From contig JAQXDE010000014.1 in the NCBI GenBank assembly GCA_029251525.1, positions 62,001 to 126,000 on the forward strand: a stretch of 64,000 nt of DNA. The letters are read 5' to 3'. Origin of the DNA: Saprospiraceae bacterium (GTDB lineage Bacteria > Bacteroidota > Bacteroidia > Chitinophagales > Saprospiraceae). The notes under the pieces are model-generated. The model made no database searches, was not told the DNA's origin, and saw only the letters and a list, made by a program, of their open reading frames with translations. How positions within the stretch are numbered: position 1 is the stretch's first letter; each line of letters opens with the position of its first letter. The translations under genes were made by a program, and so were the position numbers. Positions 1 through 64,000 of this stretch are shown here, in pieces.

Positions 1-1
1 T

Positions 2-481
2 GATGCAGAATTGTATAATGCAAGCTACGAGCTGATTAATAATCCTGATGCGACTTTGACAATAACAAATAGTGAGGGAAAAGACTTTAATTTCACATTT
101 AGTAAATCCGGTAAATCTTATACATTACGAGATAAGGTTTTCCCTGTCGGAAATTATAAATTCAGAGGAACTGTAAATAATGCAGGCGAGCAACTAGTTT
201 ATAATGGTAAATTTAGTGTCCAACCGATTCAACTAGAAAGTTTCGAGACAACAGCGGATCATGGTGTTTTAAAATTATTAAGCGAGAAATATGGAGGCTC
301 ACTAATTTATCCAAATAACATCGCTTCGATTGGGACAACCTTGATGGAGAGTCCAATCAAGCCAGTGATATATACCACCACAAAAACAAGAACGATCATT
401 AATTTGAAATGGATATTCTTTACTTTACTCGGTTTGTTAATTTTAGAATGGTTCATACGTAGGTATTTCGGAGCCTACTAA
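2..481 (+). CDS. C-terminal part of a large BatA-like/VWA-type membrane protein (5' end outside window)
   Basis: The frame is open from the left edge, so this is the 3' end of a longer gene; the first TTG/ATG codons inside the window are not its start. The visible ~159 residues are a beta-rich extracytoplasmic region ending in one transmembrane helix (about the last 25 residues, with an EWF then two arginines) and a short tail. This architecture, with an ADH motif and a GG-x-L-I-Y-P stretch before the helix, is what I recall from the C-termini of Bacteroidota proteins with BatA/VWA relatives. The function of the family is unclear. The missing N-terminus should show the BatA-type helices. Confidence 0.7.
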   Translation, partial: DAELYNASYELINNPDATLTITNSEGKDFNFTFSKSGKSYTLRDKVFPVGNYKFRGTVNNAGEQLVYNGKFSVQPIQLESFETTADHGVLKLLSEKYGGSLIYPNNIASIGTTLMESPIKPVIYTTTKTRTIINLKWIFFTLLGLLILEWFIRRYFGAY

Positions 482-538
482 AACATTAAGGTAAAAAGTT
501 ATAAACCTTAACCTATAAGTAAAAGTATAACTTTTGGA

Positions 539-1201
539 ATGATTTATGAATCTCATATATCAGTTTTACATACTATAAAAAAACTGATTATGACACCAGC
601 TGGAACTTTTTGGTTATGGTTTGATAAAAACAGAACTAAGTTTTATGCCATTAAAGAGGTTTATGACCAAAAATTATACTTGGAACTTCAAACCAAATTG
701 AGAGAATTCCATCCACAACTTACCTTTCAAATTGGTGGTAAACTAGACACTCCAATTCGTTCTTTAACAATATCAGCTAATGGAGTTATTACTAACTTTG
801 GAAAAGTTGAAGAATTGGTTAATAGTGCTCCAATCTTTCAAAACTGGGATGTGATAGCCTTCAAACCTGCTGATGGTTTCGGAATAAAGGTTAATGTGGC
901 TGGAATTATTTTTGATCCAAAAAAATTAAAGTTTATTCCAATTGAGTTAGTAGAATTTCCAGACGTGAATGCTATTCGAATTTATATGTCAGAGTATGAA
1001 GAGAAGAGAGAAGAGCTTTTCCAAATTGGTTTAATCGCACTTCTAGAAGCTTGTTTAGGTGAAAAAATTGCTGCAACACAAATCAATTATGTTGATATTA
1101 AATCTTATCCTGAATCACCGGAAGAATATCAAATGTCAGAAGAATTTATTTTACTAGAAGATTATATCGAATATCGGAGGGATCAAATAAGGTGTAATTA
1201 A
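539..1201 (+). CDS. Conserved hypothetical protein (Bacteroidota)
   Basis: A 220-residue soluble protein with no signal peptide or membrane segment. It starts with W-x-W-F near residue 27 and has the block LTISANGVITNF followed by VEELV and a W-D-V-I-A-F-K-P segment. I recall this pattern from a widespread uncharacterised Bacteroidota family of similar length whose members also read 'W-F-x-x-N' at the N-terminus. It starts at ATG 57 bases after the preceding gene and is followed 19 bases downstream by a terminator. No catalytic residues or function can be assigned. Confidence 0.75.
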   Translation: MIYESHISVLHTIKKLIMTPAGTFWLWFDKNRTKFYAIKEVYDQKLYLELQTKLREFHPQLTFQIGGKLDTPIRSLTISANGVITNFGKVEELVNSAPIFQNWDVIAFKPADGFGIKVNVAGIIFDPKKLKFIPIELVEFPDVNAIRIYMSEYEEKREELFQIGLIALLEACLGEKIAATQINYVDIKSYPESPEEYQMSEEFILLEDYIEYRRDQIRCN

Positions 1202-1220
1202 TAAAAAAGAATTTTTATTT

Positions 1221-1256
1221 AAAAAACTATTTGACGGAAGCATCAAGTAGTTTTTT
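1221..1256 (+). terminator. Intrinsic terminator after the hypothetical gene
   Basis: A stem of about 11 pairs (AAACTATTTGA against TCAAGTAGTTT, one G-U pair) with an 8-base loop is followed by a run of T. It lies 19 bases past the stop codon at 1201. Confidence 0.85.
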
Positions 1257-1349
1257 TATTTTACATTCTATAACTTTATTTTTCTAAATGAATGGTTGAG
1301 AATTTTCTAAGTCAAAAGAAAATAGTTTGCGTTCCAAAATAGTAAATCA

Positions 1350-2453
1350 ATGAAATACCAAATCCAAAACATCGACGAAATCGACTCCCCCGCTCTAGTT
1401 GTTTATCCTCATTTAGTTCAACAAAATATCGATCGCATGAAAGAAATTGCTGTCGATGTCAATCGTTTACGTCCTCATGTCAAAACTCATAAAATGGCAG
1501 AAGTAGTAAAAATGCAAATGGACAATGGTATAAAAAAATTCAAATGTGCCACCATTGCCGAGGCTGAAATGTTAGGCCAAGCTGGTGCAGTAAGTGTATT
1601 GCTATCCTATCAACCTGTTGGTCCAAAAGTTAACCGCCTAGCGGCAATAGTCGAGCAATTTCCACAAACAAATTTTGCTTGCCTCGTTGACGATCTTGCG
1701 GCAGCTAAAAATATTTCGAGAATATTTTTATCAAAAAATAAAACTATTGAAGTTTGGTTAGATCTAAACGTAGGACAGAATCGAACTGGTATTTTTGCAG
1801 ATAAAAGAGCTCTTGATTTATTGTATTTTTGTAATAAACTAGATGGAATCTCGCCAGTTGGATTTCACGTTTATGATGGACATATTCGAGATGATAATTT
1901 TGAAAAAAGAAAAAAAAGAAGTGATGAATGTTTTTTGTTAGTAGAAAAGTTATTAACCAAACTTAAAAAATCAGGCCATCAAATACCTAAAATTGTTGCT
2001 GGAGGATCTCCAACTTTTAATGTGCATGCACTAAGAAAAAATATAGATTGTAGCCCAGGAACTTGTTTATTTTGGGACTATGGCTATCAAAAAATGTTAC
2101 CAGAACAAAAATTCAATTGGGCTGCATTAGTTATTAGCAGAATCATTTCTAAACCAAGTGATCATTTGCTTTGCGTCGATTTGGGACATAAAAGTATCGC
2201 TGCTGAAAATCCCTTTCCTCGAGTTCATTTTATAAATTTACCTGATGCCAAACAAATTTCTCAAAGTGAAGAACATTTAGTTCTAGAGGTGGGAGACAAT
2301 TCAAAATTTCAGTTAGGTGACGTACTTTACGGAGTACCGATTCATATTTGCCCTACATGTTCCTTATATGAAAAAGCGATTATAGTTGATGAAAATGGTT
2401 GGGCTAAAAAAGAATGGAAAGTCATTGCGAGAGATAAGAAAATTACTATTTAA
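1350..2453 (+). CDS. D-threonine aldolase / D-serine dehydratase-like PLP enzyme
   Basis: This 367-residue protein has the N-terminal alanine-racemase-type barrel and the C-terminal beta domain of the DSD1/D-threonine aldolase family (fold-type III PLP enzymes). The PLP lysine is in RPHVKTHK (residues 41-48; K45 by family position). A metal site is visible as H331-x-C333 in HICPTC. VVAGGSPTF (about 220) is a typical phosphate-binding loop. Family members cleave D-threonine/D-allo-threonine to glycine and acetaldehyde or deaminate D-serine; the substrate cannot be read from sequence. The gene is monocistronic in appearance, with a terminator upstream. Confidence 0.88.
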   Translation: MKYQIQNIDEIDSPALVVYPHLVQQNIDRMKEIAVDVNRLRPHVKTHKMAEVVKMQMDNGIKKFKCATIAEAEMLGQAGAVSVLLSYQPVGPKVNRLAAIVEQFPQTNFACLVDDLAAAKNISRIFLSKNKTIEVWLDLNVGQNRTGIFADKRALDLLYFCNKLDGISPVGFHVYDGHIRDDNFEKRKKRSDECFLLVEKLLTKLKKSGHQIPKIVAGGSPTFNVHALRKNIDCSPGTCLFWDYGYQKMLPEQKFNWAALVISRIISKPSDHLLCVDLGHKSIAAENPFPRVHFINLPDAKQISQSEEHLVLEVGDNSKFQLGDVLYGVPIHICPTCSLYEKAIIVDENGWAKKEWKVIARDKKITI

Positions 2454-2665
2454 AATCTTAATCATAAAAAAGCAACCTCTGTTTACTCAAATAATATATT
2501 CATTGAATTGAGATGTAGATAAAATTCATCTCAATATAAATTCCCTTATCCCATATTAACCTCAATGCTAACTCTATCACCTATCCATACGCTACTAAAA
2601 TTATTTTAGTAGGAATATCCTGATTGTAGATTCGCATTATCAAAATTAAATTCCTCCTATTTTTT

Positions 2666-2994
2666 TTAACTTATGATTTGTTGTCTCAAATAGATTCCGA
2701 AAAAAACCGACCTATACCCCAACAAGTAACACCTTCTAGGATACATCGAATTCGATCTTGATTATGTAAAATCGTTAATAGTTCTCGCAAAGACCCTCCT
2801 ATTCCATGTTCAGCTTCAACATTTACATTCAGTAAATATTTTCCAACAATATCTAGAGTATTAAAAAGTAAACCTAATAGATTAATTTTTATTTCAGTTT
2901 GTGCAAAGGTGATATCCAAAATTGCAAATATGAAAAGTACTACTGTGATAAATTTTATCAGAAATTGATTTTTTTGTAAAAAAAATAATACTTT
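2666..2994 (-). pseudogene. Decayed outer-membrane (DUF3575-like) protein gene
   Basis: On the minus strand an open stretch after a stop at 2995-2997 reads a hydrophobic leader ending in F-A-Q (signal-peptide-like), then EIKINLLGLLFN and a segment of the kind 'Y-L-L-N-x-N-V-x-x-E-x-G-I-G-G'. I recall this from the N-termini of small Bacteroidota outer-membrane proteins of the DUF3575 type. No ATG precedes the leader. After GGSL the frame loses similarity, and near 2690 a T-rich tract separates it from a short GIYLR-type C-terminus in another frame. The gene appears to have lost its start, its middle and its frame. It could instead be chance coding in AT-rich DNA, but the leader plus mature N-terminus argue against that. 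Confidence 0.45.
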
Positions 2995-3209
2995 TTATCG
3001 GTGTAAATGAAGTACTAAAAGTTGAATATGAACAATTTTATCAACTTAAATAACTCATACAATCCCCACTTTTTTTCAAAAAATAACTTTTAAATAACAA
3101 ATTTCTCTGTTTCTATTTTCGTTTTAAAAAGTCATAATACCTAGTTGAGAATATTTACCTAAATTTGATAATCCCAATCTATTTCTAACAGATAAAATAT
3201 TATTAAAAA

Positions 3210-4688
3210 ATGAAAAAGAGTAACATCATCTGGACCAGAACATTTTTTCTAACTCTTGCTATACTGATTATTTCAGCATGTTCTAGAAATCCGATTACTG
3301 GAAAAAAAGAGGCATTTGTAATGAACGAATCAAGAGAACAAGCATTAGGTGACCAAGCTGACCCAAGTATCATAGCAAGTTTTGGGTTGTATCCGGATCA
3401 AACTTTGCAAAAATTTATAGACACCAAAGGTCAACAAATGGCTAGGATTTCTCATAGAAGTCATCTACGATATGAATTTAAAATTCTAGACTCTCCTGTT
3501 GTAAATGCATTCGCTTTACCCGGTGGATATATTTATTTTACACGTGGAATTATGGCTCACTTTAATAATGAAGCAGAATTTGCTGGTGTACTTGGTCATG
3601 AAATTGGGCACATCTCAGGACGACACTCAGCCAAGCAACAACGAAATTCAATTCTAACTCAAGTGGGAATGATTGCAGGAATTGTACTTTCGAAAAAATT
3701 TGCTCAGTATGCAGAATCTGCCGGTCAAAGCATGCAGTTATTGATGTTAAAAAATGGACGTGATCATGAGACTCAATCTGATCAAATGGGAGTCGAATAC
3801 TCCACTAAAATTGGGTATGACGCAACCTACATGGCTGGTTTTTTTAAAACATTAAATCGATTATCGGGGGGAGATGAAGGGCAAAGAATACCTACTTTCA
3901 TGTCCACTCATCCTGATCCATTAAACAGATATACCAAGGTTGGTCAATGGGCAAAAAAGGAACAAACAAAATATCCAAATAGAGAATTCAAAGAAAATAG
4001 AAATCAATATCTTCGAATGTTGGAAGGATTAATTTACGGAGAAGATCCTCGACAAGGTTACAAAGAAGGGAATACTTTTTATCATCCTGAATTAAAATTT
4101 AAATTTCCCGTTCCTACAAACTGGCAATTAGCAAACTCACCTCAACAAGTTCAAATGGCTCCAAAGAATGGAAAAGCTATGATGATTTTTACTTTGGCTC
4201 CTGAAAAAACATTGAATGAAGCTGTTAATAATTTTATAACTAAAAATAAACTACAAAAAAAAGAGGAGGCTAATTTGACGATTAATGGATTTCCTGCAAA
4301 AGCAATTATAACTGAACAAGTTGATCCAAATCAAGTAGATGAAAATGAACAAGCAATTGTTACTTTAAAAATTGTTACTTATTTCATTCAGGATGGCTCT
4401 ACCATTTATACTTTTCATGGAATGTCCGAACCTTCCGACTTTATAGAGTACAAAAACCTCTTCCGAAATACAATGGAAGGATTTGAAAGGTTAACCGATC
4501 CCTCTAAAATAAAAGTTCAACCAGATCGTATTCATATTATTTCAATTAATTCACCTTCAACACTTTCAGTTGCTTTGAGGAACGCAGGTGTCAAGTCCGA
4601 TCAATTCGATCAAATGGCTATTGTCAATGGAATGCAATTAACTGATCAATTGAAAAAAGATCAATTGATTAAAGTTTTGAAAAAATAG
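3210..4688 (+). CDS. M48-family zinc metalloprotease, lipoprotein
   Basis: A 492-residue protein with a lipoprotein signal peptide: a hydrophobic stretch at residues 10-23 ending in I-S-A-C, with Cys24 as the lipidation site. The M48 catalytic motif HEIGH is at residues 130-134, with the third ligand expected in the 'D-H-E-T-Q-S-D' segment near 190. The C-terminal part (about 300-490) carries a ligand-binding-like domain and an RIHII...IVNGM tail often found in BepA-like periplasmic M48 proteins. A role in periplasmic or outer-membrane protein quality control is inferred from the family. It is monocistronic, with a hairpin 18 bases after the stop. Confidence 0.9.
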   Translation: MKKSNIIWTRTFFLTLAILIISACSRNPITGKKEAFVMNESREQALGDQADPSIIASFGLYPDQTLQKFIDTKGQQMARISHRSHLRYEFKILDSPVVNAFALPGGYIYFTRGIMAHFNNEAEFAGVLGHEIGHISGRHSAKQQRNSILTQVGMIAGIVLSKKFAQYAESAGQSMQLLMLKNGRDHETQSDQMGVEYSTKIGYDATYMAGFFKTLNRLSGGDEGQRIPTFMSTHPDPLNRYTKVGQWAKKEQTKYPNREFKENRNQYLRMLEGLIYGEDPRQGYKEGNTFYHPELKFKFPVPTNWQLANSPQQVQMAPKNGKAMMIFTLAPEKTLNEAVNNFITKNKLQKKEEANLTINGFPAKAIITEQVDPNQVDENEQAIVTLKIVTYFIQDGSTIYTFHGMSEPSDFIEYKNLFRNTMEGFERLTDPSKIKVQPDRIHIISINSPSTLSVALRNAGVKSDQFDQMAIVNGMQLTDQLKKDQLIKVLKK

Positions 4689-4705
4689 ATTTGCAATTGC
4701 TTTAA

Positions 4706-4735
4706 CCGAGTCACTATTTAAAAATCGTGGCTCGG
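4706..4735 (+). terminator. Terminator-like hairpin after the M48 protease gene
   Basis: CCGAGTCAC pairs with GTGGCTCGG (one G-U pair) around a 12-base loop. The following T tract is short (ctatttcc), so termination may be weak. The remaining spacer up to 5033 holds a TAnnTTTG box and no gene that I can see. Confidence 0.6.
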
Positions 4736-5012
4736 CTATTTCCTTCACAACAACAATCATCAAACATCTCCTCTTTTTGTTGTTTTTTGGAAAATCACAT
4801 TTGATCCAGACACTATTTTTCTAGGATTAATTCCTTCGAGTGGATTTTAGCTATCACCAATTCGATTCTTCCGGATCGAAAAACTTGAAGTAGACCTAAC
4901 AAAACTTTCACTGTTGTACAAATAAATGTAAAGCCCTCGAATTACTAAATTAGTTTATAAAAGTAAACCTATCAACAATATAGAATCTTAAAAATTATTC
5001 AGCAATAGTTTC

Positions 5013-5020
5013 TATTTTTG
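5013..5020 (+). promoter_or_regulatory. Bacteroidota -7 box for rlmF
   Basis: TATTTTTG matches the Bacteroidota -7 consensus TAnnTTTG and sits 13 bases before the ATG of rlmF, giving a very short leader. No clear -33 TTTG is visible at the usual 19-base spacing. Confidence 0.5.
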
Positions 5021-5033
5021 TAAAAAGTAAAAA

Positions 5034-6026
5034 ATGGCGCAAAAAAAGAAAGTTCAATCAAAAACTAAATCGAAATTACACCCTCAAAATCCCCATCGAA
5101 AACGATATAACTTCAAAAAACTAATCGAGAGCTGTAAAGAACTTGCACCTTTTGTAATAAAAAATGATTTTGGCCAAGAGTCGATTAATTTCTTTGAACC
5201 CGAAGCTGTAAAAATGTTAAATACTGCTTTACTGAAACATTTTTACGGAATTGATTTCTGGGAAATCCCTCCACATTATTTATGTCCTCCAATTCCAGGA
5301 CGAGCAGACTATATTCATCACATTGCTGATCTTTTGAGTGCCTCAAATAATGGAAGAATCCCAACTGGTGAACAAGTGAATTGTATTGATATTGGCGTCG
5401 GGGCCAATTGCGTATACCCAATTATTGGAAATAAAACTTATGGTTGGAAATTTATTGGAAGTGACATCGACCCTAAATCTGCTAAAGTGGCCAATAAAAT
5501 TATCGACTCCAATCCTTCTCTCAAGGATAAAATCGAAATTCGTTTTCAAAAAAGGAAGAAAAATATTTTTAGAGGAATAATCAAAAAAGGAGAACAATTT
5601 GATTTGACAATTTGCAATCCTCCGTTCCATGCCTCAGCGGAGGAAGCCGCAAGAGGAACAAAACGAAAATTATTAAATATAAGTGAAAAAAAACCTTCAA
5701 AAACTGTTTTAAACTTTGGTGGAACAAACAATGAATTATGGACAAAAGGAGGGGAAAAGTTATTCATAAAAAATATGATTCAAGAAAGCAAGGAGTTTGC
5801 CAAATCCGTAAAATGGTTTTCCTCTTTAGTTTCCAAGAAATCCAATCTTAATGCCATTTATGATGCGCTACGAGAAGCAAAAGTAAAAGAAGTAAAGACC
5901 ATACCCATGGGTCAAGGCCAAAAAATTAGTCGCATCGTTGCATGGACTTTCACTCAACAAACCAATTCTTATCCAATTTCAAATTCTAAGAGGAAACGAA
6001 AATCGAAAAGTCTTATTGATGAATAA
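5034..6026 (+). CDS. rlmF: 23S rRNA (adenine-N6)-methyltransferase RlmF
   Basis: This 330-residue protein has a basic Lys-rich N-terminus and the full-length pattern of RlmF, which methylates N6 of A1618 of 23S rRNA using S-adenosylmethionine. The N-terminal LHPQNPHRKRYNF segment and PPIPGRADYIHH (about 86-97) are RlmF signatures. IDIGVGANCVYP (about 123) is the SAM-binding motif I, and CNPPFH (about 193-198) is the N6-adenine catalytic N-P-P-F motif. The tail is rich in Lys and Ser. It is a single gene with its own -7 box and is followed after 62 bases by the flavoprotein gene on the same strand. Confidence 0.93.
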   Translation: MAQKKKVQSKTKSKLHPQNPHRKRYNFKKLIESCKELAPFVIKNDFGQESINFFEPEAVKMLNTALLKHFYGIDFWEIPPHYLCPPIPGRADYIHHIADLLSASNNGRIPTGEQVNCIDIGVGANCVYPIIGNKTYGWKFIGSDIDPKSAKVANKIIDSNPSLKDKIEIRFQKRKKNIFRGIIKKGEQFDLTICNPPFHASAEEAARGTKRKLLNISEKKPSKTVLNFGGTNNELWTKGGEKLFIKNMIQESKEFAKSVKWFSSLVSKKSNLNAIYDALREAKVKEVKTIPMGQGQKISRIVAWTFTQQTNSYPISNSKRKRKSKSLIDE

Positions 6027-6046
6027 AAAATTATCAAAATAAAACC

Positions 6047-6054
6047 TAATTTTG
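6047..6054 (+). promoter_or_regulatory. Bacteroidota -7 box for the flavoprotein gene
   Basis: TAATTTTG followed by C lies 34 bases before the ATG at 6089 and fits TAnnTTTG(C). The -33 element is not clear. Confidence 0.5.
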
Positions 6055-6088
6055 CGCTACAACTAACTTTTGAAATTTTAATAAAAAT

Positions 6089-7303
6089 ATGAAAATTGCC
6101 ATCATTGGAGGAGGCGCAGCAGGTTTTTTTTCTGCCTTTTCTGCCAAGGAAAATTATCCAGATGCACAAGTTGCTATTTTTGAAAAATCAAGAAACTTTC
6201 TTTCCAAAGTAAAAATTTCTGGCGGTGGAAGATGTAATGTTACTAATGGCTGTACCGATATAAAAACCCTTTCTAAAGCATACCCTCGTGGTGGTAATGT
6301 CCTCAAAAAAGCGTTCCATATATTTAGCACTCAAGACACAATCGACTGGTTTGAATTACGTGGTGTCCCTTTGATGACCCAAGAGGATAATTGTGTTTTT
6401 CCCATTTCTCAAGACTCCCAAAGTATAATAGATTGTTTTCTAAAACAATCTAAAATGCTAAATATTAAAATTCATTTAGGACGAGGAGTTAAAGCTATCC
6501 ATCCTATCAAGGGTCAACTCAAGTTGGAATTTAACAAAGATGAATTTCCAGATGAAATTTTTCATAAAGTGATCGTGGCTACCGGTGGTTCTCCTAAACG
6601 AAGTGGGTTAGAATGGTTGGAAACTTTAGGTCATAAAATTGCAGAACCTGTTCCCTCTCTTTTCACTTTTAATATGCCTTCAGAAACAATCAGGGAATTA
6701 ATGGGCATCGTTGTCGAAGAAGCTTTAGTCAATATTCAAGGTACCAAATTAAAATCCGATGGACCTTTGCTCATCACACATTGGGGGATGAGTGGCCCAG
6801 CTATTTTAAAACTATCTGCCTTCGGTGCAAGACTATTAAGTGAAATGAATTATGAGTGTAAAGCGCAAGTGAACTGGGTCAACGAGGTAAATGTTGAGGT
6901 TGTTAGAGGGGAATTAAAAAAAATCATAAAAGAAAATTCCCAAAAATTATTAACCAATTATCGTCCTTATCTTTTACCTGAAAGGCTTTGGCATTATTTA
7001 TTAAAAAAATGTGACTATCCTGAAAATAAAAGATGGAATGAACTAGGAAAAAAAGGATTAAATAAATTGATCACAATATTAACTAATGATATTTACGAGG
7101 TAAAAGGGAAAACTACCTTCAAAGAAGAGTTTGTTACTTGTGGAGGCATTAGTCTAGAAAGTATCCATTCAAAAACATTTGAAAGTAAGGCTTGTAAAAA
7201 TTTATATTTCGCTGGTGAAGTAATGGATTTTGATGGGATCACAGGTGGATATAATTTTCAATCTGCATGGACAACTGGATTCATTGCTGGAAAACTAAAT
7301 TAA
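6089..7303 (+). CDS. BaiN/HI0933-family FAD-dependent oxidoreductase
   Basis: A 404-residue flavoprotein. The N-terminal dinucleotide-binding motif is IIGGGAAGFF (residues 4-13), the family signature KVKISGGGRCNVTN is near residues 42-55, and a second glycine motif ATGGSPKRSG is near 167. The C-terminal FAD motif LYFAGEVMDFDGITGGYN (about 372-389) is diagnostic for the HI0933/YhiN/BaiN group. Some members reduce C=C bonds of bile-acid intermediates, but for most the substrate is unknown, so only an oxidoreductase call is justified. It is convergent with the reductase gene downstream. Confidence 0.9.
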   Translation: MKIAIIGGGAAGFFSAFSAKENYPDAQVAIFEKSRNFLSKVKISGGGRCNVTNGCTDIKTLSKAYPRGGNVLKKAFHIFSTQDTIDWFELRGVPLMTQEDNCVFPISQDSQSIIDCFLKQSKMLNIKIHLGRGVKAIHPIKGQLKLEFNKDEFPDEIFHKVIVATGGSPKRSGLEWLETLGHKIAEPVPSLFTFNMPSETIRELMGIVVEEALVNIQGTKLKSDGPLLITHWGMSGPAILKLSAFGARLLSEMNYECKAQVNWVNEVNVEVVRGELKKIIKENSQKLLTNYRPYLLPERLWHYLLKKCDYPENKRWNELGKKGLNKLITILTNDIYEVKGKTTFKEEFVTCGGISLESIHSKTFESKACKNLYFAGEVMDFDGITGGYNFQSAWTTGFIAGKLN

Positions 7304-7378
7304 ATGAGTAATTCTGATATTTTTTACTTTTCGAAATGAATAAAAAAAATCATTTCAAATTACAATAAAAAGTCTTGA

Positions 7379-8251
7379 TCAAAAGCTGGAGGATAATTTC
7401 TTTAAATTATCCTCCAACTTTTTTGGTGAAAAACCATATGTAAATGCTTTGTTAGAAACTAAAGAAACATCAGCAGGACGCTTTGCTAGCATTTTCACAT
7501 CTTTCTGTAAAGATGGAATAATTAAGTTTTCATCTAACCCAAAATGTAATGCCATCTTTGTTGAAAAATCAAATCGAGACATTCTTTCTGGCCCTCCTAA
7601 ATGAAAAACTCCACTTGTTTCATTTTTCAGCAAAGCAAAGATTCCTTGAGCAGCATCTCCTCCAGAAGTAGCTGTTCGATATTCATCTGTAAAACAATAA
7701 ATATTTTTCCCTTCTTGCAAATCTCGCAGCCATGCACTCATAAATCCAAATCCATTTTTTGGCAAACCATACATTAAAGGCATCCGTGCGATAATTGCTT
7801 CTGGAAAAACCTTTAATACATATTGTTCTGCTTTTAACTTTTGTTTCCCATAAACCATAATTGGATTGAGTGATTCAGAAACTGAGTAAGGGGCATTTTC
7901 TCCATCAAAAACTAAGTCGGTGGAGGTAAATAAAAATGCAATATTTTGAACAGCACAATACTGAGCTAGGTATTTAGTTACTTCGACATTAATAATTCCT
8001 GAAAGAGGATCTCGTTGACAATCATTAGGATTAGAATTGGCTGCTAAATGTAAAACAGCATCAAATTTATTTTTTTCTAAGAAGATAGAAACAGCAGCTT
8101 GGTTAGTCAAATCGAGTTGTTGAAGATGAATATTTTTCATCTCAGGTTTTGTTTTATTATAAACTCCTATAATTTCAAAATCACTTTGTAAATGATAAGC
8201 GATATGCCAACCTAGGAAACCTGATATGCCTGTAACGAGTAATTTTTTCAT
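7379..8251 (-). CDS. NAD(P)-dependent sugar-nucleotide reductase (RfbD/SDR-extended type)
   Basis: A 290-residue extended short-chain dehydrogenase. It has a Rossmann start KKLLVTGISGFLGWHIA, LAANSNP near residue 72 (the L-A-A-x-x-x-x motif of RfbD/MAT2B proteins) and a catalytic Y-G-K-Q-K (about 133-137) in VYGKQKLKAEQYV. RfbD-type enzymes reduce dTDP-4-keto-rhamnose. The family has broad members, so a specific sugar is not assigned, although rfbC lies 15 kb away. The last 13 codons form part of a perfect hairpin that serves as terminator for the convergent upstream gene. Confidence 0.82.
   Translation of the reverse strand: MKKLLVTGISGFLGWHIAYHLQSDFEIIGVYNKTKPEMKNIHLQQLDLTNQAAVSIFLEKNKFDAVLHLAANSNPNDCQRDPLSGIINVEVTKYLAQYCAVQNIAFLFTSTDLVFDGENAPYSVSESLNPIMVYGKQKLKAEQYVLKVFPEAIIARMPLMYGLPKNGFGFMSAWLRDLQEGKNIYCFTDEYRTATSGGDAAQGIFALLKNETSGVFHLGGPERMSRFDFSTKMALHFGLDENLIIPSLQKDVKMLAKRPADVSLVSNKAFTYGFSPKKLEDNLKKLSSSF
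7387..7416. terminator. Bidirectional terminator embedded in coding sequence
   Basis: A 13-base perfect inverted repeat (TGGAGGATAATTT / AAATTATCCTCCA, 4-base loop) lies between two convergent genes. On the plus strand it is followed by a CTTTTTT run, so it can end the flavoprotein transcript. On the minus strand it precedes GCTTTTGA. Its whole length lies inside the final codons of the reductase gene. Confidence 0.8.
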
Positions 8252-8430
8252 ACAGTTTTATCTTCGATAAAATGATCAAATAAATCAACTAACTCCTCTT
8301 CTAAATATTCAATACCTAGTGATCGATTTAATCAGATCATTTCAATTAAATCTTTCCCGTAAAAAAGGAAGGAAGAATTATTAAATTTATGAAAGACACA
8401 ATTATTTACCCTTTTTTAAAAAGGTTTTTA

Positions 8431-8690
8431 TCAAAATTTAAGGCTAGGAAATTGCCTCTTTAAAAAAGTAAATGCAAACATACTTCCAAAAACAACATTA
8501 GTAAAAACTAATAATCCACCACCTTTAATTAAAGTAATTCCTTAGTCAAATAATACTCCTTAGTAAATCATAACAAGTATTTCTATTGACTTTGCATAAG
8601 GAATAGCTGTATGGAAATATATTGTTGCATTGTAAAAAGCAATACTACTTCTAAAAACTCCTTTTGAAATTTTCCAAAAAACCTGTACAA
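8431..8690 (-). pseudogene. Remnant of a small membrane-protein gene
   Basis: Between the reductase and the symporter genes the minus strand has about 44 sense codons, including a hydrophobic IEILVMIY segment, then TAA. The same frame continues with two short blocks broken by another stop (GVLFD, then GITLIKGGGLL). A neighbouring frame then continues as TNVVFGSMFAFTFLKRQF before a stop at 8431-8433. Read together they look like two membrane segments of one small protein with two nonsense codons and a frameshift. I do not recognise the family. The rest of the 8252-8695 spacer shows nothing else. Confidence 0.4.
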
Positions 8691-8695
8691 CTATT

Positions 8696-10279
8696 TTAGT
8701 TTTCCATTTTTGTTAAAACCCTAGGCACAGAAATATTTTGAGTCAACCGTGACACCAAAATAATCGTCATCAATCCACTCAACATTGCCAACGTTCTAAA
8801 AGGAAACAAAACCGTCTCCCCTTCCATCATTGGATAAGGAATCATATTCGGAATATTCAAAGTCGGTTCGCCTCCCCCAAACCGCAAAATAAAACTTACT
8901 GCAAAACCTGAAATTGCACCAATCGTATTCGCCTTTTTATCAAACAAAGCACAAACTAATGCAGGAAATAAAAGACAATAAACAAAGTCACTACATAACA
9001 CCCAAAGATCATAAACACTTTGCACATTGATCGCTAAAAGGGTAGCTGCTATTCCAATAATCCAGATGGATCTTTTGATCACCTTTTCTAAATTTGAAGG
9101 CGAAATATCTGGCTTAAACAATGGACGAAATACATTCCAACCTGCCATCGAGGAGGCTGATAAAATAGAAGAATCCACCGACGACATTACTGCTGCTGCA
9201 ACAGCTCCTAAACCAATAGTAGCAACCCAAGGGGTAGTCATATATCGAATTACATGTGGCAAAATGGAACTATCATTTCCGGGAATTGCTCCGATCATTT
9301 CCCAGTCTGCTACTCCACCTATGATTCCAATTAGTACTGCTGGAATCGCTGCAATAATGCAAATGACTCCTGCAAAAACAGATAATCGAACTGCTGTTTT
9401 TTCATCCTTCGAAGACAAAACACGCTGAAAATATACTTGCCAAGGAATTCCTCCAAACATTAATAGCAACGCATAGTCCCACCACATCCAATAATAGCCT
9501 CCTAAGTTTTCATGACTTGGAAAGAAGGTCGCAGTAACTCCATTCTTCTCAACATAAGCAGTCCAAGCAACATCCCAACCACCTACTGAACTCATAGCGA
9601 TGGGAACAACTAAAGCTAACCCACCTAATAATAAAACCAACTGAACAACATCGGTCAAAGCTACTGCCCACAATCCTCCAATAGAGGTGTAAGCGATTGC
9701 AATAATAGCAGAAAGTATAATTGCAGGTTGTGCTTCTAACCCGAGAACCGTTCCAAAAGTAGTTCCTAAAGCAGTAAGAATTGCAGCAGTCCAAAATATT
9801 TCCCCAGACAAAGCAGGAATAAATAATAGCGCTGCCATACGTTTTCCAAATCGCTGGGAAAGTGGGTCAAGCATAGTTTTAAATTGGTGTCGTCTCATGA
9901 TTCGAGCAAAAAATAATCCTCCGATAATCAAACTAATAGCATATCCCCAAGGAGCTTGCACCCATACCAAACCAGTTTTAGCGGACTCGGCTGTACCATT
10001 AATATAACCTCCTCCAACCCATGTTGCACTCATCGTGAATATCCCAATAAAAAGTGGAATAGATCGTCCTGCGAGCATAGTATCATTTCCATCTTTAACT
10101 TTTTGATTACCAGCGACATAAGAACCAAAATAAAATATTAAAGCATAGAAAAACATCATCGCAATAAATCCTGACCACATAACTGATGCTCCAGTTACAA
10201 ATAAATAAAGACCACAAGCAACTAAAAATATCAATAAAAAAACAGTTGGAAGTAATTTTGAATATTTTTGCAAATACAT
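8696..10279 (-). CDS. Sodium:solute symporter (SLC5), choline-transporter (CHT/SLC5A7)-like
   Basis: A 527-residue inner-membrane protein with about 13 hydrophobic helices. It belongs to the SSS/SLC5 family. Its motifs are unusually close to the animal high-affinity choline transporter as I remember it: SATWVGGGYINGTAES, TMLDPLSQRFGKRM, FIPALSGEIFW, GGIPWQVYFQRVLSS, AAVMSSVDSSILSASSM, and a late GGEPTLNIP followed by FPFRTLAML. Sodium-coupled choline uptake is therefore inferred. A phosphatidylcholine synthase gene 0.66 kb away, read divergently, fits that substrate. It lies 47 bases downstream of the GreA/GreB-like gene on the same strand and is probably co-transcribed. Confidence 0.88.
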   Translation of the reverse strand: MYLQKYSKLLPTVFLLIFLVACGLYLFVTGASVMWSGFIAMMFFYALIFYFGSYVAGNQKVKDGNDTMLAGRSIPLFIGIFTMSATWVGGGYINGTAESAKTGLVWVQAPWGYAISLIIGGLFFARIMRRHQFKTMLDPLSQRFGKRMAALLFIPALSGEIFWTAAILTALGTTFGTVLGLEAQPAIILSAIIAIAYTSIGGLWAVALTDVVQLVLLLGGLALVVPIAMSSVGGWDVAWTAYVEKNGVTATFFPSHENLGGYYWMWWDYALLLMFGGIPWQVYFQRVLSSKDEKTAVRLSVFAGVICIIAAIPAVLIGIIGGVADWEMIGAIPGNDSSILPHVIRYMTTPWVATIGLGAVAAAVMSSVDSSILSASSMAGWNVFRPLFKPDISPSNLEKVIKRSIWIIGIAATLLAINVQSVYDLWVLCSDFVYCLLFPALVCALFDKKANTIGAISGFAVSFILRFGGGEPTLNIPNMIPYPMMEGETVLFPFRTLAMLSGLMTIILVSRLTQNISVPRVLTKMEN

Positions 10280-10326
10280 TGTTATATTAATTTTATTTTA
10301 GAAGTTGGTAGGAGATCACTAGTTAA

Positions 10327-10785
10327 TTAAAATACATCTAATATTTTAATTAGTTTTTCATTAAAGGTGATTAAATCGCCCTTTTCCCTTTGCATCATTT
10401 CTTTAGCAAGAGGTGCTTGAGGAGAAATCGCAAAATATTTTCTCTCATCAACCACTATTCTACCTGCCGCTATGGAGATAAAATAATTTCCAAAATCAGT
10501 TTGCACTACACTCCCAAATGCTACTTTACCAAATACTCGATCTACTTTAATTTGACTTAAGAATAATTCTAACTTTCGAGCCTCAGAAAGTTGTTGGGCA
10601 TTTTTGTCTCTTTCAATATGCATCATTGCACGACCTGTTTCAAATTTATCACCAGCGCTACTTTTCGTTTCATTGTTTGCACTATCTTGAGCATCATTCA
10701 TCATTTTTTCAAAAACCGATATTTTCTGATAAATCAATTCTTCGACTTCCTCGAGTAGTGCTTGTTTGATTTCGAATTTGTCCAT
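10327..10785 (-). CDS. GreA/GreB-family-like protein
   Basis: A 152-residue protein with an N-terminal helical region and SSAGDKFETGRAMMHIE (about 43-59), a hallmark of Bacteroidota GreA/GreB-like proteins. A C-terminal FKBP-like beta domain follows (GSVVQTDFGNYFISIAAG, then an SPQAPLA segment). True Gre factors stimulate cleavage of backtracked transcripts by RNA polymerase; whether this short relative does so is unknown. Such proteins are often mislabelled 3-oxoacyl-ACP synthase. I choose the ATG at 10785 (MDKFEIK) over a TTG five codons upstream. It precedes the choline-type symporter in the same orientation. Confidence 0.72.
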   Translation of the reverse strand: MDKFEIKQALLEEVEELIYQKISVFEKMMNDAQDSANNETKSSAGDKFETGRAMMHIERDKNAQQLSEARKLELFLSQIKVDRVFGKVAFGSVVQTDFGNYFISIAAGRIVVDERKYFAISPQAPLAKEMMQREKGDLITFNEKLIKILDVF

Positions 10786-10843
10786 TTTTTCTTTTTTCAA
10801 TTAAAATTGGTTGATAAATTCCTATTCCCTAATTTCATGGTTT

Positions 10844-10851
10844 CAAATTTA
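10844..10851 (-). promoter_or_regulatory. -7 box for the GreA/GreB-like gene and symporter
   Basis: On the minus strand TAAATTTG fits TAnnTTTG, 58 bases before the chosen ATG. A TTTG lies further upstream (10867-10870) but at 15 rather than 19 bases. It is in the 152-base divergent spacer shared with pcs. Confidence 0.4.
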
Positions 10852-10937
10852 AATTATTAGTACTAACAAATCTAATAAATTTTACCATTCAAAATCTATT
10901 TAGAAGTAAAATTCAAGACGTCAAAATATTTAAACTC

Positions 10938-11642
10938 ATGAATTCTTTTTCTCCTTTAGAAAAAACCTTGGCTTGGAGTGTCCACTTATTTACAGCCTCA
11001 GGATTGGTAGCTGGCTTTATGGCAATATTGGCTATCAATGAGAAAGAGTGGCGAGTAGCCATGTTGTGGTTGGTAGCATGTTTAGTAATAGACGGAGTTG
11101 ATGGAACATTTGCTCGTCTTTTTAAAGTAAAAGAAGTTTTACCCGAAATCGATGGAAAAATAATTGATTATGTAATTGATTTTGCAACTTATGCTATTAT
11201 CCCTGCGTATTTTTTCCATGAAGCACACTTGGTAGATCATGAATGGAATCTATTTTGCACCTCAGTGATTTTACTAGTTTCAGCAGTATATTATGGAAAA
11301 ACAGGAATGGTTACCGATGATATGTACTTTCTTGGATTTCCAGTTTTATGGAATATGGTAGTTTTCTTTTTATTCTTTGTAGTTGACTTTTCTTCAACTT
11401 GGAATATATTTTTCATTTTATTTTTTGCAGCATTACATTTTGCTCCAATAAAATTTGTTTATCCAAGTCAAGCGAGCAGCTTTAAAAACCTTACCTTAAT
11501 TAACACTATTGTATTTATTAGCTCTTGTGTAGCTATTTTATGGCTGTACCCAGAACGAAATAATCTATGGATAGCTTGTATAAGTATATCAACAGGATAC
11601 TATGCCTTGATGGCTATATATAACACATGGATAGAAAAATAG
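10938..11642 (+). CDS. pcs: Phosphatidylcholine synthase
   Basis: A 234-residue integral membrane protein with about eight hydrophobic helices. The CDP-alcohol phosphotransferase motif reads D52-x2-D55-G56-x2-A59-R60, twelve residues, then G73-x3-D77-x3-D81, and the 12-residue gap is typical of Pcs. AWSVHLFTASG (12-22), DMYFLGFPVLWNM and the late FAPIKFVYP are Pcs signatures as I recall them. Pcs condenses CDP-diacylglycerol with choline directly to phosphatidylcholine in the inner membrane, so it needs imported choline. The choline-transporter-like gene on the other side of the spacer gives a coherent context. Confidence 0.9.
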   Translation: MNSFSPLEKTLAWSVHLFTASGLVAGFMAILAINEKEWRVAMLWLVACLVIDGVDGTFARLFKVKEVLPEIDGKIIDYVIDFATYAIIPAYFFHEAHLVDHEWNLFCTSVILLVSAVYYGKTGMVTDDMYFLGFPVLWNMVVFFLFFVVDFSSTWNIFFILFFAALHFAPIKFVYPSQASSFKNLTLINTIVFISSCVAILWLYPERNNLWIACISISTGYYALMAIYNTWIEK

Positions 11643-12097
11643 TAGATCTAAAATAATCTCAAATACTTCTTTATTAAATAAATTAATAATAAAGGAAACC
11701 CCTTCCAGACGTACCTATTATTTTCATCAAAAAGAATAATACCCTAAAAACCTATTCTATTATTAATTTCCTTGGTAGCAAATCACCCTACTTCTGTCCA
11801 GATTAAATTATTCATGCTACTTCAAATAATTAGGTATAGATCAAGTTTTTCCCAAGATCTTGTACCAAATTTTGAAAATGGGAGATATGTTAGTCTACCT
11901 AACAAACCTTTGAATTCAGCTGTTTTCATTGACATGGTAGATGTAAGACTTGTCATTGGTAGTATAACCAGTTAAAAAAAGACATTGTTTTAAAAAAATA
12001 AATATAGAGTTTCGCACAAGGATTTAAGTTTTATAAAACTATCCAAATGATAATCCCAAAATACTTAATCTCATGCATCAAATTCGCTTTGCAAAAT
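11643..12097. other. Intergenic stretch without a supported gene
   Basis: 455 bases between pcs and fbp (convergent). A 67-codon open stretch from a TTG at 11772 has no recognisable motif, and no other structure stands out. Confidence 0.5.
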
Positions 12098-13102
12098 CTA
12101 TATTGGTGAGGCACTATACCTCTCGACAAATGCTTTCATTTCATCCACCATATCAGGAGAACCAATCACAATCGCTGTCCTTTGATGTAATTCTACTGGT
12201 TCCATTTCCATAATTCGTTCGAGTTTAGTATTGATGGCTTTTCCTCCAGCCTGCTCCACCACAAACGCTAGTGGGTTACATTCATACAGTAATCGCAATT
12301 TACCATGTGGATATTTTCGAGTATTTGGATATAGAAAAATTCCACCTTGGAATAAAATTCGATGAATATCAGAAACCATCGAACCGATATATCTCAATCT
12401 TAAATTCAAATCAGAGCAATAATCTATATACCGTCTCATTTCCAAATCAAACTTTAAATAATATCCTTGATTTACTGAGTAATATTGTCCACTTGCAGGA
12501 ATTTTAATGTCTCGATGTGAAAGACAAAACTCTCCAATAGAGGGATCTAAAGTAAAACCATTTACTCCATTACCAGTTGTGTAAACCATGATTGTAGATG
12601 TCCCATAAATCACATAACCCGCTGCAACTTGCTCTACACCTTTATGCAAAAAGTCTTTAAGATCTACTGAGTTTTTTACATTACTTTTTCGTCGACAAAT
12701 GGAAAAAATAGTTCCTACTGAAACATTGACATCAATATTTGATGAACCATCCAACGGATCAAATAACACAACATATTTTGCATTTTTTGATGAAAGCGCT
12801 TTGATTGGAAGAAAATTTTCATTTTCCTCTGATGCGATACCACAGCATTCACCACTGTTTTGAAGACATTCAATCAATTTGTCATTGGCATACATATCGA
12901 GTTTTTGCACCTCGTCTCCACTTGAATTTGAAGCTCCATCAACACCTAAGATATTAACTAATCCTGCTTTGTTAACTTCTCGGTTTACAATCTTGGCAGC
13001 AACTCCAATATCTCGTAAAAGGCCAGTTAATTCACCGGTAGCATCAACATTTGCTTTTTCACTTCGAATGATAAATTCATCAAGCGTTACAATTCTGCTC
13101 AT
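12098..13102 (-). CDS. fbp: Class I fructose-1,6-bisphosphatase
   Basis: A 334-residue soluble enzyme that hydrolyses fructose 1,6-bisphosphate to fructose 6-phosphate in gluconeogenesis. The metal-binding signature FDPLDGSSNIDVNVSVG occupies residues 114-130. The substrate-binding block RYIGSMVSDIHRIL, followed by a GGIFLYP motif, is conserved, and near the C-terminus NPLAFVVEQAGG is typical. Length and domain order are normal for FBPase class I. It starts at ATG with an A-rich leader and is monocistronic. Confidence 0.95.
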   Translation of the reverse strand: MSRIVTLDEFIIRSEKANVDATGELTGLLRDIGVAAKIVNREVNKAGLVNILGVDGASNSSGDEVQKLDMYANDKLIECLQNSGECCGIASEENENFLPIKALSSKNAKYVVLFDPLDGSSNIDVNVSVGTIFSICRRKSNVKNSVDLKDFLHKGVEQVAAGYVIYGTSTIMVYTTGNGVNGFTLDPSIGEFCLSHRDIKIPASGQYYSVNQGYYLKFDLEMRRYIDYCSDLNLRLRYIGSMVSDIHRILFQGGIFLYPNTRKYPHGKLRLLYECNPLAFVVEQAGGKAINTKLERIMEMEPVELHQRTAIVIGSPDMVDEMKAFVERYSASPI

Positions 13103-13604
13103 ATTTTTTTTGTTAAAAAGTTATTAATTTAAATGGTGGCACAAGATAATAATTGTATATTGATATATTGATCTTCATCCTGCAAGAAAAATAGAATTAA
13201 CAATTCAAAAACGACTCATACTTCATCAATATGTTCTTCTAAACAAAGATAGCCTTTAATAGATTTATTAAATTTCCTCAAAATTTTAAATCACAACCAA
13301 ATAAAAGATTACCAATCGACTAGTAGAACCATACCACAAAACAAATATTAAAAATTAAATACAGAAAATGATTGAAGTATTTAAGCTTAACACACACCTC
13401 CTCACTTTCAGAGGAAATAACTACTTGCACAGAAAAGGAAAACGATAGAATACAATATTCCAACAAACAATTCAACTCGAGAAAACGATATCTCAACCTA
13501 TATTTCGATATCTCCATAATTCTCTTTACTTCACTTGATCTCAAAATATAATTTGATAACTTAAAATAATTTAAAACGAAAAAATAGCTAAAATAAACTT
13601 ATCA
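13103..13604. other. Intergenic stretch without a supported gene
   Basis: About 500 AT-rich bases upstream of fbp. Short open stretches on either strand (for example 13369-13448 plus) have no recognisable motif. It could hold further eroded coding sequence, because the next 2.1 kb is all gene remnants. Confidence 0.45.
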
Positions 13605-14411
13605 ACTAGGGCAGTTTTTAAAAAAAATACTCTCCTAAAAATCAGCCAACGATTTCAATTTCTAAATCGAATAGTCTTATTACATCTTATAATATTGATA
13701 GTTTGCCTAATTGGATTGTTAATAGATAATCGTCAATTAATGGGAACCAATATTTGGATAAATCCAACTAAATTTGCCTTGTCAGAAATCATCGTTCTAT
13801 GGACTATGGATTGGTATTTATTTAATTATCCATTTAGCGAAAAATCTAAAAAATTTACTTCAATCGCTGCGTCTAGCTTAATGATAATTGAAATTATTAT
13901 GATCACAGGTCAAGCTGCTAGATGAGTATCCTCACATTACAACACCTCTTCGATGATAAATGAAATTGTCTTTGGAATCATGGAATGCGCAATAGGAACG
14001 TTTTCAGGAATTGTTTTTTGGTTCTTCATCAAATCATTTTCCTCAAAATTAGAGTTTCCAAATTATATGAAATGGAGTTTTATAATTGATTGGTTTACGT
14101 TCATTTTTGCGAGTGCTATTGGTGGTTCAATGATTTCTCAACTAAATCATAATATAGGTATCACAGACTAGAGGTTCAGTATTACCATTTTTAAATTGGA
14201 GTACAGTTGGAGGAGATTTTCGGGTGGCTCATTTTTTTTTGGAATACATGGGATTCAAATCATTCCACTTGATGCATTTTATTTTTCTAAAAAAATAAAT
14301 AACAATACTTTTACAAATATCATAAATGTTATTTTTGCATTTGTATATTTAGAATGGATTACTTTTGCTTTTCACCAAACAAAACAAGGATTACCATTTT
14401 CAACTCTGTAG
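13605..14411 (+). pseudogene. Broken multi-pass membrane protein gene
   Basis: Three segments of one frame, plus one shifted block, join into a single Bacteroidota membrane protein. In order: DNRQLMGTNIWINPTKFALS, then WTMDWYL and QAAR, a TGA at 13923-13925 (probably from GGA), VSSHYNTSS, FGIM, GGSMISQLNHNIGITD, an extra T making TAG at 14169-14171, then in the +1 frame GSVLPFLNWSTVGGDFRVAH. A run of nine T near 14231 (seven expected) restores the first frame: GIHGIQIIPL. I recall intact homologues with 'W-I-K-P-x-K-F-A', 'Q-A-A-R-G' and 'L-P-F-x-N-W-S' motifs; their function is unknown. No start codon is visible. Confidence 0.82.
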
Positions 14412-14611
14412 ATATATGATTACAACAGATAATAAACATCTAGACGTTTATGGTTTTTGATAATTGTAATCAACGTAAGTTTCGGTTTTAAAAAAATCAG
14501 TATTCCATCCTTTTGTTTATTTGCAAATCACCCACTTTATTGATAAAGATTCGTAGTTATGGAATAGATTTTCTCATTATTATTAATGCTTTAGCTAGAG
14601 TATTATTTTGA

Positions 14612-14800
14612 TCAAAAAAAATATTGACTCTGGTGAATTTGAATACAATTCCCAAAAGTGTCTTCAAATATCGCTATGGCTCCCCAATCATTTTTTGTTG
14701 GTATTTTTATAAAATCAACATTAAGATTTTTGAGTCGCAGGTACTCTTTTTCAATATCAGCTACTATAATAATAAGTAATTTCATTCCAAACATTATTTC
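14612..14800 (-). pseudogene. C-terminal fragment of a VOC (glyoxalase/bleomycin-resistance) protein
   Basis: About 50 codons read ADIEKEYLRLKNLNVDF, then IPTKNDWGAIAIFEDTFGN and CIQIHQ. This is the usual second half of a vicinal-oxygen-chelate domain ('D-I-x-x-E-Y-x-x-L', 'D-T-x-G-N-x-I-Q-I'). The N-terminal beta-alpha-beta-beta half, with its metal ligand, is missing upstream in all frames that I read. A truncated relic is more likely than a functional 60-residue protein. Confidence 0.65.
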
Positions 14801-14879
14801 CTGAAAAGATTTTACAAAATCGGTTACGATTAGTAATATAAAAAGCTATACTCAGGCATCGTTAATCAAAACTATATTT

Positions 14880-15421
14880 ATGAAAAAACTAATATTAAGT
14901 ACATTGTTTGCAGGGTGCTTAATTTCTTGTCAAGCTCCCGCAGAAAAAGAATCAGATCATGGACACACATGAACCGTTATTGGTTACGAATATAGTGAGA
15001 CTAGAGAAAACTAAATTTAATAGCTGGAGATATTGCCATTATTGAAACCTATATGGAATTTATAAAAGCTCACAACGAGAGGGATATTGATAAAATCATG
15101 GGTATAGTTCAGGATTCAATATTAATAAAGACTAAAGATGCTCGGGAATTAAAAGGAAAGGCAATGCATAGACAAGCCTTAGAAGAATGGTTTCCAGAAA
15201 GTAATCCAAAGTGGGCCGTGAAATGGCTAGCTGCCAATACCGCTGAAGTTAAAGGCGGAGAAAACAGATATTGGTTGACTACAGGAATCGAAATTACAGA
15301 GACCCTAAACTGTAAAGAAAGGAAAAGAGAACAAATACTTGATGTTAGTTTTGTTGGTAAATTGATAAAAGAAGCCAGCATCTATGAATGGTCAAAACCC
15401 TTAAAACAACTGATATTTTAA
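14880..15421 (+). pseudogene. Broken lipoprotein gene with NTF2/SnoaL-like domain
   Basis: ATG at 14880 starts a clear lipoprotein signal (MKKLILSTLFAGCLISC). The frame runs to a TGA at 14970-14972, continues as TVIGYEYSETREN, and meets TAA at about 15012. The remaining protein is in another frame: LIAGDIAIIETYMEFIKAHN and onward to the stop at 15419-15421. This part resembles the NTF2-like/SnoaL fold (a helix with 'F-x-x-A-H-N-x-R-D', then LKGKAMHRQALEEWF). The gene has one nonsense codon and one frameshift, consistent with a two-base insertion near 15011. The open part from ATG 15053 could still be translated but would lack export. Confidence 0.78.
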
Positions 15422-15445
15422 ACCCTCTCCTGCGAAGGGTTTTTT
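15421..15445 (+). terminator. Terminator of the broken lipoprotein gene
   Basis: AACCCT pairs with AGGGTT around a 9-base loop, followed by a T run. It starts at the last base of the stop codon. Confidence 0.65.
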
Positions 15446-15720
15446 ATTGTATAGTAGCTTTAACACCCTTTTCCTGAGAATCAAAACCGATTTTTTTCCA
15501 AAAAATCAAACCTCGGTTTTCCACAATACTACATCCTTTAGGAAACTTTTTTGAATTATATAACATTGCTATTGCATCAAAATATCCGAGTATAGGTTCC
15601 ATTTTATTTAGAAAAGAAAAAGCTAAGAGCAGTATAATAAACTAAACTATTTTTTGACCAAATCTAAAATCTGTTCTTTTGCCAATTAAACGTGAAGGTC
15701 TAAAAATCACAGTCAAATCT
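15444..15720 (-). pseudogene. C-terminal remnant of an SDR (HTATIP2-like) oxidoreductase
   Basis: On the minus strand one frame reads DLTVIFRPSRLIGKR and RFGQKI (about 15720-15645) and then stops. A different frame, from about 15615, reads LNKMEPILGYFDAIAMLYNS, then FPKGCSIVEN and a terminal TAA at 15444-15446. The two blocks match the 'F-R-P-S-L-L-x-G-x-R' and 'P-I-x-x-x-x-V-A-x-A-M...K-G-x-x-I-x-E' parts of HTATIP2/NAD(P)-binding SDR proteins as I recall them, in the right order. The Rossmann N-terminus is absent, so this is a frameshifted, truncated relic. Confidence 0.55.
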
Positions 15721-15746
15721 AAATTTAGACTAAATATCCCTTAAAT

Positions 15747-15783
15747 AAAAAAGCCACTATTTAATTAAAAATAGTGGCTTTTT
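15747..15783. terminator. Strong bidirectional terminator
   Basis: A perfect stem AAGCCACTATTT / AAATAGTGGCTT is flanked by A on the 5' side and T on the 3' side, so it can work on both strands. Its position, 8 bases past the stop of the minus-strand hydroxylase gene, suggests that it ends that transcript. Confidence 0.9.
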
Positions 15784-15790
15784 ATTTTCA

Positions 15791-16891
15791 TTAATTTTCT
15801 TTTTTAAACAAATTATTCAAGTGAGAATCATCGCAAAATGGAGATTTTTTAGATAGTTTACAATTACAAAGTCTTGCATTCACTATCTTTTTCACCTCGA
15901 AGGGAAGCGGTTTATATTTTGAACCATGATGTGATCCGTCGCAAAATGGTTGATTTTTACTGAATCCACATTGACAAAATAGATGGGTTATATTGGGTTT
16001 CAACTCAACCTGAGTTGGTTCCATTATTGTTGTTTTTTTCCTTTTATAATCTCTCGATATTTCACTCCCTGATTTATCAGAACCAACTAAAGGCCACAAA
16101 TAACTTGCAGTCCATTTATCTTTTGGATCATTGATAAGACCATATTCAACGGGGAATTTTCGAGTGAACTTAGCTGTACCAAAAAATTGGTCCCAAAGCG
16201 AAAACATATTTCCGTAATTACCATTTGGGTCGCTCACATTATCAGCCATAGATTTCCCATGATGAGCATGATGAAAAGCAGGAGTAATAAAAATCCTTTC
16301 TAACAGAGTAATTACAGGATTCAAAATGGGATATTTATAGAAGAACTTATCCCAAGACAACGTACTATGTGAACCAATAATGACTAGTTGTTTGAGAATT
16401 AACCCAAGCGCAACTCCTTTCGCACCACCAAGAAAAACAACAATTCCCACCCACCAAAGATTTGGCATAATTACATAATATAATGCTGCATTTCGGTATG
16501 AAATTAAAAATCCCATTTCCTCTGCTTGATGATGAGGTCGATGTAATTTCCAAAGAAATTCATATTCATGAGCAGATCGATGATACCAATATTGCATAAC
16601 ATCATCGATAAATAAATAAAAAGGTAACATTAACCATAAACTCCAATCTCCAATTATATTTTGATATTCAGGAAGTAAAAACCTTCCGAGATAAAATACT
16701 GAAGCAACAATAGTGGGTTTGATTAATAACGACAAAACAAAAAAACCTCCAGCCTCTTGAATCCAATCACCAAAGTTACGTTTTGTATTTACCCAATAGC
16801 CTGCTAAAGTCTCAACTAGGACGAAAAAGATTATAATTCCGAGCACCACATAGACATCTAAATTCTCTATTCCAAATAATGTGTTATCCAT
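15791..16891 (-). CDS. Fatty-acid hydroxylase/sterol-desaturase domain fused to tandem CDGSH iron-sulfur motifs
   Basis: A 366-residue protein. Residues 1-265 form a membrane diiron hydroxylase of the sterol-desaturase superfamily, with several transmembrane helices and three histidine boxes: H104-R-S-A-H108, H117-R-P-H-H121 and H207-H-A-H-H211. After a charged linker come two CDGSH motifs: C306-x-C308...C317-D-G-S-H321, which fits the consensus exactly, and C342-x-C344...C353-D-D-S-H357. Each 3Cys-1His set should bind a [2Fe-2S] cluster. The clusters may pass electrons to the diiron site (inference). The substrate is unknown. A Crp/Fnr regulator gene lies 73 bases upstream. Confidence 0.9.
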   Translation of the reverse strand: MDNTLFGIENLDVYVVLGIIIFFVLVETLAGYWVNTKRNFGDWIQEAGGFFVLSLLIKPTIVASVFYLGRFLLPEYQNIIGDWSLWLMLPFYLFIDDVMQYWYHRSAHEYEFLWKLHRPHHQAEEMGFLISYRNAALYYVIMPNLWWVGIVVFLGGAKGVALGLILKQLVIIGSHSTLSWDKFFYKYPILNPVITLLERIFITPAFHHAHHGKSMADNVSDPNGNYGNMFSLWDQFFGTAKFTRKFPVEYGLINDPKDKWTASYLWPLVGSDKSGSEISRDYKRKKTTIMEPTQVELKPNITHLFCQCGFSKNQPFCDGSHHGSKYKPLPFEVKKIVNARLCNCKLSKKSPFCDDSHLNNLFKKEN

Positions 16892-16964
16892 TTAATTTAT
16901 TTTTACTAAAAAAATACTTCTCAACAAAATTAGACTAAATTAACTTAAAAGTACTTTACATGTG

Positions 16965-17561
16965 TTAATTATTGGAGTTACGTTTCCGATTAACAATTCT
17001 GGAAAAAGAAACAGCTGTAATACCCAAATAATTAGCAATATGCTTATTAAATGCAGTCTGAAAAAATTGGGGACTTTGTTCCAACAGTGCTTCATAACGT
17101 TCCTCGGGAGTAAGACTTATAAGTGATTCTACACGCGAAATAAGTGTCATTATATTCTCTTGTAAAGCTTCAAAATTAACTTGAATAAGGTTAGGATGCT
17201 TTTTACCAAGAGATTTTAATTCTTCAAAATTGAACACCAAAAGTTCAGTTTCCAAGATGGATTCGAAAGTAAACTTGGTAGGTTTATTATGAAAAAGACA
17301 TTCAGGAGCTCCTGAAATAGTATGCTCAGGTCGAAGAAAAATATTTTTCTCATCTCCTTTTTCATTAATAAAAAAACCTCTAATCATTCCTTTTAAAATA
17401 AAAAATGAGTTTTGATTAATTTGACCACTTCTAATCAGCACTTCTTTGTTGTAACAAACACGAAATTGGCTAATTTTTAATAATGCCTCTAGATCATCAT
17501 TAGTTAGAAATGGATAAGTTACTTTTAAAATTTGATTTGCCCTTTCTATGTAGTCTGCCAT
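16965..17561 (-). CDS. Crp/Fnr-family transcriptional regulator
   Basis: A 198-residue protein with an N-terminal cyclic-nucleotide-binding-like beta roll (about 15-130) and a C-terminal helix-turn-helix (FNKHIANYLGITAVSFSRIV, about 170-189). The Fnr cysteines and the cAMP-contacting Arg-Ser pair of Crp are not evident, so the effector is unknown. This short Crp-like class is very common in Bacteroidota. It is upstream of and co-oriented with the hydroxylase-CDGSH gene and may control it (inference from position only). Confidence 0.88.
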   Translation of the reverse strand: MADYIERANQILKVTYPFLTNDDLEALLKISQFRVCYNKEVLIRSGQINQNSFFILKGMIRGFFINEKGDEKNIFLRPEHTISGAPECLFHNKPTKFTFESILETELLVFNFEELKSLGKKHPNLIQVNFEALQENIMTLISRVESLISLTPEERYEALLEQSPQFFQTAFNKHIANYLGITAVSFSRIVNRKRNSNN

Positions 17562-17569
17562 TCGTTATT

Positions 17570-17752
17570 CTACTTTATTGATTTACTCTGCCAATTTACA
17601 TAATCATTATTGAAAAACATTTCACTAAATCCTAATTTTAGCTCTTTGCCAATTCTTTCTACACAATTATCAAACTTTGGATTAGCTGTTAGAGGAAAAG
17701 GGAAATTTACTTCTAATACAGCATCAAATTTAATTTTTCCAAAAACTTCCAT
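17570..17752 (-). CDS. Possible small hypothetical protein
   Basis: A 60-residue reading frame from ATG 17752 (a TTG eight codons earlier is possible). It contains FDAVLEVNFPFPLTANP and a helical amphipathic end. The composition looks coding, and it ends 8 bases before the regulator's ATG, but no family is recognised. It may be a relic of a longer gene, since the frame is closed by a stop just upstream. Confidence 0.3.
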   Translation of the reverse strand: MEVFGKIKFDAVLEVNFPFPLTANPKFDNCVERIGKELKLGFSEMFFNNDYVNWQSKSIK

Positions 17753-17796
17753 TACCTTATTTACTAGAAAATTCAATTCGAAAAAAGCAAACCAAC

Positions 17797-18681
17797 ATGA
17801 ATTTCAACGATTGGAAAAACTCAGGACAATTTTTCTCTTATAAAAATCAACACCAAATATTTTATCAAGAAAATGGAAGTGGTGAAACTCTTTTATTAAT
17901 TCATGGATTTCCGACCGCCTCTTGGGATTGGAATAAAATCTGGAATCCTTTAAAAGAAAAATATCATTTACTCGCTCCTGATTTGATTGGATTTGGTTTT
18001 TCAGATAAACCAAAAAAATATAATTATTCGATCATGGATCAGGCAGATTTAATCGAAGATTTCTTACAAAAAAAGAAAATCAAACAAGCACATATTCTAG
18101 CACATGATTATGGTGATACCGTTTTACAAGAAATTTTAGCCAGATTTATTGATCGCAAAAATGCAGGAAAAGAAAGTTTTGAAATTCAATCAGTCGTTTT
18201 GCTTAACGGTGGTTTATTTCCTGAAACTCATCAAGCACTTCCCATCCAAAAATTATTAATAAGTCCGATAGGAGGATTGCTCGTCCATTTCTTGAATCGA
18301 AAAAAATTAAAAAAATCGTTTAATAATATTTTTGGAAAAGAAACTCAGGCAACTGAACAAGAGATAAATGAATTTTATACGTTAATGGAACACAAAAATG
18401 GCCGGATGATTTTTCATAAGTTAATTTGCTATATGAGTGATCGAAAAAAGTATCGGGAACGATGGGTAGCAGCATTGCAAAAATCACCAATTCCAATTTC
18501 ATTAATTAATGGAGCGGCTGACCCAATTTCTGGAAAACACATGACAGAACGTTATAAAGAATTAATTCCAAATCCTGTAATTGTATTGTTAGATATAATT
18601 GGACACTATCCTCAAACGGAAGCACCTAAGAAGGTTTTGAAAGCGTATTTTGATTTTAGGGAAAGAATAAAATGGGATTAA
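17797..18681 (+). CDS. Alpha/beta hydrolase, MEST/PEG1-like
   Basis: A 294-residue alpha/beta-hydrolase. HGFPTASWDW (36-45) is the oxyanion segment, DLIGFGFSDKP (62-72) precedes the cap, and HDYGDT (103-108) places an aspartate (D104) at the nucleophile elbow, as in haloalkane dehalogenase/epoxide hydrolase-type members. IGHYPQTEAP near the C-terminus supplies the histidine. NGGLFPETHQALPIQKLL, the R-x-R-W-V-x-A-L block and HYPQ-E are as in vertebrate MEST as I remember it. The substrate is unknown. The start is at ATG 17797, divergent from the small minus-strand frame. Confidence 0.85.
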   Translation: MNFNDWKNSGQFFSYKNQHQIFYQENGSGETLLLIHGFPTASWDWNKIWNPLKEKYHLLAPDLIGFGFSDKPKKYNYSIMDQADLIEDFLQKKKIKQAHILAHDYGDTVLQEILARFIDRKNAGKESFEIQSVVLLNGGLFPETHQALPIQKLLISPIGGLLVHFLNRKKLKKSFNNIFGKETQATEQEINEFYTLMEHKNGRMIFHKLICYMSDRKKYRERWVAALQKSPIPISLINGAADPISGKHMTERYKELIPNPVIVLLDIIGHYPQTEAPKKVLKAYFDFRERIKWD

Positions 18682-19124
18682 CTTTATCGGCATTTACTCA
18701 AAAAAATGCTGTAAATGACACTACTCCTCTTACAACTGAAAACTATTTGTTGTAGATATCACTCTTTTCCTTAATACAGTTGAAAATCAATTAAATATAA
18801 CTATTCCGCTAGAAGTGGAATAGTCATATTCATTTCTCGAACACCTTAGATTCAACTATTACTAGCTAAAAATGGGTAGTTACTAGAGGTAAAACCAAGA
18901 ACAAACATACGCCTCATAATTGCAAATGGAACATATGTGTTGTTTATTAAAATAGAGTCTGAGTTATTGACAAGACATTTATGGTAGTGAACTAAGAGGT
19001 AATTAATTGAGGCTGTAATCAGATTGAAACTTTTAAACTAAAAAAAAAGATTCTTTTCCCTGGGAGAATCTCGTTTAAATAATAATTAACAATGTATTTT
19101 TTATACCTTCAAAAAAAAATACAA
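18682..19124. other. Intergenic stretch with hairpins, no gene seen
   Basis: About 440 bases. It holds a 10-pair hairpin at 18800-18824 (one G-U pair) without a T tail and another near 19048-19071. No frame looks coding. Confidence 0.5.
19041..19071 (-). terminator. Terminator-like hairpin facing the minus strand
   Basis: AGATTCT pairs with AGAATCT around a 10-base loop. On the minus strand it is followed by nine T (A run 19040-19048). No minus-strand gene ends here, so it may stop antisense transcription or be a relic. Confidence 0.4.
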
Positions 19125-20360
19125 ATGCAATTAGATCTTGACTTTATTCGCTCACAATTCCCCATCTTCCAAACTGAACTCGGTCAAAAGATCGGTTTCT
19201 TCGACAACGCTGGAGGAAGTTTTCCTGCCATCCAAGTTGTCAATCGCTTGACTGACTTTTACAAAAATTATAAAATCCAACCGTATGGTCCCAATGCACT
19301 TGGAACAAAAGCAGGGGAAGCCATGGATTTAGGTTACCATACAATGGCAAAACTACTGAACGTTTCCATCAACGAAATGACCATCGGAGCATCCGCTACT
19401 CAAAATCTAAATACGCTTGCTATAGCATGTAATTCTATTGTTACTAAAGGTAGCGAAGTCATCGTTACTGAGCAAGATCATGAAGCAAATATCGGAGGAT
19501 GGGAACGGCTTTGCCGACAACAAAATGCAATCTTAAAAATTTGGAAAGTACAAACTAATACTGGTGAGTTAGTACTAGAAAATTTAGAAAAACTACTTAC
19601 TCCTCAAACAAAAATTCTTTGTATCACCCATAGTTCCAACATTATCGGAACAATCAATCCAATTAATAAGATAGCCGATTTAATTCGACCAATGGGCATT
19701 CGCTTAGTAGTTGATGGTGTTTCTTTTGCACCACACGAATTTCCAAATTTGGATGAATTGAAATGTGATGCTTACGTTTTCTCCACCTACAAAACTTACG
19801 GAACACATCAAGGGATAATGGTTGTACGTCCTGATTTCCTAGAGGAACTTGAGCCACAATGTCATTTTTTCAATGAATCTATTTTGCATAAAAGATTAGA
19901 TACTGCGGGCCCAAACCATGCGTCGATTGCTGCATTAGCCGGCATTGGTGATTATTTTGAGGCAGCCTACAATCATCATTTCCCAAACAAGGAATTACCC
20001 TTACATGAAAAAACAAGAAAAATCTCCTGTTTGATGAATGCCCATGAAAATAAAATCTGTTCTTACCTTTTAAAAAATATTCAAAATCTGCCTTTGAAGT
20101 TTTTTGGAAAAAAAACCATGGAAGGTCGAGAAGCAAATATTTCGATAAAAGCCGATAATGTTTCCTCCAAATCAATAATGAAAGGTTTAGCTGCAGATAA
20201 TATTGTATCTAAACAAGGGCATTTCTATGCTTACAGATTAATGCAAGCAATGAAAGTGACTAATTTAAATGATGGAATTTTACGATTAAGTTTCAGTCAT
20301 TATAATTCAATGGAGGAAGTAGAACGTTGCGTCGATGGATTGAAAAAATTAATCATATAA
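19125..20360 (+). CDS. Aminotransferase class V-fold PLP enzyme (cysteine-desulfurase-like)
   Basis: About 411 residues from the ATG at 19125 (MQLDLDFIRSQFP). An in-frame ATG at 19092 would add a Lys/aromatic-rich stretch not usual for the family. FFDNAGGSFP near the N-terminus, the ITHSSNIIGT block, VVDGVSFAPH (Asp contacting the PLP ring nitrogen) and STYKTYGTHQG (lysine forming the Schiff base) are standard class V features. It resembles the cysteine desulfurase-like 'SufS/CsdA relatives' without a clear active-site cysteine loop, so the reaction is open. No iron-sulfur genes lie nearby. Confidence 0.85.
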   Translation: MQLDLDFIRSQFPIFQTELGQKIGFFDNAGGSFPAIQVVNRLTDFYKNYKIQPYGPNALGTKAGEAMDLGYHTMAKLLNVSINEMTIGASATQNLNTLAIACNSIVTKGSEVIVTEQDHEANIGGWERLCRQQNAILKIWKVQTNTGELVLENLEKLLTPQTKILCITHSSNIIGTINPINKIADLIRPMGIRLVVDGVSFAPHEFPNLDELKCDAYVFSTYKTYGTHQGIMVVRPDFLEELEPQCHFFNESILHKRLDTAGPNHASIAALAGIGDYFEAAYNHHFPNKELPLHEKTRKISCLMNAHENKICSYLLKNIQNLPLKFFGKKTMEGREANISIKADNVSSKSIMKGLAADNIVSKQGHFYAYRLMQAMKVTNLNDGILRLSFSHYNSMEEVERCVDGLKKLII

Positions 20361-20941
20361 ATTGTAGTTTTTTTAATTTTGACATTAATTTTGAATTTCA
20401 TTACTAAATACTCGAACCTAGTACGATGATATTTCCAATAACTTTGAATAAAAAAAATACTCCTAATTATAATCTATCAAGTTTGGAATAATCATTTTAA
20501 TAAAATCAGAGTTGAAAAAATTACATTTGAGGACCATTAAATGGTCTAATCAAAATATTGATAAAAATTCTTTTCCTCAAAAAACTGATTATTCAATCAA
20601 GTCGGGAAATAAATGGCCATTGATATTACCTACTTTTGGTAAATAAAATTAGCAAATGCTTCAAGCGACTTAGATTTATTTAAAGAGAAGGAGTAAGTGG
20701 TTAAAAAACATATTAAGCGCTATTAATACATATCACATTTCCAAAACAGAATCTGTGATCATAATACTAAATACAATCAGTTCTAAATTATAGTAAAAAC
20801 CATCAACATGACTGCTCATTTTTTGGTTTATTTTTTAGATAAAAATGTTATTTTTTTGGTGTTTATTTGAAAGAAAATTCTTTTCAAAATTTTGGGAGGT
20901 TGATCACCACATTCGGAATACCGTAATAATTAAATAATTTG
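20361..20941. other. Intergenic stretch without a recognised gene
   Basis: About 580 AT-rich bases. A TAACTTTG box lies at 20439-20446. A plus-strand open stretch of roughly 45 codons near 20510-20646 ends at TAA and has no recognisable motif or start; it could be a relic. A small perfect hairpin (GACCAT/ATGGTC) sits at about 20532. Confidence 0.45.
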
Positions 20942-21577
20942 ATGGAAGGATTTTTTGACGATTTAATTGATAATTTTAGAAAAAATGGGCGTATCGAAGA
21001 GATGCGGCAGATTGCCTGTGCAAATAAATTTATATTTAAAGATCGAGAAAAATTTTCAAGCCAAGACTATTTATTAAAATCATTTTCCATTTTTAATGGT
21101 AAAAAAGATAAACGTTTAAAAGGAATCATGATTAAAGAGGAATTAGCTTTTAATGCTGATCTCCGTGTATATGATTATTGGTATTTTGGGGACTTCAAAA
21201 AAAGAAAGACAACTATTTTTGAAATAAAATGTGCCGAATTTGATTTTTCGAAATTTGAACTTAGGACAAAAGGCATTCTAAATAAAATGAGTGAATTGGT
21301 TTTAAGCAAGGAAAAGGCATTTCCCAATGCGACTGAGTTTCATATTAATTATGAAATAGTTACAGATGAACCTCTAGATTTAGAAACTGAATTAAATTCT
21401 CAATCTCTTGATTTCATTATGGGTAAAAAAAATATGCTAGTAGAAGGTGAAGGTGACTATTTACTCGTTTATTTTTTACATAAGCAAATTCCTGCTCGAG
21501 ATATAATGGAAGAGTACGAGGATGTTTTAGACTTTATTGATACAATTTTTAAAAGTGATGAAGGTGAATTTGTATAA
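20942..21577 (+). CDS. Hypothetical protein
   Basis: A 211-residue soluble, charged protein from ATG 20942 (a TTG directly before it is less likely). It opens with an amphipathic acidic/basic helix (FFDDLIDNFRKNGRIEEM). A middle part of alternating beta strands includes ADLRVYDYWYFGDFKKRK and FEIKC, and the acidic C-terminal helix is EEYEDVLDFIDTIF. There is no signal peptide or catalytic motif. The length and codon use look like a real gene. I do not recognise a family. der follows on the same strand with its own -7 box. Confidence 0.65.
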   Translation: MEGFFDDLIDNFRKNGRIEEMRQIACANKFIFKDREKFSSQDYLLKSFSIFNGKKDKRLKGIMIKEELAFNADLRVYDYWYFGDFKKRKTTIFEIKCAEFDFSKFELRTKGILNKMSELVLSKEKAFPNATEFHINYEIVTDEPLDLETELNSQSLDFIMGKKNMLVEGEGDYLLVYFLHKQIPARDIMEEYEDVLDFIDTIFKSDEGEFV

Positions 21578-21705
21578 TTTAGTTTTGAAGACGAAATAAC
21601 TAAAAAAATTGAAATTCAATAACAATATATATCCCCAAATAATTGATCTTTAAATTTCAAAAAAATCATATTCTAATTTTCCCCACCTCGAACCTATTAT
21701 TTTCT

Positions 21706-21713
21706 TATTTTTG
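21706..21713 (+). promoter_or_regulatory. -7 box for der
   Basis: TATTTTTG followed by C lies 58 bases before the der ATG and fits TAnnTTTG(C). No TTTG is found at the 19-base spacing. Confidence 0.5.
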
Positions 21714-21771
21714 CAAAAATAATACAAAGCTCACCATCATAATAAAGTGATGGAAAGCATTAAAAAAAATT

Positions 21772-23073
21772 ATGGGAAATATTATTGCCATTGTTGGCCG
21801 ACCAAATGTAGGAAAATCTACATTATACAATCGCTTAATCGGTGGGCGAAACGCTATTATTGATGATACAAGTGGAGTCACACGAGATCGCAAATATGGA
21901 TTAAGTGACTGGAACGGTAAGAATTTTACTGTCATTGACACCGGTGGTTTTGTTCAGGGATCTGACGATGTGTTTGAAGCTGCAATTCGTTCACAAGTCA
22001 AGATTGCAATAGAGGAAGCAACTGCCCTAGTTTTCATGGTTGACGTTGCAACGGGAATTACGGATTTAGATGAAGAAGTAGCCAACCTTCTAAGACGAAC
22101 TAAAAAACCTGTTTTTCTGGTCGTTAACAAAGTGGACAATCAAGGTCGACTCCTGGAAGCTAATGAATTTTGGAGTCTAGGCTTTGAAAATACTTACTTT
22201 CTCTCTTCACTTTCAGGTAGTGGAACAGGTGAATTACTAGATGCCATTGCCGAACAATTAGATGATGGTGAACCTATACCATCTGAATATCCTAAATTTG
22301 CTATCATTGGACAGCCAAATGTTGGAAAATCATCTTTTGTTAATGCATTGTTAGGTAAAGATCGGAATATTGTAACTGATATAGCTGGAACTACTCGAGA
22401 TTCTATACACTCGATGTATAATAAGTTTGGCAAAGAGTTTCTACTAATTGATACCGCAGGGATAAGACGTAAAACTAAAGTTCATGAAAACCTAGAATTC
22501 TATTCAGTGATGCGCGCCTTAAGAGCAATGGAAGAGGCAGATGTAACAATGCTATTGATTGATGCACAAACTGGAATGGAAGCCCAAGACATGGCAATAT
22601 TCACCCTTGCCATGAAACGAAATAAAGGAATTGTAGTCCTAGTAAACAAATGGGACTTAATGGATAAAGAAACTAATACTGCCCGTGATCTTGAATTAGA
22701 ATTGAAGAAAAAAATGGCTCCCTTTAACGATGTACCTGTAGTCTTTATTTCTGTATTGGAAAAACAAAGAATTTCGCAAGCGTTGGATGCTGCGCTTCAA
22801 GTTTATGAAAATCGGAACAGAAGAATTACGACTTCTAAACTCAATGATATCATGCAAGATGCCATTTCTAGAAATCCACCACCATCACATCGAGGTGCTT
22901 TTATCAAAATCAAATACATTACTCAGTTACCAACGTACTACCCTGCTTTTGCATTCTTTTGCAATAACCCTAAGTATATCAAACCTAGTTATAAAAACTT
23001 TTTGGAAAATCAGTTGAGGAAGAATTTTGATTTTACTGGAGTTCCTATAAGTGTATTTTTTAGAGAAAAATAG
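21772..23073 (+). CDS. der: Ribosome biogenesis GTPase Der (EngA)
   Basis: A 433-residue protein with two tandem TrmE/Era-type GTPase domains and a C-terminal KH-like domain, the Der arrangement. P-loops are GRPNVGKST (8-16) and GQPNVGKSS (about 182-190). The G3 motifs are DTGG and DTAG, and the G4 motifs are NKVD and NKWD. The second domain ends before the KH region with PPSHRGAFIKIKYITQ. Der acts in late assembly of the 50S subunit and is essential in most bacteria. Start and length are normal. Confidence 0.97.
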   Translation: MGNIIAIVGRPNVGKSTLYNRLIGGRNAIIDDTSGVTRDRKYGLSDWNGKNFTVIDTGGFVQGSDDVFEAAIRSQVKIAIEEATALVFMVDVATGITDLDEEVANLLRRTKKPVFLVVNKVDNQGRLLEANEFWSLGFENTYFLSSLSGSGTGELLDAIAEQLDDGEPIPSEYPKFAIIGQPNVGKSSFVNALLGKDRNIVTDIAGTTRDSIHSMYNKFGKEFLLIDTAGIRRKTKVHENLEFYSVMRALRAMEEADVTMLLIDAQTGMEAQDMAIFTLAMKRNKGIVVLVNKWDLMDKETNTARDLELELKKKMAPFNDVPVVFISVLEKQRISQALDAALQVYENRNRRITTSKLNDIMQDAISRNPPPSHRGAFIKIKYITQLPTYYPAFAFFCNNPKYIKPSYKNFLENQLRKNFDFTGVPISVFFREK

Positions 23074-23145
23074 TACAAGCGTTAGACATTTTATGTTTAA
23101 TTTCCTGCAAACTAAAATACACCTGTTTAACGTAAAACGCATAAC

Positions 23146-23691
23146 ATGCCAATAATAGAAACTCCCATTGAAGGATTAAAGATATATGAACCAAGAGTGT
23201 TTGGGGATGAACGTGGTTACTTTTTTGAGAGCTATAACTTTAAGTCATTTAAAAATGCAGGAATTGATTGTTCGTTTGTTCAAGACAATCAATCAAGATC
23301 TTCTTTGGGCGTACTAAGAGGTTTACACTATCAAATCCCTCCCTTCGCCCAAGCGAAATTAGTAAGAGTCATTGAAGGAAAAGTTCTAGATGTAGCGGTT
23401 GATATTCGACCTAATTCCAGAACTTATGGTGAATGGTTTAGCATTGTTTTAAGCGCAAAAAATAAAAAGCAGTTATTTATTCCACGAGGTTTTGCTCATG
23501 GATTTTTAGTACTGAGTGAGACAGCTGAATTCTTTTATAAATGTGATAATTTTTATTCCAAAGAACATGAAGGTGGATTACTATACGATGATCCAAATTT
23601 AAATATTGACTGGAAACTAGATATGGAAAAAGTATTGCTTTCAGAAAAGGATTCAATCTTACCCACTTTTGGAAATCATCGATCCTTTTAA
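23146..23691 (+). CDS. rfbC: dTDP-4-dehydrorhamnose 3,5-epimerase
   Basis: A 181-residue cupin enzyme of dTDP-L-rhamnose synthesis. The signatures are YEPRVFGDERGYFFESYN, VQDNQSRSSLGVLRGLHYQ (catalytic His within GLHYQ) and the later IPRGFAHGFLVLS. RfbC epimerises C3 and C5 of dTDP-4-keto-6-deoxyglucose before reduction by RfbD. The other rml genes are not adjacent; the nearest candidate reductase is at 7.4-8.3 kb. It lies 72 bases after der on the same strand. Confidence 0.95.
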   Translation: MPIIETPIEGLKIYEPRVFGDERGYFFESYNFKSFKNAGIDCSFVQDNQSRSSLGVLRGLHYQIPPFAQAKLVRVIEGKVLDVAVDIRPNSRTYGEWFSIVLSAKNKKQLFIPRGFAHGFLVLSETAEFFYKCDNFYSKEHEGGLLYDDPNLNIDWKLDMEKVLLSEKDSILPTFGNHRSF

Positions 23692-23762
23692 ATATAAACT
23701 AAAATACTCCCATTTTTTTTCACCCTAATGAGATATTATTTTTAGTAGATTTCTTAATTTTG

Positions 23763-24296
23763 CTACCTTGTTATTATATCTCTGGCAAACAAAATTTTGG
23801 GCCTCCAATAATTTGACTTGCTCACATTTTGTTCCATTATTCCTTTGGAAGAAGTGCTATGAATCACAAAAACTCCATCTCTTGTATTTTTTGTAACAAG
23901 TGCTACGTGCGTAACTTTTCTTCCTTTTCCAAAAAATATTAAATCACCTGGTTTAACTCTTTTTATAGGTATTTCCTTTCCTATTATTGCTTGACTCCTT
24001 GAAACTGAGGGAATTTCAATATTAAACTTCTTCATCACATAACTAGTAAATCCCGAACAATCAAATCCTGTTTTCGGAGATTTTCCAGCATATTGATATT
24101 TAATGCCTTTATATCTTCTAGAGTGTTTTGCTATATCATTTCGAAGTTCCTTCTTTACCCCTCGATCCAACTTTTTGCGGGATGCACTTGACCATGATGA
24201 GTCATTATAACCTCGACTGGTGGATGAACATGATGCCAGTAAGAAAAAGAATGGTATCACCAACAATATTAAAAGTTTAGATGTTTTTCGGATCAT
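23763..24296 (-). CDS. NlpC/P60 (C40) cell-wall peptidase, lipoprotein
   Basis: 177 residues from the ATG at 24296 (MIRKTSKLL), preferred over an ATG seven codons upstream because it puts the charged residues directly before the hydrophobic leader. The lipobox is L-A-S-C with Cys23. The NlpC/P60 catalytic cysteine is C80 in TGFDCSGF, and the catalytic histidine is in THVALV. PGDLIFFGKG precedes it as usual. Such enzymes cleave D-Glu-diaminopimelate bonds in peptidoglycan peptides. It is anchored in the envelope and convergent with rfbC. Confidence 0.9.
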   Translation of the reverse strand: MIRKTSKLLILLVIPFFFLLASCSSTSRGYNDSSWSSASRKKLDRGVKKELRNDIAKHSRRYKGIKYQYAGKSPKTGFDCSGFTSYVMKKFNIEIPSVSRSQAIIGKEIPIKRVKPGDLIFFGKGRKVTHVALVTKNTRDGVFVIHSTSSKGIMEQNVSKSNYWRPKILFARDIITR

Positions 24297-24593
24297 AATA
24301 TTCAGATTTAAATACAATATTTTGGTGCAAAAAAAAATAAAACTCGCCCGTTGAAAATAGTTAAACCAATAGGTTCAATTAAAAATATTCAACAAAAAAA
24401 TTGTAGTTCAGGCTTTGGTCTAAAGTACTTTTCTACGTACTTAATTTCAATTCTTAAAATAATCAAAGCTTAAAAAATCTTACTACGAATTATTAAACCA
24501 ATAAAATAAACTCAGGTTTCGTTAATGCTAATGAAAGGTGGGAATAAGTTATAATACGTTCAAAAAACGCTGCATTAAGGATATTATTACTTA

Positions 24594-25535
24594 CTATTTA
24601 TTTTTTGACATCTTAACTTCAAACCTCTTTCCCTCTAAACCTAACTCTGTATTTGGAAAAACACTTTTGGCCTCATCAAGCAATTTGTCCAATTCAACAT
24701 AACGCGAGGAATAATGCCCTAAAATTAATTTTCCAACTTTAGCTTTTTGAGCAATAGTTGCAGCTTGAAGGGAGGTGGAATGCTTAGTTTTTATTGCAAA
24801 TTCTAACTCAGAATGTAAAAAAGTAGATTCATGATACAATAAATCCGCCCCTTCTATGATTGAAACAATAGATTCATTGTACATCGTATCAGAACAGAAA
24901 GCATAAGACCTAGATTTTGGTGCTGGTGTCGTCAATTCAGAATGAGTAACAGTTTCACCATTAGAGTTTACCCAATCGTTTCCATCTTTGATGCTCTGAA
25001 TTTCTTTGAAAGGAATATTGTATGCTTTAATTTTTTGAGGAATCATCGAGTCAGATTGTCGTTTTTCTATAAATAAAAAACCTTGAGTAGGAATTCGATG
25101 TGTTAAAGGGATAGTATAGACTTCGACCACTTTATCTTCAAAAATTAATTGATTTTTTTCAGGATCAGTAATATGAAATTCAATTGGATATGGAAGCGGA
25201 TGACCAGTATACTTTAACTGAATGTTAATAATTTCATCCAAATGAGGTGGGCAATAAATATGCAATCGTTCTTTTCGACCATTCAACCCGTATGACGACA
25301 AAACACCAATCAAACCAAAAATGTGATCGCCATGCAAATGACTAATGAATATCTGATTGATTCTCGACCTTCTGATTCGGTTATCACGTAACCTAATCTG
25401 AGTTCCTTCACCACAATCAATAAGGTAAAGTTGTCCTCGAACATTTAGGACTTGGGCTGTTGGAAAACGATTATTAGCAGGGATTGCTGAATTGCAACCA
25501 AGAATAGTCAATTCAAACTTCATATTTTCTGGCAT
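24594..25535 (-). CDS. rnz: Ribonuclease Z
   Basis: A 313-residue metallo-beta-lactamase-fold endonuclease that removes 3' trailers from tRNA precursors. The zinc motif is H66-L-H68-G-D70-H71. Later conserved parts are the FCSDT segment, ADLLYHESTF, KHST and LGHYSSRY near the C-terminus. Translation may start at the second ATG (MKFELTILG, 25523), which matches homologues better than the ATG at 25535. It lies 81 bases downstream of the STAS gene on the same strand and may be co-transcribed with it. Confidence 0.93.
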   Translation of the reverse strand: MPENMKFELTILGCNSAIPANNRFPTAQVLNVRGQLYLIDCGEGTQIRLRDNRIRRSRINQIFISHLHGDHIFGLIGVLSSYGLNGRKERLHIYCPPHLDEIINIQLKYTGHPLPYPIEFHITDPEKNQLIFEDKVVEVYTIPLTHRIPTQGFLFIEKRQSDSMIPQKIKAYNIPFKEIQSIKDGNDWVNSNGETVTHSELTTPAPKSRSYAFCSDTMYNESIVSIIEGADLLYHESTFLHSELEFAIKTKHSTSLQAATIAQKAKVGKLILGHYSSRYVELDKLLDEAKSVFPNTELGLEGKRFEVKMSKNK

Positions 25536-25616
25536 TGTGATTCACTAGATATTGTGTCTTGAAAAGAATGTCTTAGAATCAAAACTCAATACCAAAAATC
25601 TCAATTTCTTATTTTT

Positions 25617-26003
25617 CTATACGTCAGAGTCGGCCTCACCATTCAACTCTCTTTCAATATCTTCCATGAATACATAATCAACAGACTCTGCCACTGTAGG
25701 AATGATATTTAAGATGCTATCTAACTTTGATATGGTTATTAATTTCTTAATATTTTGACTATCAACACCTGTGAGAATAAAGGTACCATCAGCTGACCAA
25801 AGTCTGTTCCCTGTCAATATGGCACTAAGTCCAGAAGAATCTACAAATTTGACAGCTCCAAGATCAAGAATCATGTTACTTACTCCACTATTTCTCATCA
25901 TCAAAAATTCGGACTTCAAATCTGGTGCAATTATAGAGTTGAGGTTTTCATCTTCTAACGCAAAAACCGCATATTTTTCTTGTTTGTCTACCGAGTACTT
26001 CAT
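25617..26003 (-). CDS. STAS-domain protein (anti-sigma-factor antagonist type)
   Basis: A 128-residue single STAS domain. VKFVDSSGLSAILTGNRLW contains the D-S-S-G-L-S motif whose serine is phosphorylated in SpoIIAA/RsbV-type antagonists. It has an acidic C-terminal tail (ERELNGEADSDV). No partner kinase or sigma gene is in the window, so the pathway is unknown. Its conserved neighbour is rnz. Confidence 0.87.
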   Translation of the reverse strand: MKYSVDKQEKYAVFALEDENLNSIIAPDLKSEFLMMRNSGVSNMILDLGAVKFVDSSGLSAILTGNRLWSADGTFILTGVDSQNIKKLITISKLDSILNIIPTVAESVDYVFMEDIERELNGEADSDV

Positions 26004-26041
26004 AAGTTATTCTAATTAATTAAGTAAAAAACTATCTATCA

Positions 26042-26049
26042 CAAATGTA
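26042..26049 (-). promoter_or_regulatory. -7 box for the STAS-rnz genes
   Basis: TACATTTG on the minus strand fits TAnnTTTG, 38 bases before the ATG at 26003. No -33 element is seen at the usual spacing. Confidence 0.45.
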
Positions 26050-26715
26050 TTAATAATAAGGAAATTATTATTTGATTTTCAACACAAAGTTTTTCTCTCG
26101 GTTTGGGAAACTTAATTAGAATGTTAAAATCATTACATTAATAGATAATAATGAAGATACAAATTCAACTTTTTCTAAATTTAACCGTTTTCATAGATAT
26201 AAAATAAAGGATGTGTTAATAAATTTAATCAATTGCCAAATTAAGCCTTAAATGGGTAACTCGTTTCCGTTTTTCAGGGTTATAACACAATATAATTTAG
26301 CTAACTTTGATATTTTCTTGAGTAAAAAATTGTTGATTTTTTTACAAAAAAAAAGTTTAACTTAATATTAAAACTTGCAGACAATTTAAAATATCATAAA
26401 ATAGACCTGACAAACGTTCTTAAATAAAGCCTGTGGCATTATTTTTTCTATAAAAAAACAAATCATTATTTCGATATTTTGGATTTTGTTTAAAAATAAA
26501 ATAAGAGGAGTTCAGAAACATGATAAAATATTTATGAGTTGCAGGGTTTAATATAAATTTTCGATATTTATTAGTTGTAAACTCAAAATATTAACTTTAT
26601 CATCGCTTAACAATTTTCCTCAATTATACATTCCAAAATTAGGGGCTGAAATAAAAATAAAATCTTGATTTTGTTTTAAATCGGCTTAAAGAATCACCGA
26701 AGAAAAAAATATATC
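26050..26715. other. Long intergenic stretch upstream of clpC
   Basis: About 670 AT-rich bases between the divergent STAS and clpC genes. One TAACTTTG box lies at 26302-26309, some 400 bases before clpC. I saw no HrcA/CIRCE-type or CtsR-type inverted repeat and no credible gene. Confidence 0.5.
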
Positions 26716-29280
26716 ATGAACAAGAGATTTTCTCCAAAAGTCAAAAAAGTTATCTCAAGAAGTCGCGACGAAGCGATTCGGTTGGGACAAGACTTTATCG
26801 GTACTGAACATTTGTTGTTGGGTATCATGCAAGAGCGAAATGGCCTTGCAATCAAAGTTTTGGACTCATTGGAAGTAAATGTTAAAGAACTTGCCAAAAC
26901 AATCGAAAGATCTGTTCGAAAAAGTAGCAGTCCCAAAGCATCTCTAGAAGTAGGAAGCATCCCACTAAACAAGCATGCTGAGAAAGTTTTGAAGGTTACC
27001 TTTCTTGAAGCTAAGATTTTAAAAAATGATGAAATAAGCACAGAGCACTTAATGCTCTCTATTTTGAAACATGAAGAGAATTTAGCCTCTCGTATTTTAA
27101 ATGAGTTTGATGTAAACTATGAAGTTTTCAAAGCTGAATTAGATTACGTTAATCAAGAAACTGATATGGGTGATGTCGGTCGTCCAGATATTTTTAATAG
27201 TCCAGAGGAGGATGGAGATGAACCATTTGAAGATGATGCTTCTGCCGGAGGCGGTCGATACCAACAAAGAGGAGGTAAAAGCGCATCCAAATCACGTACT
27301 CCAGTTTTGGATAACTTTGGTAGAGATATTACCAAATTAGCAGATGAGGGGAAATTAGATCCAATTATTGGTCGTGAAACTGAAATCGAACGTGTTTCTC
27401 AAATATTAAGTCGACGGAAAAAGAATAACCCAATCTTAATTGGTGAACCTGGTGTGGGTAAAACCGCCATTGTTGAAGGGCTAGCTTTAAGAATTCATCA
27501 GAAAAAAGTTTCTAGAACTCTATTTGGAAAAAGAATTGTGATGCTAGATTTAGCAGCCTTGGTAGCGGGTACTAAATACCGTGGACAATTTGAGGAAAGA
27601 ATGAAAGCCATCATGACTGAGTTGGAAAAATCACGTGATGTAATTTTGTTTATTGATGAAATCCACACAATTGTCGGTGCAGGAGGAGCCACAGGTTCGT
27701 TAGATGCATCCAATATTTTCAAACCAGCTTTGGCTAGAGGAGAGTTGCAATGTATCGGAGCCTCTACTTTAGATGAATACCGACAACATATTGAAAAGGA
27801 TGGAGCATTAGATCGCCGATTCCAAAAAGTTGTGGTTGATCCTCCTTCACCTGAGGAAGCTGTTCATATTTTACAAAACATAAAGGAAAAGTATGAAGAG
27901 TTTCACAACGTGATCTACTCTGATGATGCAATCAAAGCCTGTGTGAAATTCAGTGATAGATACGTTAGTGATCGATTCCTTCCTGATAAAGCGATTGATG
28001 TAATGGATGAAGTAGGTGCAAGGGTTCATTTAAAAAATATTCATGTACCAAAGCATATTGAGGATTTAGAAAAGAAAATTGAAGAACTTAAAGAACAAAA
28101 AAATTCTGCAGTTAAAAATCAACAATATGAAAAAGCAGCTGATCTAAGAGATAATGAGTCTAAATTGGTCCGTCAATTAGACTTTGCTAAAGTAGAATGG
28201 GAAGAAGAATCAAAAACAAAACGTTACCCTGTAAACGAAGAAGATATTGCAGAAGTAGTATCTATGATGACTGGAATTCCTGTACAGCGCGTTGCTCAAA
28301 ACGAAAGTAAAAAACTCGTCAAAATGAGTTCTGATATCCAGGGAGCAATTATTGGACAAGACGAAGCAATAGTAAAAATTACCAAAGCAATACAGCGTAA
28401 TCGAGTTGGATTGAAAGATCCTTCAAAACCGATTGGATCTTTTATCTTCTTAGGACCTACTGGTGTTGGTAAAACTGAATTAGCAAAAGCGTTAGCTCGA
28501 TATATCTTCGATTCGGAAGATGCATTGATTAGAATTGACATGTCCGAATACATGGAAAAATTCAGCGTAAGTCGTTTAATTGGAGCACCTCCTGGATATG
28601 TTGGTTATGAAGAAGGTGGACAACTTACAGAAAGAGTGCGTAGAAAACCATATTCTGTTATCCTTCTGGATGAAATTGAAAAAGCGCACCCAGACGTTTA
28701 TAATATCTTGCTACAAGTTTTGGACGATGGTCAACTAACAGATGGATTAGGAAGGAAAGTAGATTTCAAAAATACTTTAATCATCATGACTTCTAATATT
28801 GGAGTTCGTCAATTGAAGGATTTCGGAACTGGTGTAGGATTCAATACTAAAGCTAGACAAGAAGCAACAGAAGAAAATAGCAAAGCTGTTATCCAGACCG
28901 CTTTAAAACGCACATTTTCTCCTGAGTTCTTGAATAGAATTGATGATGTTGTGATTTTCAATAGCTTAGATCAAGACGATATTTTCAAAATCATTGATAT
29001 TACATTGAAAGATTTGCATAAAAGATTGGAAGGTATGGGTTACAAACTAAGATTAACCGATGGTGCTAAAAAATTCGTTGCCGAAAAAGGGTACGATCCC
29101 CAATTTGGTGCAAGACCTTTACATCGAGCAATCCAAAAATACATAGAAGACCCATTAGCTGAATTTATTTTAGGCCAAAACCCTACTGAAGGTAGTTCTT
29201 TCAAAGCTGTAATGAGAAAAGACGGTGAAGGGTTGGATATTGACTTTGAAAAAGAGGCAAAATCAGAGTCTAAAAAATAA
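26716..29280 (+). CDS. clpC: ATP-dependent Clp protease ATP-binding subunit ClpC
   Basis: An 854-residue AAA+ unfoldase. Two Clp-N repeats occupy about residues 1-150. The first AAA+ module has Walker A GEPGVGKT (about 243) and Walker B LFIDEIH. A UVR-like segment ([14 protein letters not shown], about 470) identifies ClpC rather than ClpB. The second module has GPTGVGKT (about 579) and [12 protein letters not shown]. It feeds unfolded proteins to ClpP in the cytoplasm. The linker at 150-195 is acidic then Gly/Arg/Ser-rich. It is monocistronic with a strong terminator. Confidence 0.96.
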
Positions 29281-29346
29281 TTTTTAAAACTGATGGGATA
29301 ATGAATTTAATGATTCATTCATCTTCCCATTAAGTAAGAATATAAT

Positions 29347-29379
29347 ACACCTGCTGAATTTACTCAGTAGGTGTTTTTT
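29347..29379 (+). terminator. Terminator of clpC
   Basis: An 11-pair stem (ACACCTGCTGA / TCAGTAGGTGT, one G-U pair) with a 6-base loop is followed by a T tract, 66 bases after the stop codon. Confidence 0.9.
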
Positions 29380-29553
29380 ATTTTTGCAATTGGAAAAAAG
29401 TAAAGCCCAATGTAGGAAACTTAAATAATAGTACTAATTATTCGAGTTTTTTTCCTTTTATTAAACAGAATACAAAATATCCTGTTATTTTTACGCTCAA
29501 CTAATTTAAAGTAATTTTTTTAACTTTTATTTTTTTATTAAAATTAAATTCAT

Positions 29554-30252
29554 TTGGCTAAAAGACAAAAAAAGCAACCCATTAGAAAAAATACACTCAG
29601 ATTTAGAGTGAATGACCAAATCCGTATTCCAGACATTCGCCTGGTGGGTGACAATCTCAAAGAATTAAGTGAAGCAATAGGTCAAAATATTGAAGCCGGC
29701 ATTTACCCAACTCGAAGAGTTATAGAATGGGCGGACAGAGTGGAACTTGATCTTGTAGAAATTTCTCCGAATGCTAAACCTCCCGTTTGTCAAATCATTG
29801 ATTACAAAAAGTTCCTCTATATGAGGAAAAAAAAGGAGAAAGAAATCAAATCTAATGCGGTAAAAACTGTCGTTAAAGAGATTCGTTTTGGACCTAATAT
29901 TAGCGAACATGATTTCGATTTTAAATTAAAGCATGCAATTAATTTCTTGAAAGAAGGTTCTAAAGTTAAATCTTATGTTCATTTCCGTGGGCGAACAATC
30001 GTTTTTAGAGATCGCGGAGAATTAGTTTTACTTCGATTTATTAAAGAATTGGCTGAACACGGTTCTCCTGAGGCAATGCCAAAGATGGAAGGTCGTAGAA
30101 TGATTGTAGTAATTGCACCTAAAAAAAGTGCTTTAAAAAAACCTGTCAAGAAAAAGAATAAGCACGAAAGAAGAAAGGAGGAGGCAGATAAGGCTGCTAC
30201 AGAAAAAGCTGCCAAAGAATTACAAAAAAAATTAAATGAAGAAGAAGAATAG
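29554..30252 (+). CDS. infC: Translation initiation factor IF-3
   Basis: A 232-residue IF-3. The N-domain has RFRVNDQIRIPDIRLVGDN and VEISPNAKPPVCQIIDYKKF; the C-domain has EIRFGPNISEHDFDFKLKHA and VHFRGRTIVFRDRGE. A Lys/Glu-rich tail extends it by about 40 residues past typical lengths. No ATG or GTG starts it: the candidates are TTG at 29554 (MAKRQKKQP) or ATT at 29548 two codons earlier. Enterobacterial infC starts with AUU, and IF-3 represses its own mRNA through that rare start. IF-3 keeps the 30S subunit free and checks start-codon pairing. It heads infC-rpmI-rplT. Confidence 0.95.
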   Translation: MAKRQKKQPIRKNTLRFRVNDQIRIPDIRLVGDNLKELSEAIGQNIEAGIYPTRRVIEWADRVELDLVEISPNAKPPVCQIIDYKKFLYMRKKKEKEIKSNAVKTVVKEIRFGPNISEHDFDFKLKHAINFLKEGSKVKSYVHFRGRTIVFRDRGELVLLRFIKELAEHGSPEAMPKMEGRRMIVVIAPKKSALKKPVKKKNKHERRKEEADKAATEKAAKELQKKLNEEEE

Positions 30253-30284
30253 ATTAATTTATTTATCTTAACTTATAAAATATC

Positions 30285-30317
30285 AGGCTACCTCTTTTTA
30301 AGATGTAGCCTTTTTTT
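30285..30317 (+). terminator. Terminator/attenuator between infC and rpmI
   Basis: AGGCTAC pairs with GTAGCCT, with an inner TCTT/AAGA stem, followed by seven T. It lies 32 bases after infC and would limit read-through into rpmI, which has its own promoter. Confidence 0.85.
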
Positions 30318-30371
30318 GTCATTTTGACTTGTAAGAATGGCAAAAATTATTGAAATAGATCCTAAAATATC

Positions 30372-30402
30372 TTTGTCTTTTATACCTATTTCCTTATCTT
30401 TG
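30372..30402 (+). promoter_or_regulatory. Complete Bacteroidota promoter for rpmI-rplT
   Basis: TTTG at 30372-30375, a 19-base spacer and TATCTTTG at 30395-30402, followed by C, match the -33/-7 consensus exactly. The start would be near 30408, giving a leader of about 55 bases before rpmI. Confidence 0.85.
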
Positions 30403-30463
30403 CACCTCTTTTGAAATATCAGATGGATTATATTAACGTTTCCATCAAAAAAATTATTTAATT

Positions 30464-30661
30464 ATGCCTAAAATGAAGACCCACTCTAGTGCCAAGAAGA
30501 GATTCAAAGTAACTGGCTCTGGGAAAATCAAAAAATTTGGTGCTTTTACTTCTCACATGATGAGAAACAAAAGTAAAAAAGCAAAGTTACGTTTGAGACA
30601 TGGTAGTATCCTTAAAAAAGGAGATGAGAACCGAATCAAAAAATTGCTTTGTATGAAATAG
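30464..30661 (+). CDS. rpmI: 50S ribosomal protein L35
   Basis: 65 residues, highly basic, with the L35 signature MPKMKTHSSAKKRFKVTGSG and a C-terminal GDENRIKKLL. The length is normal. L35 is a late-assembling protein of the large subunit. It is co-oriented with rplT 93 bases downstream. The start ATG is preceded by an A-rich leader. Confidence 0.97.
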   Translation: MPKMKTHSSAKKRFKVTGSGKIKKFGAFTSHMMRNKSKKAKLRLRHGSILKKGDENRIKKLLCMK

Positions 30662-30754
30662 TGATTTTTAAAGATCACTACCTTTTTTTTAACGACGGTG
30701 GAGCAAAAAGAAACGGATTTATATTATCCTGCTTCACAACTAAAAAATTTAAAA

Positions 30755-31102
30755 ATGCCAAGATCAGTAAATTCTGTAGCTTCAAGAGCTAGAAGAAAAA
30801 AGATTCTAAAATTAGCGAAAGGTTACTTTGGTGCAAGATCTAAAGTTTATACAGTAGCGAAAAATGCTGTAGAAAAAGGACTTGTATACGCCTACCGAGA
30901 TCGTAAAAATAAAAAACGTGCTTTCCGTAGATTATGGATCGCTCGTATCAATGCAGGAGCGAGACAGCATGGAACATCTTACTCAAGATTAATGCACGGA
31001 TTATCACAAAATGGAGTAGGTTTGAATCGTAAAGTCCTAGCTGACTTAGCGATGAATCATGCAGAAACATTTAAAGTTTTGGTTGATTCTGCAAAAAAAT
31101 AA
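30755..31102 (+). CDS. rplT: 50S ribosomal protein L20
   Basis: 115 residues from the ATG at 30755 ([16 protein letters not shown]), the normal L20 start. An upstream in-frame GTG at 30698 would add 19 residues not found in L20. It contains [17 protein letters not shown] and [12 protein letters not shown]20 binds 23S rRNA early in assembly and in other bacteria represses the infC-rpmI-rplT mRNA. A bidirectional terminator follows. Confidence 0.96.
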
Positions 31103-31120
31103 ATAGCACTCCTGCTAAAT

Positions 31121-31158
31121 AAAAAGGGTTGTTCAAAATTAATTGAACAACCCTTTTT
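31121..31158. terminator. Bidirectional terminator between rplT and carbonic anhydrase
   Basis: A 16-base perfect inverted repeat (AAAAAGGGTTGTTCAA / TTGAACAACCCTTTTT) with a 6-base loop. It can end both convergent transcripts. Confidence 0.92.
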
Positions 31159-31184
31159 TATGAAAAAAATGATGATTCTTTTAC

Positions 31185-31772
31185 CTACAAAAAATTAACT
31201 TTTCCTGTTCCTAAATTATAGTATGCTGGAACTATATGCAATTCTCCTATTTTCTTCTCAGTTGCATTCCTTATAATTTCAGATCGACTCACTAAATCTT
31301 TACAAGTCATTTTCGCATTTTTCTTGACAACTGAATTTACATCTTTCTTACGTGATGCTGCAATTGCTGGAGAAATATGTGACAATAGGTGATTTAAATT
31401 ATAACCATTATCGCCTCCACCTATTGCTGCTGTTACTGCCCCACAACTTTCATGACCCAATACTACAATTAATTTTACACCTAAGTGAGCAACCGCGTAC
31501 TCGATACTGGCAGTTGTACTTGTATTTGCTACATTTCCTGCAACTCGAATAACAAAGATTTCCCCAAGACCTGAATCAAATGCTAATTCTGGAACAACTC
31601 GACTATCTGCACAGCTTAAAATTATAGCATATGGATTTTGACCACTTGCCAGAGATTTTCTTCTTGCCGCATCTTGAAGGTTTCCTTCTAGTTTATCCGA
31701 AACAAAATTTTTATTTCCTGCTTTAAGTTTTTCAAGTGCTTTTTCAGCTGAAAGGTTTTTTATTTTACTCAT
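31185..31772 (-). CDS. Beta-class carbonic anhydrase
   Basis: A 195-residue cytoplasmic enzyme interconverting CO2 and bicarbonate. The zinc ligands are C54 in SCADSR, then H107 and C110 in GHESCGA; D56-R58 form the catalytic dyad. VIRVAGNVAN is also conserved. The N-terminus (KALEKLKAGNKNFV) is the usual helical arm and there is no signal peptide. It is monocistronic, convergent with rplT. Confidence 0.95.
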   Translation of the reverse strand: MSKIKNLSAEKALEKLKAGNKNFVSDKLEGNLQDAARRKSLASGQNPYAIILSCADSRVVPELAFDSGLGEIFVIRVAGNVANTSTTASIEYAVAHLGVKLIVVLGHESCGAVTAAIGGGDNGYNLNHLLSHISPAIAASRKKDVNSVVKKNAKMTCKDLVSRSEIIRNATEKKIGELHIVPAYYNLGTGKVNFL

Positions 31773-31924
31773 AGTTACTTCTAAAGTTTTTGATCACTAA
31801 AAATTGTTAACAAAATATAAATTATTTTCTATTTGATAAAAAATAGAAATATCGCATTAAGATAAAATGAAATTTTGTTAGATTCTTAAATTTTAAACAA
31901 AAATATTTGAGAGTAGTTTAAGTT

Positions 31925-33135
31925 CTATTTTTGCAAAACTAACTTTTCTAGCCAAACATTATTATTATTGCTTATTTTCAAAAAATAAAACCCTTCTTTG
32001 AGATTCAAATCTTCTATTCTCAGTAACCTCCCACTCGACTGAATTCTTTGAAGAATTAATTCTCCAGAAACATCATATAATGAAATATCAAACTTCTCAT
32101 CTTTTACAAACAATATACTTACATTTTTAGAAAATGGATTTGGGAAAACTTTAAATGGATTTTCTTCTTCAAGCTCATTCAAGCTTGTTGACAAACCATT
32201 GGTCCATTGTCCTGAATCAAAAGACAAAAGTTTTGCATCCAAACTAGCAAATTGCTCAGAAGAAATATAACCATAACCTCCTTGCCTAAAAGCTATAGCC
32301 TCAGTCTGACTATTATTCAACGCTAAACCTAAAGAAATCTTTCTTTTATTACCAGAAAAGAAATTCACACCTTGATAATCAAAACAAAGCCAAACAATAT
32401 TAACTCCTGAAAAATTATACCCAAGCAAACCTACTACTCCATCTTCACTAATATCTGCTCCAGTTATCAACCCTTGAACATTCATTGTTTCCCGTAATTG
32501 AGCTATATAATCCCCTGGATCTGCCGGTAACACATAATGCCTAGTTTGTTGATTTATCCAATTCTTGGAAAACAAATGCAAACTATCATTATGGAAAAAA
32601 AATGCCTCACAATCATAATCTGTGTTATTACTGGAAGGAATAAAATCAACCTGATCGCTATAAGAGAATTTTATCACGTCCGCAGTTGCAATCCCTGAAG
32701 CCAACTGAGATTTGAGAACTTTATAAATTTTTAAATCCATCCGATCACCGTCGTTATTTCCAAAATCACCAATGTACAAATGAGTATCGTCCTCTGCAAG
32801 ATCTTCCCAGTCGTTATTATCTGAATTAGCAATTATTACCGTATTCAGAATAGAACCATCTGTAGTATCTATTTGGTAAATTTTATCTTCATTTCCAGCA
32901 TCATTATGAGTCCACAATTGATTATCAAAAAAAGCTAGGCCTGAAGTTTCTAAAATTTGGGTTGGAAGAATAGCTATTTCTTTAAGAGAATAATTGGTGG
33001 TGGAATATTCGCAGGAACCATCATTAAAGATAGCTGAGGCATTATAATTATTGGCTTGCGGATCTGTGCAACCAGACTGAGCAATTATAGATTGAAGAGA
33101 AAAAAAAAAAAACCTAAAAAATAATATTTGGTCAT
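31925..33135 (-). CDS. Secreted protein with type IX secretion C-terminal sorting domain; signal peptide out of frame
   Basis: The long frame reads a beta-rich domain and ends in a type A sorting domain: FKVFPNPFSKNVSI, DVSGELI and a final GFYFLKI plus a Lys-rich end. Sense continues upstream of the first in-frame ATG (32917): GCTDPQANNYNASAIFNDGS is preceded by SLQSIIAQ, a signal-peptide end. The only plausible start is ATG 33133-33135 (MTKYYFLG), but a run of 13 A (33100-33112, T in the gene) puts it out of frame. Fourteen or eleven bases would restore it. It would be a ~400-residue exported protein; its function is unknown. Either a phase-variable locus, a mutation or a sequencing error explains the shift. 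Confidence 0.75.
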
Positions 33136-33221
33136 AATTAAAAATAATAAATTATTAATCTTAATAAGTATAAGTTCATTGTAGAGGATTTAAAGTAACA
33201 TTATTTTCATAAAAAAGAAAA

Positions 33222-33651
33222 AACTGCAAACCTGTAAGCCGAATTCTGTAACCTCAATTTCGCTCAAAAGCAAAACAAAAGCCCCTATCATTTATCTAGT
33301 TTCATCGTTACCGACGAACCCAATCTGCCTACCCCTTCCTGCTGTCTCAAAAATTCAAGACAATGGAGCGAGCAACTCCACTTTCCAAAAAGGAAAACTG
33401 AAATGTACGTGGCATTTCAACCCACAAGGTTTATCCACTTTTCCAATTACTTGGAAAAGTCGTGCGCTCTTACCGCACGTTTTCACCCTTACCCTGATTG
33501 CTCAGGGCGGTAATTTTCTGCGACACTATCTGTATTTCTTTATTATCAAGATAATAAAAAAACCCCATCCGTTAGGTGGTGTGGTACTCTACGTTGTCCG
33601 GACTTTCCTTTTCGCTAATTGCTTAGCAAAACGATAGAGCGGTTTGCAGTA
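33222..33651 (-). ncRNA. rnpB: RNase P RNA
   Basis: The minus strand carries the conserved bacterial class A core: GGAAAGTCCGGACAACG near 33610 (5' region, P4 side) and ACAGAATTCGGCTTACAGG near 33240 (3' region). The ends pair as a P1 helix (GTTTGCAGT at 33642-33650 with ACTGCAAAC at 33223-33231). About 430 nt is within the usual size range. It is the catalytic RNA that removes 5' leaders from tRNA precursors. The internal part holds several hairpins, for example around 33440-33475. Confidence 0.93.
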
Positions 33652-33906
33652 TTTTCTTTTCTTAACTTTAAACACAGTGACTAAATTAATATTTGAAACC
33701 CTCACCAATAAAAGTTCATAACTGACTATTTATTAGGCTTTAAAATATATAATTTTTTATTAATTTTACAAAACCAAAACCAAATTGGGATTGGATAAAA
33801 ATTAGTGGTAATTTGATAAAGTGTATTTCCAAAAATCGGAAAGGTAAAATTAATCAATTACTAATGATTAGTTTTCAATTTCCTCCACATTTCCTGAATA
33901 TATCTT

Positions 33907-36900
33907 ATGACTAAGAAACAACTTTACCTCATTGGCTTAACCCTCTTTTTTCTATTTTTGGCATTGGGTTTTGATTTTTACAATCAAAGAACAGTTGGAA
34001 CCCAACAATATGCCTCAATCATAGAAAAGCATCTTCATGAAAATGAAGAAGAAGTAAAAAACTTTTTCGAAGAGAAAGGTTTCATAGCTAGGCAACTAGC
34101 TAATAAAAGCACTTTAGAAGATTTTACAAAAATAGAAAGTCTTTATAAAAAAGATTATACTATTTGTATTTATCAGAAAGACTCTTTAGCCTTCTGGACA
34201 AATAATGATATAACTCCTAATCGTTTTTTGCTAGATGGAGAAAATGCGAACTTAAATTCTAATTATTTCAAACTCTCCAACGGACATTATGAAGTTTTAA
34301 AAAAGTCATTTTCTCAGCCTGGATCAGGCAAATATACTATTTTCGGTTTTATTCCAATTAAATATGAATACGAATTAGAAAGTTCCTACTTGGAAAATAT
34401 TTTCAAATCTGATAAAAACATCCCAAAACAGATCTCCATTTCAGAAAAACCCTCCTCGGTTGGAATTAAAAATAGGTCAGGTAAAACTCTTGCATATTTA
34501 TCAGCAAGAACCTCACAAGTTCAAAATCCTATTAAACAGCAATTTTTATTCTTACTATACGCCTTTTCTTTTATTTTTCTTGCCAACTTAGTAAATATTT
34601 TTGCTAAAAATATTTCTTTGAGCCGTCCACCTTGGATGGGATTTGCACTATTAGTTGCAACGATCTTTGGACTCCGATTTTTTACAATGCAGATAAATTT
34701 CACGGGCAAATTTACTGAACTTTCTTTTTTCGAACAAAATTTCCACTCTTCCTATCTGGGGAATTCACTAGGAGATTTGGTCATAAATATTATTTTACTC
34801 TTTTGGATTATGGTTTTTTTCTATACAGAATTTAGAATTCGACCAGCTAAAAAGTTATCCGACTTCCAACGTTTTGGATTAACTACTTTAAATTATTTTT
34901 CCATTATTCTTGGGATTTTAATGATTTCTAATGTTTTCCAACAATTAGTATTCAATACAGAAATCACATTTGATTTTGATCATATTTTCAGTTTAAATAA
35001 AAATAGTTTTATTGCCATTATGGCCTCTCTACTCTTATTAGTTGCGCTATTTCTTTTTAGCCAGCGAATTATGGAAACTATACTAAAGTTGGGTTTGAAA
35101 AAAGTCTTCCGTATAGGTGCATTGGGTTTAGCTTCTTTGATGGCGATTCCTATTATTATAAATTCTAATTTTAACTTACCTGTAGCAGAAATGATCATTA
35201 TTGGATGTATGTTCAATCTGATTTTTGATATTTATGTCGATAACAATCGTCCTAATTTTATCTGGTTAGTAATATGGTTAGTTGTGTTTGCTATGATTCC
35301 ATCTATCTTATTATTTAAATATAATAATGATATGGACTATAGAAGGCGATTGAAATATGCTGATAAGTTATCTGAATTGAAAGATAAACTAGCTGAAGAA
35401 AGTTTAGACGAAGTAAAAAGGGATATTAGAAGTGATCAAGAATTAAAAGAATTATTAAAACCTTTTCCTTTTAAAGCTGACCCTAAAAAGGTTCTTTCAA
35501 TCATAAATAAACACTTTACAGACAATATTTATTTACATAACAATTATCAATATGACTTCCATGCATATACCCAGTTTGGTTCAGCCTTAGATTCATTTCC
35601 CGCAACGAAAGAACAATTAGAGCTAAAATTAAAAGAAGCTACTTCCACAGGAACCAATGATTTAAAATTTCTTTCTCAAAAAAATAATAAAAATACTTAC
35701 TTACTAAATTTCAATTTCTTTCCTAAAGGCTCACCTAATGACCCAATCGAATTAGTACTTGAAGTAGAGAGAAATCGGAGGGACCAGTCTAAAGTTTTTA
35801 CAGAACTACTCATTGAAAAACAATATAAAGGTCTCAATGAATTAGGAAATTATGAATACGCGATTTACAATAATAATGAATCTCTCATTTACAAAGAGGG
35901 GAAATCTTACGATGATAAATATAAGTTTGATGTCATTCCCTCCCCAACCAAAAATCCGATTGAAATTAAGGATGGCGGTCGTTCACATTTAATTTATCGA
36001 GCCTCTAATGAAAATATTGTGGTAATTAGTAAAGAACTACCAACTGCAAGAAGAATTATTACTTTATTTGCATTTTTGTTTGTTTTGTTATTGATTGTGA
36101 TTGTGATCCTAATTCTTTTTAATTCTATTTTTAAATCACTTCCTGACATTTTCAGTTTCAAATTCGACAAAGTGATGAGTATTCGGACTCGAATCCAAAT
36201 GGCCGTAATTGCATTAACTTTTATCTTTTTTCTTTCAATTGGTGCGGTAACTGTGCAATATTTTAGTGATGAAAGAGGCAATTATCACGAAGGCCGATTA
36301 GACAGAAAAGGGAAAGCTATTTTAATGGATACTAACATAGAGTTAGAAGATTATTATAACCGTAATGAGAATACTGATTTCGATTACGATCGCATGCTAA
36401 AACGAATTTCTACTGTCCATCGAATGGATGTAAATATTTATAATAAAAGTGGAATGCTGATCAATTCTTCCGAAAGTGATGTATTCAATAAAGGTATCGT
36501 CTCAAAGTCTATGGATGCTATGGCTTTCAGTGCTTTGTCCAGAATGAAAAAATTAAAATACACACAAGAAGAAGAAAAAGTAGGCTCTCTTACTTACAAA
36601 GCTGCTTATCTTCCATTAAAATTATCCATTTTAAAAGGAAATGATGTTGAAACGGAAACCGTTGCTTATTTGGGGCTCCCCTATTATTCCAAACAAAGGG
36701 AACTAAGAGACGATGTCAATGTTTTTATGGGAACTCTTTTAAATTTATACGTTTTTCTTTTACTAATTGCTGGTGCAGTTGCGATTGGGATTACCAATTC
36801 AATTACTCGTCCAATTGCAAGGATTGGGGAGAAATTGAAGGAGTTTAAATTAGGTAAGAGAAACGAACCGCTCATTTGGGAAAGTAAAGATGAACTAGGG

Positions 36901-37665
36901 GACTTGATCGAAGAATATAATAGATTAATAAAAAAAGTAGAAGAGAGTGCTGAAAAACTAGCTCACCAAGAACGTGAAGGTGCTTGGCGTGAGATGGCGA
37001 AGCAAGTCGCACATGAGATCAAAAATCCTTTGACTCCAATGAAACTGAGCATTCAATATTTATTGCATGCTTATCGCTCAAACCCTGAAGATATTTCTCC
37101 ATTATTAAAAAGAGTATCCGGCACCCTTATTGAACAGATTGATAACTTGGCTTCGATTGCCTCCGAATTTTCCAATTTTGCAAAAATGCCTCGTGCTGAT
37201 AATCAAAAATTAGTTGTGAATGATTTAGTAAGATCTGTTTTTAATTTTTTCAATGAAGGTTCTGAAATGATTGATTTAAGTTTGGAACTACCAGATATTC
37301 AAATTTTTGTTTTTGCAGATAAAAATCATTTAATTCAAGTTTTAAATAATTTGATAAAAAATGCAACTCAAGCGATTCCTGATCATCGTCGTGGTAATAT
37401 TGAAGTCTCACTACTTCAGCGAGAACAAACTGCCATTATTAGAGTAAAGGATAATGGAACAGGTATTTCTGAAGATAAATGGAATAAAGTTTTCGTTCCT
37501 AACTTTACAACTAAAAACTCTGGAACAGGCTTAGGGTTAGCAATTTCTAAAAATATTATTGAATCTGTTGATGGAAAAATTCATTTTGATTCGATTGTGG
37601 ATGTAGGAACTGAATTTTTCGTTGAGTTGCCAATTGTTGAAATTCGAGCAATGGAAGAGGTTTAA
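33907..37665 (+). CDS. NtrY-like membrane sensor histidine kinase
   Basis: A 1252-residue kinase. A first transmembrane helix (about 6-25) precedes a periplasmic-type segment, then a block of 6-7 helices (about 205-485), a second extracytoplasmic region, paired helices near 710-735 and 755-780, another sensor segment and a last helix near 945. A HAMP-like region with RPIARIGEKLKEF follows. The phospho-acceptor box is REMAKQVAHEIKNPLTP (His near 1036), and the ATPase boxes are NLIKNATQAIP, VKDNGTGI and TGLGLAISKNI. It is an NtrY/WalK-type kinase characteristic of Bacteroidota. No response regulator gene is adjacent, so the signal and target are unknown. Confidence 0.92.
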   Translation: MTKKQLYLIGLTLFFLFLALGFDFYNQRTVGTQQYASIIEKHLHENEEEVKNFFEEKGFIARQLANKSTLEDFTKIESLYKKDYTICIYQKDSLAFWTNNDITPNRFLLDGENANLNSNYFKLSNGHYEVLKKSFSQPGSGKYTIFGFIPIKYEYELESSYLENIFKSDKNIPKQISISEKPSSVGIKNRSGKTLAYLSARTSQVQNPIKQQFLFLLYAFSFIFLANLVNIFAKNISLSRPPWMGFALLVATIFGLRFFTMQINFTGKFTELSFFEQNFHSSYLGNSLGDLVINIILLFWIMVFFYTEFRIRPAKKLSDFQRFGLTTLNYFSIILGILMISNVFQQLVFNTEITFDFDHIFSLNKNSFIAIMASLLLLVALFLFSQRIMETILKLGLKKVFRIGALGLASLMAIPIIINSNFNLPVAEMIIIGCMFNLIFDIYVDNNRPNFIWLVIWLVVFAMIPSILLFKYNNDMDYRRRLKYADKLSELKDKLAEESLDEVKRDIRSDQELKELLKPFPFKADPKKVLSIINKHFTDNIYLHNNYQYDFHAYTQFGSALDSFPATKEQLELKLKEATSTGTNDLKFLSQKNNKNTYLLNFNFFPKGSPNDPIELVLEVERNRRDQSKVFTELLIEKQYKGLNELGNYEYAIYNNNESLIYKEGKSYDDKYKFDVIPSPTKNPIEIKDGGRSHLIYRASNENIVVISKELPTARRIITLFAFLFVLLLIVIVILILFNSIFKSLPDIFSFKFDKVMSIRTRIQMAVIALTFIFFLSIGAVTVQYFSDERGNYHEGRLDRKGKAILMDTNIELEDYYNRNENTDFDYDRMLKRISTVHRMDVNIYNKSGMLINSSESDVFNKGIVSKSMDAMAFSALSRMKKLKYTQEEEKVGSLTYKAAYLPLKLSILKGNDVETETVAYLGLPYYSKQRELRDDVNVFMGTLLNLYVFLLLIAGAVAIGITNSITRPIARIGEKLKEFKLGKRNEPLIWESKDELGDLIEEYNRLIKKVEESAEKLAHQEREGAWREMAKQVAHEIKNPLTPMKLSIQYLLHAYRSNPEDISPLLKRVSGTLIEQIDNLASIASEFSNFAKMPRADNQKLVVNDLVRSVFNFFNEGSEMIDLSLELPDIQIFVFADKNHLIQVLNNLIKNATQAIPDHRRGNIEVSLLQREQTAIIRVKDNGTGISEDKWNKVFVPNFTTKNSGTGLGLAISKNIIESVDGKIHFDSIVDVGTEFFVELPIVEIRAMEEV

Positions 37666-37969
37666 AATAATTATTCTTAAATAAAATAAGTTTGCAATTT
37701 AATTTTGAAAAAGCAGATGAAACGAATTCTAATAGCTCTCAGTAATTTCAATTTATTTGTCAAAATTGAAAAAACATCAGCGCAAATAAGGTTTTTTTTT
37801 ACTAAAACCATATGAAATTCAATTTCAATAATCTTTATTAAATTCATCTTCGTAGAAAATGTAAATGTTTTGTTAAAAAAAAATCTATAACTATTGTTGG
37901 TTTTTATTTAAATTTACATAGTTGATTTAAGAAAAACCTAATCAACCTTTTTTTATCTAAAAACAGCTT
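37666..37969. other. Intergenic stretch without a gene
   Basis: 304 AT-rich bases. A TAAGTTTG box followed by C lies at 37687-37694, far upstream of the next gene. Nothing else is visible. Confidence 0.45.
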
Positions 37970-38548
37970 GTGGAAAATAAATTAACTGAATCCATTTCTC
38001 GAACTTTTGAACTACCATTACCTGATGCAGCAACCATGGATCAGCAACTCGATCAGATTATTCCAAAAGTTAGGCCTTGGGGTGAAGACCTTTACGAACA
38101 ACAATTTTATTTGGAAACTCGTTGGCTGGAAATTCGAGATGATGATGAATTTCATGAATCGGTCCTGCATATTTTTCGGGACGAAGGGGAGTATTTGATC
38201 TCTATTGATGGAAATATCACTCCTGGGATTTGGAAAATTTTAAGTAGGTCGAATACTTTTATTATTGAAAAAGTGGTCGGGGAAGCAGTCATCACTAGCG
38301 AACTCTACGATTTAGCTTTTTTAAATAAAGATTTTTTTATTCTAAGAAAGCATGGTGATCAAAAACGGAAAGGTGGTAATAAATATTTTGTCTTGGCTCG
38401 CGAAAGAGCTGTTCGGGGATTAGAATGGAGAGATGTGATGGAATTGTTGTACAATCAGTATCGGAACAATTCTACTTATATTGTAGCATTAATTGCATTA
38501 GTTTTTTTGGTTTTGGCGACGTTGGCTTATTCGTTTTTTTATAAGTAA
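37970..38548 (+). CDS. Hypothetical protein with C-terminal membrane anchor
   Basis: 192 residues, read from GTG 37970 (MENKLTESISRTFELPLPD); the next ATG would remove 22 residues. Residues 1-160 are soluble and mixed alpha/beta, with RWLEIRDDDEFHESVLHIF and WKILSRSNTFIIEK. Residues about 168-190 are one hydrophobic helix followed by YK, so it is tail-anchored. I do not recognise the family. It lies downstream of the kinase on the same strand but 304 bases away, and convergent with sucD. Confidence 0.7.
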   Translation: MENKLTESISRTFELPLPDAATMDQQLDQIIPKVRPWGEDLYEQQFYLETRWLEIRDDDEFHESVLHIFRDEGEYLISIDGNITPGIWKILSRSNTFIIEKVVGEAVITSELYDLAFLNKDFFILRKHGDQKRKGGNKYFVLARERAVRGLEWRDVMELLYNQYRNNSTYIVALIALVFLVLATLAYSFFYK

Positions 38549-38570
38549 TTCGGAAACACAATTTAAAGTT

Positions 38571-38606
38571 AAACGCCCCATCCCGATTACTCGAAATGAG
38601 GCGTTT
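38571..38606. terminator. Hairpin between convergent genes
   Basis: AAACGCC pairs with GGCGTTT, with CAT/ATG extending the stem across one mismatch. Short T/A flanks lie on both sides, suggesting bidirectional termination for the hypothetical gene and sucD. Confidence 0.65.
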
Positions 38607-38628
38607 AATACTTTTATAAAAACGGAAA

Positions 38629-39519
38629 TTAACCCGCAACAACTCCAGCTTTAGCTAAAGCCTTAATCATTGTCTCACCAATCATTGCTGGAGAATTCAC
38701 CACATGAATTCCACACTCTGCCATAATTTTCATTTTTGCTTCTGCAGTATCTTCCGCTCCACCTACGATTGCACCAGCATGTCCCATTGTTCTACCTTTA
38801 GGAGCTGTTTGACCAGCGATAAAACCAACAACAGGTTTTGTTCCATGCGTTTTGATCCAGTTAGCAGCATCTGCTTCCATGCTTCCTCCAATCTCTCCGA
38901 TCATCACGATAGCATCTGTGTCAGGATCTTCCATCAATAATTGAACAGCTTGTTGAGTTGTAGTTCCTATGATTGGATCACCACCGATTCCAATACAAGT
39001 TGATTGACCTAAACCAGCTTTTGTGATTTGGTCAACTGCTTCGTAAGTCAATGTACCTGATCGAGAAACGATTCCGATACGTCCTGGATTATGAATGAAT
39101 CCTGGCATAATTCCAACTTTTGCTTCACCCGGAGTCATTACGCCCGGACAGTTCGGTCCAACCATTCGGCAATTTTTATCAGATAAAAACGCATTCACTT
39201 TTACCATATCTTGAACTGGAATTCCTTCTGTGATACAAATAACCACCTTGATTCCAGCGTCAGCAGCTTCCATAATCGCATCAGCAGCAAAGGCTGGCGG
39301 TACAAAAATAATAGAAGTATCTGCTCCAACTTTTTCTACAGCTTCAGAAACTGTATCAAAAACTGGACGATCCAAATGGGTCATTCCTCCTTTCCCAGGA
39401 GTCACGCCACCTACAACAGGTGTTCCATATTCAATCATTTGACCAGCATGAAATGAACCTTCTTTTCCAGTAAATCCTTGAACGATAATTTTGGAATCTT
39501 TTCCTACTAAAACTGCCAT
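38629..39519 (-). CDS. sucD: Succinate--CoA ligase subunit alpha
   Basis: A 296-residue subunit of succinyl-CoA synthetase (TCA cycle). It has the CoA-binding Rossmann N-terminus with [36 protein letters not shown] and GHAGAIVGG, where the histidine is the phosphorylated catalytic residue. The length is normal. The beta subunit gene sucC is not in the window, so the two are unlinked here. It starts at ATG with a 38-base leader behind a -7 box. Confidence 0.97.
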
Positions 39520-39556
39520 CTTTATTTTTTTAAGAGTTAAAATTATATTTGTAGTT

Positions 39557-39564
39557 CAAAACTA
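39557..39564 (-). promoter_or_regulatory. -7 box for sucD
   Basis: TAGTTTTG on the minus strand fits TAnnTTTG, 37 bases before the ATG. No clear -33 element. It lies in the short spacer after ftsB. Confidence 0.4.
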
Positions 39565-39575
39565 TCAGAAGTTAA

Positions 39576-39896
39576 TTATTCTTCTGTTTCTTCTTCGAAA
39601 ATGAAAACATCTTCGTTACTTTTTTTCATAAAATAATGCTCTCGCCCATATTTTTCAATATTGAGCTGTAGATCTTTTTCGTCCTTTTTGACCTCCTCGA
39701 TTTTCTCAATATAGTAATCTCTATCTGATTTCATTTGGTCAACTTTTTGACTTAACCCCCAATTCTCATAGAATTGATGTTTATCAAAAAAAAACATCCA
39801 CATAGTCACAAAAGACAGCACTAGGAAATACTTATTTCTTAGTGGCGCAGGAATTGCACGAATAATTGGTTTAAATGGATTATTTCTGACAGCCAT
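39576..39896 (-). CDS. FtsB/DivIC-family septum formation initiator
   Basis: A 106-residue bitopic membrane protein. The short cytoplasmic N-terminus is followed by one transmembrane helix (about 24-40) and a periplasmic coiled coil (about 50-82: LSQKVDQMKSDRDYYIEKI), ending with YGREHYFMKKSNEDVFIF, the family's C-terminal motif. Such proteins bridge FtsL and FtsQ in the divisome. It follows eno on the same strand after 141 bases, a common linkage, but has its own -7 box. Confidence 0.88.
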   Translation of the reverse strand: MAVRNNPFKPIIRAIPAPLRNKYFLVLSFVTMWMFFFDKHQFYENWGLSQKVDQMKSDRDYYIEKIEEVKKDEKDLQLNIEKYGREHYFMKKSNEDVFIFEEETEE

Positions 39897-39919
39897 AGTT
39901 TAAGCACTTTTTTCTTGAG

Positions 39920-39927
39920 CAAATATA
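39920..39927 (-). promoter_or_regulatory. -7 box for the FtsB-like gene
   Basis: TATATTTG followed by C on the minus strand fits TAnnTTTG(C), 23 bases before the ATG. It allows expression apart from eno. Confidence 0.5.
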
Positions 39928-40037
39928 GGGATTTTTATATTAGTGAGCGGCTAATATAGAGGGCCTAATACCTTCTATTACTGTGTTGTGGCAACTTTAA
40001 CCGTTCACCCTTATAGAATACCTAATAAGATAAATCC

Positions 40038-41351
<1,314 letters not shown>

Positions 41352-41509
41352 TCAGAATTGATTTGAAAAAATAGGTTTTCTATTTTGGTTAATTCTTAGA
41401 ACTTAGGATTGGTTAGTGCATTCAAAAGGTAGCTTTGAAAGTGCAAAGAAACGAAAAATTTAGGGGGAATCGAAGATTTTAAAACGAACAAATTTTTCTT
41501 TTTCAAATA

Positions 41510-41541
41510 AAAAAAGTGAGTCCTAAAATTAAGACTCACTT
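41510..41541 (-). terminator. Terminator of carA
   Basis: AAGTGAGTC pairs with GACTCACTT around a 10-base loop. On the minus strand a T-rich run follows (A run 41508-41515), 27 bases past the carA stop. Confidence 0.85.
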
Positions 41542-41568
41542 CCATTATTATTTTAAATAAAAATGATA

Positions 41569-42684
41569 TTATTCTACTAATGCTGCCTTCGCATCCTCTT
41601 CCAACATTTCTAAAAATTGATCAAAAAGGTATTTTGCATCGTGCGGTCCTGGAGCAGCTTCAGGGTGATATTGAACTGAAAACGCCTTCTTGTCTTTTAC
41701 CTTAATTCCCTCAATCGTATCATCATTCAAATTTACATGAGTAATTACAACTTTATCACTTGCTTTGATGGCATCTGGACTTACACCAAAACCATGGTTT
41801 TGACTGGTGATCTCACATTTACCTGATTCCAAATTCTTCACAGGGTGATTGATACCTCGATGCCCGTGATGCATTTTATAGGTTGGAATACCATTTGCTA
41901 AAGCCAAAATTTGATGACCTAGACAAATACCAAATAGTGGTTTGTCAACTTCTAAAAATTCCTTTGCAGAGGCAATCGCGTAATCCATTGGCTCAGGGTC
42001 TCCTGGACCATTAGAAAGAAAATATCCATCTGGGTTCCAAGCTATAACGTCTGCTGCTGGTGTTTTAGCTGGAAAAACTTGCAGATAGCAATTTCGTTTT
42101 GTGAAGTTCCGTAGTATATTCATTTTAGTACCAAAGTCCATTACAGCAACTTTAAATTTAGCAGTTGGATCCCCATAAAAATATGGTTTATCTGTACTTA
42201 CCTTACTTGCTAATTCTAATCCTGACATGCTAGGAGCCTGTTTCAAACGTTCTTTCAATTCTTCTAAATCTGAAATTTCTGATGAGATGATACCATTCAT
42301 TGCTCCCTTTGTTCGAATATGTCGAACAATTGCACGAGTATCTAAATCTGATATCCCAACTAAATTCTCTTTTTCAAAATAATCTTGAATAGATTCATCA
42401 GCCATCTTACGGGAATATTGCCATGTAAAATTCTTACAAATTAAACCTGAAATTTTAATAGAATTAGACTCAGTATCAGCTTCCTTTGTTCCATAATTTC
42501 CAATATGAGCATTGGTGGCAAGCAATAATTGGCCATAATAAGATGGATCTGTAAAAACCTCTTGGTAACCAGTCATGCCTGTATTGAAGCAAATCTCACC
42601 AGTTGTGGTTCCAATTGCTCCCGCTGATTTACCATGAAAAACAGTTCCGTCTTCTAGTAATAAAATTGCAGATAATTGTTTCAT
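41569..42684 (-). CDS. carA: Carbamoyl-phosphate synthase small subunit
   Basis: 371 residues from the ATG at 42684 (MKQLSAILLLEDGTVF), preferred to a TTG four codons upstream. The N-terminal CPSase domain (GEICFNTGMTGYQEVFTDPSY) is followed by a class I glutamine amidotransferase with LFGICLGHQILAL (nucleophile Cys) and VQYHPEAAPGPHD (His, Glu). It supplies ammonia from glutamine to CarB for carbamoyl phosphate, the precursor of arginine and pyrimidines. carB is not in the window. It sits between rplQ and eno, each unit bounded by terminators. Confidence 0.96.
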   Translation of the reverse strand: MKQLSAILLLEDGTVFHGKSAGAIGTTTGEICFNTGMTGYQEVFTDPSYYGQLLLATNAHIGNYGTKEADTESNSIKISGLICKNFTWQYSRKMADESIQDYFEKENLVGISDLDTRAIVRHIRTKGAMNGIISSEISDLEELKERLKQAPSMSGLELASKVSTDKPYFYGDPTAKFKVAVMDFGTKMNILRNFTKRNCYLQVFPAKTPAADVIAWNPDGYFLSNGPGDPEPMDYAIASAKEFLEVDKPLFGICLGHQILALANGIPTYKMHHGHRGINHPVKNLESGKCEITSQNHGFGVSPDAIKASDKVVITHVNLNDDTIEGIKVKDKKAFSVQYHPEAAPGPHDAKYLFDQFLEMLEEDAKAALVE

Positions 42685-42762
42685 GTCAAAAGTCAATTAT
42701 AATTTTAAATAAAAGAGTTTATCTCTTTTGTACTATTAATCAGCCATTGGAAATTTTCATTT

Positions 42763-42803
42763 AAAAAAAGGCTGTTCACTTGGTAAGTAGAACAGCCTTT
42801 TTT
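42763..42803 (-). terminator. Terminator ending the ribosomal superoperon
   Basis: The 15-base arm AAAAAAAGGCTGTTC pairs with GAACAGCCTTTTTT, with an inner ACTT/AAGT stem. It lies 24 bases after the rplQ stop and has A/T flanks on both sides. Confidence 0.92.
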
Positions 42804-42826
42804 AAAACTATAATTTACATAACCGC

Positions 42827-43351
42827 CTATTCTTCTTCATTAGAATTAGAATCCTCAGTTGAAGTTATTTCATTTACTACTGGTGTTGTTTCCTTAGAAC
42901 TCACGTCAGCAGCAGCAGCTTTAGATCCTCCTCGTCTTCTCCTCGTTTTCTTCTTACCAGCTCCAGCAGGTGCTTTATCATTATTATAAACTGTATTATA
43001 ATCAACAAACTCGATCATTGCCAATTCTGCAGCATCACCTTTTCTAAAGCCAGTCTTGATAATTCTTAAATATCCACCTGGTCGGTCAGCAATTTTAGGT
43101 GCAACGTTATCAAACAATTCTTTAACGGAATCTTTACTTTGCAAATAACTAAAAACAACCCTTCTTGAATGAGTAGTATTTGTTTTACATTTCGTAATAA
43201 TTGGCTCCAAATGAAGTCTTAGGGCCTTAGCCTTCGCCAATGTAGTATTAATTCTCTTGTGCTCAATTAATGAATTAGACATGTTTTTCAACAATGCTGT
43301 CCTATGGCCTTTTTTTCGACCTAAATGATTAAACTTTTTACCGTGTCTCAT
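42827..43351 (-). CDS. rplQ: 50S ribosomal protein L17
   Basis: 174 residues. The conserved core ([23 protein letters not shown]... and [24 protein letters not shown]) ends near residue 130. A C-terminal extension follows: basic ([13 protein letters not shown]), then Ala/Ser/Thr and acidic (DSNSNEEE). Extended L17 is common in Bacteroidota. It is the last gene of the alpha-operon part, before the terminator. Confidence 0.95.
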
Positions 43352-43439
43352 ATTTGACTGGTTTAATTTTTAATTAAAAAATAAAGATCATCGCAGCACC
43401 GGAATCTAATAGACGCATCGGTTACTACATTATAATAAA

Positions 43440-43470
43440 TAATGACTGATAATTAGGACATCAATCATTA
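43440..43470 (-). other. Stem-loop in the rpoA-rplQ spacer
   Basis: TAATGACTGAT / ATCAATCATTA form an 11-base stem with one mismatch and a 9-base loop, starting 8 bases after rpoA. No T tract follows, so it is more likely an mRNA-processing or stability element than a terminator. Confidence 0.45.
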
Positions 43471-43477
43471 GTTACTT

Positions 43478-44476
43478 TTACTCCTCGTCTAATTTATACT
43501 TTGATAAATCCATTCCAAAAGTTAACCCTTTATCATGTAGTAATTCTTCGATCTCAACCAAAGACTTCTTACCAAAATTCCTAAATTTCAACAACTCATG
43601 AGTATCATACTTAACCATTTCGGCCAAAGAGTTAATCTTAGCAGCTTTCAAACAGTTATAAGCCCGTACTGAAAGATCCAAATCTTCTAAGGATGTCTTA
43701 AGCAACTTACGCATGTGTAAAATATGTTCATCCACGATATTGTCTTCGCGAGAACCACCATCTTCGAAAGTAATATTTTCATCAGTAATCAGCATTAAAT
43801 GCTGAATCAAAATCCGAGAAGCATCTTTGATTGCCTCTTCAGGATGAATTGTACCATCAGTTTTTACATCAATAGTCAATTTTTCATAGTCCGTTCTTTG
43901 ACCTACACGAGTGTTAGACACTTTGTATGCAACATTCTTAATAGGTGTATAGATTGCATCAATTGGAATAACTCCTATTGCTGCATCTTTTGGCAAATTC
44001 TCATCGGCAGGAACATATCCACGACCTTTCGTAATCGTTAATTCCATTTCAAGATTTACAAATGGCTCCATATTACAAATTAACAAGTCAGGATTCATAA
44101 TTTTGAAGACATTAGTATGTTCCTCAATATCTCCAGCTCTAAACTCTTCTTTACCACTAATTGTTAAGTATATTTTCTCAGAGGAAATATCTTCATCAGC
44201 AATTAATTGCTTTATTCTGATTTGTTTCAAATTCAAAATAATATCAACGACATCTTCCACTACTCCTCGAATGGTAGCAAACTCATGCTCCACACCAGCA
44301 ATACGTACTGCAGAAATAGCGAAACCTTCCAAGGAGGAAAGTAAAACCCTTCTTAGGGAATTCCCTACTGTTTGGCCGAATCCCGGTTCAAGTGGTTTAA
44401 ATTCAAAAGTACCTTCAAAGTCGGTAGCTTTTTGCATCAAAATCTTGTCAGGTTTCTGGAAATTTAAAATGCTCAT
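43478..44476 (-). CDS. rpoA: DNA-directed RNA polymerase subunit alpha
   Basis: 332 residues. The N-terminal dimerisation domain contains [26 protein letters not shown]-type sequence (here [18 protein letters not shown]). The C-terminal domain contains [14 protein letters not shown] and [20 protein letters not shown], which bind UP-element DNA and activators. The length is normal. It follows rpsD after a 172-base spacer that holds a strong hairpin. Confidence 0.97.
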   Translation of the reverse strand: [332 protein letters not shown]

Positions 44477-44605
44477 ATTTATTGGAGGTATTATTTGAAG
44501 AAAAATTAATAACTAAAACTCAATAAGTAAATCTGCTGATTCACGATTAAAAAAATGAGTTTTAAAATTTTATAAATACTGTGCAGTAATTCTAACGCAA
44601 AATAA

Positions 44606-44640
44606 TCAGCAACAATTGATGAAATACCAATTGTTGCTGA
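44606..44640 (-). terminator. Attenuator-like hairpin between rpsD and rpoA
   Basis: A perfect 13-base stem (TCAGCAACAATTG / CAATTGTTGCTGA, 9-base loop) begins 9 bases after the rpsD stop. On the minus strand it is followed by TTATTTTG. It could terminate part of the transcription before rpoA or mark an RNA processing site. Confidence 0.65.
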
Positions 44641-44648
44641 AAATTATA

Positions 44649-45263
44649 TTATTTTGAGTACAACTCAACAATTAATTGTTCGTTGATATTCTCAGGTATA
44701 TTTTCTCTATCAGGATATTCTAAAAATTTCCCAGTCATTTTTGAAGGAGTAAATTCGATCCAACCAAATTTCTTAGATTCATTTTTATTCGCATTGATGC
44801 TTTCCTCAACGACAAGCAATCCTTGAGATTTACCCCTAACAGAGATCACATCACCAGGATGTAGCTGAGTAGAGGGTATATTGTTAACAATACCGTTAAT
44901 TACAATATGCTTGTGAGAAACTAACTGACGAGCTGCTCTTCGAGTAGGCGCAATACCCATTCTAAAAACAACATTATCCAACCGTGCTTCCAGGAACTGA
45001 AGTAAAACTTCACCTGTAACACCTTTTTTACGAGTAGATTTCTCAAACAAGTTCCGGAACTGACGCTCTAGTACACCATATGTGTATTTAGCTTTTTGCT
45101 TTTCCATTAATTGGTTAGCATAGTCCGATTTCTGCTTTCTCTTACGAGAATTACCGTGCTGCCCCGGTGCATATTTCTTTTTTTCAAAAGCTTTATCAAA
45201 ACCAAAAATTGGTTCTCCTAATGCTCTAGCTTTTTTTGAAGTGGGTCCAGTATATCTTGCCAT
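44649..45263 (-). CDS. rpsD: 30S ribosomal protein S4
   Basis: 204 residues. It has [19 protein letters not shown], the [27 protein letters not shown] region and the S4 RNA-binding domain ([30 protein letters not shown]). There are no zinc-binding cysteines at the N-terminus (C-minus form). S4 nucleates 30S assembly and in other bacteria represses the alpha operon. The length is normal. Confidence 0.97.
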
Positions 45264-45326
45264 TTCTAATTATGATTTTCTATGGATATTTAATTTCCTA
45301 TCGGAATAAATTAGTCCCAAAAGGGA

Positions 45327-45716
45327 TTAAACTCTTCTACGTTTGGGTGGACGACAACCATTGTGAGGAATTGGAGTCATATCCTTTATTTTGGATACTT
45401 TAATTCCAACATTATCGATTGCACGGATAGCAGATTCTCTTCCAGAACCAGGACCTTTTACGTAAACTATCGCATGCCGCATACCAGCATCATATGCTAC
45501 TTTTGCAGCATCAGTTGCAGCTACTTGCGCAGCATAAGGAGTATTTTTCTTAGATCCTCTAAAACCAGCTTTCCCAGCAGATCCCCATGAAATAACCTGT
45601 CCAGCCTTATTTGTCAAAGAAATAATAATGTTGTTGAAGGTAGCCTGAATGTGCACTTGGCCCTCAGCTTCAACTTTAACTTTTCTTTTTTTCGCTATTT
45701 TTTTTCCTTTCGCCAT
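45327..45716 (-). CDS. rpsK: 30S ribosomal protein S11
   Basis: 129 residues with [38 protein letters not shown] and the C-terminal [13 protein letters not shown] signature. S11 forms the platform of the small subunit next to the E site. The start ATG lies 66 bases after rpsM; the spacer holds a hairpin. Confidence 0.97.
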
Positions 45717-45727
45717 TTTGAAATGTC

Positions 45728-45770
45728 GTTGTTAGTTGAGAAGTTGTCTATATAGTAAACAACTAGCAAC
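45728..45770 (-). other. Stem-loop in the rpsM-rpsK spacer
   Basis: GTTGTTAGTTG / CAACTAGCAAC form an 11-pair stem (one G-U) with a 21-base loop. It has no T tail and ends 11 bases before the rpsK start. Confidence 0.45.
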
Positions 45771-45782
45771 CATGATCAATAT

Positions 45783-46160
45783 TTATTTAGTAACTTTCTT
45801 CTTACCTGCAACAGTCTTCTTTTTACCTTTTCGAGTCCGCGCATTGGTTTGAGTACGTTGACCTCTTAAAGGTAAACCCTTTCTGTGGCGCAAACCACGA
45901 TAGCAACCAATATCCATTAAACGCTTGATGTTAGTCTGGACTTCCGACCTTAGCTGTCCCTCAACTTGGTAATCGTCTTGGATAAGTTTAGAAATTTCAC
46001 GGATATTATCATCAGTCCAATCACCAATTTTAGTGCTTGCATCAACACCAACTTTGTCCAAAATTTCTTTCGCTAAAGTCGATCCAATACCGTAGACATA
46101 GGTTAAACCGATAATTCCTCTTTTGTTACGTGGTAAATCGTTACCTGCAATACGAGCCAT
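45783..46160 (-). CDS. rpsM: 30S ribosomal protein S13
   Basis: 125 residues: [19 protein letters not shown], a helix-two-turns-helix middle, and the C-terminal [25 protein letters not shown] with a Lys-rich tail. S13 contacts P-site tRNA and bridges to the 50S subunit. It follows rpmJ after 53 bases. Confidence 0.97.
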
Positions 46161-46213
46161 ATTAATTTGATTATGTATTTATCCCTAATAAGGACTAAAT
46201 TATTTACTTTAAA

Positions 46214-46330
46214 TTATCCTTGACGTTGCTTGAACCTAGGATTCTTTTTGTTGATTACGTACAATTTTCCTTTTCGCCGAACGATCTTACAATCTACAGA
46301 TCGCTTTTTTACGGAAGCTCTTACTTTCAT
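46214..46330 (-). CDS. rpmJ: 50S ribosomal protein L36
   Basis: 38 residues, [10 protein letters not shown] and then a D-C-K-I-V-R-R-K-G motif, ending N-P-R-F-K-Q-R-Q-G. Only one of the four zinc-ligand positions is Cys (the D-C-K-I one) and the usual C-terminal His is Lys/Arg-type, so this is a zinc-free form. It sits between infA and rpsM, its usual place. Confidence 0.95.
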
Positions 46331-46371
46331 GATAGTTCTTTTAGTTGTTATCCGTTAAAATAACAATGTTA

Positions 46372-46590
46372 TTATTTGTATCGGTAAGTTATTCTACCTC
46401 TTGATAAATCGTATGGAGACATTTCTACAGCAACTTTATCACCCGGCAAAATTCGAATGTAATTCATTCTCATTTTACCTGAAATAGTTGCTACAATCTG
46501 ATGGTCATTCTCCAAACGTACTCGAAACATTGCGTTTGACAATGCTTCCTCAATTATACCATCTTGTTTTATTAAATCCTGTTTTGCCAT
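46372..46590 (-). CDS. infA: Translation initiation factor IF-1
   Basis: 72 residues from ATG 46590 ([19 protein letters not shown]), the normal start. A seven-codon upstream extension from ATG 46611 is rejected. It is a single OB fold with [20 protein letters not shown] and the terminal [17 protein letters not shown]-1 occupies the A site of the 30S subunit during initiation. It is 25 bases after map. Confidence 0.96.
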
Positions 46591-46615
46591 GCTCAAATTT
46601 TCGGAGTGCAAATAT

Positions 46616-47437
46616 CTAACTTTTTATTGAGATTTCCCTAATTTCTGGATTATTTTTAATATTCTCTTCAACTATTGTATGATTAGATAAAATATCTGCT
46701 TTTTCCTTTCTAACTACTATTGTATGCTCGTAATGTGCTGAAGGAGTCCCATCTTTAGTAATTATGGTATGTCCATCAGGTGATTGCCGAACTTCTTTTT
46801 TCCCTAAATTTATCATAGGCTCAATTGCAATAACTAGCCCATCTCTTAAAACTACCCCTCTTCCCCTTTTCCCAAAATTTGGAACTTGTGGTTCTTCATG
46901 TAAGTGCTTACCTAATCCATGCCCTACTAATTCTCTTACAACACCATAATCATAAGGTCTCTCACAATAACTTTGAATAGCATAACCAATATCCCCAATT
47001 CTTTTACCAACGACTGCTTGATCAATACCTTTATATAATGCTGTTTTGGTTACCCGAAGCAACTCCATGGTTTCCTCTTTTACGTCTCCAATAGCAAATG
47101 TATAAGCTGCATCACCATAAAATCCATTCATATAAGTCCCACAATCAACTGAAACTATATCACCATCTCTGAACTCATAGTCAGCGGATGGCACTCCATG
47201 TACAACACCTTCATTTATGGAAATACAAAGTGTAGCTGGAAAACCATAAAGACCTTTGAATCCTGGAACAGCACCGTGATCTCGAATAAGCTCTTCTGCC
47301 TCTCGATCTATTTTTGCACCTTTAACCCCAGGCTTTATTACACTTGCAACATGAGCTAGAGCTTTACAAACTAACAAACAACTCTTCCTAATTAATTCTA
47401 CCTCTTCGTCAGTTTTGTATATTGGCTTCTTTTTCAA
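46616..47437 (-). CDS. map: Type I methionine aminopeptidase
   Basis: A 273-residue cytosolic metallopeptidase that removes the initiator methionine. The five metal ligands are in [20 protein letters not shown] (two Asp), [18 protein letters not shown] (His), [10 protein letters not shown] (Glu) and the C-terminal EHTIVV (Glu). The start appears to be TTG 47437; an ATG at 47460 is out of frame. The C-terminal tail ([19 protein letters not shown]) is somewhat longer than usual. adk, found between secY and map in many bacteria, is absent. Confidence 0.94.
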
Positions 47438-47515
47438 AATGTAAGAATCGTATTTACCATTTTTATTAAATCAATCAAAAAGGGGAACAGAAATTAACTC
47501 TTACTACCTAAAAAG

Positions 47516-48880
47516 TTACATACTTGCTCCAATACCCTGAATACGACTTCTTCCTTGCCCCCTCCCAGATTTCACTAAACCATCGTATTTACGCATCAAC
47601 AAATGGCTATCAATTTGCTGCAGTGTATCTAAAACAACGGCCACCAAAATCAATAAAGAAGTACCACCAAAGAACATCGCAAACCCTATATTAATTCCTA
47701 ACACATTTGCAGCAACCGCTGGAAGGATAGAAATCAAACCTAAGAAAATAGAACCTGGTAATGTAATTCTTGATGTTACCGAATCAATAAAGTCAGCAGT
47801 ATTCTTTCCTGGCTTAATACCCGGAATAAATGCATTTTGCCTTTTCAAATATTCTGCATATTGAGTAGGATTTACTAATAATGCAGTATAAACGTATGTG
47901 AATATAACTACTAAAAAGAAATAAATAATATTGTAAGACCATGAAGTAAAGTCAGATAGGCTACTTAAGAAACTCGATCCTCCTTCTGGAGAAGCATAGT
48001 TACCAAGAGCTGCAGGTAAAAACATTAATGCTTGCGCAAAAATGATAGGCATTACACCAGCTGCGTTTACTTTCAATGGAATATAATCTCTATTACCAGT
48101 CGCAGGCATTGCATTAGAACTTCTACCAACCATACGTTTGGCAAACTGAATAGGAATTCTTCTCACACCCTGCACAATCAATACAGTTGCAACTACAACA
48201 CCGAATAATGCAGCAAACTCAAGAATCAGCATTACAATCCTATTATTGTTAAACTGACTTGTAATTTCAAATGCTAATGCACCAGGAAGAGTTGCAATGA
48301 TACCGATTGTAATCAATAGTGAGATACCATTACCAATACCTTTATCAGTAATCTTTTCACCTAACCACATGGCAAATACAGTACCCGTAGTAAGTATTAT
48401 TAAGTTTGCGAAATAGAATAATGTTTTCTGATTCTCCATAGCAGTTGCAATAGCACCCTGTGAATCTAAATAAGTTAGATAACCACTACCTTGAACTAAA
48501 CAAATTGCAACTGTCAACCACCGAGTGATTTGGGTAATCTTTTTTCTGCCTGATTCACCTTCACGTTGTTGTAATCTTTGAAAATAAGGAACAGCAAATC
48601 CAAGCAACTGAATAATAATTGACGCAGTTATGTAAGGCATGATTCCTAACGCAAAAACAGCTGCACCTAAAAAGGCACCACCTGAGAAAGCATTAATTAA
48701 ATCCAAAAGACCGCCACCACCAGATTGGGTGGCCGCAGCTAATTTACCCGCGTCTACACCTGGTAGCACAACAAAGCAACCAAATCTGTAAACAGCTAAA
48801 ATTAACAAGGTGAACAAAATACGTTCCCTTAGATCTTTAATTTTCCAAATGTTCTGTAGAGTAGTAATTAATTTTTTCAT
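47516..48880 (-). CDS. secY: Protein translocase subunit SecY
   Basis: 454 residues with ten predicted transmembrane helices. The N-terminus includes IWKIKDLRERILFTLLILAV and the plug-region motif FSGGAFLGAAVFALGIMPY, followed by the cytoplasmic loop with LQQREGESGRKKITQ. ERRIPIQ-type sequence (here VRRIPIQFAKRMVG) and the C-terminal motif SHLLMRKYDG are present. It is the channel of the Sec translocon. It follows rplO after 9 bases. Confidence 0.97.
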   Translation of the reverse strand: MKKLITTLQNIWKIKDLRERILFTLLILAVYRFGCFVVLPGVDAGKLAAATQSGGGGLLDLINAFSGGAFLGAAVFALGIMPYITASIIIQLLGFAVPYFQRLQQREGESGRKKITQITRWLTVAICLVQGSGYLTYLDSQGAIATAMENQKTLFYFANLIILTTGTVFAMWLGEKITDKGIGNGISLLITIGIIATLPGALAFEITSQFNNNRIVMLILEFAALFGVVVATVLIVQGVRRIPIQFAKRMVGRSSNAMPATGNRDYIPLKVNAAGVMPIIFAQALMFLPAALGNYASPEGGSSFLSSLSDFTSWSYNIIYFFLVVIFTYVYTALLVNPTQYAEYLKRQNAFIPGIKPGKNTADFIDSVTSRITLPGSIFLGLISILPAVAANVLGINIGFAMFFGGTSLLILVAVVLDTLQQIDSHLLMRKYDGLVKSGRGQGRSRIQGIGASM

Positions 48881-48889
48881 TAAATTTTT

Positions 48890-49336
48890 TTAAACAAGAT
48901 TAACACTTCCACCTGCTCCTTCAATTGCAGTTTTTGCAGCATCAGAAATGGCATGTACATTAATAGAAAGGCTAGCTTTCAACTCCCCCCTGCCTAAAAT
49001 TTTAACTTTATCAGTTTTTCGGACGATACCACTTGCGACTAATGTTTCCATATCAATTGTCGTCAAGTTGTGCTTTTCAGAAATTGCTTGTAATCGGCTT
49101 AAGTTTAGTGGCACAAAATCTACTCGATTTGGATTCTTAAATCCCCTCTTTGGAAGACGCATTTGTAAAGGCATTTGACCACCCTCAAAGTTACGTTTAC
49201 TTTTGTAACCTGAACGAGATTTTGCACCCTTATGTCCACGTGTACTTGTACCACCATGACCTGACCCTTGTCCACGAGCTATTCTTTTTCCTTTTTTAAC
49301 TGAACCTGCAGCGGGTTTGAGGTTGTGTAATTCCAT
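48890..49336 (-). CDS. rplO: 50S ribosomal protein L15
   Basis: 148 residues from ATG 49336 (MELHNLKPAAGSVKKGKRIA). A 13-codon upstream extension from 49375 is rejected because L15 starts here in homologues. It has the Gly-rich GRGQGSGHGGTSTRGHKGAK segment and a C-terminal KAS...GAGGSVNLV. It stabilises the 23S rRNA core. Confidence 0.95.
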   Translation of the reverse strand: MELHNLKPAAGSVKKGKRIARGQGSGHGGTSTRGHKGAKSRSGYKSKRNFEGGQMPLQMRLPKRGFKNPNRVDFVPLNLSRLQAISEKHNLTTIDMETLVASGIVRKTDKVKILGRGELKASLSINVHAISDAAKTAIEGAGGSVNLV

Positions 49337-49409
49337 GATTTTTATTTTTGACATTGAACCCAATAAAGAATTCAAAACTTTTTTTACAAGAAATAATTAC
49401 GTTAATAAA

Positions 49410-49589
49410 TTACATTTGTTCCACTTTTACCAAGTGGTTTATTTTGGCAACCATCCCTAAAATCTGTGGGGTGGTTTCGTGAACAACTGAACTATTCATC
49501 TTTTTAAGTCCCAATGCAATCATTGTTGCCTTTTGGCGCTTACTTCGGTCGATGACACTCTTTACTTGAGTAACTTTAATCTTTGCCAT
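49410..49589 (-). CDS. rpmD: 50S ribosomal protein L30
   Basis: 59 residues, MAKIKVTQVKSVIDRSKRQK followed by T-M-I-A-L-G-L and a HETTPQILGMVAKINHLV end. It matches the L30 length and the family's 'Q-x-x-S-x-I...L-G-L...V-x-H-x-D-T-P-x-I-x-G-M' pattern. It lies in the standard place between rpsE and rplO. Confidence 0.95.
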   Translation of the reverse strand: MAKIKVTQVKSVIDRSKRQKATMIALGLKKMNSSVVHETTPQILGMVAKINHLVKVEQM

Positions 49590-49661
49590 ATTCTTATGAT
49601 TATAGATTATGAATTAAAAATTATGGATTGGAACATCCTTAATTATAAATCATAAATCAAT

Positions 49662-50180
49662 TTATCCGTTAAATAATTTTTCCATACTGATATTACGTGT
49701 TTTAGCTACAGACATTGGGCTTCTTAATTTTGCCAATGCATCGATAGTTGCTTTTACAACGTTGTGGGGATTTGAAGAACCTTGAGACTTAGCCAATACG
49801 TTGTGAACTCCTGCAATTTCTAAAACTGCACGCATTGCACCACCTGCAATTACCCCCGTACCATCAGAAGCTGGCTTGATTAAAACTTTACCAGCACCAT
49901 ATTTTCCTTTTTGTTCGTGAGGAATGGTTCCTTTGTAGATTGGCACTTTAATCAAATTTTTCTTGGCATCATCAACTGCTTTTGCAATAGACTCAGATAC
50001 ATCACGCGCTTTTCCTAATCCATGTCCAACAGTACCTTTTCCATCACCTACAACTACGATAGCTGCAAAGCTGAAAGTTCGTCCACCTTTAGTAACTTTT
50101 GCTACTCGGTTAAGATTAACTAACTTTTCTTTTAATTCTGAGTCAGCAGGCTTGATTCTTTTATCGTTATTTCTTGCCAT
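49662..50180 (-). CDS. rpsE: 30S ribosomal protein S5
   Basis: 172 residues. The dsRNA-binding N-domain contains [20 protein letters not shown], followed by [14 protein letters not shown]. The C-domain has [20 protein letters not shown] and VKATIDAL. S5 helps maintain decoding accuracy. The N-terminal extension is short. It follows rplR after 71 bases. Confidence 0.97.
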
Positions 50181-50251
50181 TATAATGAGTGATTTTAGGT
50201 TTCGATTTCATATAAAATCGTCCACCTGATTTTATTTTTTTTGTATAAAAA

Positions 50252-50599
50252 TTAAAATGCCAATCCAGCTTCACGTGCTCCTTCAGCTAAAGCTTTTACA
50301 CGTCCGTGATATAAATATCCACCTCTATCAAAAACTACAGCACTAATATTATTCGAACTTGCTTTTTCAGCGATTAACTTTCCTACAGCTTTAGCTTGTT
50401 CTACTTTTGCGCCAGTTGCTCCACATTCTTTAGATGAAGCTGCAGCAATTGTAGTCGCAGTTACATCATTAATCAATTGAGCATAGATAGCTTTGTTACT
50501 TCTGTAAACTGCTAACCTTGGTTTCTCTGCTGTCCCGTTAATTTTCTTACGAATTCTATGGTGAATTCTTTTTCTACTTTGTTCTTTCGTTAAAGCCAT
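50252..50599 (-). CDS. rplR: 50S ribosomal protein L18
   Basis: 115 residues. It has the basic N-terminus (RRHRIRKKI-type, here [20 protein letters not shown]), [16 protein letters not shown] and the C-terminal [21 protein letters not shown]. It binds 5S rRNA. Between it and rplF is an 80-base spacer with a hairpin. Confidence 0.97.
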
Positions 50600-50617
50600 T
50601 TTGAAAATTTATTTTGT

Positions 50618-50652
50618 ATTCATGGTACCTAAAAAATAGACCTGCCATGAAT
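50618..50652 (-). other. Stem-loop in the rplF-rplR spacer
   Basis: ATTCATGG / CCATGAAT, an 8-base perfect stem with a 19-base loop, no T tail, ending 18 bases before rplR. Confidence 0.35.
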
Positions 50653-50679
50653 CGAATTTTCTTATTAAAAATATTAAAC

Positions 50680-51234
50680 TTACTTAGCAGCAGTTTTACC
50701 TGCTTTCCTTCTAATTTCTTCACCTTTGAAACGGATACCTTTTCCTTTATAAGGTTCAGGTCTTCTAAAGGCTCTAATTTTAGCAGCAACTTGTCCAAGT
50801 AATTGCTTATCAGCACTTGATAATTTAATGGTTGGTGGTTTTCCTTTTTCAGAAATAGTTTCTATTTTTACTTCCTCAGGAATCGCAAAAATAACCGGGT
50901 GAGAATAACCTAAACTCAATGTCAACAATTGGCCTTGATTATCGGCACGATATCCTACCCCTATCAATTCCATTTCCTTTGTAAACCCTGTAGAAACACC
51001 TTCTACCATATTGGAGATTAAAGAACGGTATAAACCATGTACAGATCTATGACGTTTTTGATCAGTTGGACGAGATAGAGTTAAGGTTCCATCCTCAATT
51101 GCTAATTTCAAGTCCGGGTCAATTTGTTGCTCCAACTTTCCAAGAGGTCCGCTTACGCTTACCACGTTACTGTTATTAACAGAAACATCAACCTTTGCAG
51201 GAAGTGAAATTGGTGCTTTTCCTATTCTAGACAT
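50680..51234 (-). CDS. rplF: 50S ribosomal protein L6
   Basis: 184 residues with two tandem L6 folds. SRIGKAPISLPAKVDVSV starts the protein; GVGYRADNQGQLLTLSLGYSH lies in the middle; PEPYKGKGIRFKGEEIRRKAGK is the C-terminal signature. L6 lies near the factor-binding site. It follows rpsH after 19 bases. Confidence 0.97.
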   Translation of the reverse strand: MSRIGKAPISLPAKVDVSVNNSNVVSVSGPLGKLEQQIDPDLKLAIEDGTLTLSRPTDQKRHRSVHGLYRSLISNMVEGVSTGFTKEMELIGVGYRADNQGQLLTLSLGYSHPVIFAIPEEVKIETISEKGKPPTIKLSSADKQLLGQVAAKIRAFRRPEPYKGKGIRFKGEEIRRKAGKTAAK

Positions 51235-51253
51235 TACTTAAATGTTTTTTCAA

Positions 51254-51658
51254 TTAGTAAACATAACAGATTAACTCACCTCCTACATTCTCTGTCTTCG
51301 CTTTTTTATTAGTCATTACTCCTTTAGAAGTAGAGACAATTGCGATTCCCAAGCCATTAATAATACGAGGAATTTCAGTTGCTTTTGCGTATTGACGCAA
51401 ACCTGATTTACTGATTCTTCCCAGCTTTCGGATGACAGGTTGCTTAGAAATAGGATCGTACTTAAGTGCGATACTAATAATACCTTGCTTACCTGCAGCA
51501 TCATCAAACTTGTATTTGAGAATGTATCCTTGGTCGTAGAGGATTTCAGTAATACTCTTCTTCATTCTTGAGGAAGGAATCTCTACTACCCTGTGTCCCG
51601 CCTGTTGAGCATTACGAACACGGGTTAAATAATCTGCTATTGGATCTGTTACAGCCAT
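51254..51658 (-). CDS. rpsH: 30S ribosomal protein S8
   Basis: 134 residues: TDPIADYLTRVRNAQQAGHR at the N-terminus, and GLGIAIVSTSKGVMTNKKAK with the terminal GGELICYVY. S8 is a primary 16S rRNA binder and in E. coli represses the spc operon. It follows rpsN after 21 bases. Confidence 0.97.
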   Translation of the reverse strand: MAVTDPIADYLTRVRNAQQAGHRVVEIPSSRMKKSITEILYDQGYILKYKFDDAAGKQGIISIALKYDPISKQPVIRKLGRISKSGLRQYAKATEIPRIINGLGIAIVSTSKGVMTNKKAKTENVGGELICYVY

Positions 51659-51679
51659 TATATGAATTTTATAAAATTA

Positions 51680-51949
51680 TTACCAACTAGCTTTAGTGAT
51701 ACCTGGGATTTTACCCTCAAGTGCCATCTTTCTAAATGTTACACGATTAATTCCAAACATACGCATGTATCCCTTCGGACGACCAGTTAACTTACACCGG
51801 TTATGCAATCTTACTTTTGCACCATTACGTGGCAGTTTGTCAAGCTCTTCCCACTTACCCTCTTTTTTCAACTGCGCTCGCAAGTCTGCATATTTAGCTA
51901 CGAGACGCTCCCTCTTTCTTTCTCTTGCAATTAATGATTTTCTAGCCAT
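51680..51949 (-). CDS. rpsN: 30S ribosomal protein S14
   Basis: 89 residues from ATG 51949 ([20 protein letters not shown]); twelve upstream codons are rejected. This is the long zinc-free S14 type: no C-x-x-C pairs, and the middle reads [20 protein letters not shown], ending [11 protein letters not shown]. It lies between rplE and rpsH. Confidence 0.96.
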
Positions 51950-52021
51950 TATTATTAAGATTTTTAGAGTCAAAAAAAGACCCAAGCTTTAAACTTGATA
52001 CTTCCTTTGATTTTCTATTAA

Positions 52022-52579
52022 TTAATTTCTTTGATTTTTGAAAGGCATTCCAACTAGTTTAAGCAATTCCAATGCTTCTGCATCAGTATTAGCGGTTGTC
52101 ACTATTGTAATGTCCATCCCTGTAATCTTACTTACTTTATCTAAGTCGATCTCTGGAAAAATGATTTGCTCAGTTACACCCATGGTGTAATTCCCCCTAC
52201 CATCGAAACTCTTGTCATTGATTCCTCGGAAATCACGTACACGCGGCAAAGCAACTGTTATCAAACGGTCTAAAAATTCGTACATTTGATCATTTCTAAG
52301 GGTAACCCTAGAGCCAATCACCATACCATCCCTTAATTTGAAGTTCGAAACGGATTTTCTTGCTTTTGTCGGAACTGCTTTCTGACCAGCAATCATTGTC
52401 ATTTCTTTCAATGCATTGTCAACCAGTTTCTTATCCTGAGATGCCAATCCGACACCTTGATTTAAACATACCTTCACAATTTTAGGTACTTGCATAACCG
52501 TATTATATTGGAATTTTTCCATTAATGCGGATACGATTTCATTCCGATATTTGTCTTTAAGTCTTGGACTGTAGCTCAT
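52022..52579 (-). CDS. rplE: 50S ribosomal protein L5
   Basis: 185 residues. It contains [41 protein letters not shown] and [21 protein letters not shown], plus the C-terminal [20 protein letters not shown]. It contacts 5S rRNA and the P-site tRNA. Its start overlaps the rplX stop by one base (TAATG type), so the two are translationally coupled. Confidence 0.97.
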
Positions 52580-52923
52580 TACTTAATTATTTCTCCAGAT
52601 TTTTTAGAATATCTTACCAATTTACCATCTACCTCTTTCCTTCCAATTCGAGTAGCATCTCCTGTTTTTGGATCAACTAACATCAAGTTAGAAATATGAA
52701 TAGGCATAGGTTTTTCCTGAATTCCTCCAGGGTTATCTTGAGTAGGTTTATTATGCTTTTTAGCAATATTAACCCCATCTACAATTGCACGGTATTTTTT
52801 TGGAAGAACTTCCATTACTTCCCGTACAGTATCACCTTTGCTTGCCCCGGAAATGACAATTACTTTGTCACCTTTCTTAATATGAATTTTAGGAGCGAAA
52901 CGCTTTTGATTGTTATTTGCCAT
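52579..52923 (-). CDS. rplX: 50S ribosomal protein L24
   Basis: 114 residues with a KOW motif: [28 protein letters not shown]-type sequence (here [20 protein letters not shown]) follows, then the C-terminal CPHC-free form [14 protein letters not shown]24 initiates 50S assembly. It follows rplN after 22 bases and overlaps rplE by one base. Confidence 0.97.
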
Positions 52924-52945
52924 GATTGCAACTAATTTTTAAATC

Positions 52946-53311
52946 TTATAAAACCTCAGGAGCCAATGAAATGATCCTCATATAATCCTTGTCACGTAAT
53001 TCACGTGCAACAGGGCCAAAAATACGCGTACCTCTTGGTTCATCACTTGGATTTAAAAGAACAACTGCGTTGTCATCAAATCGAATATAAGAACCATCTT
53101 TACGACGAATTTCCTTTCTAGTACGAACTACGACTGCTGTAGAAACAGTACCTTTTTTAACACCACCTGGAGAAGCATCTTTAACCGTAACAACGATTTT
53201 GTCTCCAATAGATGCGTAGCGACGACCAGATCCACCCAATACTCGGATACACAAAACTTCTTTTGCACCACTATTGTCAGCTACCTTTAATCTAGACTCT
53301 TGTTGAATCAT
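52946..53311 (-). CDS. rplN: 50S ribosomal protein L14
   Basis: 121 residues: [35 protein letters not shown] and the C-terminal [18 protein letters not shown]. It forms bridge B8 and contacts 16S rRNA. A 146-base spacer separates it from rpsQ, larger than most in this operon. Confidence 0.97.
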
Positions 53312-53457
53312 TTTACTATTATTTAAGTTCTACCAAATTTGACTTCGGTACTATTCTAATATTTTTGCTAAAAATTGGAAAAATAGAATTATTGTTTTTT
53401 AAAAAAACACACTCCACTCTTCAAGTAACTAATTCCAACTAACTGGAACAACATATA

Positions 53458-53724
53458 TTACTTAGCTCTTTGAATAACCTCAACCAATCTCCATCTTTTC
53501 TTTGCACTTAATGGACGAGACTCCATAATTTTTACCGTATCACCGATGTTACAATCGTTCTTCTCATCATGCGCCATAAATTTCTTAGACTTCTTTACGT
53601 ACTTTCCATAAATTGGGTGACGTAATCGACGCTCAACAAGAACTGTAATGGACTTTTCCATTTTATTACTAGACACAACACCAATTCGTGTCTTTTTGGA
53701 TGGTTTTTTTACAATTTCAGTCAT
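53458..53724 (-). CDS. rpsQ: 30S ribosomal protein S17
   Basis: 88 residues from ATG 53724 ([20 protein letters not shown]); nine upstream codons that overlap rpmC are rejected. It is an OB fold with [20 protein letters not shown] and [20 protein letters not shown]. It binds 16S rRNA directly. It starts 4 bases after rpmC. Confidence 0.96.
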
Positions 53725-53728
53725 GATA

Positions 53729-53989
53729 TTATTTATTCTTTCTTCTTGCACGAATTTTTGATCTTTTTGCTAATTGTTCCGGAGTCATTGCAGCTACTTC
53801 CCTTCTTCTGATTTCAGTTTTCAACCGAGCTACATCTCTACGCAAGTCTCTTAACTCTAAAGGATTATCCAGTCCCCTGATCGCATGATCAAACGTTAAT
53901 TTTTGATAAGCAGTTTCTGTTTCTGCCAATGTCTCTTTCAAGTCACTGTCATTAATTTCCTGCACTTCTTGATATTTCTTAGTTGCCAT
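53729..53989 (-). CDS. rpmC: 50S ribosomal protein L29
   Basis: 86 residues, longer than the usual 63-70. The core has the two-helix L29 fold ([20 protein letters not shown], then [16 protein letters not shown]). The C-terminal extension [19 protein letters not shown] is basic. L29 lies at the polypeptide exit and helps dock trigger factor and SRP. It follows rplP after 26 bases. Confidence 0.94.
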
Positions 53990-54015
53990 TATCGAGCAAT
54001 TTTTTTTATTAAAAA

Positions 54016-54435
54016 TTATCCAACGTAATCCCTACGCTTGACGATTTTAGTCATTACAGGTAATTTCTGAGCTGCTAATCTTAATGCTTCATTAGCTGTC
54101 TCTTCAGTAACCCCATCTAATTCAAACATGATCCGTCCAGGTTGCACTTGAGCCACATAATGGTCTAATGCTCCTTTTCCCTTACCCATCCGAACCTCAG
54201 CAGGTTTAGATGTAATCGGCTTATCTGGAAATACACGAATCCACACATTTCCCTCTCTTTTCATATGACGTGTCATAGCGATACGAGCAGATTCTATTTG
54301 ACGGTTGGTAAGACGACCAGCGTCTAGTGATTTCAAACCAAAAGTTCCGAATGAAATAGTACTTCCTCTATAAGCAAGACCTTTATTTCTACCCTTCTGT
54401 TGCTTTCGATATTTTGTTCTTTTTGGTTGTAACAT
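54016..54435 (-). CDS. rplP: 50S ribosomal protein L16
   Basis: 139 residues: [40 protein letters not shown], and [21 protein letters not shown]16 shapes the A-site tRNA and peptidyl transferase region. A 219-base gap separates it from rpsC, and a TAnnTTTG box lies in that gap. Confidence 0.97.
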
Positions 54436-54526
54436 TGTGAATACATTTTTTTGCTAAAACCACCACAAAACGTGGCTTATTGGTCTAAAAATCCGACAAT
54501 TTGATACTGCTTTTTGAAAAGCTGAG

Positions 54527-54534
54527 CAAAGGTA
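54527..54534 (-). promoter_or_regulatory. Possible internal promoter (-7 box) between rpsC and rplP
   Basis: TACCTTTG followed by C on the minus strand fits TAnnTTTG(C), 92 bases before the rplP ATG. No exact -33 TTTG is at 19 bases. The surrounding gap is 219 bases, long for this operon. Confidence 0.45.
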
Positions 54535-54654
54535 CAAGATTTTTTCTTTATTCCTATTAAAAGGAAATTGAAATTTAAATATTTTCGAAAAAATATTTTT
54601 TTTATGAAACCTTTAGAAAACCAGAACAAAAACTCTGATTTCCTAAAGAGGTTA

Positions 54655-55434
54655 TTACCGCTTATCGTTACCTCTACCACGACCACCTCTTCGATCACCA
54701 CCACGACCACCTCTTCGATCACCAGGTCTTCCGCCTTTACGGTCACCACCTCGGCCACCTCTTCCACCTTTCTCATTGGCTGCTCCAGCATTTGGAGATA
54801 AGTCTGGTTTTCCAAGGATCTCTCCTTTACAAATCCATACTTTTACACCAATTTTACCATATACAGTCAAAGCTTCTTTCAAAGAGTAGTCGATATCAGC
54901 TCGGAAAGTATGCAAAGGAGTTCTTCCTTGCTTAAATTCTTCAGAACGTGCCATCTCTGCACCATTCAATCTTCCTGACACTCTAATCTTGATACCTTGT
55001 GCACCACCTCGCATTGCTGCTTGGATAGACATTTTAGATGCTCTTCGGTAATTAATCCGAGCTTCTAATTGTTTTGCAATACTCTCAGCAACTACAGCAG
55101 CATTAGTTTCAGGTCGACGAATTTCGATAATGTTGATTTGAACATCTTTAGATGTTAATTTCTTCAACTCTTCTCTTACTCGATCAACTTCTGACCCACC
55201 TTTTCCGATTACTATACCAGGACGTGATGTGTGAATTGTAACACTGATTCGCTTTAGAGACCTCTCAATAACGATTTTAGCGATTCCGCCTTTTCTGATA
55301 CGTGCGTTAAGGTAGTTTCTGATTTTTTCATCTTCTACTACTTTGTCACCAAAGTTCTTTCCACCATACCAACTTGACTCCCATCCTTTGATGATTCCTA
55401 AACGATTACCTATTGGATTTGTCTTTTGACCCAT
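54655..55434 (-). CDS. rpsC: 30S ribosomal protein S3
   Basis: 259 residues. The N-terminus ([20 protein letters not shown]), the KH domain ([20 protein letters not shown]) and the C-domain ([19 protein letters not shown]) are normal up to about residue 214. The last ~42 residues are an Arg/Gly/Asp-rich tail with repeated G-G-R-G-G-D-R and G-G-D-R-R-G units. S3 forms the mRNA entry with S4 and S5. Variable basic tails on S3 are known in Bacteroidota; RNA binding by this one is an inference. Confidence 0.96.
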
Positions 55435-55495
55435 ATTTAGAAATTAGTGATGAATGACGAATGAAAAAACATCCTTCGTTCATCGTTTAAAAATT

Positions 55496-55897
55496 TTATT
55501 CTTCTTCGTCGTTAGCCGCAGCTGTTACAGCATCTTGATCTTTAGCTGTTGGAATACGGTTTTCAACAATAATTGTAACGTGGTTAGTTCTTTTACGAAT
55601 TCTGTGAGCACGTCCATGAGGAGCTGGCCGAAAACGCTTTAACATGGTTCCACCGTCAACAAACGCTGTTTTGATAAACAACTTGTGGTCATCTGCATCT
55701 GCAGAACCATCGTGTTTATTTTCCCAGTTAGATATAGCAGATACAACAACTTTTTCCAACCAAGTTGCAGCCTCTTTTTTGGTGAACTTTAAAATATTTA
55801 GAGCATCTTCCACATTTTTACCACGAATGTTATCCACCACCAATCGCATCTTACGAGGAGACATTGGACAATTTTTAAGTTTAGCTACTGCTTCCAT
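55496..55897 (-). CDS. rplV: 50S ribosomal protein L22
   Basis: 133 residues. NCPMSPRKMRLVVDNIRGKN starts the core, and the loop that lines the exit tunnel (RFRPAPHGRAHRIRKRTNHV) is conserved. The C-terminal tail is acidic and alanine-rich (DAVTAAANDEEE), an extension past the usual end. It follows rpsS after 87 bases. Confidence 0.96.
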   Translation of the reverse strand: MEAVAKLKNCPMSPRKMRLVVDNIRGKNVEDALNILKFTKKEAATWLEKVVVSAISNWENKHDGSADADDHKLFIKTAFVDGGTMLKRFRPAPHGRAHRIRKRTNHVTIIVENRIPTAKDQDAVTAAANDEEE

Positions 55898-55984
55898 TAT
55901 TATAATGATTTTGAATTTAGAATTTTGAATTTTGGTTATTGAAAAATTCAGCGTTCGTATTCAGAATTAAAAATGCTTATTTAT

Positions 55985-56248
55985 TTACTTTCTTCCAGCG
56001 TGACCTCTGAAGTTACGAGTCGGTGAAAACTCACCTAACTTATGACCTACCATGTTTTCAGTTACAAAAACAGGAACAAATGTTTTCCCATTGTGAACTG
56101 CGATAGTTTCGCCTACCATAGTAGGAATAATCATAGAAGATCGCGACCAAGTTTTGATTACTGACTTCTTTTTGGTTTCCTTTGCTTTCGCTAATTTGAC
56201 CAAAAGTTTATGAAAAACGTATGGTCCTTTTCTGAGTGATCTAGCCAT
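55985..56248 (-). CDS. rpsS: 30S ribosomal protein S19
   Basis: 87 residues: [39 protein letters not shown] and [18 protein letters not shown], the canonical S19 signature. It lies in the head of the small subunit with S13. It follows rplB after 67 bases. Confidence 0.97.
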
Positions 56249-56315
56249 TATTGTTATGGTTAATTTTAATTGTAAAGCTGATTATCAGCATTTAATCAAT
56301 TAAGAACATTAATTA

Positions 56316-57143
56316 TTATTTACTTTTTCTCTTAGAAATAATTAATTTCTCAGAGTGTTTCTTTCTATTTCTTGTCTTTTGACCTTTGGCCATAACACCA
56401 GTTCTTGATCGTGGGTGACCTCCTGAAGACTTACCTTCACCACCACCCATTGGGTGATCAACTGGATTCATCGCAACCCCTCTAACTCTTGGTCTTCTGC
56501 CTAACCATCTTTTCCGACCTGCTTTCCCAAGAACTTGAAGGCCGTGATCTGGATTTGAAGTTACTCCCATTGTCGCCCTGCAAGTCAGCAATATTCTTCG
56601 AACCTCACCCGATGGCAGCTTTATGATAGCATATTTACCTTCCCGGCTTGAAAGCGTCGCATATGTACCTGCACTTCTTGCAATTGCTGCACCCTTTCCA
56701 GGTTGCATCTCGATTGCGTGAATAGTAGAACCCAATGGAACCTCACTCAACAAAAGCGTATTTCCAACATCAGGAGTTGCCCCCTTACCAGAATTAATTT
56801 CTGTACCTACCTGCAAACCATTTGGAGCAATGATATATCTTTTTTCCCCATCTCCATACTCAACCAATGCAATGAATGCAGTTCTATTTGGATCATACTC
56901 AATAGTTTTAACAGTTGCGGACATTTCATCTTTACTTCGTTTAAAATCGATGACACGGTAACGACGTTTGTGTCCACCACCTCTGTTTCGCATTGTCATT
57001 TTACCTGAACTGTTTCTTCCACCCGTTTTCTTCAACGAAGTAGTTAAACTCTTCTCAGGCTTATCTGTCGTTAAGATAGAGTAATCATTACCTACGCGGT
57101 GACGAAGACCTGGAGTAATTGGATTATATTTTTTAACTGGCAT
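56316..57143 (-). CDS. rplB: 50S ribosomal protein L2
   Basis: 275 residues. [36 protein letters not shown], and the functionally important [19 protein letters not shown] (with the conserved His of the peptidyl transferase region) are present. The Lys-rich C-terminus is typical. It follows rplW after 48 bases; the spacer holds a perfect hairpin. Confidence 0.97.
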
Positions 57144-57166
57144 CTTCTAAAAAGTTTTTATTGTTG

Positions 57167-57188
57167 GTTATTTGATTTATCAAATAAC
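57167..57188 (-). other. Perfect stem-loop in the rplW-rplB spacer
   Basis: GTTATTTGAT / ATCAAATAAC, a 10-base perfect stem with a 2-base loop, directly after the rplW stop and without a T tail. Confidence 0.45.
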
Positions 57189-57191
57189 TAG

Positions 57192-57488
57192 TTATATATC
57201 TCCAAAGAAATCAATGTTCTCACCTTCAGAAAGGGTAATGATTGCCTTCTTGTAACCTGAAACGGCACCTTTAACAACCCCAGAACGCGTATTCCTAGAT
57301 TTAGACTTTTTGGGCATATTTATCGTATTGACTGAATCAACTGATACATTGAATTGTGCTTCAACAGCCTTTCTGATTTGTACTTTGTTTGCTCGCTTGT
57401 CGACAACAAAGCTGTACTGTCCCATATTTTCAGATAAAGCTTCTGCTTTTTCTGTAATAATTGGTTTAATAATAATGTTCTTTGCCAT
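57192..57488 (-). CDS. rplW: 50S ribosomal protein L23
   Basis: 98 residues with IIIKPIITEKAEALSENMG, YSFVVDKRANKVQIRKAVE and VDSVNTINMP. It forms the main docking site at the nascent-peptide exit. It follows rplD after 60 bases in the standard S10 order. Confidence 0.97.
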   Translation of the reverse strand: MAKNIIIKPIITEKAEALSENMGQYSFVVDKRANKVQIRKAVEAQFNVSVDSVNTINMPKKSKSRNTRSGVVKGAVSGYKKAIITLSEGENIDFFGDI

Positions 57489-57548
57489 TTTTGAATATTG
57501 TTATTCGTTGTTTTTAAGCTGTAGAGTAACAGACTAAAATTCAACTAA

Positions 57549-58178
57549 TTAATTTGCAAAAGTTGCCTTAATTTTTTCAATAGCCCCTTCAGAAATAACT
57601 AAAGTACCTGAGTTCATTACATCATATGTGCTTAAATCCTGCGCACGCATAACTTTAGTCTTTTGAACATTTCTACTAGATAAATATACATTTTGGTTAT
57701 CCTCAGCAATTACAAAAACTGATTTCCTTCCTGCTAAGTCTAAACCATTTAGTACCCCAGTAAAATTTTTCGTCTTTGGTGCATCCCATTTGATATCTTC
57801 GATAACAATTATGGATCCTGCTTTTGCCTTTGAGGTCAATGCTGACTTACGAGCTAATCGAGCTACCTTTTTGTTTAGCTTGATTCCGTAGGTTCTTGGT
57901 CTAGGTCCAAAAATACGTCCTCCACCTCTGAATATAGGAGACTTAATGTCACCTGCACGAGCTGTACCTGTACCTTTTTGACGTTTAATCTTTTTAGTAG
58001 ACCCTGCAACTGCATTTCTTTCTTTAGCAGAATGAGTTCCTTGACGTTGGTTAGCCAAATATTGTTTAACTGCAAGATAAACTGCATGTTCATTTGGCTC
58101 GATACCGAAAATATCATCTGGTAAATCTACTGATCTACCACAATCTTTGCCATCTATACTTTTTACATCTAATTTCAT
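57549..58178 (-). CDS. rplD: 50S ribosomal protein L4
   Basis: 209 residues: AVKQYLANQRQGTHSAKERN, the tunnel loop KKIKRQKGTGTARAGDIKSP and RGGGRIFGPRPRTYGIKLNKK, and the C-domain with AEDNQNVYLSSRNVQKTKV. L4 lines the tunnel and in E. coli represses the S10 operon. It follows rplC after 60 bases. Confidence 0.97.
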   Translation of the reverse strand: MKLDVKSIDGKDCGRSVDLPDDIFGIEPNEHAVYLAVKQYLANQRQGTHSAKERNAVAGSTKKIKRQKGTGTARAGDIKSPIFRGGGRIFGPRPRTYGIKLNKKVARLARKSALTSKAKAGSIIVIEDIKWDAPKTKNFTGVLNGLDLAGRKSVFVIAEDNQNVYLSSRNVQKTKVMRAQDLSTYDVMNSGTLVISEGAIEKIKATFAN

Positions 58179-58238
58179 GATGTGATGTTTTTATCTTTTA
58201 ACAAGTTTGATACTTCGCAATAAGTTTATTGAAAAAAG

Positions 58239-58910
58239 TTATTTTTCAATAACTACATAAGCTCCTTTGTGCCCAGGAACTGCTCCCTTGACAAGAATTA
58301 AATTCTTTTCAGGAAACATCTTAAGGATTTCCAAATTTCTAGTTTTGATTCTATCTCCACCAGTTCTTCCAGCCATTCTCATTCCTTTAAAAACCTTAGC
58401 AGGATATGAAGCTGCACCGATCGACCCAGGAGCTCTTTGTCTATTGTGCTGACCGTGAGTTGCATCATTCACACCTTTAAAGCCGTGACGTTTTACAACC
58501 CCTTGGAAACCTTTACCTTTAGAGGTTCCTACAACATTCACTATATCACCTTCAGAAAAAACATCGGCTAATGCTAAAACGCTACCCAAGCTTTTTTCAG
58601 TGATTTCAAGAGCTTCACCACTTTCACCAGTTGGAGGAATTAAACCGTCCAAATCAAAATTTCGAAATTCAACAACTTTTCGCTTTGGAGTTGTTTCAGC
58701 ATTTTTGAAGTGTCCCATCATTGGATTGGGAGTATTCTTCTCTTTTGCCTCAGCAAAACCAAGTTGCAAAGCTTCATAACCATCAGATTCTTCAGTTTTT
58801 ACTTGTGTGATAACACAAGGACCTGCTTCAATGACAGTACAAGCAATGTTTTTTCCAGCTTCATTAAATATGCTGGTCATTCCGAGTTTTTTACCTATTA
58901 AACCGTTCAT
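58239..58910 (-). CDS. rplC: 50S ribosomal protein L3
   Basis: 223 residues, slightly longer than usual through an insertion near 60-100. It contains [17 protein letters not shown], the C-lobe [39 protein letters not shown] and [20 protein letters not shown]3 initiates 50S assembly. It is preceded by an unusual 169-base structured spacer after rpsJ. Confidence 0.96.
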
Positions 58911-58971
58911 ATTGATTTATTTGACATCCTGAATGGAATAGAAATAACAGCGCGCAAGGCATGACGGGGAG

Positions 58972-59032
58972 GTGAGAAATTCGAGATTTCACACTTCCAG
59001 TTATGGACTGTATTTCCTGAGCTATTCAGGAA
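58972..59032 (-). promoter_or_regulatory. Structured leader between rpsJ and rplC
   Basis: Two stem-loops lie in the 169-base spacer: 58972-58994 (GTGAGAAAT / ATTTCACAC, one mismatch, 5-base loop) and 59014-59032 (TTCCTGA / TCAGGAA, 5-base loop). A GC-richer stretch (GCGCGC, GACGGGG) lies between the first hairpin and rplC. This is a candidate r-protein binding leader; no family match is claimed. Confidence 0.45.
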
Positions 59033-59079
59033 TTCTTTTTTTACAAAAAAAATTACAAAAGAATTATTAACTTAATTTA

Positions 59080-59388
59080 TTAAGTCAACTTTACTTGAAT
59101 ATCCACACCTGAAGGCAATTCCAACTTGGAAAGTGCATCTACTGTCTTTTGAGTAGGCGTATAGATTTCTATTAATCTTTTGTGAGTCCGCAACTGAAAT
59201 TGTTCTCGAGATTTTTTGTTCACGTGCGGAGATCGTAGCACAGTGAAAATCTTCTTTTCAGTAGGCAGCGGAATCGGACCAGTAACGACAGCGCCAGAAT
59301 TTTTGACGGTCTTTACAATTTTCTCCGTTGATTTATCCACTAAATTGTGATCGTAAGAACGAAGTTTGATTCTGATTTTCTGATTCAT
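59080..59388 (-). CDS. rpsJ: 30S ribosomal protein S10
   Basis: 102 residues: [40 protein letters not shown] and [20 protein letters not shown], the standard S10 signature. It belongs to the 30S head and also acts in NusA-type antitermination with NusB in other bacteria. It follows fusA after 80 bases; tuf is absent here. Confidence 0.97.
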
Positions 59389-59431
59389 AACCTGTTAATA
59401 TGGTTAAATTGTTAATTATTTATCTTTTACA

Positions 59432-59463
59432 AACTGAGTCACGGGTTGAAACGTGGCTCAGTT
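59432..59463 (-). other. Strong hairpin between fusA and rpsJ
   Basis: AACTGAGTCAC pairs with GTGGCTCAGTT (one G-U) around a 10-base loop. It starts 5 bases after the fusA stop. The following sequence has only a short T cluster, so partial attenuation or RNA processing is more likely than full termination. Confidence 0.6.
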
Positions 59464-59468
59464 CCATT

Positions 59469-61604
59469 TTATACGTTTATTTCCCCCTTTGATTTAGCAA
59501 TCACGTCGTCTGCAATACTTCTTGGAGGAGAAGCATAATGTGAGAATTCCATAGTAGAACTTGCTCTACCAGAGGTAATTGTTCTAAGAGATGTTACATA
59601 TCCAAACATTTCTGACAAAGGCACATCCGCTTGAATTGCTACAGCACCACCTGCTCTCGCTTCCTGACCTTTTGGTAAACCTCTTCTTCTGTTTAAGTCA
59701 CCAATTACAGACCCTACATAATCCTCAGGAGTAGTTACCTCCAATTTCATAATAGGCTCTAAAAGTGTTGGTTTACATTTTTTAGCAGCTGATTTGAAAC
59801 CTTCTTTGGCACACAATTCAAATGCAATTGGCTTAGAATCTACCGCGTGCATAGAACCATCAAACACCCTTACTTTCATTGCATTAATGCTGTATCCAGC
59901 AAGAATACCATTATCCATCATTGATGTGAAACCATCTCGAATTGGTTTTTGATAATTCTTATCAATAGACCCACCAGTAATACCCCATTCGAATTGAAGT
60001 CTTACTTTTCCATTTTTGAAGTCTTCGCTTTCCAAAAATTCCTCATCAGCTGGGCCTAATTCAAATTCCATATCTGCGAATAATCCAGATCCCCCTGATT
60101 GTTTCTTCAGACGCTCTCGGTGAGAAGTAGAAGCTTGGAGTGCTTCTCTATAATTTACTTGAGGTGCACCTTGATTACACTCTACTCCGAATTCACGTCT
60201 AAGACGATCAACGATAATTTCTAAGTGCAACTCTCCCATTCCGCTAATTACAGTTTGGTTAGTTTCCTCGTCGTACTTTACTTTAAATGTAGGATCCTCT
60301 TCAGCTAATTTTGCTAAAGCCATACCTAATTTATCTAAATCTTTTTGAGTTTTAGGTTCAACAGCAACTCCAATAACTGGATCAGGGAAAGTCATACTTT
60401 CTAGTACAATTGGATGGTTTACATCACAAATAGTATCTCCTGTTCTTAAATCTTTAAATCCAACACCTGCTGCAATATCACCAGCCTCTACTCTATTAAT
60501 TGGATTTTGTTTATTAGAGTGCATTTGGTAAATTCTTGAAATACGCTCTTTTTTACCAGAACGAGTATTCAAAATATATGAACCTGCATCTAATGCTCCA
60601 GAATAAACTCTGAAAAATGCTAGTCGACCTACGAATGGATCAGTTGCAATTTTGAATGCTAAAGCTGCAAAAGGTTCTGATGCATCAGGCTTCCTTGTAA
60701 TTGACTCATCAGTATCGGGATTAATACCTTCAATAGCTTCAATATCCATTGGAGAAGGTAAGAATGTACAAACCGCATCTAACAATGCCTGAACTCCCTT
60801 ATTTTTGAAAGCAGATCCACACATCATCGGGCAAATTGTCATATCAATTGTTGCCTTTCTAATCGCTTCCCTCATTTCCTCAATAGTAATTGAATCCGGA
60901 TCTTCGAAGAACTTCTCCATTAAAGTATCATCATATTCAGCCACAGCTTCAACTAGTTTTTCGCGATATTCCGCTACTAATTCGACCATACCTTCTGGCA
61001 CCGGAATAACTTCATAAGTCATTCCTCTATCTTCTTCGTTCCATACAATAGCCTCACCTGTCATTAGATCAACAACACCTCTGAATGTTTCCTCAGCACC
61101 AATCGGTAACTGAAGAGGAATTGCATTTGCACCTAGTTTTGTCCGGACATCATTAACAACATTCAAAAAATCTGCACCAGTTCTATCCATTTTATTAACA
61201 AAACCAATCCGTGGTACCTTATATCTATTAGCCTGCCTCCAAACTGTCTCAGATTGTGGTTCTACACCTGACACTGCACAAAATAAAGCAACAGTACCAT
61301 CCAAAACTCTTAGAGACCGCTCAACCTCTACTGTAAAATCAACGTGCCCAGGAGTATCAATAATATTAACTGTATACTCTTGGTCTTGCCAATCCCAACT
61401 AGTTTTAGTTGCAGCTGAAGTAATTGTAATCCCACGCTCTTGCTCTTGCTCCATCCAATCCATTGTGGCTGCACCATCGTGCACCTCACCAATCTTATGA
61501 CTTAAACCAGTATAGTAAAGAATCCGCTCAGTTGTTGTGGTTTTGCCAGCATCAATGTGAGCCGCAATTCCGATATTTCTAGTGAATTTTAAATTTGTTG
61601 CCAT
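59469..61604 (-). CDS. fusA: Elongation factor G
   Basis: 711 residues, five-domain translational GTPase that drives translocation. P-loop [19 protein letters not shown], effector loop with [22 protein letters not shown], and [10 protein letters not shown] are present. The domain IV tip with [15 protein letters not shown] and domain V with [12 protein letters not shown] are intact. It follows rpsG after 58 bases. EF-G of the bacterial str-operon type; no tuf follows, in contrast to E. coli. Confidence 0.97.
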
Positions 61605-61662
61605 GATAATTAGATAATGTGATTAATTAATTTGTTGATTTAAAAACAGGTTATGTTATCTA

Positions 61663-62136
61663 CTATCTTCTACTTTTGAAATGAGCAAACGCTCTATTAG
61701 CCTCTGCCATTCTGTGAGTATCCTCTTTTCTTTTGACTGCCGCACCTTCCCCTTTACTAGCCGCTATTAATTCTGCAGCCAACTTTTCCGCGTAACCTTT
61801 TCCGCTTCTTTCTCTTGAAAATTTAATCAACCACTTAACACCAATTGACAACTTTCTTTTTGCTCGTATTTCCGTCGGTATCTGGAAAGTTGCACCACCA
61901 ATCCTTTTACTTCGCACCTCTACTTGTGGCATAGCATTGTTAATCGCCTTTTTCCAAATACCATGCTCATTTTCTTTCGTCCGATCTTTAATCAAATCCA
62001 TTGCATCATAAAATACAGACAATGCCGTAGATTTTTTACCACTATACATTAACATATTTACAAACTGAGTCACCATTGGATCATTATATCTTGGATCTGG
62101 AGCAATGACTCTTAATTTTGGCTTTCTTTTACGCAT
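61663..62136 (-). CDS. rpsG: 30S ribosomal protein S7
   Basis: 157 residues: [38 protein letters not shown], and ALKWL-type helix (here [20 protein letters not shown]). The C-terminus contacts the E-site tRNA. It nucleates the 30S head. It follows rpsL after 92 bases; that spacer has a GATTACG/CGTAATC stem. Confidence 0.97.
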
Positions 62137-62228
62137 CTTATTGTGAATTGTTGATTGAAGATTACGATTATTTCACACTTCTAAGTTTTTCGTAATCAAA
62201 TCTTTATTAAATTATTTTAATTAAAACC

Positions 62229-62603
62229 TTACTTCTTAGGTCGTTTTGTGCCATACTTAGACCTACTCTGCAATCGATCAGTTACACCGGCTGTATCTAA
62301 AGCACCACGTACAATAGTATACCGAACTCCTGGTAAATCCTTTACACGACCACCTCTTATCAATACGATTGAGTGCTCTTGCAAGTTATGGCCTTCACCT
62401 GGTATGTAGCAAATTACCTCATGCCCATTAGTCAATCGAACTTTTGCAACCTTACGCAAAGCTGAGTTAGGCTTCTTAGGGGTAGTTGTATATACACGAG
62501 TACAAACTCCACGTTTCTGTGGACATGCTTCTAAAGCACGGGTTTTACTCTTTACGATGATCTGCTTTCTGCCTTTACGAACAAGCTGATTAATAGTAGG
62601 CAT
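62229..62603 (-). CDS. rpsL: 30S ribosomal protein S12
   Basis: 124 residues with [40 protein letters not shown] and the C-terminal [11 protein letters not shown]. The lysines at the positions linked to streptomycin resistance (in T-T-P-K-K-P-N-S) are present, so the protein looks wild-type in that respect. S12 monitors codon-anticodon pairing. It is the first gene of the superoperon. Confidence 0.97.
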
Positions 62604-62648
62604 AAATACGTATTTTTATATTTTTATTAAAAATCTTCTAAACTATAC

Positions 62649-62677
62649 AAAAAAACCTTGGTTTTAATGGTTTTTTT
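62649..62677 (-). other. Terminator-like hairpin in the rpsL leader
   Basis: On the minus strand a short GC-containing stem (AAAAAAACC with GGTTTTTTT, 11-base loop) ends in a run of T, 46 bases before the rpsL ATG. It lies inside the leader made from the promoter at 62711-62741 and could attenuate the operon; the stem is mostly A-U, so it may be weak. Confidence 0.4.
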
Positions 62678-62710
62678 ACGTCTTTCTTCAAGCGTTTCTT
62701 AAAGCGAGTG

Positions 62711-62741
62711 CAAAGATATATTTATTTCTCTTCTTATCAAA
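62711..62741 (-). promoter_or_regulatory. Complete promoter of the str/S10/spc/alpha superoperon
   Basis: On the minus strand TTTG (62741-62738), exactly 19 bases, then TATCTTTG (62718-62711), followed by C. This is an exact match to the Bacteroidota -33/-7 consensus. The start would be near 62705, giving a leader of about 100 bases before rpsL. Confidence 0.88.
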
Positions 62742-62877
62742 AGTTTATGACAAAATAATTAAACGTTTTTGAGTTTTTTTTCTTTTTCAACTTTACTCTT
62801 ACATTTGGGTGTTATTTAATCCGGATTTAATAGTCTCCATAAATTTCCTATTTGGTTATTTTTCCAAAATTAAACAC

Positions 62878-63324
62878 ATGAATATTTCAGTAAGAAAGGC
62901 AAATGCCAATGATTTAAATGCAATTTACAATCTAGTAGTGGAACTTGCAGTTTACGAAAAAGAACCTGATGCTGTAACAGCTACTTTAGCAGACTATGAA
63001 AAAAACTTTAGTTCTCTAGTCTTTCAATCCTTAGTCGCGGAACAAAATGGCAGAATAATAGGAACTTGTGTTTACTATCTTACCTGGAGCACATGGAAAG
63101 GCAGGATGATCTATTTAGAAGATTTCGTGGTAACAGAATCACATCGTAAAAAGGGTATTGGACAGTTGTTGTTTGACCGATTTTTAACTGAGGCTAAAAA
63201 TATGAATGCAACAAGTGTAAAATGGCAAGTTTTAAATTGGAATGAACCTGCTATTCAATTCTATGAAAAAAACAACGCAATTATAGAAAAAGAATGGTGG
63301 AATGGAAAACTAATATTCAGTTAG
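62878..63324 (+). CDS. GNAT N-acetyltransferase, spermidine/thialysine-type
   Basis: 148 residues from ATG 62878 (MNISVRKANANDL); an upstream in-frame TTG is rejected. The fold is GNAT: LVVELAVYEKEPD at the start, WKGRMIYLEDFVVTESHRKK, the acetyl-CoA loop R-K-K-G-I-G-Q-L-L, and WQVLNWNEPAIQFYEKN. These blocks (Y-L-E-D-x-x-V, W-N-E-P-x-I-x-F-Y) match SSAT-type diamine/polyamine or thialysine acetyltransferases as I recall them. The substrate is inferred only. It is divergent from the ribosomal superoperon. Confidence 0.87.
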   Translation: MNISVRKANANDLNAIYNLVVELAVYEKEPDAVTATLADYEKNFSSLVFQSLVAEQNGRIIGTCVYYLTWSTWKGRMIYLEDFVVTESHRKKGIGQLLFDRFLTEAKNMNATSVKWQVLNWNEPAIQFYEKNNAIIEKEWWNGKLIFS

Positions 63325-63583
63325 ATTTACAATTTTCATATTGACGAAAGTTTTAGCGGTTTTCATATTGAATAACTGAATCACCTCGTTAATCTATTAA
63401 GAAATGAAAAAACCGTAAACTATTTTCAAAGGACTCTTTTATTATTGATAAACTCTTCTAATTAATCTTAACAACAAATACCATTTCCGAGTCCTAATCA
63501 TACTTCCATACTTCCATATTTTCTTTAATTTAATTAAATATTTTGAAGTAGAATATACAAATAGTTTCTTATATTCGCCCCCC

Positions 63584-63728
63584 CTAAACCTTCACTCTTT
63601 TTTACTCTTAAAAGTTCACTGAATTTTCGACCGAAAAACAGTGTTAAAAGTTAATCAAAATTCCGAAATCAAGAAATAGTGTTTCATAGTGTGAGGGGTA
63701 ACCAATCGGATTGGTTGCCTCTTTTTTT
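63584..63728 (+). ncRNA. Candidate small RNA with intrinsic terminator
   Basis: Between the GNAT gene and the synthetase gene there is no coding frame, yet the stretch ends in a strong plus-strand terminator (63693-63727). It also holds a 5+6-pair hairpin at 63617-63643 (CACTG...CAGTG with TTTTCG...CGAAAA inside). A near-consensus -7 box (TATATTCG, 63570-63577) would start a transcript near 63584, about 145 nt long. No known RNA family is recognised. Confidence 0.4.
63693..63727 (+). terminator. Plus-strand intrinsic terminator
   Basis: GAGG...AACCAAT pairs with ATTGGTT...CCTC, followed by seven T. The nearest plus-strand gene ends 370 bases upstream, so it may end a non-coding transcript. 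Confidence 0.8.
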
Positions 63729-63745
63729 GATCATAATCTTAACCT

Positions 63746-64000
63746 TCATACTTCTCTTCCCATCAATTCGTGTGATAGACCAATCAAGACTTTTTTCCTT
63801 TCATCACCTACATTAACTGCTTCTAAATGTTCAAATGCCAACTTTAGATACTTTTCCATTAAAGACTCTGCAACTTCTCGGACATGCAATTGATTGAAAA
63901 TCGACTTTACCTCTTTAATTTTAATATTTTCATCGGATGATTCAGTTGACAAGAGAGTATACAATCTAGATCGTTGACTATCACTTCCTAGTTCTAGCGC
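63746..64000 (-). CDS. Polyprenyl synthetase family protein, C-terminal part (5' end outside window)
   Basis: The minus-strand frame is open to the right edge, so the gene's start lies outside. The visible ~84 residues contain ALELGSDSQRSRLYTLLS, the VKSIFNQLHVREVAES helix and the terminal LSHELMGREV. That end ('L-x-x-x-x-x-x-L-x-G-R-E') is characteristic of the C-terminus of polyprenyl (geranylgeranyl/octaprenyl type) diphosphate synthases of Bacteroidota as I recall it. The D-D-x-x-D motifs that prove the family are outside the window. Confidence 0.72.
   Translation of the reverse strand, partial: ALELGSDSQRSRLYTLLSTESSDENIKIKEVKSIFNQLHVREVAESLMEKYLKLAFEHLEAVNVGDERKKVLIGLSHELMGREV

Follow-up and report, generated by a model that had tools for sequence, protein, structure and literature searches.

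For each O2, a membrane diiron oxygenase consumes two electrons, and these enzymes often come with their donor attached. The hallmark of the FA_hydroxylase superfamily is a set of three histidine boxes (HxxxH, HxxHH, and HxxHH), and the superfamily presumably includes the fatty acid 2-hydroxylase Scs7p, which carries a fused N-terminal cytochrome b5. The first protein of the NEET family has been known for about two decades.

Several described systems come close to the gene reported here. In AlkB-AlkG proteins (for example, FtAlkBG), a membrane His-ligated diiron oxygenase is joined to a small C-terminal iron-sulfur carrier, and this AlkB-rubredoxin arrangement is a natural fusion of a donor to a membrane diiron enzyme for which a structure is available (PMC10113152). 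Cytochrome b5-fused desaturases and hydroxylases and a ferredoxin-reductase/ferredoxin-AlkB are documented in a 2022 review, one passage of which states, citing a source from 2001, that no ferredoxin-fused desaturases were found (PMC8918992). The alk operon of the OCT plasmid contains genes for alcohol and aldehyde dehydrogenases and an acyl-CoA synthetase, and the alkB9 gene of Rhodococcus has upstream of it, in nine of the nine regions tested, a gene for an iron-sulfur domain to which a figure legend gives the label CDGSH (PMC11854999). With regard to the CDGSH proteins, type 6 CISDs are described as carrying two motifs in tandem, separated by ~20 residues, and as sharing with type 5 alone the strong conservation of one Gln and one Lys, and the type 5 CISD is described as a type-6 domain joined to the FMN-binding domain of glutamate synthase (PMC3174974). 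According to a 2024 paper, the functional role of CISD3 is still largely unknown (PMC10937110).

Here, we describe a gene that joins a hydroxylase-family head to a tandem CDGSH tail. It was found in the window, by which we mean the whole 64,000-nucleotide stretch of Saprospiraceae bacterium DNA that was analysed. The first-pass annotation, made from the letters of the window, had not recognised this arrangement as a characterised one, and our literature search agrees: among the matches listed from the open-access literature (titles and abstract openings), no description of a hydroxylase- or desaturase-CDGSH fusion was found, and in the main text of a study of 494 bacterial CDGSH sequences (PMC5859297) the words fusion, fused, desaturase, and hydroxylase never occur. 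The parts and the principle are already known; what appears to be new is the combination, both among donor-fused membrane oxygenases and among the CISD fusion types.

Architecture and conservation of the fusion protein

The fusion gene is a single uninterrupted frame of 366 codons on the minus strand that spans exactly 15791-16891, and it encodes a 366-aa membrane protein of the FA_hydroxylase/sterol-desaturase family with a C-terminal tandem CDGSH domain. In the Pfam analysis, residues 91-239 (16175..16621, minus strand) matched FA_hydroxylase PF04116 with an E value of 6.7e-24 and 85.2 bits against a cut-off of 31, which places the head in the FA_hydroxylase superfamily, and zf-CDGSH PF09360 matched two stretches (E 1.6e-16, 60.7 bits against a cut-off of 29.5). 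The earlier reading of the gene as a hydroxylase/desaturase head followed by two CDGSH motifs was thus borne out by both Pfam families. For this protein, "sterol desaturase" is a family name only. At a related locus (L036), the adjacent gene scored 566 on a cholesterol-oxidase model, below the cut-off of 850.

Residue conservation was followed in 42 aligned rows, comprising the window protein, 33 of the 34 fusions from a scan of species genomes (genome_contigs; L033 was left out), and eight loci from a set of 60 genomes. The window protein contains the three-His-box pattern of the superfamily, with H104 and H108 in the HxxxH box (16568..16582), H117, H120, and H121 in the first HxxHH box (16529..16543), and H207, H210, and H211 in the second HxxHH box (16259..16273), all on the minus strand. 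These residues were invariant in 42/42 rows, and so was H175. In the tail, all four ligands of CDGSH motif 1, CQCGFSKNQPFCDGSH (C306, C308, C317, and H321; 15929..15976, minus strand), and the three cysteines of motif 2, CNCKLSKKSPFCDDSH (C342, C344, and C353; 15821..15868, minus strand), were likewise invariant in 42/42 rows, whereas the last ligand of motif 2, H357, was kept in 41 of the 42. The ligand positions originally proposed for both motifs are therefore correct. The one exception, L024:1681-2748 (the same gene as L009), has a frame that ends early, with a stop directly after the CDD of motif 2 and the loss of the last His ligand; coding similarity runs on past the stop to residue 358-359, and the stop may be a sequencing error or a real truncation. 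The residue following CD in motif 2 was Asn in 22 rows, Asp in 15, Gly in 2, Gln in 2, and Phe in 1, showing that the D-D-S-H form singled out at the first reading is present and common within the group. Over the 42 rows, mean pairwise identity was higher in the head core (0.70) and the tail (0.64) than in the linker (0.44), so the tail is under constraint.

The tandem CDGSH domain occupies residues 286-363 (15803..16036, minus strand). The distance from the first motif (C306-H321) to the second (C342-H357) is 20 residues, which is the spacing of type 6 CISDs. When Gln33 and Lys64 of MmCISD were equated with Q314 and K345 by motif position, the marker residues of types 5 and 6 were found as well (Q314 in 37/42 rows and K345 in 42/42). 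A phmmer comparison of the tail with MmCISD (3tbn) gave an E value of 2.2e-13. The best of five AlphaFold2 models had a mean pLDDT of 89.9 and a pTM of 0.86, the five ranging from 72.0 to 89.9 in mean pLDDT, and its predicted tail matched human CISD3/MiNT (6avj) with Z 9.9 and an rmsd of 2.2 over 78 residues and MmCISD with Z 9.7. Judged by spacing, marker residues, and predicted fold, the tail is a type-6-like (CISD3/MiNT) domain. Because it is fused to FA_hydroxylase, we call it a type-6-like domain and not a type 6 protein; type 6 CISDs are small separate proteins, whereas here the domain forms the end of a membrane enzyme. CDGSH domains fused to another domain are also found in CISDs of types 5 and 7, but their partners are glutamate synthase and DUF1271, respectively, rather than a hydroxylase, and neither the glutamate-synthase FMN domain nor DUF1271 matched the window protein in Pfam at E up to 0.1.

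The predicted head resembled the hydroxylase domain of yeast Scs7p (4zr1) weakly (Z 5.2, rmsd 5.9 over 179 residues, 17% identity), a low score that still outranks the next matches (Z 2.5 and lower). Scs7p/FA2H has, like the window protein, a natural carrier fusion and presumably belongs to the superfamily of its head, but it is eukaryotic, and its carrier is a cytochrome b5 at the N terminus. Compared with AlkB-AlkG, the window protein has an FA_hydroxylase (PF04116) head in place of an AlkB-family head and a two-cluster CDGSH domain in place of a one-iron rubredoxin. FA_desaturase, which we take to be the Pfam family of AlkB, was not matched by the window protein, for which PF04116 and PF09360 were the only Pfam matches at E up to 0.1. 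We infer that the tail binds [2Fe-2S] clusters and that the head binds a diiron site.

In the window genome (5.25 Mb), five other places match the head of the query. The same genome encodes, on a separate contig, a stand-alone 81-aa tandem-CDGSH protein whose motif 1 reads CNGAH, not CDGSH (L003:1474-1719).

Distribution and descent of fused and unfused forms

The scan of 84,980 species genomes, whose pattern seeds came from the window protein alone and which reaches close relatives only, returned 54 loci, of which 34 were fused and 20 were tail-less relatives. By organism title, the fused loci include Saprospiraceae, Lewinella, Chitinophagales, Candidatus Arcticimaribacter, one unassigned bacterium, and three Acidobacteriota (Pyrinomonadaceae, Chloracidobacterium, and one other). 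The first-pass annotation had named two observations that would overturn it, separate genes in relatives and an assembly artefact at the junction. The artefact was ruled out, since the fusion is encoded in different assemblies at these 34 of the 54 loci. Furthermore, a six-frame search around 37 unfused relatives, 17 of whose loci span only ~3-4 kb, revealed no CDGSH-like motif, indicating that this family has no split version of the pairing of head and CDGSH domain.

In total, 55 candidate fused loci were collected, and 44 were left once identical ones had been removed, with near-copies persisting among them. These 44 came chiefly from Bacteroidota bins, together with the three Acidobacteriota bins. 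Single placements, above all those in Acidobacteriota, could be binning errors because all 34 fused loci of the scan are metagenome bins; the three Acidobacteriota fusion sequences do cluster together. Among 60 genomes (the window's own and its relatives), the fusion was present in 11, and an unfused relative alone was found in two at the limit used. A class-wide draw of 395 genomes contained the fusion in 7, including the window's, and an unfused relative in 15, and the 147 genomes from the class of one Acidobacteriota carrier gave matches only in the three carriers already known.

A tree was built from the head domains of 44 fused and 36 unfused proteins, leaving out five distant paralogues and one mis-picked row (L075). 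One branch splits the fused from the unfused sequences, with an ultrafast bootstrap of 97, an SH-aLRT of 78 (for which the branch received no star), and presence in 96% of 200 bootstrap trees, so that one gain or one loss of the tail suffices on this unrooted tree. Rooting with the five distant paralogues made the fused sequences basal and the unfused ones nested, but the paralogue branches are very long, and the tool warns against joins of this kind. If this rooting of the sequences were right, it would mean loss of the tail and would argue against a simple late gain.

No relative was found among 58 pattern matches in viral contigs, and the plasmid homologues, three in number with 32-38% identity, are all unfused; on these grounds, a mobile or viral gene was rejected. 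One of the plasmid homologues aligned into the motif-1 region, but its CDS ends earlier, and the frame behind it contains no CDGSH motif. Two Pseudomonas plasmids carry unfused sterol-desaturase-family genes beside arsenic resistance genes (L151:9944-10759 and L153:7944-8759). Among the matches listed for 296 genomes of the window's phylum, all of which score above the fusions, there were no CDGSH frames of 330-450 aa; the window's own fusion was not listed either, and this is no sign that fusions are lacking there. Stand-alone CDGSH genes were matched in seven plasmid records; of the three inspected, the two with annotation at that place showed no hydroxylase or desaturase nearby. A 535-aa CDGSH frame in another genome (G455) reads, from its sequence, as a type-5 CISD, and a genome that also carries the fusion has an apparently type-5-like CISD, read as tandem CDGSH motifs with a glutamate-synthase-like domain (L114:94-1647).

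Neighbouring genes of the fusion

The genes within four positions of the 44 fused loci (277 neighbours) were surveyed along with those of 20 unfused control loci (147 neighbours). Several of the fused loci stop at a contig border, which makes their counts lower bounds, and each near-copy was counted as a locus of its own; the unfused loci are a weak control, since they belong largely to one clade (Dyadobacter, Emticicia, and Runella). The only frequent neighbour of the fusion was a Crp/Fnr-like gene, located at -1 on the same strand in 12 of the 44 loci, the window included. In the window, this gene (16965..17561, minus strand; cNMP_binding PF00027) lies 73 bp upstream of the fusion in the same direction and is likely a regulator or an operon partner of it. 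Of the 20 unfused loci, 6 also had a Crp-like gene nearby, but in each case it lay on the opposite strand and not at -1. Beyond the Crp/Fnr-like gene, the neighbours scanned with Pfam (40 of the 277) were mostly lineage-specific (for example, sulfatases, transporters, and secreted proteins), and the possibility of a conserved operon was therefore rejected. Sulfatase genes close to the fusion were seen at L132:3673-5337 and L042:7852-9330.

At nine fused loci in all, genes for an aldehyde dehydrogenase (ALDH; near five), a GMC alcohol dehydrogenase (near four), or an acyl-CoA ligase (near three) were found, whereas none of these was present among the 147 neighbours of the 20 unfused controls. 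No such gene occurs within four genes of the fusion in the window or at 34 further fused loci (35/44). The gene ends overlap or nearly touch at L028 (GMC, -4), L031 (GMC, 13), L138 (GMC, 7), and L140 (ALDH, -4). The five fusion-adjacent ALDHs form one subfamily, the other four being 60-72% identical to the L042 copy, and for the two that were scanned, the nearest model was benzaldehyde dehydrogenase MdlD, with scores below the cut-off. The L028 GMC protein passed the cut-off of the NCBIfam choline dehydrogenase subfamily (612 vs 605), the L031 GMC protein just failed it (603), and the L042 ligase passed that of the long-chain-fatty-acid-CoA ligase subfamily (502 vs 476). Of the three ligases, two share 69% identity although one comes from a Bacteroidota and the other from an Acidobacteriota bin; this may reflect joint transfer or a contig placed in the wrong bin. 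On the fused tree, adjacency of ALDH needs 5 changes, that of GMC 4, and that of the Crp-like gene 7.

An ALDH at least 60% identical to that of L042 was found in 6 of the 11 genomes with the fusion, compared with 5 of the 49 others in the set of 60 (one-sided Fisher p 0.003, kinship ignored). Rough Poisson estimates of chance gave p ~1e-4 for the four GMC loci and ~2e-4 for the five ALDH loci, assuming 4500 genes per genome, ignoring near-copies among the loci, and taking family counts from nine genomes, eight of which had been picked for having such neighbours. In the window genome, an ALDH 77% identical to a fusion-adjacent ALDH is encoded at G000:C45:445208-446635 (L142:5209-6639), and two paralogues of the hydroxylase head lie on the same contig. 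At two other loci, a 425-434 aa protein with no Pfam match (L123:7687-8991 and L130:7627-8904; 71% identical between the two) is encoded upstream of a second fused paralogue, a divergent one, at distances of 28 and 42 bp.

A candidate built-in electron donor and its alternatives

The window protein is probably a membrane diiron lipid or alkyl hydroxylase whose tail is a covalently attached electron donor of the CISD3 type. The first-pass annotation had left electron delivery and redox sensing side by side; delivery is now the better supported option, and sensing stays as a rival. What favours delivery is the existence of analogous donor-fused oxygenases, the predicted two-cluster CISD3-type fold, and the alkane-degradation-like neighbours at some loci. 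In the proposed mechanism, the two [2Fe-2S] clusters of the tail would receive electrons from a cytosolic flavin reductase and would pass two electrons to the His-ligated diiron site for one O2 activation. The diiron site would then hydroxylate (desaturation being less likely) a lipid or another alkyl substrate. In some lineages, the resulting alcohol could be passed on to the GMC alcohol dehydrogenase, the aldehyde dehydrogenase, and the acyl-CoA ligase encoded nearby. The neighbours at the nine loci mirror the alk steps (hydroxylase, alcohol and aldehyde dehydrogenases, and acyl-CoA synthetase), a likeness to the gene content reported for the alk operon of the AlkB-AlkG system (PMC11854999). 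For CISD3, a single sharp voltammetric signal near -31 mV has been reported, interpreted by its authors as electron transfer in which the two clusters cooperate (PMC10937110). We found no report in the open-access literature of a CDGSH domain reducing a diiron oxygenase.

The 37 unfused relatives manage without the tail and with no CDGSH motif found nearby, which counts against a donor and favours another explanation, in which the tail senses redox state, NO, O2, or iron and turns the hydroxylase on or off while electrons come from an unlinked ferredoxin or cytochrome. Such a sensor would also fit the Crp/Fnr-like gene that precedes the fusion at 12 of the 44 loci, which suggests regulated expression, and the properties reported for CISD3, whose oxidised clusters are unstable and which responds to NO and, in vitro, to peroxide (PMC10937110). 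However, 41 of the 42 rows retain the full ligand set of both clusters, beyond what one sensor site needs, and we consider sensing unlikely. We know of no sensor fusions to membrane diiron enzymes. Donor fusions to such enzymes, by contrast, are documented (PMC10113152 and PMC8918992). The tail might also hand iron or [2Fe-2S] clusters to the head or to partners and so help to metallate the diiron site; a review considers the transfer of clusters by NEET proteins (PMC6006223). A tandem domain permanently bound to each enzyme would nevertheless be a costly chaperone, and this role seems highly improbable. To our knowledge, no diiron enzyme requires a covalent cluster donor.

A further alternative concerns the substrate only and is compatible with an electron-donor role of the tail. 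The head may be a biosynthetic modifier of ornithine lipids, sphingolipids, or other membrane lipids, the catabolic neighbours being incidental. The sole NCBIfam match at E up to 0.1 was ornithine lipid hydroxylase OlsE (NF052566; E 4.9e-11), but its score of 42.5 is far under the cut-off of 475. The 35 of 44 fused loci that lack catabolic neighbours speak for this substrate class, whereas the several changes that the ALDH and GMC neighbours need on the tree speak against it. We regard a biosynthetic substrate as quite conceivable, although we do not expect it.

If the built-in donor is real, it would represent a new kind of electron-carrier fusion beside the cytochrome b5, rubredoxin, and ferredoxin modules. 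The natural fusion names a candidate electron acceptor for CISD3-type domains, and the question becomes addressable in one purified protein. A broader and rather doubtful idea, offered tentatively, is that CDGSH domains could be dedicated donors of membrane diiron oxygenases, fused in the present case and encoded by an adjacent gene at Rhodococcus AlkB9. Under this idea, cooperative two-cluster reduction of a tandem CISD3-like domain would suit an enzyme that takes exactly two electrons per O2, and the type-6 NEET fold, that of human CISD3, would gain a direct function. At the AlkB9 locus, the gene upstream of the membrane diiron oxygenase is the one labelled CDGSH (PMC11854999), but the genes are separate, the oxygenase is of the AlkB family, and the organism is Rhodococcus. 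Among the 40 Pfam-scanned neighbours of fused loci (of 277), there was no reductase, which, like the lack of catabolic neighbours at 35 of the 44 loci, speaks against the proposed mechanism. The nearest thing to one is a 539-aa 4Fe-4S-domain protein encoded upstream of the fusion on the same strand at another locus (L053:3225-4844), which is a possible electron-transfer partner.
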